IMG/VR virus record: IMGVR_UViG_3300034691_000034
Coordinates: 1 to 39,003 of that record
Source: a virus
Reading direction: 5' to 3' (one strand)
Length of the DNA: 39,003 nucleotides
Under the pieces are notes generated by a model. The model made no database searches and was not told where the DNA came from. It was given only the letters and a program-made list of their open reading frames with translations. Each line of letters begins with the position of its first letter. Position 1 is the first letter of the stretch. Both the position numbers and the translations under genes were made by a program. Of this stretch, positions 1 to 39,003 are shown piece by piece.

Positions 1-2
1 CC

Positions 3-1133
3 CAAAAGCCGCGCCGCAAAATCTGGTATGTCGCCCCGACCTACCGGATGGCGAAGCAGATTATGTGGACGGACTTGCAGGAGGCAATCCCAAAGAAGTG
101 GATCAAGAAGATCAACGAAACCGAAATGAAAATCACGCTCGTGAACAAAACCGAAATCAGCCTGAAAGGCGCTGACAAGGCGGACTCCTTGCGTGGTGTC
201 GGTATCGACTTCCTCGTGCTTGACGAATTCCAAGACATGAGTGAAGAGACGTGGACTCAGGTTCTGCGGCCGACGCTGGCTGACAAACAGGGCCACGCGA
301 TCTTCATCGGGACGCCAAAAGCTTATAACTACCTGTATGAGCTGTATAAATCGGGCACCCGGGGCGAATACTACAAGGACGACAAGGGCATCCTTCGCCG
401 CAACGACTGGGCGTCTTGGCAGTTCCCGACCATCACCTCGCCGTTCATTCCAGAGAGCGAAATTCAGGCCGCCATGAACGACATGGACCCGAAGTCGTTC
501 GCTCAAGAGTTCATGGCTTCCTTCGAGTCGATGTCTGGCCGGGTTTACTACCCGTTCGAGCGTCGGGAACACGTCGGCGAGCAATACACCTTTAACCCGA
601 AACTGCCGATCTGGGTTGGCATGGACTTCAACATTGACCCAATGTCCACCGTGATCTTCCAGAAGCAAGACAACGGTGAGCTGTGGGCGGTGGACGAGAT
701 TGTGCTGTATGGCTCCAACACCGAAGAGATTTGCGCAGAACTGGACAAGCGATACTGGCGTCACCAGAAGGCCGTCACGATCTATCCCGACCCTGCCGGT
801 GGGCAGCGTCAGCACGCCCGGGGCGAGACAGACATGGACATCTTGAAAGAGAAAGGCTTCAAGCGGCAGAAGTATCGCCGGAAGCACCCGTTCGTTGCCG
901 ACCGGGTCAACGCCGTGAACCGATTGCTGCGCGCCGCCAATGGAACGGTTAAGATGCGCGTCAACTCCAAGTGCAGGCACTTCATCAACGCCCTTGAGCA
1001 AACCATCTACAAACCGGGCACCCGGGACGTGGACAAGTCACAAGGGGTTGAACACAGTGCGGATGCCGCCGGCTACTGCATTGAGCTGGAATTCCCGGTG
1101 AGAAAACTGGAAATTCTGGGCGTATCCATCTGA
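3..1133 (+). CDS. Terminase large subunit (5' partial)
   Basis: ATP-driven motor and nuclease that packages phage DNA into the prohead through the portal. The frame is open to the left edge: codons from base 3 encode ..WYVAPTYRMAKQIMW, so the first ATG inside the window (nt 48) is an internal Met, and Walker A and the true start lie outside. About 376 codons remain. VLDEFQDM (nt 216-239) is Walker B with the catalytic Glu; IFIGTP (nt 300-317) is the coupling motif. The C-terminal RNase H-like nuclease is recognised by Asp in GMDFNIDP (nt 618-641), an acidic VDEI segment further on, and Asp in HSADAAGY near the end. The portal gene follows after 19 bp, the usual terminase-portal order. Family assignment is firm; the packaging type (cos, pac, DTR) cannot be read from this fragment. 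Confidence 0.95.
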   Translation, partial: QKPRRKIWYVAPTYRMAKQIMWTDLQEAIPKKWIKKINETEMKITLVNKTEISLKGADKADSLRGVGIDFLVLDEFQDMSEETWTQVLRPTLADKQGHAIFIGTPKAYNYLYELYKSGTRGEYYKDDKGILRRNDWASWQFPTITSPFIPESEIQAAMNDMDPKSFAQEFMASFESMSGRVYYPFERREHVGEQYTFNPKLPIWVGMDFNIDPMSTVIFQKQDNGELWAVDEIVLYGSNTEEICAELDKRYWRHQKAVTIYPDPAGGQRQHARGETDMDILKEKGFKRQKYRRKHPFVADRVNAVNRLLRAANGTVKMRVNSKCRHFINALEQTIYKPGTRDVDKSQGVEHSADAAGYCIELEFPVRKLEILGVSI

Positions 1134-1152
1134 TCATGTTTATCGAGGCGCT

Positions 1153-2751
1153 ATGAAAAGAGTTCCAGTAAAAGCCGGTGAGACTGCGGTGATCGACCCT
1201 CAAGAAGAGGGCTCGACCATCATGGATAACTCCACCGAACAGAAAGTTCTTCAGGCGCTGATCAAGCGCCGTCACCCGTTGTATGACAAGACCAAGCCTC
1301 ACTGGGAGTTCTTGGAATCGACCTACAACGGCGGGCGCGAGTGGTTTGAGGAAAACATCCACCGCTATCTGAAGGAAGGCGACGTCGAACACGGCAACCG
1401 TGTCGAACGGGCCTACCGATTCAACCACACCCGCGAGGTGGTCGACCTGCTGAACAAATACCTGTTCAAGCAGAACATCAAGCGCAGCGAGGACGCGCCC
1501 GAGTCCGTGCAGAAGTTCTGGAAGCAGTCGACCCGCAACGGTCTGTCGATCAAGGACTACGCTCGCCAAATCAGCAAGAAGACTTCGATCTTCGGGCGTG
1601 TCGCCATCGTGGTTGACAACAACGCCCCGGCGAACATCGCTGAGCTGAGCAAGGCTGAAGCCTCAAAACTGGACGTGAAGACCTACTCCTACATCGTGCC
1701 GCCCGACCAGATTCTGGACCACTCGTTCGACGACGGCGGCGAGTTGAACTGGATTCTACTGAAGGAGATTCGCCGGGACGACTCGAACCCGTTGCTATCC
1801 AGCGGCAAAGAGGAAATCTATTACCGCCTGTGGACCCGCAATGAGTGGTTTCTGATGACGGTGAAGACGACTGGCCGGGTCAAGAAGGTGGTTATCGAGG
1901 ATCAGGCCGAGCATGGGCTCGGCATCGTCCCGGTCGTGCTGGCAGACAACATCGTCTCGGACGACATGTGGGTCACGCCGTCGCTGATCGACGACATTGC
2001 GTATCTGGATAAGGCGGTGGGCAACTACCTGTCTAACCTCGACGCGATCATTCAGGACCAAACCTTCAGCCAGCTCGCCATGCCCGCGCAGAACCTGATG
2101 CCCGGTGATGACGACTACAACAAATTGCTGGACGTTGGCACCAAGCGAATCTTCCTTTACGATGGTGAAAACGGGAACGCGCCGTTCTACCTCTCGCCAG
2201 ACGTGAAACAAGCGGGTATCCTGTTGGAAGTGATCAACAAGATTATCAACGAGATTTACCACACCGTTGGCTTGGCCGGTGAACGAACCAAGCAAGACAA
2301 CTCGCAAGGGATCGACAATTCCAGCGGCGTTGCTAAGGCATACGACTTTGAGCGAGTGAATGCTCTGTTGGCCTCCAAAGCAGACAGCCTTGAAATTATC
2401 GAGAACAAGATCGTCAGGATCGTTGCGCTGTGGAACGGTGAAGACAAAAATCTCAAAGAGGGTGTCAGTCTGGTTTCTTACCCTGACAACTTCGATACAC
2501 GCGGGCTGTATGACGAGTTTGACCTCGCCGCACGCCTGATGCTGATCGACGCACCGGACGCGGTTCGTCAAGAACAAATGCGTATCCTGCTGGACAAGTT
2601 GTTCCCGCAGTTGAAAGCTGATCTTCGCGAGACAATGGAAGCCCAGTTGAAAGATTGGCCGGTTGATCCGCTGGAGCTGGCAAGTGACCTCCAAGCTCTA
2701 AAAGGCGCCTCCGACAAGAACACCGCAAGCGAAACAATGAAAGCTCAATAA
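1153..2751 (+). CDS. Portal protein (DUF4055-like)
   Basis: Predicted dodecameric portal at the capsid vertex, the channel for DNA entry and exit and the docking site for terminase and neck proteins. 532 residues. The N-terminal stretch with HPLYDKTKPHWEFLESTYNG resembles the DUF4055 portal-like family. The C-terminal half has the segment VGLAGERTKQDNSQGIDNSS followed by a long helix, as in portal stem/crown regions. Start chosen at ATG 1153 because GAGG lies about five bases upstream; a second ATG at nt 1222 is a possible later start since the recognisable domain begins there. Position directly after terminase and before the scaffold supports the call more than any single motif. Confidence 0.85.
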   Translation: MKRVPVKAGETAVIDPQEEGSTIMDNSTEQKVLQALIKRRHPLYDKTKPHWEFLESTYNGGREWFEENIHRYLKEGDVEHGNRVERAYRFNHTREVVDLLNKYLFKQNIKRSEDAPESVQKFWKQSTRNGLSIKDYARQISKKTSIFGRVAIVVDNNAPANIAELSKAEASKLDVKTYSYIVPPDQILDHSFDDGGELNWILLKEIRRDDSNPLLSSGKEEIYYRLWTRNEWFLMTVKTTGRVKKVVIEDQAEHGLGIVPVVLADNIVSDDMWVTPSLIDDIAYLDKAVGNYLSNLDAIIQDQTFSQLAMPAQNLMPGDDDYNKLLDVGTKRIFLYDGENGNAPFYLSPDVKQAGILLEVINKIINEIYHTVGLAGERTKQDNSQGIDNSSGVAKAYDFERVNALLASKADSLEIIENKIVRIVALWNGEDKNLKEGVSLVSYPDNFDTRGLYDEFDLAARLMLIDAPDAVRQEQMRILLDKLFPQLKADLRETMEAQLKDWPVDPLELASDLQALKGASDKNTASETMKAQ

Positions 2752-2759
2752 TCCTAAAC

Positions 2760-2781
2760 GCCCACCACGAGACCGGTGGGC
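2760..2781 (+). terminator. Hairpin after portal gene, possible weak terminator
   Basis: Perfect 7-bp inverted repeat GCCCACC / GGTGGGC with an 8-base loop in the portal-scaffold gap. No U-tract follows (AAATT), so it is more likely a processing or attenuation hairpin than a strong intrinsic terminator. A second, weaker inverted repeat AAGCC/GGCTT (2791-2795 / 2804-2808) overlaps the purine-rich ribosome binding site of the scaffold gene. Confidence 0.4.
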
Positions 2782-2814
2782 AAATTACCCAAGCCAAGAG
2801 AGAGGCTTTAAACC

Positions 2815-3708
2815 ATGTTCATTCATCCTAAATTTGTAAACCTGATGGGCCGTGCTGGCGTCTACCTCGAAGAAAACGATGGTAACGGCAACGACTTGCC
2901 CGGTGGCGAGACCGCTGAAGCAAAGGCCGCAGCCGAAAAGGTAGCCGCCGACAAAACCAGCGCTGATGCAGCCGACGCTGCCGCCGCGAAGCTTCGCGAA
3001 CAGGGCAACCCAGACGGTCGCAAACCTTCCGACGAAGAAGCCAAGCTTCTGAAGGAAGTCATGAAGCGCAAGGAAAGTGAGAAAGCCCTGCAAACCAAGG
3101 CTGACGAGCTGACCGCCAAGCTGAAAGACTTCGAGGGCATCGACCCGGTAGCCGTGAAGAAGCTGCTGGACGCCCAGAAGGCCGCTGATGAAAAAGCGCT
3201 GGAAGAAAAGGGTGAATGGGATCGTTTGAAAACCCGCATGGGTGAAGAACATTCCAACGAGACCAAAACTCTCAAAGAGCAAATCGCCTCTCTGCAATTG
3301 CAAGTCGGCGAACGCGACAGCGCCATCAACGAAATGACAGTTGGCAGCTCGTTCACCGGCTCCGAGTTCATCAACTCCGAACTGACCCTGACCCCGTCGA
3401 AAGCCCGTGTGATTTACGGCGCCAACTTCGAACTGGAAGACGGCAAGGTTGTCGGCTACGACAAACCGAAAGGTTCCGCGAATCGCACCGCTCTGGTGGA
3501 TAGCTACGGCAACCCGGTCGGCTTCGATGACGCTCTGCGCAAAATCGTTGCCGCTGATGCCGATGCCGCCTACCTGTTGAAGTCCGGCGTTAAACCGGGC
3601 GCGCAGTCGCAGAACAAACCCGTCACTCGTGACGGCAAGAATGAGAAGGTTGAAGCCAACTCGTTCGACAAAATCGCTGCCGGCCTGAAAGGTCTGAAGT
3701 CGGCCTAA
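2815..3708 (+). CDS. Capsid scaffolding protein (predicted)
   Basis: Predicted internal scaffold that guides coat-protein assembly and leaves before or during DNA packaging. 297 residues, highly charged and Ala/Lys/Glu-rich from about residue 20 to 170, which reads as a long helix or coiled coil. The C-terminal part is better ordered (TLTPSKARVIYGANFELEDG, then KGSANRTALVDSYGNPVGF) and resembles DUF6651-type phage proteins; a basic tail follows. Such length, charge and placement between portal and major capsid are typical of scaffolds. No serine-protease motif is visible, so this does not look like a protease-scaffold fusion. The purine-rich AGAGAGAGG upstream supports ATG 2815. The role is inferred mainly from context. 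Confidence 0.75.
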   Translation: MFIHPKFVNLMGRAGVYLEENDGNGNDLPGGETAEAKAAAEKVAADKTSADAADAAAAKLREQGNPDGRKPSDEEAKLLKEVMKRKESEKALQTKADELTAKLKDFEGIDPVAVKKLLDAQKAADEKALEEKGEWDRLKTRMGEEHSNETKTLKEQIASLQLQVGERDSAINEMTVGSSFTGSEFINSELTLTPSKARVIYGANFELEDGKVVGYDKPKGSANRTALVDSYGNPVGFDDALRKIVAADADAAYLLKSGVKPGAQSQNKPVTRDGKNEKVEANSFDKIAAGLKGLKSA

Positions 3709-3722
3709 CTGATCTGGGAAGT

Positions 3723-3789
3723 TTTTGCCTAGGGTGATTTACAAGTCCGCACATTTGATATATGTTGCGGACCTACATCGTAGGCAAAA
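3723..3789 (+). promoter_or_regulatory. Nested inverted repeats in the capsid gene leader
   Basis: Two inverted repeats lie one inside the other. The outer is 9 bp, perfect: TTTTGCCTA (3723-3731) with TAGGCAAAA (3781-3789). The inner is 7 bp, perfect: GTCCGCA (3745-3751) with TGCGGAC (3766-3772). The candidate promoter for the major capsid gene sits inside. As RNA, the whole 67 bases could fold into one long interrupted stem ending about 58 bases before the capsid start codon. Confidence 0.6.
3738..3766 (+). promoter_or_regulatory. Candidate promoter for major capsid gene
   Basis: TTTACA (3738-3743, 5/6 match to the sigma-70 -35 box) is 17 bp from TATGTT (3761-3766, 4/6 match to the -10 box). 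The same TATGTT with the same spacing occurs before the major tail gene (8292-8297). It lies in the only substantial gap in the head module and within the nested inverted repeats. Prediction only. Confidence 0.45.
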
Positions 3790-3847
3790 GCGACCTTGCC
3801 CGATCTGACCTGAAGTAATTCAAATCAATTGGAATAAGGAAGCAAAT

Positions 3848-4780
3848 ATGCCTCTGTTGAGCGTTGAAGCCGCCCGCTTGAGCAATAACCAGCTCGAAGC
3901 CGGCGTGATCGAAGAAATCATCGAGAAGGATGACTTGTTCTCCATTCTCCCATTCAAACATGTCGACGGTAAGGCTTACGTCTACAACCGCGAAAACACT
4001 CTGGCGACCGCTACTTGGCTCGACCCGAACGACACCGTGACTGAAGGTGCGTCGACCTTCCAAGAAGTCGTAGCTCGTCTGCGCATTCTGGCTGGCGACG
4101 TCGACATCGACAAATTCCTTCAGGCTACCCAGTCTGATACCAACAACCAGATGGCGATCCAGATTCAGAAGAAAGCCAAAGGTGTTGGTCGTGAATTCCA
4201 CCGCATGCTGGCCCAAGGCAACGCAACCACCAACGCCAAAACCTTCGACGGTATTGGTGAGCTGGCGCGTCAGGCTCAGGACTACAGCGCTGTGGTCGGT
4301 GGTCAACAAATCATCAACGCCGGCACCAACGGCGGTGCGCTGACTCTGACCATGCTCGACGAACTGTTGGACTCCGTCCCGAACGGCGCCGACGTGATCG
4401 TGATGCGTCGTGGCACCATCCGTGCGTATCGTGCCCTGTTGCGCGCAACCTACGGCACTGACGCTGTGATGCAGCAACTGGAAAACTTCGGTCGTCCGAT
4501 GCTGACTCACAACGGCGTTCCGATCATCATGAACGAATTCTTGGCCGGCAACGAGACCATGGGTTCCAACGCCAACACCGCTTCGATCTACGCTCTGCGC
4601 ATGAACGAAGTCGACGGCCTGCACGGCATCTACGGTGGCGGCAACGCTGGCATCGTGGTCGAGAACATCGGCACCGTTCAGAACAAGGATGCAACCCGTA
4701 TCCGCCTGAAGTGGTATTGTGGTCTGGCTCTGAAGTCCACCCGCTCCATCGGTCAACTGAAAGGTGTGACCAACATCTAA
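3848..4780 (+). CDS. Major capsid protein (HK97 fold)
   Basis: Main shell protein, present in hundreds of copies per head. 310 residues. It starts MPLLSVEAARLSNNQLEAGV. The N-terminal part describes an early strand/extended arm (FKHVDGKAYVYNRENTLATA) and a helical spine (GREFHRMLAQGN); the later part has DELLDSVPNGADVIVMRRGT and a C-terminal KWYCGLALKSTRSIG strand, all typical of HK97-fold coats. There is no long N-terminal delta domain, in keeping with a separate scaffold gene. AAGGA lies eight bases before ATG 3848. A candidate promoter and a structured leader precede it and a strong terminator follows, so it is probably transcribed as its own abundant unit as well as by read-through. Identity is strong by size, composition and position. 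Confidence 0.9.
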   Translation: MPLLSVEAARLSNNQLEAGVIEEIIEKDDLFSILPFKHVDGKAYVYNRENTLATATWLDPNDTVTEGASTFQEVVARLRILAGDVDIDKFLQATQSDTNNQMAIQIQKKAKGVGREFHRMLAQGNATTNAKTFDGIGELARQAQDYSAVVGGQQIINAGTNGGALTLTMLDELLDSVPNGADVIVMRRGTIRAYRALLRATYGTDAVMQQLENFGRPMLTHNGVPIIMNEFLAGNETMGSNANTASIYALRMNEVDGLHGIYGGGNAGIVVENIGTVQNKDATRIRLKWYCGLALKSTRSIGQLKGVTNI

Positions 4781-4798
4781 GCCGCCCGGCTGGATGAC

Positions 4799-4833
4799 AA
4801 AAGGCGAGGCTCACAAGGCTTCGCCTTTTTTTT
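4799..4833 (+). terminator. Rho-independent terminator after capsid gene
   Basis: Perfect 9-bp stem AAAAGGCGA (4799-4807) / TCGCCTTTT (4821-4829) with a 13-base loop, running into a tract of eight T (4826-4833). It starts 18 bp after the capsid stop codon. Confidence 0.9.
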
Positions 4834-4856
4834 GAACCCAAAACGAGGATGACACC

Positions 4857-5039
4857 ATGCACTTGAAATTGACCCAACCCGGTTACGAGAACTTCACTGG
4901 CCCAATGGGCGCTATCGACTTCGAAGACGGCGTGTCCGTTTACAGCGTGTCGCCGCAGCAAGCTGGTGGTATCCTGCTTGTAGTCGCTGGCGAGCTGTTC
5001 GACAAGCATGCTGTAACCGAGCCGGCACCCGCTGAATAA
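4857..5039 (+). CDS. Small head-module protein, paralogue of the next gene
   Basis: 60-residue protein of unknown function. Its first ~28 residues match the start of the next protein position by position: LKLTQPGYENFTGPMGAIDF here against IKLTQEGWAGYNGQMGVLQF there, then E/V-D-G-V/L-S in both. This suggests a tandem gene duplication in which the downstream copy gained a C-terminal extension. The domain is small and beta-rich and ends in a charged Pro/Ala tail. Small proteins directly after a major capsid gene are often head decoration or stabilisation proteins; that role is inferred from position only. GAGGA precedes ATG 4857; the gene lies just after the capsid terminator. Confidence 0.75.
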   Translation: MHLKLTQPGYENFTGPMGAIDFEDGVSVYSVSPQQAGGILLVVAGELFDKHAVTEPAPAE

Positions 5040-5050
5040 CGAGGTGAGCC

Positions 5051-5536
5051 ATGAAGATTAAACTTACACAGGAAGGCTGGGCCGGCTATAACGGCCAGAT
5101 GGGCGTGCTGCAATTCGTGGATGGGCTCTCGACCACCGAGGTTCCTTTCCGTGACGCAGCCCGAATGTCCGCCGTGATGAGCTGCGAGTTCGAGGATGGT
5201 TCGAGCTGCAACCCGGCTCAACGTCTGCTCGACACCATGGGTCAAGAAGCCGTCGTCGGCCGTGAGACCGAAGTTGAAACCGCTGCTCCGCCAGCGTCTA
5301 CCGTCGTGCCGTCCCTGACAGAACAGCCGGCGATCATCCAGAAGGCTGAATATACCGTCGCCCAACTGGAAGAGATTGCTGACGCCAAAGGTATCGTTGG
5401 CCTGCGTGACATCGCTACCCCGCTGGGCATCAAATCCAACAGCATCACTGGCTTGATTGCCGAACTGACCAAAGCTGGCATGGTTGCCAAGCCGGTTGCG
5501 TCGGTGGTTGAAGTCGTGGAAGTAGAGGGCGAATAA
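5051..5536 (+). CDS. Head-module protein: paralogous N-terminus plus HeH/SAP-like C-terminus
   Basis: 161 residues. The first ~35 residues are homologous to the 60-residue protein encoded just upstream. A flexible Pro/Ala-rich linker (about residues 75-95) follows, then a compact helical segment at about 97-145 (YTVAQLEEIADAKGIVGLRD.. and IKSNSITGLIAELTKAGMV) that resembles HeH/SAP/Rho-N-type or winged-helix modules, which in other proteins bind nucleic acid. A role in the head, for instance decoration or contact with packaged DNA, is only inferred. GAGGTGA precedes ATG 5051. The stop overlaps the next start as TAATG, so the genes are translationally coupled. Confidence 0.75.
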   Translation: MKIKLTQEGWAGYNGQMGVLQFVDGLSTTEVPFRDAARMSAVMSCEFEDGSSCNPAQRLLDTMGQEAVVGRETEVETAAPPASTVVPSLTEQPAIIQKAEYTVAQLEEIADAKGIVGLRDIATPLGIKSNSITGLIAELTKAGMVAKPVASVVEVVEVEGE

Positions 5537-6321
5537 TGGACATGTATCTCGGCGGGACAGAAGTCACCAGTCACATCGTGCTGGCTGACGACTTTGGCAA
5601 CCCATTGACCGTTGACACCTTGGAATACGAGGTCGTCGACCAGACCGGCGCCGCCGTGGTCGCACGCGAACCGATTGCTGGCTTTGTTGCCGGCACCGCT
5701 AACGTGCTGATCGTGGTTCCGCCGAGTGCAAACACCCTGACGCCCCCGAACGTTCGTGAATCCCGCCGCATCAACCTGTATTGCATTGTGGCGGGTAACA
5801 CGCTGCTGATTACCCGGCTCTACGCGGTGGAAGCAAACGCCGTGCTGGTCACCGGTGAGAACTCTTTCCAGACATACGACGAAGCTGAACTGCTGTCGCT
5901 GGAAATCCCGAACGTGAACGGCTGGAACGCAGCGACCTACAGAGACAAGATTGCAGCTCTTATGGAAGCACGGGTCCGGCTGTGCAAGATGAACTTCAAC
6001 ATTTTCAACTCCAACATGTGGGCTGGCGGGATGGGCTACGGCGGTGACATTTCGTATATCCCGCCAGAGTCGTTCGTGCAGCTCCCGCCGCGCTTCCTCA
6101 AAGCCCTGCGCTTGGCTCAGGTTGCCGAAGCCAACTACATCACTGGCATCGCGAACGGCCAAATTGTCGACAAGCAGGCTCAAGGTCTGGTGGAAGACAC
6201 GGTAGGGGAATCGAAGCAAGTCTTCAGCCGTGGCATGCCGCTCAAGCTGCAAGTGAGCCGGGACGCTTCCCGCTACCTGTCCACTTACATCACCTACAAC
6301 ATTCGGACGGCCCGTGCATGA
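5536..6321 (+). CDS. Head-tail connector-like protein with N-terminal beta domain
   Basis: 261 residues with two parts. Residues ~1-110 look like an all-beta Ig-like domain (VLADDFGNPLTVDTLEYEVV, then a strand-rich stretch to LYAVEA). Residues ~110-261 are largely helical (AATYRDKIAALMEARVRLCK, PPRFLKALRLAQVAEANYIT) and resemble adaptor proteins that sit under the portal. Such connectors are usually around 100-150 residues, so the N-terminal beta domain appears to be an addition. It starts by TAATG overlap with the previous gene and ends by ATGA overlap with the next. Its place between capsid and neck genes is the main support for the function. Confidence 0.65.
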   Translation: MDMYLGGTEVTSHIVLADDFGNPLTVDTLEYEVVDQTGAAVVAREPIAGFVAGTANVLIVVPPSANTLTPPNVRESRRINLYCIVAGNTLLITRLYAVEANAVLVTGENSFQTYDEAELLSLEIPNVNGWNAATYRDKIAALMEARVRLCKMNFNIFNSNMWAGGMGYGGDISYIPPESFVQLPPRFLKALRLAQVAEANYITGIANGQIVDKQAQGLVEDTVGESKQVFSRGMPLKLQVSRDASRYLSTYITYNIRTARA

Positions 6322-7004
6322 ATCTATCCAACTTCGCTTCTGCGGTAGCCGAAGAGCATGAGCTGTTTCTTCAGGCGCTAAACGGGCGCTACCTCCAGAT
6401 GCTGACCCCGGGCGCGGCACCATCACCCCGAGCAATCATCGAGCTGACCAAAGTTTTAGGCTCGATGGGCGGCGCCCTGACGGCTCGTATGAGCGATGAA
6501 GCTGACGATCTGGTATCAGCACTAGGGAAAGATGCCGATCAGGGCGCCCGCGAAGCTATGGGCGGTCTGCTGACCGCGTTCAAAGCTGATTTTGCGGTCA
6601 TTGCTGCGCAGAACGTGAACACGGCGATTCGCACCGCAAAGACTGGCCGTGACGACTTCGGCAAAATCTTCACCCAGTCACTTGGTGGCGCTATGGGTGA
6701 ACTGATGTTGAAGAAGATGCAGAAGATCGACTTCAAGGTGCCAGACAAGACCGCCCGCAACTGGGACGCCACTCGATACGTCAGTTTCTTGGCGCGGGAG
6801 TTCATTTACCGTATCAAGCTGCTGCGTCAACTTTCTGACGTCAAGGATGATCTGGGCGAAGTGTTCTACCCGGACCACGAAAGCGATGGCATGGTGTTTG
6901 TTATCCGCGGAGACCACCCCGGCATTCAAACCTACAAGGATATCGAGAAGACGGTGTTTCACCCGAACTCGAAAGCGGAGGTAACCTTCCATGCTCATGC
7001 CTAA
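6318..7004 (+). CDS. Minor head / head morphogenesis-like protein
   Basis: 228-residue protein, mainly helical in the first ~175 residues. The ending is suggestive: a predicted beta segment GMVFVIRGDHPGIQTYKDIE is followed by VFHPNSKAEVTFHAHA. An H-P-N-(C/S)-(R/K) ending is common in MuF/SPP1 gp7-like head morphogenesis proteins, so this may be a short relative. No transmembrane or catalytic motif is visible. It starts by ATGA overlap with the connector gene and overlaps the next gene by 14 bp. Function remains tentative; virion assembly is likely from context. Confidence 0.6.
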   Translation: MNLSNFASAVAEEHELFLQALNGRYLQMLTPGAAPSPRAIIELTKVLGSMGGALTARMSDEADDLVSALGKDADQGAREAMGGLLTAFKADFAVIAAQNVNTAIRTAKTGRDDFGKIFTQSLGGAMGELMLKKMQKIDFKVPDKTARNWDATRYVSFLAREFIYRIKLLRQLSDVKDDLGEVFYPDHESDGMVFVIRGDHPGIQTYKDIEKTVFHPNSKAEVTFHAHA

Positions 7005-7335
7005 CCAGACGTGCGTGCTGATCAAGTCAGCCGGCAACGACGTCTACGGCCAGCCCGTTCCGGGTATTCAATCCCGGGAGCGCTGCTCAGTCGTATCCAT
7101 GCCAACCGCGGATGTAAAGTCGTCCGTGCGCTCTGATAGCTCGGCCTCTCGGGGCAGCGCGCATGAAGAGCAAACCAACGGTAAAGTTCTGCTGACCTCA
7201 TTGACCCGGGCAGAAATGCACGACGTTCTGGTTATCCGCGGACAGAAGTTGAAGATCATCAGTGTTCACCCGCGCTGGAACGCCGCTGGCAAACTGGACC
7301 ATATCGAAGTCACCGTAAGTATCTGGACGAAATGA
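6991..7335 (+). CDS. Neck / head-closure-like protein
   Basis: 114 residues, beta-rich: CVLIKSAGNDVYGQPVPG at the start, then strands and a loop, ending KIISVHPRWNAAGKLDHIEV and a terminal strand. Size, fold pattern and position fit the SPP1 gp16-type head-completion (stopper) proteins that close the portal and join the tail. GGAGG is nine bases before ATG 6991; an in-frame ATG at 6997 is a possible alternative. It overlaps the upstream gene. Assigned by context and secondary-structure pattern, not by a diagnostic motif. Confidence 0.65.
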   Translation: MLMPNQTCVLIKSAGNDVYGQPVPGIQSRERCSVVSMPTADVKSSVRSDSSASRGSAHEEQTNGKVLLTSLTRAEMHDVLVIRGQKLKIISVHPRWNAAGKLDHIEVTVSIWTK

Positions 7336-7336
7336 C

Positions 7337-7723
7337 ATGAACATGATGCCGCTGATTCAACGGCTGGAAGCAGCCGGCGTTGGTGCCCCGGGCACAAGCC
7401 TGTTCATCAACATTATGCCAACCGAGTGTGAGTTGGGCGTTTTGCTCAAGCCGCCGCTCACTGGCACCAAGATCGACTATGAACTGCCGGGATACTTCAA
7501 AACCTCGCTACAGGTGGTTGCCCGGTCGCACGACTACAACACTGGCCTGTTGCTCGCAAAACAAGCCGTCACGGCCCTGTTGATTACATCTGACACGGTT
7601 GTCGACAACATGACCATTCGCTTTCTGCGCCCGAAGCACCAGCCGGTGGCATTCCCTCTGTCCGAAGGCAACTTCATCGAGTTCAACGTCTCGATGGAAG
7701 TCTGCTACAACGCGGACGAATGA
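7337..7723 (+). CDS. Tail terminator / minor capsid-like protein
   Basis: 128 residues. An N-terminal helix (LIQRLEAAGVG) is followed by alternating strands and helices with PGYFKTSLQVVARSHDYNTG and FPLSEGNFIEFNVSMEVCYN. This is the pattern of the minor-capsid/tail-terminator proteins (lambda gpU and SPP1 gp17-like) that form a hexameric ring capping the tail tube. The start codon follows the previous stop by one base. It precedes the HK97 gp10-like gene, the reverse of the more usual gp10-then-terminator order. Confidence 0.65.
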   Translation: MNMMPLIQRLEAAGVGAPGTSLFINIMPTECELGVLLKPPLTGTKIDYELPGYFKTSLQVVARSHDYNTGLLLAKQAVTALLITSDTVVDNMTIRFLRPKHQPVAFPLSEGNFIEFNVSMEVCYNADE

Positions 7724-7724
7724 C

Positions 7725-8195
7725 ATGCCAATCACCGTCGCTGGACTGATCGACACCGAAGCAATGCTCGCCCGAATCGACATGGACACCAAGAAGCGGG
7801 TGACCTCGAAAATGTATGCCAAGGCTGTAGCTATTCAGCAGCTTGCGATCAAGATGGCGCCCATCGACCGAGGGAACTTGGAAAAGGCGATTAAGGTTCG
7901 CCCAGAGACCCCGGGCCGCGCCCGTGACGAAGCGACTGGTCAGTTCGTGCGCCAAGAGATTGAGGTCTACATCGACATGAAAATGCCGATCCCTGAGCGC
8001 CCGGGCAAAACCATCGGCGATTACGCCTACGAAATGCACGAACACCTGACACCTGCCGGCCCGCTGAAGCTCGGCCCGCTGTCTGCCGAAAAGCAGAGCG
8101 GCGCGATGGTTGGCGGTGCATTCTTGACCCGGGCAATGGACGAGCTGGCACAAGGCTTCATCACAGAGCTTGCAATGGATATGTTCGACGGGTAG
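7725..8195 (+). CDS. HK97 gp10-like neck/tail completion protein
   Basis: 156 residues. The segment MAPIDRGNLEKAIKV is the hallmark of the HK97 gp10 family (small neck proteins between head and tail), and a later VGGAFLTRAMDEL also matches the family's C-terminal helix. The protein probably works at the head-tail junction. ATG follows the previous stop by one base. This is the last gene of the head/neck transcription unit: a strong terminator begins 30 bp after the stop codon. Confidence 0.8.
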   Translation: MPITVAGLIDTEAMLARIDMDTKKRVTSKMYAKAVAIQQLAIKMAPIDRGNLEKAIKVRPETPGRARDEATGQFVRQEIEVYIDMKMPIPERPGKTIGDYAYEMHEHLTPAGPLKLGPLSAEKQSGAMVGGAFLTRAMDELAQGFITELAMDMFDG

Positions 8196-8225
8196 GATTG
8201 ACCAACATTCAGTAGCTCCTTATTT

Positions 8226-8261
8226 GCCAGTCATGGTTACCCCGCCTGACTGGCTTTTTTT
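8226..8261 (+). terminator. Rho-independent terminator before tail tube gene
   Basis: Perfect 8-bp stem GCCAGTCA (8226-8233) / TGACTGGC (8247-8254), 13-base loop, then seven T (8255-8261). Confidence 0.92.
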
Positions 8262-8268
8262 CGTCTGC

Positions 8269-8297
8269 TGGAAAAGGCCAATGGATTGTGGTATGTT
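8269..8297 (+). promoter_or_regulatory. Candidate promoter for major tail gene
   Basis: TATGTT (8292-8297) with TGGAAA (8269-8274) 17 bp upstream, directly after a terminator and 47 bp before the tail tube start codon. The hexamer TATGTT and the 17-bp spacing match the box before the major capsid gene. Prediction only. Confidence 0.45.
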
Positions 8298-8343
8298 CGC
8301 GGCTCTAATCGCATCACACAACCTTTGCAAAGGAGCTACACCC

Positions 8344-9177
8344 ATGAGCGATACCAAAAACGTCAAGTTGGGCGTTTGCAAAATCTTCTACGGCGGCGTG
8401 GACCTTGGCTACACCCAAGGCGGCGTTCAAGTGGCCGTGAAAACCGAAACCCACAAAGTGAACGTGGATCAGTTCGGTAAAACCACTGTCGACGAAGTGA
8501 TCATGTCCCGTGATGTGACCGCCAAGGTGCCTCTGGCCGAAACCACTCTGGAAAACTTGGTTGCGATCATGCCGGGTGCGGTTCTGAACCAGTCGGGCGG
8601 CGCCGCTGCAACCGGTTCGCTGACCGTGGCAACCATCCCGGTCGATGGCGACACTGTGACCGTCAATGGCACCGTGTTCACCTTCAAGACTGCATCGCCG
8701 GTCGGTAACCAAGTCCTGATCGGCGGCACCGTCGCTGCGACCGCTACCAACCTGAAAACCGTTCTGGCTGCCTCGGCAGTTGCGAACGTGGCCGTTGCCA
8801 CCTACACCGTTTCTGGTGCAGTCGTGACTGCGGCCTACAAGCTGCAAGGTGTTCTCGGCAACGCATTCACTCTGGCATCGGCGCAAGCCTCCGTCACCGT
8901 GATCGCTGTGGCTGGCGGCGTGAACCCTACCGTGCGTAACGTCGAAGTGACCACCGCTGTTGGCGTGTCGCTGTTGGCAATCGCCAAAGAACTGCGTCTG
9001 CACCCGGTTGCTCTGCCGGACAGTGACAAATCGGAAGACTTCGTGATTCCGCTGGCGGCAACCCCGGGCGGTATGGACTTCGCATATGAGGTTGAGAAGG
9101 AGCGCATTTTCAACTGCGAATTCACTGGCTATCCTGACTCCGCGAACGGTGGTAAGCTGTTCAAAGTCGGCGCCTAA
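8344..9177 (+). CDS. Major tail tube protein with inserted domain
   Basis: Building block of the tail tube, stacked in hexameric rings. 277 residues from ATG 8344, which is preceded by AAAGGAG; an in-frame upstream start inside the previous gene has no support. The N-terminal ~85 residues (CKIFYGGVDLGYTQGGVQVA, TTVDEVIMSRDVTAKVPLAE) and the last ~80 residues form the tube fold. Residues ~88-198 look like a separate domain (IPVDGDTVTVNGTVFTFKTA, GTVAATATNLKTVLAAS, GVLGNAFTLA) of a kind found as a module in other phage structural proteins, inserted between the two halves. It probably projects from the tube surface. Terminators on both sides and a candidate promoter make it a monocistronic unit. 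Confidence 0.88.
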   Translation: MSDTKNVKLGVCKIFYGGVDLGYTQGGVQVAVKTETHKVNVDQFGKTTVDEVIMSRDVTAKVPLAETTLENLVAIMPGAVLNQSGGAAATGSLTVATIPVDGDTVTVNGTVFTFKTASPVGNQVLIGGTVAATATNLKTVLAASAVANVAVATYTVSGAVVTAAYKLQGVLGNAFTLASAQASVTVIAVAGGVNPTVRNVEVTTAVGVSLLAIAKELRLHPVALPDSDKSEDFVIPLAATPGGMDFAYEVEKERIFNCEFTGYPDSANGGKLFKVGA

Positions 9178-9188
9178 AGCGCAAACCG

Positions 9189-9211
9189 AAGCCCGCGAAA
9201 GCGGGCTTTTT
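9189..9211 (+). terminator. Rho-independent terminator after tail tube gene
   Basis: Perfect 8-bp stem AAGCCCGC (9189-9196) / GCGGGCTT (9201-9208) closed by a GAAA tetraloop, followed by a T-rich tract TTTTTCTT. It lies 11 bp after the tube gene stop. Partial read-through is likely because no clear promoter is seen before the next gene. Confidence 0.88.
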
Positions 9212-9235
9212 CTTATAGAACTGTGGAGCAAACCC

Positions 9236-9592
9236 ATGACTAAGATTCTGAATATCGACACCCTGTCCAGTGACCAACGCACCATCGTGCTGGCCGGCGT
9301 CGAACACCAAGTGCTGGAAATGTCCGTTGAAAACTTCATCGAGACGACCAAAGCTGCCGAACTGTTGCAAAGCACCGATGCCGCCCTGACCGCGCAAGTG
9401 GAAAGCGCCATTGACCTGATTCAGCGCTCGGTGCCTACGGCTCCCCGCGCAATCTTGCTGAAAGTTTCCCTGCGTCACCTGCAAACCATCGTCGGCTTCG
9501 TCCGTGGTGATGACGTGCAGGAAGAAGCCTTGGCCCAACCGGAAGCGCAAGCGGCCGACGGTAAGCCAGCAAAGGAAAAAGCCCGCAAGTAA
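9236..9592 (+). CDS. Tail assembly chaperone (lambda gpG-like)
   Basis: 118 residues from ATG 9236 (GGAG upstream). Helical protein (VENFIETTKAAELLQSTDAA, ILLKVSLRHLQTIVGFVRGD) ending in a Lys/Glu/Ala-rich tail. Between the tail tube and tape measure genes this is the place of the gpG-type chaperone, which with its frameshifted longer form keeps the tape measure soluble and recruits tube subunits. The -1 frame is blocked by TAA at 9562-9564 but open from there past the gene's own stop to 9900, so a frameshift must occur within 9565-9592; G GAA AAA at 9574-9580 is the best candidate. Confidence 0.85.
   Translation: MTKILNIDTLSSDQRTIVLAGVEHQVLEMSVENFIETTKAAELLQSTDAALTAQVESAIDLIQRSVPTAPRAILLKVSLRHLQTIVGFVRGDDVQEEALAQPEAQAADGKPAKEKARK
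9574..9580 (+). promoter_or_regulatory. Candidate -1 ribosomal frameshift site
   Basis: Heptamer G GAA AAA in the zero frame (codons GAA 9575-9577, AAA 9578-9580). After a -1 slip the A-site Lys tRNA re-pairs perfectly with AAA; the P-site Glu tRNA moves to GGA with a G-U at the middle position, so this is not the canonical X XXY YYZ. A 6-bp inverted repeat TTCGGC (9604-9609) / GCCGAA (9620-9625) begins 23 bases downstream, further than the usual stimulatory distance. The reading frames require a -1 shift in this 28-base interval; the exact slip point is inferred. Confidence 0.55.
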
Positions 9593-9900
9593 CTGAAGTT
9601 GATTTCGGCTTTCATTATTGCCGAACGATTCACTTCTACGGATTGACCCAGACCGCCGTTATGGACATGCCCATTCGGCGGTTTTGGCTTTTTGCGGGGA
9701 ACGTAGATAGAATCATGGCGCAGAAAGACTTGCGGGCTTTACTCATCGGGGCATCTGTTCAAACGAGCGAAGGCGGCAAAGCGCACCAGAACCGGCTTGT
9801 AATTGAGCTGGGAACCATCCAGACGGTCGAAGACAAGGGCCAACTGTATGAAGAGCGCGATGAAGCTGGCTTCAGGGAACTTAAAATGATGGCTCAATAG
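9580..9900 (+). CDS. Frameshift extension of tail chaperone (lambda gpT-like part)
   Basis: The -1 frame continues without a stop from the predicted slip site to TAG 9898-9900, adding 106 residues; the full fusion would be about 221 residues. The key segment MDMPIRRFWLFAGNVDRIMA followed by QKDLRALLIGAS is typical of the T domain of tail chaperones, with a Phe-Trp motif and helical Arg-Ile-x-A-x-x-D-x-R pattern. No good ribosome binding site precedes the internal TTG 9643 or ATG 9661, so independent initiation is less likely than frameshifting. The tape measure gene starts 17 bp downstream. Confidence 0.75.
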   Translation, partial: SPQVTEVDFGFHYCRTIHFYGLTQTAVMDMPIRRFWLFAGNVDRIMAQKDLRALLIGASVQTSEGGKAHQNRLVIELGTIQTVEDKGQLYEERDEAGFRELKMMAQ

Positions 9901-9917
9901 GCTATACAGGAACCAAC

Positions 9918-12900
9918 ATGACCAACGCAATTGGCGGGAACATCAAGGTCACACTGACGCTGGACGACCTCGGCTTCACGGTTAAAACCCGTCAAGCGGT
10001 CACCGGCATTAAGGGGCTGAACACCGAACTGTCTGGCGTGACCAAGGCTGCTGCCGGTCTGGAAACGAAGCTGGGCACGCTCGGCAAAAACCTCACTCTC
10101 TCGTCCAACAACCTGAAGACCCTCTCTGCGAGCGCCAAATCGCTTGAAGCTCAATTCGCCGCCGCTGGCCGGTCGATGGCAAGCTTCAACGCAAGCTCTG
10201 CACTGGCAAGCCAAAACGCTGAACTGTTGAACGGGGCCGTGCTGAAGCTCGCCCGGTTGCTTGATGGTGCCGCCGCGAACACCGACAAGGCCGCAGCGTC
10301 TAACCGTCGTCTGTCGACTTCACAGAAGGCTGTAGCCGCTGATAGCGCTGCGATGGTCAATGGTCTGACCGCTCAAGAACGCGCAATGCGCAATCTTGGC
10401 GAGACACACCGCAAAACCGCCGAACAGGTCGTGTTGTCCGCAAGTCTGCGCCGGAACGCTAACGCCCGGGCCGCAGCCGAAGAAATCGACTCGAACAACA
10501 AGCTGCTCCAGAACAAGCAACGTTCGCTGGATTCTGCACTGAAGGCCGAACGTGAGTTCCGCTCGAAGCTGGCAGACGAGCGCAAGCGCGAACAGACTAT
10601 GCAGTGGCGGGTAGACAACAAGCGTGATGAAGGCACCGGTCGAATCCTAGGCGCGAACAGCCCGACGCTGGCCCGGTATCAAGCCGAACTCGCAGCACAG
10701 CGCGCCAAGGTTACATCCTTGCAATTGGGCCTGAACCTGCTCGGGCAAGAAGCTGGCCGATTGACTGGCAACATGAACATCATCAACGCGCAAAACACCG
10801 CGCTGGGCAACCGCATCGGTCTGGAAGGTCGCATCGAAGCGGCGCTGACCCGCCAGAAGCTCCGCGCCGACGAATACCTTGCAACCCAACGGGCACAAGC
10901 GATCAAGCAGCGCGAAGCTATTGAAATGTCCAAGCAGCAAATGGACCTGATCAAAGGCATGTCGCAGCTTTATGCTGGCTCGAAGATCATGCAGGGTGAA
11001 AAATCCTCGGTTCATAAGGCTGGTGAGTTCGAGCGAACCGGCGTTCGCTCCAAAGCAATGGGCATGACCGCCGAAGAACAAACGCAATTCAACCAGATGG
11101 TCAATTACGACTCCAAGTCGCACCCGGGCTTGAACTTCAACGACGCGGCAACCGCTCGCATTGGCGCAATGGGTGGTCTCGCAACCACCAACCAACGTCA
11201 GATTAATCAGACGCTGCCAACGGCCATCGACGCGGCCCAGAACCTGCAATACGTCACTGGTGATGAAGGCCAAGCGAGCTTTGAAAACCTGATTCGAAAC
11301 CTCTATGGTGTGGCTGAAGCGCGTCAGGTTCAATACGACCCGGCGAAAACCAAAAGCACGATGGAAATGCTGCAAAAGATCGTCACCGCGACCGGTAACA
11401 AGATCGACATTGCGGACGTCGAAACCCTACTGCGCCGGGTGGACCCGGGTAACGCAGCGCAACTCTCGAATGATGGCATTATCAACGCTGTCGCCCTGAT
11501 GGACCAACTGAAGGTATCTGGTGGCGCTGGTGGTGGTGGCGCTGGTGGTGTGTCAACTCTCGGCACCATGATCAAGATGTTGCAGGCATACGGTAACGGC
11601 AAGACCATGTCTAACGAAATGGTCAAGCAATTCGCCGAAGCTGGCTTGCTGAACACGGACTCTATTTCCTCGAAGAATGCAGACGGCACCGTCAACGCAA
11701 CCGACGCTTCGATCAAGAAATTCATGGGCGAAGCCAAGAAAGCTGGCTTCAACAATGTTGCCAAACTGAACGCTGACCCGATCAGTGCCATTCGCGACAT
11801 GATGAAAAACGTGCTGACAACCATCAGCGCGCCGGAGAACCGCAAGAAGTATTTCGGTGACGCGGACGTCAACGACCCGGACGCACAGCGCAACGCTATC
11901 AGCAAGTGGGCATCGCGTAACGGCATGACCACTACAGCGACTGGCCTTCTGAAGACCATCGCTGACCCGCGCATGCAAGAGCGTATCGACCACCAGCATG
12001 AAATGGTTAACGGCGCCGCTGGCATCGACGAGCTGAAGAAGCTGCGCATGGATACATATGAGCAGTCCACGAAGAACTTCGACGCGGCGCTGGACAACCT
12101 CAAAGTGACGCTCGGCACAACCGTTCTGCCTCTGATGACCAGCTTCTTTAACTGGATCACCAAGATCGTCAACAAAATGCAGGACTTCAGTCAGCAAAAC
12201 CCGATGGTCGCTCAAGTCGCGATGATTGGTGGCGCTGTTGGTGGCCTGTTGCTGACACTGGCCGGCGCGGCGAAAATGTTCGGTCTGGTAACCGGTCTGG
12301 GCACCCTGATCCGTGGCGCTGGCGTTGAAGCCGGTGCTGCTGCCGGGAAGATCGGCCTGTTTGGTCGGGCGTTCGGTCTGCTGTCGTCGCTCGCTATGGC
12401 TCCCCTGACCCTCTTGCGGGGCGCGCTGAGCGGTTTAGCCGGCATTATGAGCGGCCCGATTCTAAGCGCTTCTACAACGCTTGCAGCGCGCTTTGCAGCG
12501 ATGGGTGCCGGCGCTACCGGTATGCGTGCGGTGCTTGCTACCACAATGGGCACCGTGTCGGCGTTCGGTGGCACTCTGGTGGGTCTGGGCGCTCGCATGT
12601 TTGGCGTTGGCGTGTCGGCAACCCTGATGGCCGCTGTCGTCGGTAAAGCCTTCCTGCGCATGATCCCGTATGTCGGCTGGCTGTTGCTCGCGTGGGACTT
12701 GACCACTCTGTTCTTGGATTGGCAGGTCGGCTTCGCGAAAATCGGCGAGTGGATGGATCACTGGTTGGCCCAGTTGGTGAACAAGTTCCAGATTGCGTTC
12801 GTCAAAGTTCGCAACGCTGTGCGCTTCACCGATGACTCCAATGCCGAAGGTGACGCGAACATGAGAGGCGCGCGGCAAGAAGAAGCGGACGAAAACTCTC

Positions 12901-15116
12901 GCTTCGAGCGCATTCGCAAACGCCGGAAGAAGCAGGCAGAGCGCGAAGCACGTCTGGGCGCCAAGAAAGACAAGGGCATCGCCGGGATGTTTGGCGGCAC
13001 CCCTGACGCCGACCTGATCGCTGGGAAAGGCTTCACCCACGAGAACCCGACCGCCACAGCGGGCGGCGCCGTGGTTGGCGGCTTTGAAATCCCAGACGCG
13101 CCGGGTAAGAAAGCACCTCGCGCCCCGCGTGACCAGTTCGCCCGCTCGCTTGCCGAAGTCAGCAGCAAACAAGAAGTGACCGCTATGCGGATCACCGCTC
13201 AAATCACTGGCCGCGCTGACGACTTGCTGGAACAGGCTCGCACCGAGTTCTTCGAGAAGTGGAAGGCTGGCGACTTCGACCCAGACCATGACGCCAACAA
13301 ACGCCCATTCAAAGGCGCGAACGGCGGTCTGGATTGGAAAGCGGCTGGTGCTGGCGGTAGCGTCGACGACTGGGTCAACACCCGGGCGGCAATGCTGCAA
13401 CAAGAAGAGCAACTGAAGGCGCTGGAGTTCGCGAACCAACGTGTTGCCGCTGCCCGTGAGGACAGCAACACCGCAATGGAGCGCGGCACCAACGACACCT
13501 CCAAACAGACCCGCGAAATGACAGGTCTGGTGCGCGAGCTTGCCCGAGCCGAAGAGCGTCTGAAAAACGGCACCAAGGAGTTCGACGCATGGAACGTGAA
13601 GAAAAACGAGGCGCTGTTTGAGCGTGCCCGTGCCGACTTGGTCAACTACACCGCGGACTTCAAAGAAGGCGACCGCGAAACCCAAAACAGCATGGAGCCG
13701 AACACCCGGAAGCGCGTAGGTCAGCAGTTCGACACCAAAGCGCAGAAGGACTTGGAAACATACAACGCCCGCTTGGCCGAAATGGCCGAACGGTATCAGA
13801 AGGCTGTAGCTGGCGTGTCTTCGCTCAACCTGACCGAATCTGAGCGTGTGGCCCAAATCGGGACGCTGGAGAAGGAATTCAACGAGGCTCGCACTCGCGC
13901 TGAAACCAACTACACCGAACACGTCAAGATTCAGGCAAACGCCCGGGCATACGCCCAGCGCGGCGCCATCGAGAAGATGCAAATCGACTGGGAAAACTCG
14001 TTCGACAAGATCGACGAAGTTGCCGCCAACTGGGGTAGCGGGTTCGTCAGCCAATTGTCTACTTGGCTGACTGGCGGTTCAGTGTCGATCAAAGAGTTTG
14101 TCGCCGGGATGTTGAAGGACATTCTGGACATGAAGCTCAAGGAAGCGCTGGCGAAACCAATGGCCGGCGCCTTGGATAACCTGACCGGCTGGCTGCAAAA
14201 CACCCTAAGCAACAAAGCGGCACCAGCGGGAAGCCAAGCAATCGGTGCGGCAGGTGGCGCGACATCCGGCATCATGGGTTCCATCGGCACCGGCTTCACC
14301 GCCGCTGGCAATGCCGTGAAGGGTGGCATCAACGACGCAGCCAAATACTTCGGTCTCGACAAACTGGCAGCAATGACCGACGTCACCACTGACGCCGTGA
14401 AGGGTCTGGCGACTGACGGCGCCAAAGCCGCAACCGATGGTCTGGTGAAAACCGCAGCGCAAACGGTAATCAGCGGCACCGCCGACATGCAAGCGGCTAC
14501 CTCTACCGGACTGTTCACGTTGGCTATTGAAGCGGCGACCGCTGCTATGTTGACAATGGCAGCAGCGGCGGCAGGCGGCAGCACTGTAAAACTGATCGGT
14601 GGCTTGGCGCAAATGGGTCTCGCTGCATACGGCGGCAGCTACGGTGGGGCATCTACGGCAACTTCTGGGGTTACCAGCGGCACGGGCGTCGGTATGGGTC
14701 TGGGTCAACAAGCGGCCGGCCCAAGCAACGTATTTGCAATGGGTGGCATCATGTCGTCGATGGGCTCTCTGCCATTGAACGCTTACGCCAACGGTGGCGT
14801 AGCTAACAGCCCGCAACTGGCCCTGTTCGGTGAAGGTCGCATGAATGAAGCCTATGTGCCTCTGCCAGATGGTCGAAGCATCCCGGTAAGCTTCAGCGGT
14901 GAGAACGTCGGCGGCAGCAATGCTGGTGGCGGTCAAACCTTCGCACCGGTTACGATCAGCATCGTGATCAACAAGGACGGCGGCGAAACCCAAAGTGAAG
15001 ACGCTGGCGCTGACGCCCAGCAGGCCAAAGACCTGTCGAACCGCATCAAGACTGTCGTTCGCGAAGTCTTGCTGACGGAAACCCGCCCTAACGGCATCCT
15101 CGACAAACGCAAATAG
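9918..15116 (+). CDS. Tail tape measure protein
   Basis: Sets tail length and is later ejected through the tube, often into the host membrane. 1732 residues, by far the largest gene of the tail. Residues ~20-370 and 1070-1400 are long helical, Ala/Gln/Glu/Arg-rich segments. Hydrophobic segments lie at about 760-790 (VAMIGGAVGGLLLTLAGAA), 895-935 (MIPYVGWLLLAWDLTTLFL) and 1530-1555. The C-terminal segment MGGIMSSMG.. YANGGV.. FGEGRMNEAYVPLPDGRSIP is a common ending of lambda gpH-type tape measures. With the usual ~0.15 nm per residue this predicts a tail of about 260 nm. AGGA precedes ATG 9918. Confidence 0.95.
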   Translation: MTNAIGGNIKVTLTLDDLGFTVKTRQAVTGIKGLNTELSGVTKAAAGLETKLGTLGKNLTLSSNNLKTLSASAKSLEAQFAAAGRSMASFNASSALASQNAELLNGAVLKLARLLDGAAANTDKAAASNRRLSTSQKAVAADSAAMVNGLTAQERAMRNLGETHRKTAEQVVLSASLRRNANARAAAEEIDSNNKLLQNKQRSLDSALKAEREFRSKLADERKREQTMQWRVDNKRDEGTGRILGANSPTLARYQAELAAQRAKVTSLQLGLNLLGQEAGRLTGNMNIINAQNTALGNRIGLEGRIEAALTRQKLRADEYLATQRAQAIKQREAIEMSKQQMDLIKGMSQLYAGSKIMQGEKSSVHKAGEFERTGVRSKAMGMTAEEQTQFNQMVNYDSKSHPGLNFNDAATARIGAMGGLATTNQRQINQTLPTAIDAAQNLQYVTGDEGQASFENLIRNLYGVAEARQVQYDPAKTKSTMEMLQKIVTATGNKIDIADVETLLRRVDPGNAAQLSNDGIINAVALMDQLKVSGGAGGGGAGGVSTLGTMIKMLQAYGNGKTMSNEMVKQFAEAGLLNTDSISSKNADGTVNATDASIKKFMGEAKKAGFNNVAKLNADPISAIRDMMKNVLTTISAPENRKKYFGDADVNDPDAQRNAISKWASRNGMTTTATGLLKTIADPRMQERIDHQHEMVNGAAGIDELKKLRMDTYEQSTKNFDAALDNLKVTLGTTVLPLMTSFFNWITKIVNKMQDFSQQNPMVAQVAMIGGAVGGLLLTLAGAAKMFGLVTGLGTLIRGAGVEAGAAAGKIGLFGRAFGLLSSLAMAPLTLLRGALSGLAGIMSGPILSASTTLAARFAAMGAGATGMRAVLATTMGTVSAFGGTLVGLGARMFGVGVSATLMAAVVGKAFLRMIPYVGWLLLAWDLTTLFLDWQVGFAKIGEWMDHWLAQLVNKFQIAFVKVRNAVRFTDDSNAEGDANMRGARQEEADENSRFERIRKRRKKQAEREARLGAKKDKGIAGMFGGTPDADLIAGKGFTHENPTATAGGAVVGGFEIPDAPGKKAPRAPRDQFARSLAEVSSKQEVTAMRITAQITGRADDLLEQARTEFFEKWKAGDFDPDHDANKRPFKGANGGLDWKAAGAGGSVDDWVNTRAAMLQQEEQLKALEFANQRVAAAREDSNTAMERGTNDTSKQTREMTGLVRELARAEERLKNGTKEFDAWNVKKNEALFERARADLVNYTADFKEGDRETQNSMEPNTRKRVGQQFDTKAQKDLETYNARLAEMAERYQKAVAGVSSLNLTESERVAQIGTLEKEFNEARTRAETNYTEHVKIQANARAYAQRGAIEKMQIDWENSFDKIDEVAANWGSGFVSQLSTWLTGGSVSIKEFVAGMLKDILDMKLKEALAKPMAGALDNLTGWLQNTLSNKAAPAGSQAIGAAGGATSGIMGSIGTGFTAAGNAVKGGINDAAKYFGLDKLAAMTDVTTDAVKGLATDGAKAATDGLVKTAAQTVISGTADMQAATSTGLFTLAIEAATAAMLTMAAAAAGGSTVKLIGGLAQMGLAAYGGSYGGASTATSGVTSGTGVGMGLGQQAAGPSNVFAMGGIMSSMGSLPLNAYANGGVANSPQLALFGEGRMNEAYVPLPDGRSIPVSFSGENVGGSNAGGGQTFAPVTISIVINKDGGETQSEDAGADAQQAKDLSNRIKTVVREVLLTETRPNGILDKRK

Positions 15117-15125
15117 AGGTGAGCA

Positions 15126-15467
15126 ATGGCAAGACAAACATTCACTTGGTTCCCGGATGTCGCGAGTGAAAACTCCGAGGAACCAAGTGTCAATGTGACG
15201 AAGTATGGCGACGGGTATGAGTCCCGCACCACCGACACGTTGAACGTGATTCACCAGAGCTGGCGCGTGACCTTCACCAAAGGTCGCAACGCCGGTGAAG
15301 GTCTGGCGATTCGAAACTTCCTGAGAGCGCGGAAGGGTGTCGAGTCATTCATTTGGACCAACCCGCTGAACGAAACGGGGTATTACGTCGCCCGCAAATG
15401 GACGACTAAGTCTGACCGAGGCGAAGTCACCGTGAACAGCGTGTTCGAAGAGGTGTTCGAGGTATGA
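15126..15467 (+). CDS. Tail tip protein, lambda gpM-like
   Basis: 113 residues, beta-rich. FTWFPDVASENSEEPSVNV, KYGDGYESR and a C-terminal strand are diagnostic of the lambda gpM (Phage_min_tail) family, which forms a ring of the distal tail tip between tube and hub. Full length for the family. GAGGTGA precedes ATG 15126; it overlaps the next gene by ATGA. Confidence 0.9.
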   Translation: MARQTFTWFPDVASENSEEPSVNVTKYGDGYESRTTDTLNVIHQSWRVTFTKGRNAGEGLAIRNFLRARKGVESFIWTNPLNETGYYVARKWTTKSDRGEVTVNSVFEEVFEV

Positions 15468-16159
15468 GCAAGTTTTCTGAGGAAATCCAATCTCTATCGC
15501 CAACAGCTCTCATTGAGCTGTTTGTGCTGGATATGAGCGTTACCGACAGCGGCGGGATTCTCTACTTTCACGCCGGCACCAACGAGCTGAAACAGCCGGT
15601 CGTCTGGCAGGGTCAAATTTACCAGCCGTGGCCGATTCAGTGCGAAGGTTTTGATATGTCCACTCAGGGCGCATTGCCGCGCCCTAAAATTACCGTCGCC
15701 AACACCAACGGCCTGTTCAGTGGGGAGGTTGCCGCAAACGACGATCTCCTTGGCTGCATGATCATCCGAAAACGCACCTTCGCCAAGTTTCTCGACGCGG
15801 TGAACTTCCCGGGCGGGGTGAACCCTGACGCTGACCCGACGCAGCACGCGGACGACGATTCGTGGTTCGTCGACCAGAAGACCAGCGAGAACCGCTATGC
15901 CTTGGAATTCGAACTGGCATCCGTATTCGACCTGATGGGCATCCAACTACCCTATCGGCAAGTGTTGAAGTCAGCATGCGCTTGGCGTTATCGTAGCGCC
16001 GAATGCGGCTATACCGGCCAGTCGTTCGACCGTTACGACCAGCCGGGAACGCCGCTTACCGACTCATGCGCCAAACGCCTTTCGAGCTGCAAGGTGCGCT
16101 TTGGCGCCAACCCTCTGCCGTTTGGCGGATTCCCCGGGGCAACACGATATGAAAACTAA
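15464..16159 (+). CDS. Tail tip protein, lambda gpL-like
   Basis: 231 residues, family of lambda gpL, a hub component of the tail tip. N-terminal LIELFVLDMSVTDSGGILYF and WQGQIYQPWPIQCEGFDMS are typical. The C-terminal region has four cysteines, in SACAWRYRSAECGYTG and DSCAKRLSSCKV, the set that in lambda gpL coordinates an iron-sulphur cluster. It starts by ATGA overlap with the gpM-like gene, and its last 11 bases overlap the gpK-like gene, as expected for M-L-K-I-J order. Confidence 0.9.
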   Translation: MSKFSEEIQSLSPTALIELFVLDMSVTDSGGILYFHAGTNELKQPVVWQGQIYQPWPIQCEGFDMSTQGALPRPKITVANTNGLFSGEVAANDDLLGCMIIRKRTFAKFLDAVNFPGGVNPDADPTQHADDDSWFVDQKTSENRYALEFELASVFDLMGIQLPYRQVLKSACAWRYRSAECGYTGQSFDRYDQPGTPLTDSCAKRLSSCKVRFGANPLPFGGFPGATRYEN

Positions 16160-16928
16160 ACCAACAGCGGCGCTGCTGAAAGCATTTCAAGAGGAAGCAG
16201 AGCTGCGCTACCCGCAAGAAGCGTGCGGTTACGTCGTCAAGGCCGGCAAGAAACAGCACTTCATGCCGTGTGAGAACAGCGCGAAAGGCCCGCTGGCTGA
16301 CTTCCGTATCGGCGATGCCGAATACCAGCGATGCTCGGACGTTGGCGAAATCATCGCCGTCTGGCACACGCACCCAGACAAGACCAACCAGCCGTCACTG
16401 TTCGACCGTGTGGAGTGCGAGAACTTGGGTCTGCCGTGGTTTATCAACGCAATCACCAAGTCAGACGAGGAAGGCTTCACCTTCAGCGAGACATTGTTGC
16501 TGGAACCGGAAGGCTTCAGGCTCGAATACATCGGGCGCCCATACCATTACGGTCTGGTGGACTGCTACTCGCTGCTGCGCGATTACTACAAGGGCGAATA
16601 TGGTATTGACTTGGCCGTATGCCGTGAATGCCGTGACACTCGGTTCTGGGAAATCAACGTGCCGGTGATCGAACAGTCCTACGCTCAACTTGGCTTCGAG
16701 AAAGTGTATGATGTCAATCCAAAGCCCGGTGACGTGTTTCTGATTCAAACGGGCGGCAAAGTCGCCAACCATGTTGCAATTTACATTGGCGACGATATGA
16801 TCCTTCACCATTGTGAAGACAGATTGTCAAGTCGCTCGATCTATGGGGGATATTGGCTGAAACACACAATCGCAGTTTTGCGCCACCCCGAGGTTGGAAA
16901 ACATGGCACTAACGAAGGTAATTCTTGA
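16149..16928 (+). CDS. Tail assembly peptidase, lambda gpK-like (JAMM + NlpC/P60)
   Basis: 259 residues from ATG 16149, which overlaps the end of the gpL-like gene; a longer in-frame start inside that gene is not supported. The N-terminal MPN/JAMM metalloprotease domain has Glu24 (PQEACGY) and the complete motif HTHPDKTNQPSLFD with His73, His75, Ser83 and Asp86 as zinc/catalytic residues. The C-terminal NlpC/P60 domain has Cys139 (GLVDCYSLL), His208 (ANHVAIYIGD) and His220. In lambda, gpK is needed for tail tip assembly; the NlpC/P60 part can cut peptidoglycan. All key residues are intact in both domains. It overlaps the next gene by 26 bp. Confidence 0.93.
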   Translation: MKTKPTAALLKAFQEEAELRYPQEACGYVVKAGKKQHFMPCENSAKGPLADFRIGDAEYQRCSDVGEIIAVWHTHPDKTNQPSLFDRVECENLGLPWFINAITKSDEEGFTFSETLLLEPEGFRLEYIGRPYHYGLVDCYSLLRDYYKGEYGIDLAVCRECRDTRFWEINVPVIEQSYAQLGFEKVYDVNPKPGDVFLIQTGGKVANHVAIYIGDDMILHHCEDRLSSRSIYGGYWLKHTIAVLRHPEVGKHGTNEGNS

Positions 16929-17478
16929 CGGCCCATTGGGCAAAGCGTTTGGCAAGGAATGGAACCTCGCGGTCACCACTCCAAACCAAGCGCTAGCCCT
17001 GATCGAAGCGAACAAACCCGGCATTCAAGGCTGGATTCGCAACAACGCAGACAAGTTCTCCTGCTACCGTGTGACTATTACCGACAAGCGCGGTAAGAAG
17101 CACAGAATCGACGATTCCACCTATCAGCTTCAGCGCGATGAACAGCCAGCAATGATTCGCTTCACCCCCGTGGTAAGCGGCTCTTCGGCTGGCATTCGCA
17201 CAGTCGTGGGCGCAATCCTGATCGCGGTCGGCCTGTATTTCGGGCAGCCTTGGCTGGTGGCGATGGGTGCCAGCTTAATGATTGGCGGTCTGGTTGAATT
17301 GCTCTCCCCGCGCCCGAAAAAGCAGAATAATACGTCTGATGACGGAGCCTCTTACTACTTCAACGGGCCGGTGAACACGACCGCCCAAGGCGTCCCGGTT
17401 CCGCTCGTGTATGGCCGCTGTCTGGTAGGCAGCCAAGCCGTGAGCGCTTCGGTCACCATCGACCAATTAATGGGCTAA
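16903..17478 (+). CDS. Tail tip assembly protein, lambda gpI-like
   Basis: 191 residues from ATG 16903 (GAGG nine bases upstream; TTG 16894 is an in-frame alternative). N-terminal KVILDGPLGKAFGKEWNLAV is typical of gpI-like proteins (ubiquitin-like domain). The middle has hydrophobic hairpin segments RTVVGAILIAVGLYFGQPWL and MGASLMIGGLVELL, and the C-terminus has GVPVPLVYGRCLVGSQAVS, also a family hallmark. In lambda, gpI is required for tip assembly with gpJ. The next gene starts five bases after the stop. Confidence 0.88.
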   Translation: MALTKVILDGPLGKAFGKEWNLAVTTPNQALALIEANKPGIQGWIRNNADKFSCYRVTITDKRGKKHRIDDSTYQLQRDEQPAMIRFTPVVSGSSAGIRTVVGAILIAVGLYFGQPWLVAMGASLMIGGLVELLSPRPKKQNNTSDDGASYYFNGPVNTTAQGVPVPLVYGRCLVGSQAVSASVTIDQLMG

Positions 17479-17483
17479 TCCAA

Positions 17484-20400
17484 ATGATCGACGCACCTTT
17501 TTCAAGAACGGTTTTAGGCTCTGGCGGTGGTAGCAAGCCGAAGGGCGCCCGTGCGCCGGTAATCGCGCCAGACACAGTTCAATCCAAAGCGCTTCTGGCG
17601 ATCCTCGACCTACTCTGCGAAGGGCAGGTAAAGGGTCTGGTCGGTGACTCCAGTGGCATTTACCTCGACGGCACGCCGTTGACCAACCCGGATAACAGCT
17701 ACAACTATCAGGGCTTCGATTGGCAATTCCGTGATGGGCGCCAAGATAACGCCGTGCTAACCGGCTTCCCTGACGTGTCCACCCCATACAACATGAGCGT
17801 GCAGCTCAAGCAGTCCACGCCTCAGACAATCACTATCGCCGACCCTGACGCCGACGCAGTGCGTGTGATCATCAGCATGCCTGCATTGTCTTCGCAGAAC
17901 TCCAGCACCGGTGACGTCACCGGCACAACTGTTCAATATGCGTTCACCATGTCAGTGAGCGGCGGCACGTTCGTTCCTGTAAACGTGTCTGGCACAGACT
18001 CGAACGTGGTGACTATCACTGACAAGTCACGCTCCAAGTATCAGCGCGAACACTTGATTACCCTCCCGAAACCGGGCACCAGCTACCGCATTCGCGTCAG
18101 TCGAATCACCTCGGATTCAATCAACTCGTATCTGTCGAACGACACGTTCCTTGATTCCTACTACGAAATTGTGAACAGCCAACTGACATACCCGAACTCA
18201 GTGATGTGTGGTGTGCGGGTGAACTCCGAACAGTTCTCTTCGCTGCCGTCTCGGTCATACCTGATCGACGGTCTACTGATTCGCATTCCGTCCAATTACG
18301 ACCCAGAGACCCGCGTCTACAATGGCGTGTGGGACGGCTCGTTCGGGATTGGGTTCAGTAACAACCCGGCGTGGGTGTTTTACGACATCCTGACCAACCG
18401 TCGCTATGGTCTGGGCGAATTCGTCAAACCGTCGAACATCAACATCGCCAAGCTCTACCAAATCGGCCGTTACTGCGACGGCATGCTGAGCAACGGCTTC
18501 GGCGGTCTGGAGCCTCGCTTCACGATCAACACCAGCATCGCAAGCCGCAATGACGCCTACAAGGTAATCTCGGACATCTGCTCTACGTTCCGGGGTATGT
18601 CTTACTGGGCGGGCGGCATGATTCAGGTCACTCAGGATTCGCCGACTGACCCGGTTTACCTGTTCAACAACGCCAACGTTGTCGACGGCATGTTCAGCCG
18701 CGCCGGCTCTGCCCGCAAAGACCGTCACAGCGTTGTTCACGTCCAGTGGAATGACCCGGAAGACCAATACAAACAAAAGATCGAATACGTCGAAGACCCG
18801 GACCTGATCCAGTCCATCGGCTACAAGCGCATGGATACAATCGCGTTTGGCTGCACCTCCCGCGCTCAGGCACACCGCGTGGGTCTGTGGATTCTCTACA
18901 CTGAAAAGGTAGAGACCAACATGACCAACTTTGAAGTTGGTCTGGACGGTCTGGTTGTGATGCCGGGTGACATCGTCAAGATCAGCGACCAGTGGAAGGC
19001 CGGCAAGCGTAACGGCGGGCGTCTGCTCGCGTCTTCACGCACAGGCTGCACGCTAGACAGGGCTACCGACATCACGGCCGGTTCGATTATCGCGATTCGC
19101 ATGCCAGACGGTAAGTTCGAAGAGCGTCAGGTGGTTCAATCTGGCACCGGCAAGACCGCGATCACCTTCGCCAGTCAACTAAGTGCGGCGCCGATGGCGA
19201 ATGCCGTCTGGATTCTGATCGAGCCAAGCCTCGTGCCAATGATGGCCCGCGTGGTTGGGGTCGCGCAGTCTGAGAAGCATAGCCAGTTCGTAATCAGCGT
19301 GGTAGACCACAACCCGAGCAAGTTCGGCTCCATCGAACAGGGGCTGCAACTGGAATCTCTGCCAACCACACTGCTCGACCCGACGTTCTTCACCCCTGAG
19401 CTGCTGAAGGTGGAAGAGGTCACCTATCTGATCGCCCCGGGTCAACTGGGCTCGCGTCTGGACGTATCGTGGGTAGGTAAATCGCCGACCTACTTTGTGT
19501 CGTGGCGCATGACCAATGGCGTCAGTGTCGGCGGCTGGCAGCAGACAGTCACGAACAAGGCTTCGTTTGAGGTTCTGAACGTGCTGGGCGGTCAAGTCTA
19601 TGATTTTAAGGTCGTGGGTCAGGCCGTAACCGGAAAGCTCTCTAGCGAGCTTGTGGGCACCTACGTTGCCCTCGGAACGGCAAACCCACCAGCGCCGCCG
19701 ACCAACCTGACAGCGACGGGTGACTTTCGACAGGTCAACTTGGCGTGGATCAACGCAACTGTCGTCGACTTCGACTTCGTGGAAATCTTCGAGAACACCA
19801 GTGACAACCTTGTCACCGCCTACTATCTCGACCGCACACCGGGCAACGCCTACACCCGTTCGGGCATTCCAACCCTGATGAAATACTGGTATTGGGTCCG
19901 CACCGTGAACAAGCGCGGCATGAAGTCGGCGTTCAACTCGACGGCGGGCACGTCTGCTCAAGCCGGCTTCATCGCCAAGACTGACTTGGACGAAGAACTG
20001 TCCAAGACAATCGACGACATTAGCGAGAGCCTTGACGGTCTGGTGGAAGAGGTAATCGACCGGGTGAACATTATCACCGACGGTCTGCCGGAACGTATCG
20101 AAGAGGCTGAAGCGTTGGCTGCCGCGGCCCGTGCCGGTAACAACATCGAAGCCTTGTTGCGCGACGATGAAAACGTGAACATGCGCAAGGACATCTACAA
20201 GCTGAGCGTCTCGATTGACGAGGATATCAAAGCCGAAATCCTGAACATCAATCAGGTTCTGGTGTCCGACCGTCAAGCCGTGGCAACGGCGATGCAATCG
20301 GTGGAAGCGCGCTTCCAGACAAGTGACGCCGCACTGGTAGCCGAGCAAACCGCCCGGGCAACCGCGGACAGCGCCACAGCTACCAGCATTCAGGGCATCA

Positions 20401-21452
20401 CCGCCAAAACTGACGTGACGAACGCTGCCATTGTCACTGAGCAAACTGCCCGGGCGAACGGCGACAGCGCGAACGCGACCGAAATTAACAGCCTAAAGGT
20501 GAAGACCGACACCACCAACGCTGCAATCGCCACCGAACAGACCGTGCGTGCGAACGGCGACAGTGCCTTGGCTACCAGCATCACCCAGCTCGGCGTCAAA
20601 ACCGACACCACCAACGCAAGCTTGGCAACAGAGCAGACCCTTCGCGCCAACGGTGACGCCGCCAGCGCCTCTCTGGTTACAGCACTGCAAGCGAAGACAA
20701 CCAGTGACATCGCGGCGGCAATCAGCTCGGAAGCTTCAACCCGGGCCGGTGCTGACGGCGCCCTGTCTACCCGTGTCGACGCCACTGTTGCCGCCAACGG
20801 CGTGAACAACGCAGCGATTCAGTCGGAAGTGACAGCCCGGGCCAACGCTGTGTCTGCGGTGAACAGCCGTGTGGACTCGATGGTCGCCAAGACAGACACC
20901 ACCAACGCCGCTCTGGTGAATGAGCAAACCACACGGGCGAACGCTGACGGCGCTTTGACTACTGCGGTCCAGACGGCTCAAGCAACGGCGAACGGCGCAT
21001 CCAGCAGCGTGCAAGTCACTTCCACAGCGCTGTCGAACCTCGACGGCAAGTTGAGCGCTCAGTGGACTGCGAAGGTTCAGGTTTCCTCGAACGGCACGGT
21101 TTACATTGCCGGTATGGGTATCGGTATCCAGAACACCGATCAGGGCATCTACCAGACGTCCATCGCGATGCAGGCTGACCGGTTCGTGATCATCAACCCA
21201 AATAACTCCTATGCAATCGCTCCGTTCCAAGTGATGGGTGGGATTGTGCTGATCAACGCCGCCTACATGGGCGACATGCAGTCGATTGGTCTCAACGCTC
21301 AAGGCGTTCCTTACTGGGTTCTGAGCCGTAACGGCAACTTCCAGTTGAACGGTAGCGGCAATGGGATGCGCCGTGAATTGCGCGCCAACTATGACCGCTT
21401 CTACAATACGAACAATGGCGTATTGGTTATCGAGATTGGGGAGCTGACATGA
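17484..21452 (+). CDS. Tail tip / host specificity protein, lambda gpJ-like
   Basis: Central tail fibre and hub, which usually contacts the receptor. 1322 residues. The first ~700 residues are the conserved hub (GGGSKPKGARAPVIAPDTVQ, then YLDGTPLTNPDNSYNYQGFD and FGIGFSNNPAWVFYDILTNR). Residues ~735-830 look like a fibronectin type III domain (PAPPTNLTATGDFRQVNLAW). A helical region follows, then seven copies of a repeat built on EQTxRANGDSA with starts at residues 954, 986, 1018, 1050, 1083, 1115 and 1147, a 32-residue period. The C-terminal ~140 residues resemble DUF1983 (ADRFVIINPNNSYAIAPFQV). No clear ribosome binding site precedes ATG 17484, so coupling to the gpI-like gene is likely. 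Confidence 0.92.
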   Translation: MIDAPFSRTVLGSGGGSKPKGARAPVIAPDTVQSKALLAILDLLCEGQVKGLVGDSSGIYLDGTPLTNPDNSYNYQGFDWQFRDGRQDNAVLTGFPDVSTPYNMSVQLKQSTPQTITIADPDADAVRVIISMPALSSQNSSTGDVTGTTVQYAFTMSVSGGTFVPVNVSGTDSNVVTITDKSRSKYQREHLITLPKPGTSYRIRVSRITSDSINSYLSNDTFLDSYYEIVNSQLTYPNSVMCGVRVNSEQFSSLPSRSYLIDGLLIRIPSNYDPETRVYNGVWDGSFGIGFSNNPAWVFYDILTNRRYGLGEFVKPSNINIAKLYQIGRYCDGMLSNGFGGLEPRFTINTSIASRNDAYKVISDICSTFRGMSYWAGGMIQVTQDSPTDPVYLFNNANVVDGMFSRAGSARKDRHSVVHVQWNDPEDQYKQKIEYVEDPDLIQSIGYKRMDTIAFGCTSRAQAHRVGLWILYTEKVETNMTNFEVGLDGLVVMPGDIVKISDQWKAGKRNGGRLLASSRTGCTLDRATDITAGSIIAIRMPDGKFEERQVVQSGTGKTAITFASQLSAAPMANAVWILIEPSLVPMMARVVGVAQSEKHSQFVISVVDHNPSKFGSIEQGLQLESLPTTLLDPTFFTPELLKVEEVTYLIAPGQLGSRLDVSWVGKSPTYFVSWRMTNGVSVGGWQQTVTNKASFEVLNVLGGQVYDFKVVGQAVTGKLSSELVGTYVALGTANPPAPPTNLTATGDFRQVNLAWINATVVDFDFVEIFENTSDNLVTAYYLDRTPGNAYTRSGIPTLMKYWYWVRTVNKRGMKSAFNSTAGTSAQAGFIAKTDLDEELSKTIDDISESLDGLVEEVIDRVNIITDGLPERIEEAEALAAAARAGNNIEALLRDDENVNMRKDIYKLSVSIDEDIKAEILNINQVLVSDRQAVATAMQSVEARFQTSDAALVAEQTARATADSATATSIQGITAKTDVTNAAIVTEQTARANGDSANATEINSLKVKTDTTNAAIATEQTVRANGDSALATSITQLGVKTDTTNASLATEQTLRANGDAASASLVTALQAKTTSDIAAAISSEASTRAGADGALSTRVDATVAANGVNNAAIQSEVTARANAVSAVNSRVDSMVAKTDTTNAALVNEQTTRANADGALTTAVQTAQATANGASSSVQVTSTALSNLDGKLSAQWTAKVQVSSNGTVYIAGMGIGIQNTDQGIYQTSIAMQADRFVIINPNNSYAIAPFQVMGGIVLINAAYMGDMQSIGLNAQGVPYWVLSRNGNFQLNGSGNGMRRELRANYDRFYNTNNGVLVIEIGELT

Positions 21453-21784
21453 CGGTAGGAATTAGGATCAGGGACGAGAATACAGGCGCGCTGCGAATGG
21501 AGGTTACTGACTATACGGTCAGTAACACCTACACAGAAACGATCTATATTTCCGCTGGCGCTGCAAGCGGAAACAGGGTGATCGCGGGTATCAGCGAAGC
21601 AACGCACGTCGCGTTCTTCGTGCCGTGTTTTGACGCTGGCGCCTTTGCGCCAATTGCTGGCTTCGTCGAGCCAAGGATGCCGCGAACGTATATTTCTGGA
21701 AGCGTGGTGTATTGGAACGGTATCGCCAATGAGCAAAATTGGTATAACGGCTATTACACCCTTCGAGTAGTGAGAATCCAATAA
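21449..21784 (+). CDS. Small tail accessory protein, paralogue of next gene
   Basis: 111 residues, beta-rich, of unknown exact function. It begins MTVGIRIRDENTGALRMEV. The next protein begins MAVGIRIRGAYGQLQISDE and repeats the motif internally (KYGVRIRNKDTGVIIFDSG), so these are three copies of one small fold in two genes. Short proteins of this sort after J are common in Pseudomonas and related phages and are thought to be tail-tip appendages. It starts by ATGA overlap with J and ends by TAATG overlap with the next gene. Confidence 0.75.
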   Translation: MTVGIRIRDENTGALRMEVTDYTVSNTYTETIYISAGAASGNRVIAGISEATHVAFFVPCFDAGAFAPIAGFVEPRMPRTYISGSVVYWNGIANEQNWYNGYYTLRVVRIQ

Positions 21785-22545
21785 TGGCAGTAGGAATTAG
21801 AATCAGGGGCGCATACGGCCAACTGCAAATCTCGGATGAGAGCCCGGTGAATTCGGTTCTCTTCAGCGGGAACTTGGGCAACTTGGTTGCCTACACCCAA
21901 GCAGGCATCACCACCTATGCGACCGGTGTAACGTTTCCAGCGGTTATCGCCACGACTGAACAGCCATTGGTATTCCTTCGAGTCACAAACACAATCGAAG
22001 TCCTCAGCGTTCGGGTTATCGGCCAACCCGGCGCGTGGTCTGGGTTTTCAGTCTACGGCACAGATAGCACAGACACCCCGGGCGGCGGCGCTAACCCTGC
22101 GCCAGTGTATGGAACGTGGTTTATCACCACGACCCAAGCTGCAAAATCCAATGCCAAATATGGCGTTCGCATTCGCAACAAGGACACCGGGGTTATCATC
22201 TTCGACAGCGGCTATCCGATTGCGAAATTCCTGTCTTGGGCGCCGCAGTTCAACAACTTCCGGGTAATCTCGACCGGTCACGATAACTCTGGCCGCAGCG
22301 GCAATTGGGACTGGTGCCGAGTCGACACGCCATGCCCATACGGCTACGGCGGGCACTTTCTTGCCAACGGCTTTACTGGGTTGATCACAGGCACCCCGGG
22401 CGGGCAAACCGTATTTGCGAGAATGTTCTTCAACGCTGCCAATCCATATTCACTGACCGTTGATATCAACTGCCCAAGCGGGACCGGGCCAAGCGTCTTC
22501 GGTCGCAACGCTTGGAATCTGATCTGGGCAACACCCGGCCCCTAG
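21784..22545 (+). CDS. Tail accessory protein with two repeats of the upstream fold
   Basis: 253 residues. The N-terminal half (~1-110) parallels the upstream 111-residue protein; after a Gly/Pro linker (DTPGGGANPAPVYGTW) a second copy starts at about residue 120 with KYGVRIRNKDTG. The C-terminal half is rich in aromatic and Gly residues and carries several Cys (WDWCRVDTPCPYGYGG). A structural role at the tail tip or fibre base is inferred from position between J and the fibre gene. Its 3' end overlaps a candidate promoter for the fibre. Confidence 0.7.
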   Translation: MAVGIRIRGAYGQLQISDESPVNSVLFSGNLGNLVAYTQAGITTYATGVTFPAVIATTEQPLVFLRVTNTIEVLSVRVIGQPGAWSGFSVYGTDSTDTPGGGANPAPVYGTWFITTTQAAKSNAKYGVRIRNKDTGVIIFDSGYPIAKFLSWAPQFNNFRVISTGHDNSGRSGNWDWCRVDTPCPYGYGGHFLANGFTGLITGTPGGQTVFARMFFNAANPYSLTVDINCPSGTGPSVFGRNAWNLIWATPGP

Positions 22546-22553
22546 GGTATAGT
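22525..22553 (+). promoter_or_regulatory. Candidate promoter for tail fibre gene
   Basis: TGGGCA (22525-22530) and TATAGT (22548-22553, 5/6 match to TATAAT) separated by 17 bp. The -10 box is preceded by GGG (GGGTATAGT), and lies 35 bp before the fibre start codon. Prediction only. Confidence 0.4.
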
Positions 22554-22587
22554 TTGGCAAATCGCCAACACCCAAGAGGCAATATCT

Positions 22588-25500
22588 GTGAGAACTTACC
22601 GCGCCGGGTCTCTGACCCTCACAAATGCCAGCACCTCCATTGTAGGTGTTGGCACTGCGTTTGTTGCAAACGTCGCCGTGGGCGACATCGTCGTTATTGA
22701 GAACGGCCAGTGCCTCGAAGTTGTGAGCGTGCCGGACGACACCCATCTAACCGTCAGCTCTCCAGCGAAACAATCCGGCTCGTTCAACTACGCCGCTCTG
22801 CGCTTTGTCATGGCTGTCAACTTCCGTGACCTGAGCATCAAGATTGAACAGTTTCTGACAGATCGTCAGTTTACACAGGACGAATTCAGCGACTGGATGT
22901 CCGGCAGCCGCACCGGTGGGCCGAACGGCGATGGCCGTTACCCGCTGACCGACCGCAACAAGGTCACCAAGATGTTCATGTGTCCTGAACTGATTGCCTT
23001 CGGCTACCAAGATTCCTTGGATCAGGCTGCATTCGCCGCAGTCAGCGCCACCGCTGCCGACGCTTCAAAGACTGCCGCAGCTACCAGCGCCACCGCTGCT
23101 GCCACCGCTGCTGCCGCCGCCGACGCTTCGAAGACTGCCGTAGCCGCCAGCGCAGCCGCCGCCGCTACGTCTGCGACTGCTGCCAATACCTCCAAGGTTG
23201 CAGCCGGGACGTCCGAAACCAACGCCCTTGCTTCGAAGACTGCCGCTGCCACTAGCGCGACCAATAGCGCGACCAGCGCAACAGCTTCTGCTGGCTCGGC
23301 AACAGCTTCTGCTGGCTCGGCAACAGCTTCTGCCGCATCTGTGACCGCCGCCGCAACTTCGGCGACCAACGCTAACGCCTCCGCAACTGCCGCCGCAACT
23401 TCGGCGACCGCAGCAAACACCTCCAAGATTGCAGCCGGCACCAGCGAAACCAACGCCCTTGCTTCGAAGAACGCCGCTGCGATTTCGGCAACAAACGCTG
23501 GGTCCAGCGAAACAGCCTCCAACACGTCCAAATTGGCCGCCGCCGCATCTGCAACCGCCGCCGCTACCAGCGAGACTAACGCCCTCGCCTCGAAGAATGC
23601 TGCCGCTGCCAGTTCAACCGCTGCTGCCACCAGTGTGACCACTGCTGCCGGCTCGGCCACTGCTGCCGCTGCCAGTTCAACCGCTGCCAGCAGCTCAGCC
23701 ACTGCCGCCGCTACGTCTGCCACCGATGCCAATGCTTCGAAGATTGCAGCCGGCACGTCTGAGACTAACGCCCTCGCTTCAAAGAGTGCCGCCGCTACCA
23801 GCGAGACCAACGCATTAGCGTCTAAAAACGCCGCTGCGACGTCTGAAGCGAACGCCGATATCAGTGAAGCTAACGCTGCAACAAGCGCTACAGCGGCCGC
23901 AGGGAGCGCTACAGCGGCAAACGTTTCGAAGCTTGCTGCCGCCGTGTCTGAAGCGAACGCCCTCGCAAGCGCAACATCTGCCGCCGCTGGCTCTCTGTCC
24001 GGTCTCGACAAAATGCCGACGAACCTGATTTCCAACCCGACGTTCATTTCTACCGCTTCGCTGTCCACCACTGACGTGACAAACGGCAAGGTCTCCTACG
24101 TCGATTCGACCGACGTTAGCGTGCCAGTCGGTTGCCCGACTGCCCGGGTCGGCGTGTCGCTGAAGAAAGTAGCCTCGCAACTGCTGACCCATGCGTTCCC
24201 ACTGGCAAACGCCGTGTCGCGCATTCCATGCGTTCCGGGCGAGAAGTTCGACGTCTGCATCTGGATGAACGTAGTTGGTGGCCCAGCTACCGGTAGCGCC
24301 GCTGCTCGACTGACCTTCGTTGAATCGGACGCTGTGACTGGCGGCACCTTCGTTGCGAACACCCGTGTGCTGGCTTACGACCAAGTCGCAGGCGGCTGGC
24401 AGAAACTGAACGGCACTTTCACCGCAAGCGCAACGACTCGCTCGTTCACCGTCGGCGTGTGGAACGAAACCGCAATGCCGGTGAACGGCACGATCTTCTT
24501 CGCCGAACCAGAGCTGGCCCGCCGCAACTCGATCATGGGTCTGCTGGGCTCCATGGGTTTCGGTGATTATGCCTCGCCAATCGTTACTGATCTGAACGCG
24601 AACACCATCGCTGGCCCATTCCAATGCGCTGGCGCGGTGGCAACCGCTTCTGGCTTGCCAAATAACGTGATTCACAGCGGTATTCAACTGCGTCAAAGCT
24701 CAACCGCCAACTTGCAGATTGTGGCCGCTCTAAGCTCCACAGTTTCGGTCAACCGCAAACTCTACTGGCGGAACAGCTTCAACAGTGTTTGGACAACGTG
24801 GAACGAAGTGGCGGCTGCAAACGGCGGCACCTTGACCGACATCATCTTGGCCGGCACGCCAACATTCACTACGCTGTCGAACAACGCGGCTGACGCAACT
24901 CTGGCTCCAACTTCTTCTGACGGTGCGTCAGCTACCGCGCCATCTCTGCGCATCACCGGTCTGGCTGGTTCCGTTGCGAACGCAATCGCCGCAATGGGCT
25001 TCTCGAACTCTACAGCGAACTTCGGCTCCACCTTCATCGGCACACGCTCGCTGGGCGCTGTTGGCGCGCACGCCGCTGTAACTGCCGGCCGTTCTGTCTG
25101 CACCCTGATGGCCGCCGCAAGCGATGGCACCGACTACCGCAAAATCGGCCGCATCGACTTCTACACCGACGAGGTTCCAACAGCGACAAGTGCTGCCGGT
25201 CAGGTGCGGATTCTGACAACCTCAGTAGGCGCCATTCTCCCATCGTTGGCTGCGACATTTACCAATGACAATCGACTGGTAGTGGTCGGCGGCGGTTCGT
25301 TTGGCGGTGACCTGTCGGTAGCTGGCAACATGTCTGTGACCGGCGCGCTGACCGTGACCGGCGTTGCCGCGCTGGCGGGAATCACCGAGACAACCGTTGT
25401 GATTGCCTCGGCGGCAACTACAAACATCGGCACGGCGGCGTCTAACGTCATTAACGTGACTGGCACAACTGCCATTACGGCGCTTGGCATCGCCCCGGCC

Positions 25501-27519
25501 GGCACACGCAAACAGGTTCGCTTTTCTGGCGTGTTGACCCTTACTCACAACGCTACCTCCTTGAACCTCATCGGTAACGCCAACATTGTCACAGCAGTCG
25601 ACGATATTGCCGAATTCCGCAGCAACGGTTCCGGCAACTGGAGCTGCACAAATTACGTTCGCGCAGCCGGCGTTCCTCTCGTGTCTGTTGCTGGTATCAC
25701 TGTCGCCCCGGGCCTGTTCGACGTTGCCGGTGCGATTGACGAAGCGCCAACCGTTACTATCGCCTCGAATACCACTACCAACATCGCAACAGCCGCCTCG
25801 AACTCGGTCACCGTAACCGGCACTGTCGCTATTGGCGCGCTGGGCACAGCAACCGCTGGCGTTCGTCGTATCGTGAAGTTCGCTGGCGTGTTGGTTCTGG
25901 CCCACAACGCAACATCGCTGATTCTCCCAACCGGCGCCAACATCACGACAGCCGTGAACGACACTGCTGAATTCCTGAGCTTGGGTTCTGGCAACTGGAT
26001 TTGCAGCAGCTACCAGCGCGCCAACGGCAAAGCGTTTGGTCTGGACAACGTCGACAACACGTCTGATGCCACTAAGCCAATCAGCACCGCAACCGCAACA
26101 GCGCTGGCAGCCAAGGCCCAACAGGGCACGGGTATCGGGCAAACGGCCAACATCGTGAAAATCGGCTACACCGCGACCGGCGAAACCAAGATCACCATCG
26201 ACAACACCGATCAGGGCGCAATCGTGTTCAAGTCGTTCTTGGCGAACTCGGCGACAATCGCCGCCGCCGCTTTGTCCGCCACGGCGGACACTTTGGTGCA
26301 GCGTGACGCAGGCGGCAACATCTACGTCAACAAGGTGAACGGCACCTCGATTGAGGTAGGCCGGACAGACAGCGTCGCCTCTACTCCGTTTGTCGACTTT
26401 CACAGCGGCGCAACGGCAGTCGACTACGACACCCGCATCATCAGTGACGCCCCTACCGGGGTAGCGGCCGGGGGGCGAATGACTTACATCGCTACTGGCG
26501 GTCATGTGTTTACCGGCCCGGTTGATACCGATTTGCGAGTTAAAGCAGGCCCATATACAGAGTCCAAGACGTTTGCCAACCAGCTAACCACCGACGCACC
26601 GTTTGTGATCAAGACTCAGACGCTGAACGCGGCATCTGAATACAGCCCGATTATCAAGATGAAGGCCACTCTCGCAGGCAGTGCAGAGGCAATCTCGATG
26701 GGCGTGCTGTCTGACCCAACCCTCGGCCAATCCTTGTGCTTTCACTGGGGTAACTCACTCAACACCCCGCTGTTGCTATCAATGAAGCGTGACGGCTCCG
26801 GGGCGCAGTTCTCCGGGGCGATTAACGCTAACAAAACGATTTACGCCGCTGAGACCGTCAATGCGGCTGCCGGTTGCTACAACAATGGACAACTGACTTG
26901 GTCACGAGCGGACTTCAACCCCAACACCAAGATGGCGGGAGCTGATGACGGATTTATTGGAGCTTGCAACCGCTATAACAGGACATATGCTCAAAACTAC
27001 CAGAACTTCAACGCCTCGTTGCAGGCATACAACGGCGCCATTGAAATTCGTGAAAATGGGTTGGTAGCTACCGGGGGCGCCGCCCCACTTCATATATATA
27101 ACGCCCCGGGTATTACTTTTCATTGGGCTGGTTGTTTTGCCAAAAAACTGATGATGAGCGCAAGCGGCTACCTGTGCTGGGGCGATCCTAGTGTTCAATA
27201 CTCTATGCTTAATGTTGATGGTAATATTTATGGCACCGCATGGGGTGGGTGGTTAAATGAATACATAGCTGCGGCCCTTGTTACTAAAAGTGGTCTGCTA
27301 CCCCTCATCGCGTTGAATAGCGGGTCGGCCAGCATAGGGTCTCACTTATTGCTGAAGAATAAAACGGGCGCATTCCAAGGGTTGGATACGCTTTTGGGCA
27401 GTGCTTCTATTGCCTTTAGTGATACTGCCGGCAATGATTTTGGTGCTGTTCCGGGCACTTGGCGCTCGCTGGGCGCTGTAGGGGCCGGCGCGACAGGTCT
27501 CTTCTTGAGGATTGCATGA
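22588..27519 (+). CDS. Long tail fibre protein
   Basis: Receptor-binding side fibre, 1643 residues, start GTG 22588 with AAGAGG ten bases upstream. Residues 1-145 are the attachment domain (RTYRAGSLTLTNASTSIVGV; RFVMAVNFRDLSIKIEQFLT). Residues ~148-470 are an Ala/Ser/Thr-rich heptad-like shaft (TSETNALASKNAAA and variants), matching phage tail-fibre repeats. Residues ~475-660 resemble a beta-sandwich with an N-terminal NLISNPTF segment. Residues 934-1028 and 1055-1147 are two copies of one ~94-residue domain. GLDNVDNTSDATKPIS (~1150) is a common fibre junction. The last ~150 residues have a different base composition and end GTWRSLGAVGAGATGLFLRI. The stop overlaps the next gene by ATGATG. Confidence 0.9.
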   Translation: MRTYRAGSLTLTNASTSIVGVGTAFVANVAVGDIVVIENGQCLEVVSVPDDTHLTVSSPAKQSGSFNYAALRFVMAVNFRDLSIKIEQFLTDRQFTQDEFSDWMSGSRTGGPNGDGRYPLTDRNKVTKMFMCPELIAFGYQDSLDQAAFAAVSATAADASKTAAATSATAAATAAAAADASKTAVAASAAAAATSATAANTSKVAAGTSETNALASKTAAATSATNSATSATASAGSATASAGSATASAASVTAAATSATNANASATAAATSATAANTSKIAAGTSETNALASKNAAAISATNAGSSETASNTSKLAAAASATAAATSETNALASKNAAAASSTAAATSVTTAAGSATAAAASSTAASSSATAAATSATDANASKIAAGTSETNALASKSAAATSETNALASKNAAATSEANADISEANAATSATAAAGSATAANVSKLAAAVSEANALASATSAAAGSLSGLDKMPTNLISNPTFISTASLSTTDVTNGKVSYVDSTDVSVPVGCPTARVGVSLKKVASQLLTHAFPLANAVSRIPCVPGEKFDVCIWMNVVGGPATGSAAARLTFVESDAVTGGTFVANTRVLAYDQVAGGWQKLNGTFTASATTRSFTVGVWNETAMPVNGTIFFAEPELARRNSIMGLLGSMGFGDYASPIVTDLNANTIAGPFQCAGAVATASGLPNNVIHSGIQLRQSSTANLQIVAALSSTVSVNRKLYWRNSFNSVWTTWNEVAAANGGTLTDIILAGTPTFTTLSNNAADATLAPTSSDGASATAPSLRITGLAGSVANAIAAMGFSNSTANFGSTFIGTRSLGAVGAHAAVTAGRSVCTLMAAASDGTDYRKIGRIDFYTDEVPTATSAAGQVRILTTSVGAILPSLAATFTNDNRLVVVGGGSFGGDLSVAGNMSVTGALTVTGVAALAGITETTVVIASAATTNIGTAASNVINVTGTTAITALGIAPAGTRKQVRFSGVLTLTHNATSLNLIGNANIVTAVDDIAEFRSNGSGNWSCTNYVRAAGVPLVSVAGITVAPGLFDVAGAIDEAPTVTIASNTTTNIATAASNSVTVTGTVAIGALGTATAGVRRIVKFAGVLVLAHNATSLILPTGANITTAVNDTAEFLSLGSGNWICSSYQRANGKAFGLDNVDNTSDATKPISTATATALAAKAQQGTGIGQTANIVKIGYTATGETKITIDNTDQGAIVFKSFLANSATIAAAALSATADTLVQRDAGGNIYVNKVNGTSIEVGRTDSVASTPFVDFHSGATAVDYDTRIISDAPTGVAAGGRMTYIATGGHVFTGPVDTDLRVKAGPYTESKTFANQLTTDAPFVIKTQTLNAASEYSPIIKMKATLAGSAEAISMGVLSDPTLGQSLCFHWGNSLNTPLLLSMKRDGSGAQFSGAINANKTIYAAETVNAAAGCYNNGQLTWSRADFNPNTKMAGADDGFIGACNRYNRTYAQNYQNFNASLQAYNGAIEIRENGLVATGGAAPLHIYNAPGITFHWAGCFAKKLMMSASGYLCWGDPSVQYSMLNVDGNIYGTAWGGWLNEYIAAALVTKSGLLPLIALNSGSASIGSHLLLKNKTGAFQGLDTLLGSASIAFSDTAGNDFGAVPGTWRSLGAVGAGATGLFLRIA
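23035..23997 (+). repeat. Alanine-rich heptad repeat array in fibre gene
   Basis: About 960 bp coding for low-complexity seven-residue units such as AATSATN, TSKIAAG, TSETNAL and ASKNAAA. At the DNA level a 21-bp unit starting ACAGCTTCTGCTGGCTCGGC is repeated exactly at 23281-23301 and 23302-23322, with a third partial copy from 23323. This is a place where recombination can lengthen or shorten the fibre shaft. Confidence 0.85.
25387..26028 (+). repeat. Tandem ~94-residue domain duplication in fibre gene
   Basis: Residues 934-1028 and 1055-1147 of the fibre align throughout: TTNIGTAASNVINVTGTTAI against TTNIATAASNSVTVTGTVAI, LTLTHNATSLNL against LVLAHNATSLIL, and SGNWSCTNYVRAAG against SGNWICSSYQRANG. 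About 26 residues separate the copies. The DNA copies have diverged, so the duplication is old or was acquired as divergent modules. Confidence 0.85.
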
Positions 27520-28094
27520 TGACTACTGAAAACGAATTACCCAATGTAGAAGACACATTGCCTCTGCCTATCATCCTGAGTGTGCGCAACCCACGGCATA
27601 ATTCAGACGGGACAATCGAATGTGAAGTGGAGCATTCCAAGTTCGGTTGGATACCTTTTACTGCCAGCTCTACAGATATTGAAGAGCATGGCCGGGCCAC
27701 GCATGCCCAGATCATGGCCGGCGACTGGGGGCCAATCGCCCCTGTAATCGCCACCACCAGCGCGCAGAAGAAGCAGTTCATTGCCGCCCGCCGTTATCAG
27801 GCGGAAGTGTCCGGCATAGTCTTCGGCGGGATGAAAATCGACAGTGGCCGTGACAGTCAAGGGCTGATCACAGGCGCCACACTCGCTTCTATGCTTGATC
27901 CGTCCTACGTTTGCCACTGGAAAACGCCAGAAGGGTTCGTCGAGCTGAACGCAGCAATGCTCGCAGCGGTATCGCAAGCAGTCCGCGCTCACGTTCAAGC
28001 GTGCTTCAACCGGGAGCGAGAGTTGGCCGAGGCGGTAGACGCTGACACCTACACCGATGCGATGCTTGAAGAGGGATGGCCGACCTATGAGTAA
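27516..28094 (+). CDS. DUF4376-like tail fibre-associated protein
   Basis: 192 residues from ATG 27516, overlapping the fibre stop (a second in-frame ATG is at 27519). The C-terminal ~110 residues, with GMKIDSGRDSQGLITGATLA, WKTPEGFVELNAAMLAAVSQ and HVQACFNRERELAEAVD, fit the DUF4376 domain, common in proteins coded directly after tail fibres, where they often act as fibre assembly chaperones or attach to the fibre. The N-terminal part (LPIILSVRNPRHN.. EHSKFGWIPFTAS) resembles the leader of such proteins. The role as fibre chaperone is inferred. It overlaps the next gene. Confidence 0.8.
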   Translation: MMTTENELPNVEDTLPLPIILSVRNPRHNSDGTIECEVEHSKFGWIPFTASSTDIEEHGRATHAQIMAGDWGPIAPVIATTSAQKKQFIAARRYQAEVSGIVFGGMKIDSGRDSQGLITGATLASMLDPSYVCHWKTPEGFVELNAAMLAAVSQAVRAHVQACFNRERELAEAVDADTYTDAMLEEGWPTYE

Positions 28095-28464
28095 ATTTCT
28101 CACAACGCTGAAAACCGAACAAATTGGGAAGTGGAACCACAAGCTTCTGGACGACCTCATGTTCGAGAATGAAGAGCTGGGGGTGGTAACGGTGCCGAAA
28201 GGCTTCGAGACTGACTTCGCAAGCATCCGCTGCTTACACAATGTCTTCCTGTTCGTGCTGTATTCACTGGTCGCCGGATACGGCAACTATTCAGCAACCG
28301 TGCATGACTACCTGTATGTGAGCAGCGACCTGTCCCGCAAGGATTGTGACGACATTCTATACTTGGCATTGCGCGCCGAAGGGGTCGCTAAATGGCGAGC
28401 GTGGCTCTTCTATGCCGGGGTGCGTATGGGCGGGGCGAAAGCTTACGCGAAACATCGGCAGTAA
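28087..28464 (+). CDS. DUF1353-like protein
   Basis: 125 residues from ATG 28087, overlapping the previous stop by 8 bp; a longer in-frame start inside the previous gene is not supported. TVPKGFETDFASIR, then VHDYLYV and RKDCDDILYLALRAEGV with WRAWLFYAGVRMGG, are the typical blocks of DUF1353, a small phage family found near tail and lysis genes. The conserved Asp/Ser and His-Asp pairs suggest an enzymatic or metal-binding site, but the function is not established. A terminator-like hairpin follows. Confidence 0.8.
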   Translation: MSKFLTTLKTEQIGKWNHKLLDDLMFENEELGVVTVPKGFETDFASIRCLHNVFLFVLYSLVAGYGNYSATVHDYLYVSSDLSRKDCDDILYLALRAEGVAKWRAWLFYAGVRMGGAKAYAKHRQ

Positions 28465-28477
28465 TTAGCTGTCAAAC

Positions 28478-28499
28478 AACGGGGCCAAGCGCCCCGTTT
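28478..28499 (+). terminator. Terminator-like hairpin before lysis cassette
   Basis: Perfect 8-bp GC-rich stem AACGGGGC (28478-28485) / GCCCCGTT (28491-28498), 5-base loop, followed by a short T-rich stretch TTTGTCGTT. It ends the fibre/tail transcription unit. Confidence 0.75.
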
Positions 28500-28522
28500 G
28501 TCGTTACAAAACAGTAGTGGCA

Positions 28523-28551
28523 TTCCAATTACATTAGGCTTGGGGTATCGT
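28523..28551 (+). promoter_or_regulatory. Candidate promoter for lysis cassette
   Basis: GGGGTATCGT contains a possible -10 box TATCGT (28546-28551), with a weak -35 TTCCAA (28523-28528) at 17 bp. Its GGTATnnT core is shared with the boxes before the major tail gene and the fibre gene. It lies just after a terminator and 41 bp before the first lysis gene. Weak prediction. Confidence 0.3.
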
Positions 28552-28591
28552 GCGCGCTAACCCATCCTGCAAGCGAGCGTAGGTGAATAAA

Positions 28592-28945
28592 ATGAACGGC
28601 GACAAAGGAAGACCAGTCATGACCAACGTGTTCGAGCAGCAATTGAACGAAGTTCGTGAGGATGTCCGTGAGGTTCGAAGCGGCATCGGCAAAATTGCCG
28701 AGGCAATTACGAAACTTGCAGTTCTCGAAGAACGTCACCAAACCACCACTGTTCGCGTGGACTCCCTCGACAAGCGCGTGACCGCAGTAGAATCCAAGGC
28801 TAGTGAAGTTGAAAAGGCCCACTTGAAGCTCCTGCACACAATGGGTGGCGCTGGCTCAACGCTGAAGGTAATGTGGATGGTCGTCGGCGCCGTTATCACG
28901 GGTCTGGCGGTTAAATTTCTCCCACTGCTTGGAGCCCACCCATGA
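28592..28945 (+). CDS. XhlA-like membrane protein, possible holin or antiholin
   Basis: 117 residues from ATG 28592. The first ~85 residues are an amphipathic coiled coil (NEVREDVREVRSGIGKIAEA; RVDSLDKRVTAVESKASEVE). One C-terminal membrane segment (LKVMWMVVGAVITGLAVKFL) follows, the plan of XhlA/haemolysin-type phage proteins that work with holins. There are two plausible starts: ATG 28592 with AGGTGA five bases upstream, and ATG 28619 with AAAGGAAG seven bases upstream, which would give 108 residues. GTG 28583 is less likely because it lies inside the first Shine-Dalgarno sequence. The gene opens the lysis cassette and overlaps the holin gene by ATGA. Confidence 0.75.
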   Translation: MNGDKGRPVMTNVFEQQLNEVREDVREVRSGIGKIAEAITKLAVLEERHQTTTVRVDSLDKRVTAVESKASEVEKAHLKLLHTMGGAGSTLKVMWMVVGAVITGLAVKFLPLLGAHP

Positions 28946-29244
28946 AAGCAATTTTCCGTTCCATGAAAGACAGCCGAATCTTTCTGCTGATTTTCCCCGC
29001 CACCTTCGTTCTCTGGCTGCTGGACCCAATCCTGACAGAAACTTGGTGTCAGTGGGGTTTAGCGATGCTTGCTGTCGCCGGTCTAACCTTGCTGCTTCGC
29101 AAAATCCTGTTCAACACCTTCGATATGTCTGCGGCGATTGAGAAGGCGGTTGAGTCCTCTGCTGGCGCTGGTCAAGTTGTGATGGCGGTTGCAATCGTAA
29201 TGGCCTCCATCATGCTCTCGGTGACGTTGTGGCTTTCCCGGTAG
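28942..29244 (+). CDS. Holin, three transmembrane segments
   Basis: 100 residues with three hydrophobic helices: FLLIFPATFVLWLLDPIL (~14-31), WGLAMLAVAGLTLLLRKILF (~38-57) and GQVVMAVAIVMASIMLSVTL (~77-96). Short charged ends and position between an XhlA-like protein and a muralytic enzyme support a class I holin, which forms membrane lesions at a set time and releases or activates the endolysin. It starts by ATGA overlap with the upstream gene; its end overlaps the endolysin start by 16 bp. Confidence 0.8.
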   Translation: MKAIFRSMKDSRIFLLIFPATFVLWLLDPILTETWCQWGLAMLAVAGLTLLLRKILFNTFDMSAAIEKAVESSAGAGQVVMAVAIVMASIMLSVTLWLSR

Positions 29245-29855
29245 ACCTCCCGCCCGGTGCATACCTGCACCTGCCCGTTCTGATCCAAGAGATTGGTCAG
29301 AGCTGGGCCGGCGTGCCTTACCCGTCCGTCTTGGCCGCACAAGTCGAACAGGAAAGCCGCTGGAAGGAAAAAGCCACACTCAACATGCCGGCGAACCATG
29401 AGCTTGGAGTCGGCCTTGGGCAATTCACCAAGACCAACCGCTTCGACGCCATCAGTGAAATGAAGATGAAATATCCGAAAGTGCTGAATGGCTGGAGCTG
29501 GCAGAATGCCTACGACGTGCAGTATCAGGCTCGCGCCTTGGTGCTGAAGAACCGCGACAACTACGCAGCGATCAAGTGGACCACAAAAGACGACTACCAG
29601 CGCATGGCTATGATGGATGCAGCCTACAACGGTGGTCTGGGCGGACTACAAAAACGCCGCACCATCTGCATGAAGACACCCGGTTGCGATCCTGCATTCT
29701 GGTTCGGGCACTTGGAGTTCACGTCTGCGCAGAGCCGCAAGCCGTCGAACGGCTACAAACGATCGTTCGCGGACATCACCAATGAACACGTCAAGAACGT
29801 GATGGCCGTCCGTCGTAACAAATACCTATTCATGGATCAGAAGGAGCTAAAGTGA
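29229..29855 (+). CDS. Endolysin, lytic transglycosylase-like
   Basis: 208 residues, start GTG 29229 inside the end of the holin gene; no ATG lies early enough to keep the catalytic region. Predicted to cut peptidoglycan glycan strands. VLAAQVEQESRWKEKA holds the likely catalytic Glu42 in the Glu-Ser pair typical of SLT/lysozyme-like folds, and GVGLGQFTKTNRFD matches the following Gly-Gln block; MAMMDAAYNGGLGGLQK matches the later Tyr-Asn-Gly motif. No signal peptide is visible, so release probably depends on the holin. The start codon is uncertain because no strong Shine-Dalgarno is seen. Confidence 0.82.
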   Translation: MAFPVDLPPGAYLHLPVLIQEIGQSWAGVPYPSVLAAQVEQESRWKEKATLNMPANHELGVGLGQFTKTNRFDAISEMKMKYPKVLNGWSWQNAYDVQYQARALVLKNRDNYAAIKWTTKDDYQRMAMMDAAYNGGLGGLQKRRTICMKTPGCDPAFWFGHLEFTSAQSRKPSNGYKRSFADITNEHVKNVMAVRRNKYLFMDQKELK

Positions 29856-30430
29856 TGTTCAGAACAATCGGGACATACCTCGGCACTCTCGGCGCGGGCG
29901 TAATCATCGGGGCTCTTGTAGCGCTGCTGGTGATGAGCGACAACCAAACCGAACAGGTGACCGGGGCTGCGCGGGAAGTCGTCGCACAGACCGCCCAGAG
30001 CGTCGTTAAATCGGTAGAAGAGAACACCCGCGTCGAGACTAAACTTGACGCGGTCAACCAATCAGCCGCAGCCGTGAAGGCCAAGGTCATCGAGCAACTC
30101 AAACCCGCCAAGGAGTTTGTCTATGTCAACGTCCCGGGTAAAACCGAAATCCAAACTTGTCCGGCTGTTGGGGCCGATAGTGTTATGCCTCTGTCTGTTG
30201 CTGGCGTCAGGCTGCTCAACGACATGCGTTCCTACCGAACTGTTGATCTTGCCGCAATCAACCCTTCAGAAATCCAAGCCTCTGCCGGTGTTACCATTGC
30301 CCAATTCGTCAACAACGATACGGACGTCGTCGCGCTCTATAATGATTTGGCTACCCGGCACGATGAACTCGTCGACGCCGTTATTGCTTACATGAAGCAG
30401 CAGGCCGCATCAGCAGAAGCCAGCAAATAG
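29855..30430 (+). CDS. Rz: i-spanin (Rz-like)
   Basis: 191 residues from ATG 29855, with AAGGAG eight bases upstream. One N-terminal membrane anchor (YLGTLGAGVIIGALVALLVM, ~8-27) is followed by a long periplasmic helical region (VVAQTAQSVVKSVEENTRVE; ALYNDLATRHDELVDAVIAY). This is the plan of inner-membrane spanins, which with the outer-membrane lipoprotein fuse the two membranes in the last step of lysis. At 191 residues it is at the long end for the group. An o-spanin is coded entirely within its second half in the +1 frame. Confidence 0.82.
   Translation: MFRTIGTYLGTLGAGVIIGALVALLVMSDNQTEQVTGAAREVVAQTAQSVVKSVEENTRVETKLDAVNQSAAAVKAKVIEQLKPAKEFVYVNVPGKTEIQTCPAVGADSVMPLSVAGVRLLNDMRSYRTVDLAAINPSEIQASAGVTIAQFVNNDTDVVALYNDLATRHDELVDAVIAYMKQQAASAEASK
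30123..30395 (+). CDS. Rz1: o-spanin (Rz1-like lipoprotein), embedded in Rz
   Basis: 90 residues, read in the +1 frame wholly inside the i-spanin gene. AAGGAG lies seven bases before ATG 30123. The N-terminus is a lipoprotein signal: basic start (RVKPKSKLVR), hydrophobic core (LLGPIVLCLCLLL) and lipobox LASGC with Cys31 as the predicted lipidated residue. The mature part is ~60 residues and Pro-rich (KPLPVLPLP), typical for Rz1. An embedded Rz1 is well known in lambda-like phages. The presence of both spanins implies a host with an outer membrane. Confidence 0.85.
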   Translation: MSTSRVKPKSKLVRLLGPIVLCLCLLLASGCSTTCVPTELLILPQSTLQKSKPLPVLPLPNSSTTIRTSSRSIMIWLPGTMNSSTPLLLT

Positions 30431-30434
30431 TTGG

Positions 30435-30463
30435 TTGTGTGGTGGGGAGTCTTGGAATAGGAT
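30435..30463 (+). promoter_or_regulatory. Candidate promoter before phoH-like gene
   Basis: TTGTGT (30435-30440) and TAGGAT (30458-30463) with 17-bp spacing, starting five bases after the lysis cassette's last stop and 33 bp before the PhoH start codon. Weak prediction. Confidence 0.35.
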
Positions 30464-30496
30464 GAAGGCTCTCTACCATCACGCGGGACTACCTCC

Positions 30497-31333
30497 ATGG
30501 CTCGTAAAAATCGCAACGCCCAAACTCGCAGCCAAGCACCCCACAAACAGTCGCAACAGAAGGGCCGAACAGCCCGACGCTCCAGCGATAGCAACTCCCG
30601 CCTCCATGCGCAAGCAGACCTCGACATCGCCGCTCACGAAGCCGCACTCCAGTGCAAAGGTCGTGACACGTCGCCGATTGAAGGCCGTAACCCAAACCAG
30701 AACCGCTACATCAACGGCATCCAGAACGCACCGATCACCATCGGCGACGGCCCTGCCGGTGTGGGCAAGACTTGGCTGGTCGCGGCGCTGGCTGCTGAAA
30801 TGCTTGAATCCAAGGAAATCGACAAAATTCTGTTGACCCGCCCAGCTCAGGAAGCTGGCGAGAAGCTGGGCTTTCTGCCCGGTGAGAAGGAAGAGAAATA
30901 CGAGCCATACCTTCAGCCGTTTCGTGAAGCGCTGGAAGAGCGTCTGGGCAAGTCGACCCTTGAGTATTACCTCAAGGTCGGCAAGATCGAAGGGGCTCCG
31001 CTCGCCTACATGCGCGGCCGGACCTTCAAGAACTGTCTGATGATCCTCGACGAAGCCCAGAACACCAGCCCGACCCAGATGAAGATGTTCCTGACCCGGG
31101 CCGGCGAGGGTTCCCGCATTGTCGTAAACGGTGACCTTGCCCAGCAAGACACCTACGGCGAATCCGGCCTGCGCACCGCCAAGAAGAAACTGGCGCATCT
31201 GCCGTCTGTGAAGCTGGTGGAATTCAAAGTCGCCGACGTGGTTCGTTCCGGTATCGTTCAAGAAGTGCTGGAGGCGTGGGAAGCCCCAGACCTGCCGCAC
31301 AACGACTTGCAGGACAACGTCAAGCAGCTCTAA
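30497..31333 (+). CDS. phoH: PhoH-like ATPase
   Basis: 278 residues. After a basic, disordered N-terminal ~60 residues comes a PhoH P-loop ATPase: Walker A GPAGVGKT (residues 85-92), the PhoH-type segment LTRPAQEAGEKLGFLPGEKE, Walker B MILDEAQN, then GDLAQQDTYGESGL. PhoH proteins are widespread in phages and are thought to be RNA-related helicases/ATPases; their role in infection is unsettled. No clear Shine-Dalgarno precedes ATG 30497. A strong terminator follows 15 bp after the stop, so it ends its own unit. Confidence 0.92.
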   Translation: MARKNRNAQTRSQAPHKQSQQKGRTARRSSDSNSRLHAQADLDIAAHEAALQCKGRDTSPIEGRNPNQNRYINGIQNAPITIGDGPAGVGKTWLVAALAAEMLESKEIDKILLTRPAQEAGEKLGFLPGEKEEKYEPYLQPFREALEERLGKSTLEYYLKVGKIEGAPLAYMRGRTFKNCLMILDEAQNTSPTQMKMFLTRAGEGSRIVVNGDLAQQDTYGESGLRTAKKKLAHLPSVKLVEFKVADVVRSGIVQEVLEAWEAPDLPHNDLQDNVKQL

Positions 31334-31348
31334 CCTTTCGCTCCCCAC

Positions 31349-31371
31349 AACGGCCCTTCGGGGCCGTTTTT
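31349..31371 (+). terminator. Rho-independent terminator after phoH
   Basis: Perfect 8-bp stem AACGGCCC (31349-31356) / GGGCCGTT (31361-31368) closed by a TTCG tetraloop, then TTTTTCGTTT. Confidence 0.93.
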
Positions 31372-31386
31372 CGTTTCTCTCGGCAC

Positions 31387-31413
31387 TTGGGGCATGCCAA
31401 TACCTTCTATAAG
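31387..31413 (+). promoter_or_regulatory. Candidate promoter for replication/Hfq-like operon
   Basis: The 92-bp gap after the phoH terminator is clearly AT-rich. TATAAG (31408-31413, 5/6 match to the -10 box) has TTGGGG (31387-31392) 15 bp upstream; a second possible -10, TATACC, is at 31422-31427. A small hairpin CGGG-AAAT-CCCG (31452-31463) abuts the start codon of the next gene and covers its only purine-rich stretch. Confidence 0.35.
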
Positions 31414-31463
31414 CTTTTAGATATACCATTCAAACCTGTATTTATTCTTTACGGGAAATCCCG

Positions 31464-32201
31464 ATGACCCCCAAGACATTCTATGGCCCCTTTTACGGTC
31501 AAGACCTTACCCCGGAAGAGGCTGACGTTTTAGCGATTAGCCATATCCCGGCGAAGGTGCTGAAGGCAGAACCAGAGCTGATGCGAGTCAAATGGTTCGA
31601 CTACCGGCTTCTGCACCCAACCGTGGCGACATACCTGTTCGTCCACCATTACACGAAGGCGTATCAGCGTTATATCGCCGTCACCCAAGACCGAGACCGG
31701 GCGCAATATGTGAAAGGCTTCAAAGGTAAGGACTTCTTTGAGCTGCGCGAGAAAGCCACCTTCTGGAAACTGCGTCAGAAGTGCGACGAGATTGGCATGC
31801 GCTATGACTTCTTTCTGCAAAGCGCCGTTAACTTCTGCATCGCTCAAGGTTGGCAGCAACCGCCTCGCCCCGCTCACATTTACACCAACGCCGAAATGAT
31901 CGTCGATGTGATGGATAGCTGGCACTGTGAGACCCGGGCGCGTATTCAATTCCCGAAAGACCCTCACTATAGGGTCGAGAACTTCACGGGAACGCCAGAC
32001 CAGCTTGCTTTCGAGCAATGGCTGCTGAATAACGTGGCAACACGTCAACACCGCAAATACAGCCTACATGCCTCGATCTACGTTGAGGGTATGCTGCGCG
32101 TCGAGTCTGCTATTGAACGCTTCGGTGCCGAGGTCGTCTCGGACGCAGCAGACTACGAGCTTGAAAGCTCCACTAATCATCAAGGGGAAACATCCGTATG
32201 A
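31464..32201 (+). CDS. Unknown protein upstream of Hfq-like gene
   Basis: 245 residues, not recognised. It is rich in aromatic and basic residues, with segments LTPEEADVLAISHIPAKVLK, WFDYRLLHPTVATYLFVHHY and FWKLRQKCDEIGMRYDFFLQ that read as helices, and no signal peptide, membrane segment, P-loop or zinc motif. The composition would suit a nucleic-acid binding or replication accessory protein, but that is conjecture. It is first in an operon with the Hfq-like protein and helicase, joined by 4-bp ATGA overlaps, so a functional link to these is plausible. Confidence 0.7.
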   Translation: MTPKTFYGPFYGQDLTPEEADVLAISHIPAKVLKAEPELMRVKWFDYRLLHPTVATYLFVHHYTKAYQRYIAVTQDRDRAQYVKGFKGKDFFELREKATFWKLRQKCDEIGMRYDFFLQSAVNFCIAQGWQQPPRPAHIYTNAEMIVDVMDSWHCETRARIQFPKDPHYRVENFTGTPDQLAFEQWLLNNVATRQHRKYSLHASIYVEGMLRVESAIERFGAEVVSDAADYELESSTNHQGETSV

Positions 32202-32524
32202 AACAAGAACTAGAACGGCTCGAACGGCGTCAACTATCAATGCTCAGTCAGGGCGCCGCCCGGGTCGCTGGTGACTCGAAGCCGCTAAAGTCGCGTCATG
32301 AGCCGCTGAAGGGTCACGAAGCTTATCTAGACGCTCTCAGGGCGTCGGGCGCGAGTGTAGAATTGTGGACCGTTAGCTGCACCGGCCCGCTGGTCGGCAA
32401 GATCAAGTCTGCGGACAAATTCACCATCAGCCTCTTGGTCGACGGTGGAAGCTATGACGGCCGCACAATGGTGTTCTTCAAACACGCCATTGAGTCGTTC
32501 AGTCCAGTGGAGAAAGCGGTATGA
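32198..32524 (+). CDS. Hfq-like (Sm-fold) putative RNA chaperone
   Basis: 108 residues: an N-terminal basic extension (~1-38) and a core (~40-103) that follows bacterial Hfq block by block. HEAYLDALR (40-48) matches the Hfq N-terminal helix (QDPFLNALR). VELWTV..LVGKIKSADKFTI (54-77) matches the Sm1 strands (VSIYLV..LQGQIESFDQFVI). MVFFKHAIESFSP (91-103) matches Sm2 (MVYKHAISTVVP), including the Lys-His-Ala motif of the proximal RNA site. The loop before Sm2 is about four residues longer. It is coupled by ATGA overlaps to an unknown gene upstream and the helicase downstream. If correct it would form a ring that binds small RNAs or mRNA. Family call is from residue pattern alone. Confidence 0.75.
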   Translation: MKQELERLERRQLSMLSQGAARVAGDSKPLKSRHEPLKGHEAYLDALRASGASVELWTVSCTGPLVGKIKSADKFTISLLVDGGSYDGRTMVFFKHAIESFSPVEKAV

Positions 32525-33924
32525 CCGAAGTCGAAGAGGTCACAGCATCGGTCACATCCATGATCGCCACGTCGTATTCTGGTGGCTCTGCCGCTGCACC
32601 TGCCCCGGCTGAAGAGTTCGAGCCATTCGAGTTCGACGAAGACTTCCAGCGCAAGATCGCAGCCCACGTCTTGGCCGACTACAGCTTCATGCGCAGTGTG
32701 GGTCACCTGATTAAGCCGGAATACTTCGAGCAGGTCGGTGAAGCCGCCATCGTCAACATGGCAAAGAAATACTGGGACAAATACGCCGCAGTCCCGCCGA
32801 AGTCGACTCACGGTCTGCTGCTGAAGGCCGAACTTGACTCTGGCGCTATCCGCGGTGATGCGAAGTCCGAGGCTGTTGCTGCGATCAAGCGACTATGGCA
32901 AGAGGACTTGGGCGGCAGCAAGCACGTTGCCGAACAGGTAGCCGAGTTCTGCCGTCACCAAGCGATGAGCCAGGCTATTTTGAAGTCGGTGGATTATCTG
33001 GGCGCCAAGAAGTTCGAGAAGATCGAACTGGCGGTCAAAGAAGCAATCGGAATCGGCATCAGTGAGGACGGCGACGAATACGATTACTTCGAGCGCATCA
33101 ACGAGCGAACTGAAACCCGTCTGGACAAAGCGGCCGGTAAGCTCCCGCCGCAGGGCATCACCACCGGTCATCAGAAGATGGACGACGTCCTCTATCACCG
33201 TGGCTGGGGTAAGCGCGAACTGTCAGTTCTGATGGGCGGCGCGAAGACCGGTAAGACAACGGCAATGATTGGCTTCGCTAAATCAGCGTCTCTTGCTGGT
33301 AAAAACGTCCTCTACGTCACGCTTGAAGTGTCGGCGGCGATTATCTCTGACCGTCTCGATGCCTCCATGTCTGACAACATGATGAAGGAACTCGGGAAGA
33401 ACATTCACGATATTGACTCCAAGATTCGTGACATTCACAAGCGCGCCGGCTGTCTCAAGATTCACGAGTATCCACCGGGATCGTTCACCCCGAGCCAGTT
33501 GGAACGGCTCATCGAGAAATACGAAGCCAAGGGCATCATCTTTGAGCTGGTAGTGGTCGACTACGCCGACATCATGGCGCCAGACCACCGCATCAACGAT
33601 CCAATCGAAAACTCGAAGCAAACCTACATCGGTCTGCGCGCTGTAGCGTTCAACAAGAACGTGGCCGTGCTGTCTGCAACCCAAACGAACCGGGACGGGT
33701 TCAAGGCGACGGTAGCGAAAGCCGACCATATCGCCGACGACTTCAACAAGGTGCGTATCGTGGACTTGCTGATTTCGATCAACATCACCGAAGAAGAGCG
33801 GGCAAACGGGCAAGCGCGGCTGTTCTTCGCCGCCAGCCGTAACCAAGAGTCGGGCTTCACGATTTTCGTCAAGTCGGACATCAGCCGCATGATCTTTATC
33901 AAATCCATCCTCAAAATCGAATAG
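32521..33924 (+). CDS. Replicative DNA helicase (DnaB/RecA-type)
   Basis: 467 residues, starting by ATGA overlap with the Hfq-like gene. Unwinds DNA at the replication fork. The N-terminal region (~40-200) contains a DnaB-N-like helical part (RKIAAHVLADYSFMRSVGHL; EYFEQVGEAAI). The C-terminal RecA-like core has Walker A GGAKTGKTT (239-247), the segment NVLYVTLEVSAAIISDRLDA, Walker B VVVDYADIM with Asp347, and VAVLSATQTNRDG (sensor region), ending in the basic region used for DNA contact. A separate Toprim primase is coded 192 bp further on, so helicase and primase are split, unlike T7 gp4. Confidence 0.9.
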   Translation: MTEVEEVTASVTSMIATSYSGGSAAAPAPAEEFEPFEFDEDFQRKIAAHVLADYSFMRSVGHLIKPEYFEQVGEAAIVNMAKKYWDKYAAVPPKSTHGLLLKAELDSGAIRGDAKSEAVAAIKRLWQEDLGGSKHVAEQVAEFCRHQAMSQAILKSVDYLGAKKFEKIELAVKEAIGIGISEDGDEYDYFERINERTETRLDKAAGKLPPQGITTGHQKMDDVLYHRGWGKRELSVLMGGAKTGKTTAMIGFAKSASLAGKNVLYVTLEVSAAIISDRLDASMSDNMMKELGKNIHDIDSKIRDIHKRAGCLKIHEYPPGSFTPSQLERLIEKYEAKGIIFELVVVDYADIMAPDHRINDPIENSKQTYIGLRAVAFNKNVAVLSATQTNRDGFKATVAKADHIADDFNKVRIVDLLISINITEEERANGQARLFFAASRNQESGFTIFVKSDISRMIFIKSILKIE

Positions 33925-33933
33925 GTGACAGAC

Positions 33934-34035
33934 ATGGACTTTTTAGTGTTTTGGTTGATCGTTGGCGCATGCACCGGGCACTACGACAGCGCGTTTCTCA
34001 TTGCCCTGTTCGCCGCTGTGGTGTTCGGAAAATAA
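33934..34035 (+). CDS. 33-residue predicted membrane peptide
   Basis: ATG 33934 to TAA 34033-34035 codes for 33 residues with two hydrophobic stretches, MDFLVFWLIVGAC and SAFLIALFAAVVFG, separated by a short polar turn with His, Tyr and Asp. AGGTGA is five bases before the ATG, a very good ribosome binding site, and the gene is nine bases after the helicase stop and 18 bases before a terminator hairpin. These features favour a real small gene. Function unknown; small inner-membrane phage peptides can affect host physiology or superinfection, but nothing here shows which. Confidence 0.65.
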   Translation: MDFLVFWLIVGACTGHYDSAFLIALFAAVVFGK

Positions 34036-34053
34036 CCGCCAGCACGTTCCACG

Positions 34054-34077
34054 CTTAGGGCACTTCGGTGTCCTAAG
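34054..34077 (+). terminator. Hairpin terminator with TTCG loop
   Basis: 10-bp stem CTTAGGGCAC (34054-34063) / GTGTCCTAAG (34068-34077), with one G-U pair and a TTCG tetraloop, followed by TCGTTTCTGT. The T-tract is interrupted, so termination may be partial. It separates the helicase unit from the primase gene. Confidence 0.75.
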
Positions 34078-34115
34078 TCGTTTCTGTAGTCTGGTGAAAA
34101 CAGCGAGGTTCAACC

Positions 34116-35216
34116 ATGTCAGTTCACATTTCACGCCGGGGCGACGGTGACAATGATCTTGAGGAAGCAATCGCCCAGATCGACTTGGAAGCTTGGCTCG
34201 ACAGCGAGGGCGTCGAATACAAGATGGGCCGGGGTCACTCTGGCGTCCAGATCAACCTTCGCGAATGCCCACTGTGCGGGCATGACAAATGGAAAACTTA
34301 CTGTAATGCCGAGTCTGGCTTAGGCAAGTGCTTCGTTTGTGAGCAAGGTTTAAACAAATGGAAGATCATCAACGGCTTCACCCCGGGTGTCAGCGGGCGG
34401 GAGACGGTCGAACACATCAAGAACTTTGCCCGCACGCAAGGCTGGATCGCTCGCAAGAAGTCCACTGTTGCCGTGTCGGTCGAAAGCGACCTGATCATTC
34501 CAGACTCAATCGAGCTGCCGCATCACGGGCGCAACCTGCAATATCTGGACAACCGGAACATCACCGCCAGTTACAGTAAGTATTTCAACCTGAGATTCAG
34601 CCAGCGCGGCGTGTTCAACTACATCGACCATCACGGAAAGAACAAGGTTCAGCACTACGCCAACCGCGTGATCATCCCCATCTTCGACATGCAAGGCGAG
34701 CTGGTCAGCTTTCAGGGCCGGGACATCACCGGGAAAGCCGACCTGAAGTATCTGTTTCCACCGGGCTTCGCATCGACCGGCGCCCACCTCTACAACGGGC
34801 AGAACGCAATCGGGGCAAAGCGCATCGCCATCGGCGAAGGCGCGTTCGACGTGGCGGCAATCAAGATTGGCGTTGACGGGGAAATGGCGCTGCGTGACAT
34901 AGTGCCAGTGGGCACCTTCGGCAAAAGTCTGTCGTTCGGTGACGAAGACAGCCAGATCGCCAAGCTGCTGTATCTGCGCGACAAGGGCTTGGAAGAGGTG
35001 ATCTTCATATGGGACGGCGAGCCAAAAGCAATCGTCGCCGCAATCGAAGCAGCACGCCGGGTTCGCAGCATGGGTCTACGCGCCCGGGTTGCATGTCTGC
35101 CGCTCGACAAAGACCCGAACGAAATACCCGCCGAAGAGCTGCGCCGCTGCATCTGGAAGGCAACGCTGATCGACAATATGTCCGCGGTGAAGCTCCTGAT
35201 GAAGTATCAGAAATAG
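34116..35216 (+). CDS. DNA primase with zinc finger and Toprim domain
   Basis: 366 residues, synthesises RNA primers for lagging-strand replication. The N-terminal zinc-binding part has CPLCGHDKW (Cys51, Cys54) and GKCFVCEQG (Cys72, Cys75). The Toprim catalytic core has IAIGEGAFDVAAI with Glu241 and VIFIWDGEPKAI with Asp300, followed by LPLDKDPNEIP, the DnaG/T7-type KDPNE block. A helicase domain is absent; the DnaB-like helicase is separate upstream. GCGAGG precedes ATG 34116. A possible -10 box TAGTCT (34087-34092) has no good -35. Confidence 0.9.
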   Translation: MSVHISRRGDGDNDLEEAIAQIDLEAWLDSEGVEYKMGRGHSGVQINLRECPLCGHDKWKTYCNAESGLGKCFVCEQGLNKWKIINGFTPGVSGRETVEHIKNFARTQGWIARKKSTVAVSVESDLIIPDSIELPHHGRNLQYLDNRNITASYSKYFNLRFSQRGVFNYIDHHGKNKVQHYANRVIIPIFDMQGELVSFQGRDITGKADLKYLFPPGFASTGAHLYNGQNAIGAKRIAIGEGAFDVAAIKIGVDGEMALRDIVPVGTFGKSLSFGDEDSQIAKLLYLRDKGLEEVIFIWDGEPKAIVAAIEAARRVRSMGLRARVACLPLDKDPNEIPAEELRRCIWKATLIDNMSAVKLLMKYQK

Positions 35217-35278
35217 CCAGCGGTTTATCCAACATCTACTCGGTAGAGTGACTACCAGAAGTGAAAAGCGAGGCACAA

Positions 35279-35770
35279 ATGATAACGATCGAACATAAAT
35301 TCCGCGCTCACATTGGCGGGTCGAAGTTTTATGAAACAGTTCTGTTTGAGCGCGACGACGGCGGCCCGTCTGTGCTGGTGAAGCGCTTCGGTAAAATCTC
35401 ACTGGTTAGACAAGGTGGACAGACCAAGATTGAGGACTACCCGTCAGCCGCAGCCGCCCGGGCAGAAATGACCCGCATCTGGAAAGAGAAGGGCAAGCCG
35501 AGGGAATATAGCTCTACCGCGCCGTCGAGCAGTCACATTGAAAAACAGTTAGCGGAAACAGGCGGCCTGCCGTCACTGACTCTCGCCGGCCGCAAGGTTG
35601 TCATGTCAATGGCGGCAGAGCATTACGGCAAGGGCAGCGGTATGGATTACACCATCGCCGACTTCTTGAAGATGGATGACAAATACGATCCAAACGCCGA
35701 CCTCGGTGAAATCATCGAGACCGGTCCAGAAATCGAAGTTGACAGGGGTGAAACATGGGGAAGCTGGTAG
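35279..35770 (+). CDS. WGR-domain protein
   Basis: 163 residues from ATG 35279 (GCGAGG eight bases upstream; GTG 35261 is an in-frame alternative). Residues ~5-80 fit a WGR domain: HKFRAHIGGSKFYETVLFER, then VKRFGKISLVRQGGQTKIED, with the signature Trp replaced by Phe, and a final helix AAARAEMTRIWKEKGKPREY. WGR domains occur in PARPs, bacterial ligases and DNA-repair proteins and bind DNA ends or nicks. The C-terminal part is acidic. It opens the operon that leads to the ATP-dependent DNA ligase, which suggests a role in end recognition or joining. It overlaps the next gene by 16 bp. Confidence 0.75.
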   Translation: MITIEHKFRAHIGGSKFYETVLFERDDGGPSVLVKRFGKISLVRQGGQTKIEDYPSAAAARAEMTRIWKEKGKPREYSSTAPSSSHIEKQLAETGGLPSLTLAGRKVVMSMAAEHYGKGSGMDYTIADFLKMDDKYDPNADLGEIIETGPEIEVDRGETWGSW

Positions 35771-36108
35771 TTCCAAACCGAGAAACGCGGCTGAAGCTGA
35801 TGGCGGCGTTTCGCGAGGACATGAAGAAGATCGAACCTGAGCGCGACCCAAAGGACATTCACCCTTCGTTCAAGCTGAATGAACTGGTCTTCAAGTATGA
35901 GCATTCAAACTTCCTGTTCAAAGTCTGGTCGGCGGGCCGCAACACCGGCACCGTTGACGAAGAGCGCAAGAAGTTCGAAGAGCAGATTCAATACCGCCAG
36001 TTCCTCAAGCGTCACAAGGATGGCACCTATGAACTCGAATGGGTCGAAGGCCGCTGGCAGGGCTGGCTCATGCACGCCGACCTTGAGTCGGTGAGGACAA
36101 TTTCATGA
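35755..36108 (+). CDS. Unknown protein, ligase operon
   Basis: 117 residues, soluble, rich in charged and aromatic residues (FREDMKKIEPERDPKDIHPS; NELVFKYEHSNFLFKVWSAG; WVEGRWQGWLMHADLESVRT). No known motif is seen. AGGGGTGA lies five bases before ATG 35755; it starts inside the end of the WGR-domain gene and overlaps the next gene by ATGA, so it is part of the ligase operon. The C-terminal Trp-rich part resembles small domains of other phage hypothetical proteins, but I cannot name one. Confidence 0.7.
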   Translation: MGKLVVPNRETRLKLMAAFREDMKKIEPERDPKDIHPSFKLNELVFKYEHSNFLFKVWSAGRNTGTVDEERKKFEEQIQYRQFLKRHKDGTYELEWVEGRWQGWLMHADLESVRTIS

Positions 36109-36608
36109 AAAGCAGTTTTAAATTCAAAGACGCCGAGGTGTATCCGCTGGATGCCTCGAAGAGCGGCAAGAACGCCACTCACGTCAACGGCTGTCACGTC
36201 GTCGGGCAGTCGCAGCCATACGCCGCGTGCCTCAAGCGTATCGCTGACTATGAAGCCGGCGACCAGCTCGAATCCATGCGTGAATGCACCCGGGCAATCG
36301 GCGGGTCGGCGTGCCGTGCGTGGGTTATGCGTCAAGAGGAAATCAAAGCGGGCGCGTCGATTCACTTCACTAACCGCGACAAGCTGAACGCTTACGTCGG
36401 GGTTGTCGCTTCAGACCTCGCACAGCGCGTTCTGAGCAACGTTCGCCCGACGGTCGAGTCAGCACCGCCGCAATGGGCTGAAGAGTCACCAGCGGCCTTT
36501 GGTGGTTACGCAGACGCGATTAACGCCACGATTCAGACGCTGTCTAGTCCAGCGACCAGCGGTCAAACTGAACACCTCGAACCAACCAATCAGCAGGAGC
36601 AAGAATGA
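36105..36608 (+). CDS. Unknown Cys-containing protein, ligase operon
   Basis: 167 residues. The N-terminal half has four spaced cysteines in GCHVVGQSQPYAACLKRIAD, MRECTRAIGG and SACRAWVMRQEE, compatible with a zinc-binding or disulphide module. The C-terminal half is low in complexity (Ser/Pro/Gln-rich, ending NQQEQE) and probably disordered. Both ends overlap neighbours by ATGA. I do not recognise a family with certainty; its role in DNA joining is only suggested by the operon. Confidence 0.65.
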   Translation: MKSSFKFKDAEVYPLDASKSGKNATHVNGCHVVGQSQPYAACLKRIADYEAGDQLESMRECTRAIGGSACRAWVMRQEEIKAGASIHFTNRDKLNAYVGVVASDLAQRVLSNVRPTVESAPPQWAEESPAAFGGYADAINATIQTLSSPATSGQTEHLEPTNQQEQE

Positions 36609-38005
36609 ACAGCACTGAAGTTTTCCGCGCCATCGAAGAAGTCGCAGCCGCCAAGCCAAAAGATAAACTGCCGCTACTGATCAAGTATTTGGCCGACCCG
36701 ACTTTCAAGCGCGTCTGCAATGCCGCCTATAACCCATTCGTCACCTTCGGTCAACGCCCGGGCCGCGTATCTGGTCATGGTAAAGATGGCTTCACCGACG
36801 AGACGTGGAAAATCTTCGGCGACCTTGCGAACCGCCGCCTGACCGGTAACGACGCCAAGGGCGAGCTTGACCGCGCAATGCACCAGATGGAACCCGATTC
36901 GGCAGAGCTGTTTTGGCGCATCGTGAACAAAGACCTAAAAGCCGGCTTCAGCGAAGGCACGCTGAACAAAGCGCTGAAGGGTTTCATTCCTGAATTCCCT
37001 TACATGCGCTGCACGCTCAGCAAAGACGTTGACTTCAGCAAGTGGGAATGGGAAGAGGGCGTAATCAGCCAAGTAAAGGCCGATGGCCGCTTCACCAACG
37101 TCAACGTCGAGCTGGACGGTAGCGTGTCGATGACCTCTCGCCAAGGTATGCCGATGCCAGTCGAGAAATTCGGCCGCATTGAAGCTGACCTGAAGACCTA
37201 CGGCATTCGCGGCACCCAGTCGCACGGTGAAATGCTGGTCATCGGCCCGGACGGCGGCTTCCTACCCCGTGCAATTGGTAACGGCATGATCACCGAGGTT
37301 GTGGACGGCGGCGAGTTCGCCAAGGGTTACACCCCAATCCTGCAACTGTGGGACAACATCCCGCTGACCAGCGTTGTAGCCAAAGGCACCTGCGAAACCC
37401 CATACGCGCAGCGTCTCGCCGGGATTATGAAAGCCTTCGCCCAGTGCGAGACCGTCAAGATCGTGGAAACCAAGATCGTCAAGTCGCTGACCGAAGCCAT
37501 CGCTCACTTCCTTAACGCGGTTACCCGTGGCCTGGAAGGCACCGTCGTGAAGCGCAAGCGCGGAATCTGGAAAGACACCGGTGGCAGCGGCTCCCCTGAT
37601 CAGGTCAAGATGAAGGTGGACTGCGACGTCGAGTTGAAGATCATCGGCTACCGCGAAGGCAAGGAAGGCTCCAAGCGTGCTTCGTCCATCGGCGCGCTTG
37701 AGCTGTCGTCTGAATGCGGCCTGCTGACTGTGGGCGCTGGGTCTGGTCTGAAAGACGCCGACCTCGCCAAGTTCGACACCCAGGAGAAGCGTGACGCGGC
37801 TCTGGGCGGCATCGTGACCATTCGTTTCAACGACATCATGGAGCCGAGCGAGTCGAACGAGTTGCACAGCCTGTTCCTGCCGCGTGTGATTGAATTCCGC
37901 AGCGACAAAACCACCGCTGACACGCTCGAACAGATCAAAGCCGTGTTTGAAGAAGCCAAGTCCGGGAAAGCGCTGCTCGAAGGCGGTAAGAAGGCCAAGA
38001 AATGA
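36605..38005 (+). CDS. ATP-dependent DNA ligase
   Basis: 466 residues, seals nicks during replication and repair. Nucleotidyltransferase motifs are in order: motif I VKADGRF with the adenylated Lys158, ELDGSVSMTSRQGMPMPVEK (region Ia/III), HGEMLVIG with the metal-binding Glu, GLEGTVVKRKRG (motif IV) and VKMKVDCDVELKIIGYREG (motif V), followed by a C-terminal OB-fold (GGIVTIRFNDIMEP). T7 ligase is shorter (~360), so the N-terminal ~140-residue helical domain is an added DNA-binding part. It starts by ATGA overlap with the previous gene. Confidence 0.93.
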   Translation: MNSTEVFRAIEEVAAAKPKDKLPLLIKYLADPTFKRVCNAAYNPFVTFGQRPGRVSGHGKDGFTDETWKIFGDLANRRLTGNDAKGELDRAMHQMEPDSAELFWRIVNKDLKAGFSEGTLNKALKGFIPEFPYMRCTLSKDVDFSKWEWEEGVISQVKADGRFTNVNVELDGSVSMTSRQGMPMPVEKFGRIEADLKTYGIRGTQSHGEMLVIGPDGGFLPRAIGNGMITEVVDGGEFAKGYTPILQLWDNIPLTSVVAKGTCETPYAQRLAGIMKAFAQCETVKIVETKIVKSLTEAIAHFLNAVTRGLEGTVVKRKRGIWKDTGGSGSPDQVKMKVDCDVELKIIGYREGKEGSKRASSIGALELSSECGLLTVGAGSGLKDADLAKFDTQEKRDAALGGIVTIRFNDIMEPSESNELHSLFLPRVIEFRSDKTTADTLEQIKAVFEEAKSGKALLEGGKKAKK

Positions 38006-38394
38006 GCCTGACGCACGGGAACTTCTTCACTCACGCCCGGGCACAGGTCAACCACATGACAGGCGGCGTTGACCTGTGCTTGATTCACACGATTGGCGGA
38101 AAGGACTATGACGTCCAACTTTTAAAGTCGCCGAACGAATCACCACCCGGCTCATGTCATGTTTCGCACACGCTTCAATACTCAGAAGCGCAGCTACTGC
38201 TCGACGCGCTTCTGGGAGCCGGCATGAAGCCGACCGTTGCCATGACAGAAGAGAAGACAGAAGCGTTTTCTGCTGGCAAAGTGGAAGCTATGACGGCGCA
38301 CCTTGCAGACCTGCGCCGGTTAGCGTTCGGTCGGGAACCTGAAGAAATTCAGCTATCGGCCGACACTCCACGAACCAGAGCGGACATGATATGA
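38002..38394 (+). CDS. Unknown small protein after ligase
   Basis: 130 residues, not recognised. The first ~55 residues look beta-rich (GVDLCLIHTIGGKDYDVQLL), followed by helices (SEAQLLLDALLGAG; GKVEAMTAHLADLRRLAFGR) and a polar tail. No catalytic or membrane motif. It starts by ATGA overlap with the ligase gene and ends by ATGA overlap with the next gene. Confidence 0.68.
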   Translation: MSLTHGNFFTHARAQVNHMTGGVDLCLIHTIGGKDYDVQLLKSPNESPPGSCHVSHTLQYSEAQLLLDALLGAGMKPTVAMTEEKTEAFSAGKVEAMTAHLADLRRLAFGREPEEIQLSADTPRTRADMI

Positions 38395-38594
38395 CTGAAG
38401 AAGAGTGGCAAAAGGCAAAAAGCACGTTCCCTTGGCGACATCAAGTCGTCCAAAACGGTATCGGCGGTCAGGTGTTTGTCTTCGACAACGCCGGCGCTGA
38501 AGTGCCACTATTCACCATGATTGCGGTCACCGAAAGGCTGACCATCGCTATCGCAAACAAAGCGGCACGCGCCGCCGAAGAGGCCAAAGAATGA
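38391..38594 (+). CDS. Unknown small protein, end of ligase operon
   Basis: 67 residues: a short N-terminal helix (TEEEWQKAKSTFPWRH), two or three strands (GGQVFVFDNAGAEVPLF) and a C-terminal helix rich in Ala/Glu. Function unknown. Last gene of the operon; a strong terminator begins 39 bp downstream. The ATGA overlap with the previous gene supports that it is real. Confidence 0.65.
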   Translation: MTEEEWQKAKSTFPWRHQVVQNGIGGQVFVFDNAGAEVPLFTMIAVTERLTIAIANKAARAAEEAKE

Positions 38595-38632
38595 TTGGAG
38601 TTGGCGCAGGTTAAACCATAGCTGTAACCCAC

Positions 38633-38661
38633 GAGGCGCTTTCATAGCGCCTCTTTTATTT
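38633..38661 (+). terminator. Rho-independent terminator after ligase operon
   Basis: Perfect 8-bp stem GAGGCGCT (38633-38640) / AGCGCCTC (38646-38653), 5-base loop, then TTTTATTT. Confidence 0.93.
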
Positions 38662-38686
38662 CATGTATTGTCCTGCCCCCGCTCAA

Positions 38687-38692
38687 TAGAAT
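38687..38692 (+). promoter_or_regulatory. Candidate -10 box for the last gene
   Basis: TAGAAT (5/6 match to TATAAT) 33 bp before the start codon and just after a terminator. The only good -35 (TTGTCC, 38668-38673) is 13 bp away, too close, so the promoter is uncertain. Confidence 0.25.
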
Positions 38693-38725
38693 TGACCTAC
38701 TTTCAACACACCCGAGACCCATCGC

Positions 38726-39003
38726 ATGAAAATGAAGAATGATCGAATCTTCGTCCTTCGCGAAGCCATTGTGATTATTGCCCAGATGCTTTCTGGCTCT
38801 GGCATCAAGGTTACCCAGCGCGGCATCAGCGCCTACGTCGAACCAGACGCAACCGGCAAGCCAGTGCTGATCAACCTGCCGTATATCCCTGACAACGCGA
38901 CCGAAGAGCTTTGCGAAGCGATTCAGGGCTTCCTCGATCATGAAGTGGCTCACTGTCTGTTCACCGACTTCAAAGCGGCCAACAAGGTTGCGAAGAACCC
39001 GCC
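38726..39003 (+). CDS. Putative HExxH metalloprotein (3' partial)
   Basis: ATG 38726 opens a frame that runs without a stop to the right edge (92 codons visible). The visible part has MKMKNDRIFVLREAIVIIAQ, GIKVTQRGISAYVEPDATGK and then FLDHEVAHCLFTDF, with His72, Glu73 and His76 forming an HExxH zinc motif. The pattern recalls phage proteins that pair such an N-terminal HExxH domain with a later VWA/CobT-like domain and often lie beside an AAA+ (MoxR-like) ATPase. The second part and neighbours are outside the window, so the full identity is open. Confidence 0.75.
   Translation, partial: MKMKNDRIFVLREAIVIIAQMLSGSGIKVTQRGISAYVEPDATGKPVLINLPYIPDNATEELCEAIQGFLDHEVAHCLFTDFKAANKVAKNP

Follow-up and report, generated by a model that had tools for sequence, protein, structure and literature searches.

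The WGR-domain protein encoded between the DnaG-type primase and the ATP-dependent DNA ligase of a 39,003-base viral DNA was found to end in a short C-terminal tag of the form aromatic-Gly-x-aromatic, which is shared in related phages by proteins of many families and is spelled in a genome-specific manner. With slightly better than even confidence, we propose that a phage receptor reads aromatic-Gly-x-aromatic-COOH as a docking code, borne in each genome by a set of two to eight or more proteins that are mostly unrelated; that the WGR protein is the most widely kept of these; that receptor and tags co-evolve, giving each phage its own spelling; and that the slot between primase and ligase takes different domains while the tag is kept. 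For the WGR protein itself, a role as a tag-docked, nick- or end-sensing accessory to phage replication and ligation falls a little short of an even chance.

Gene cluster and domain identity of the WGR protein

The DNA analysed, hereafter the window, comprises positions 1 to 39,003 of the virus record IMGVR_UViG_3300034691_000034 (IMG/VR) on one strand, and all genes described below are on its plus strand. The genes for a DnaB-like replicative helicase (32521..33924; phrog_19, E 2.1e-75; PF03796, E 1.5e-11) and a DnaG-type primase (34116..35216; phrog_47, E 7.7e-50; PF08275, E 1.3e-9) are located upstream of the WGR gene, the latter directly so, indicating that the WGR and ligase genes stand in a replication cluster, a setting missed by the first-pass annotation. 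The WGR gene (35279..35770, 163 residues, ATG start) is followed by p2 (35755..36108, 117 residues), p3 (36105..36608) and the ligase gene (36605..38005), with overlaps of 16 bases for WGR/p2 and 4 bases each for p2/p3 and p3/ligase. An in-frame GTG is also present at 35261 in the WGR ORF. An operon of overlapping genes ending in the ligase had been described at first; the coordinates and overlaps were right, and the gene run was found to extend past 38005 with ORFs at 38002-38394 and 38391-38594 and then the start of a gene for a CobT-like protein (38726..39001; phrog_1576, E 1e-38), which leaves the window.

The WGR domain (35318..35509) was assigned by the profile cut-off of PF05406 and not by the signature tripeptide. 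The window protein reached 26.6 bits (E 6.6e-6), above the cut-off of 22, and this was the sole Pfam match within the 163 residues, with no ADP-ribosyltransferase (ART) domain. A single-sequence search of the PDB with the window protein gave no match; a profile of eight phage members matched the WGR domain of human PARP3 (2eoc, E 1.1e-9), followed by 2ra8 and the WGR domains of PARP1 and PARP2. The AlphaFold model showed a mean pLDDT of 66.5, with 62-88 for the WGR blocks and low confidence for the C-terminal end, which is probably disordered as judged from the model. In the Foldseek search with this model, the first 15 rows were all PARP1 or PARP2 chains (best E 8e-3, none below 1e-3), and VIA placed 2ra8 and PARPs on top, the PARP chains at Z 4.0-5.6. 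With PARP WGR chains leading the Foldseek rows at modest scores, the WGR fold, without which the first-pass reading would lose its ground, is a likely prediction for the window protein. The VIA rows also include an unrelated SAGA subunit (Z 5.3) amid the PARP chains.

The signature of the window protein reads R-F-G-K (residues 36-39), so that F-G-K stands at the place of W-G-R. The initial description of a WGR-like module with the signature Trp replaced by Phe was thus borne out, with Arg replaced by Lys in addition. Among the aligned relatives, Phe is also present in three (L004, L012 and L072), W-G-R in one (L073) and W-G-K in the remaining members. A scan of a bacterial genome collection with one WGR protein as query, which reaches close relatives only, detected no relative. 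This collection does contain the 118,187-base Phyllobacterium contig discussed below.

The ligase matched phrog_114 over its whole length (E 1.4e-96) and also PF01068. Against the PDB, where both hits are listed as 'DNA ligase', the best match was 6dt1 (E 4.4e-32), and 5wfy aligned with residues 9-126 (E 5e-4); we take these entries to be T4 ligase and the T4 ligase DNA-binding domain, respectively. K158, D160, G161, E311, K335 and K337 were invariant in all nine aligned ligases; K-A-D-G at K158 corresponds to the K-x-D-G motif of the nucleotidyltransferase core, and the further residues to its other catalytic motifs. Because 5wfy matches residues 9-126, the N-terminal domain, once considered extra, is the normal helical DNA-binding domain of T4-type ligases. 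As to the two proteins of unknown function, p3 belongs to phrog_4558 (E 1e-21), and its four cysteines (C30, C42, C61 and C70), being invariant in 15/15 aligned homologues, suggest that it may bind metal. The p3 model was unusable (mean pLDDT 38.7), and the p3 profile gave no credible match in the PDB (best E 1.1). For p2, no Pfam or PHROG family was above cut-off, and similarity of a C-terminal stretch was detected to proteins in three phage records. It is missing from locus L012, and in none of the 15 loci compared did it come out as the best match; RHEph10-type phages carry at its position a different protein, mostly of 88-90 residues and itself tagged. The grouping of both unknowns into one set with the WGR protein and the ligase therefore stands for the conserved p3 and fails for p2.

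Conservation of the primase-WGR-p3-ligase order

The order primase-WGR-p3-ligase was complete in 27 of 28 WGR-slot loci, confirming the conserved linkage between WGR and ligase genes on which the first-pass annotation depended. An initial reading gave 26/28, with L077 added as the 27th after more of its record (L140) was read; the 28th, pRlX6 (L082), has disrupted frames and was kept in the count as one failure. The loci derive from metagenome fragments and from phages and phage-plasmids, about 110-120 kb in size, of Rhizobium relatives, Methylobacterium and Pseudomonas. The order was present in Rhizobium phages RHph_X66, RHEph10, RHph_N1_10 and B1VFA, in Nickievirus, where the slot protein is divergent, in plasmid records (circular, 115-119 kb) from Sinorhizobium, Methylobacterium (two), Shinella and Pararhizobium, and in nine of the ten IMG/VR contigs that were followed after the tag scan described below. 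It was kept even where the identity between ligases falls to 23-26%. Of the 28 loci, 21 had been found via WGR or the tag with neighbours ignored, and 20 of these show the order; the remaining seven comprise the window, RHph_X66 and nickie, found by DNA similarity to primase-ligase, and four Nickieviruses found by p3. The counts include many close relatives and near-duplicate phages, and grouping by eye gave approximately the following distinct branches: the window group, Nickievirus, the RHEph10 group, the X66/LM21 group, G004, G011, G010/Shinella and Methylobacterium.

The WGR assignment is weaker for Nickievirus, because PF05406 misses four of the five slot proteins and hairong scores below cut-off; it was made from the W-G-K alignment, a profile comparison probability of 61 and single-linkage BLAST grouping with the other members. 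Stenotrophomonas phages ANB28 and BUCTxx99 carry primase, p3 and ligase genes, the first two directly adjacent, and no WGR was detected in either with PF05406, by the same search that misses four of five Nickieviruses. The absence of a slot gene in these two phages indicates that this type of ligase can do without the WGR protein.

A shared C-terminal tag with genome-specific spelling

The slot proteins end in aromatic-Gly-x-aromatic in 27/28 loci, the exception being the frame-disrupted locus. In the window the tag is W-G-S-W, encoded with the stop codon at 35756..35770; in Nickievirus slot proteins the tag is followed by one Gly. The first-pass annotation made no mention of it. Altogether 87 tags were decoded in 19 records and fell into 34 families, 33 besides WGR, as defined by single-linkage BLAST at 1e-4 with the last 14 residues removed, some of which more sensitive methods could merge. 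Records G001, G003, G005, G007, G012, G013, W08-W10 and W12 were left out, as was W03 except for a few tags, and matches ending in TGG or lying outside a 40-residue open stretch were discarded (for instance, G000 14654 and G009 107131). The second most widespread tagged family was present in 14 records; an alignment of seven of the 14 members gave no PDB match (best E 4.9), and its RHEph10 member matched no Pfam or PHROG family. In the three Nickieviruses searched, a single tag was found besides that of WGR, and the two differ (similarity 0.33).

Several controls were performed for chance occurrence. By ORF-end scan of the RHEph10 plus strand (100 kb), seven tagged ends were detected, all seven at annotated genes, two of the encoded proteins being related to each other. 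Judging by how often the motif occurs within ORFs, about 0.05 tagged ends were expected among 119 RHEph10 genes and three were seen, in a rough control whose greedy gene choice retained three of the seven tagged genes. On the coding strand of four Rhizobium phages the F/Y tag pattern was counted 7, 7, 9 and 8 times (the counts for the second and third each including one match that ends in TGG, not stop), against none on the other strand and 0-2 for the reversed-pattern control. For three plasmid records the coding-strand counts were 5, 7 and 9 against 0, and the pattern was not found in two Methylobacterium plasmid records. In IMG/VR, 35 stretches were detected for the tag pattern against one for a control with the letters reordered. 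The tag-pattern matches lay on 30 distinct contigs, of which ten were followed (at least 37 kb, minus two already included); in these, main-strand matches numbered 2-9, opposite-strand matches 0-2 and control matches 0-4, some of the pattern matches ending in TGG. The broader W-type pattern showed no excess over control (for example, 4 and 3 versus 3 and 6 in record W13), and the W-type tags, three in W13 and five in W14, therefore rest on reading of ORF ends. The pattern Y..NP.FG.F favours F-type tags among the records collected, and W-type records were reached by way of WGR or p3.

Within one genome, the families tend to share a spelling of the tag. FGRF or YGRF is used in RHEph10, N1_10, G010, G006, Shinella and Pararhizobium, FGAF or FGGF in LM21, X66 and G008, FGMF or FGIF in G004, G009 and G011, and WGxW or WGMF in Methylobacterium. 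Exceptions are often the WGR protein itself, with YGRF in X66 and LM21, FGRF in G008 and FGMF in RHEph10. Similarity, taken as the mean over the three variable positions, was 0.755 between tags of different families within one genome and 0.612 after swapping of tags among genomes within each family, 0.755 being reached in 0/5000 shuffles. On reduced sets the same test gave 0.743 versus 0.581 for 13 records (0/5000) and 0.773 versus 0.616 for nine records (0/5000), the latter narrowly, as the largest shuffle was 0.769.

Two candidates for the receptor of the tag, SSB and CobT, are both encoded in all 11 records searched, ANB28 included, and presence therefore singles out neither as the hub. Host origin of the tag was examined with one strict spelling, Y..NP.FG[R/S]F followed by TGA: in the bacterial genome collection it gave four matches, near the chance level of about four estimated by hand, and one of the four is a phage-plasmid-sized Phyllobacterium contig of 118,187 bases, the same length as phage record G010. 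This result in bacterial genomes points to a partner that would be encoded by the phage.

Possible roles and relation to known systems

As an accessory of replication and ligation, the WGR protein might, like the WGR domains of PARP2 and PARP3, recognize nicks or 5'-phosphorylated ends, and either hold such sites or present them to the T4-type ligase from the same gene run; PARP WGR domains are described as contacting nicks or 5'-phosphate ends (PMC8150716). Okazaki nicks, recombination nicks or the circularization of injected genome would be the substrates. The aromatic-Gly-x-aromatic-COOH tag would tether the protein to a phage-encoded hub, which might also recruit the other small phage proteins with the same tag. 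Against this accessory role is the alteration of both Trp and Arg of the signature in the window.

The strongest rival, which we rank first and yet consider somewhat unlikely, is that the tag is the point and the domain exchangeable: the slot protein would be a tethered adaptor that uses WGR for protein or RNA contacts, with the ligase adjacent merely through a shared replication operon. The F and K residues of the window signature and the 33 tagged families other than WGR are in agreement with such an adaptor, as is record G009. There, no PF05406 match was found, and the slot from primase to p3 is occupied by two 220-residue proteins without recognizable WGR, both tagged (EYFGMF and PEFGIF), one of which is reported by the WGR-family profile with an alignment confined to its C-terminal part. 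Since G009 replaces the WGR domain and retains tag and position, the slot may keep the tag rather than end sensing. An adaptor is less easily reconciled with the retention of PF05406-type WGR in distant branches, or with the finding that the nearest PDB sequences are WGR domains, mostly of PARP1-3, which bind DNA breaks (PMC8150716).

We regard as improbable that the tag serves for sorting or stability, as a signal for capsid packaging, a protease or a CobS/CobT-like AAA+ pair, instead of being a replisome docking peptide. Such a signal would fit the six other tagged RHEph10 proteins, which have no known family and are scattered in the genome, and the occurrence of CobT-like genes in 11/11 records. 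ANB28, however, has CobT and no excess of F/Y tags (two coding-strand matches, of which one is not at a stop; control 6 and 1), and the replication cluster holds a tagged protein in every intact locus with a slot protein of the 28-locus set. Still less probable is a set for end joining or end protection, in which WGR would hold double-strand ends for the ligase or shield them from host nucleases. PARP2 WGR bridges double-strand breaks (PMC8150716), and several relatives are circular plasmid records and therefore close their genomes; on the other hand, the DnaB-DnaG cluster setting fits nick sealing equally, and PADLOC gave nothing of note, its two matches being weak (E 0.015 and 0.04). Ku, the companion of the ligase in bacterial NHEJ (Ku-LigD), was not detected by Pfam scan among the nine proteins of 32521-39001. 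That the tags arise as a side effect of ribosome-binding sites or of overlapping next-gene starts is hardly credible: 21/87 tags contain a Shine-Dalgarno-like run, ATG or GTG is close behind in 35 of the 46 tags with enough downstream sequence, and the p2 start overlaps the window tag codons, but 66/87 tags are free of such a run, three of the seven tagged RHEph10 genes have 73-96 free bases before the next gene, and all four Gly and five Arg codons are in use, indicating that the constraint acts on residues.

The docking-code reading, and with it the accessory role, offers a set of partners open to direct testing for an uncharacterized phage WGR protein, in which PARP break sensing may have a stand-alone counterpart in phages. 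If it is true, the shared tag would mark proteins annotated without function as clients of one hub, and discovery of this hub would assign dozens of hypothetical proteins together and could give a peptide tag for bringing proteins to the phage replisome. Public records already annotate WGR proteins in Rhizobium phages, and the domain itself is therefore not new. Neither the linkage of WGR to p3 and ligase nor the shared genome-specific tag was matched in the literature searched (WGR with phage or ligase, these phages, and the tag), which is no proof of absence.

Among known systems, the gene cluster of the window is the same as in the RHEph10/pLM21S1 group of phage-plasmids; pLM21S1 is reported to be a phage-plasmid and a relative of RHEph10 (PMC5537653, PMC4447125), and 'WGR' does not occur in the main texts of these papers. 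The ligase agrees with the T4-type phage ATP-dependent ligases (phrog_114) in its full-length match and N-terminal DNA-binding domain, the conserved neighbour genes being the sole notable difference. With the PF05406 family, comprising PARP1-3 and bacterial WGR proteins, the window protein shares the profile match above cut-off, the likeness of its model and its closest PDB sequences; it differs by the lack of any other domain, ADP-ribosyltransferase included, by F-G-K for W-G-R and by the tagged tail. At the level of sequence pattern, this tail resembles the docking tails of T7 gp2.5 and bacterial SSB, in that a protein of the replication cluster has a flexible C-terminal end closing in an aromatic residue; at a nick, T7 polymerase requires the phenylalanine at the C-terminus of gp2.5, as given in a title cited in PMC9917605. 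In contrast to gp2.5 and SSB tails, the phage tag has the form aromatic-Gly-x-aromatic, is carried by many otherwise unrelated proteins and is spelled differently from phage to phage.

The C-terminal tag outside the WGR protein

The aromatic-Gly-x-aromatic C-terminal tag of the WGR protein (35279-35770) was found to be common to 33 further BLAST families from several phages (stretches L018, L019, L080, L084, and L085-L134), and its spelling in these non-WGR families was phage-specific. FGRF was also observed at the C-terminal end of the PhoH-like protein of plasmid pLM21S1 (L079:202-969). For the 164-aa protein of the related phage record G008 (L099), two tags were detected at the C-terminal end, YEANPIFGAF and then LIPNFGAF, as if the tag had been duplicated. 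The single-strand-binding protein of RHEph10 (L018:45701-46642) carries an acidic C-terminal tail and a cysteine cluster, and the aromatic tag was absent from its C-terminal end.

The WGR slot of G009

In the related phage record G009, the slot between primase and p3 is occupied by two 220-aa proteins (L139:3873-5197), both retaining the tag without recognisable WGR.

Plasmid records

The phage replication cluster was present in six circular Hyphomicrobiales plasmid records of 115-119 kb (L079-L084), with repC found in four of the six within the stretch read. In pRlX6 of Rhizobium beringeri (L082), the frames of the helicase, primase, WGR/p3, and ligase genes were disrupted, reflecting either decay or sequencing errors. 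The six plasmid records look like phage-plasmids.
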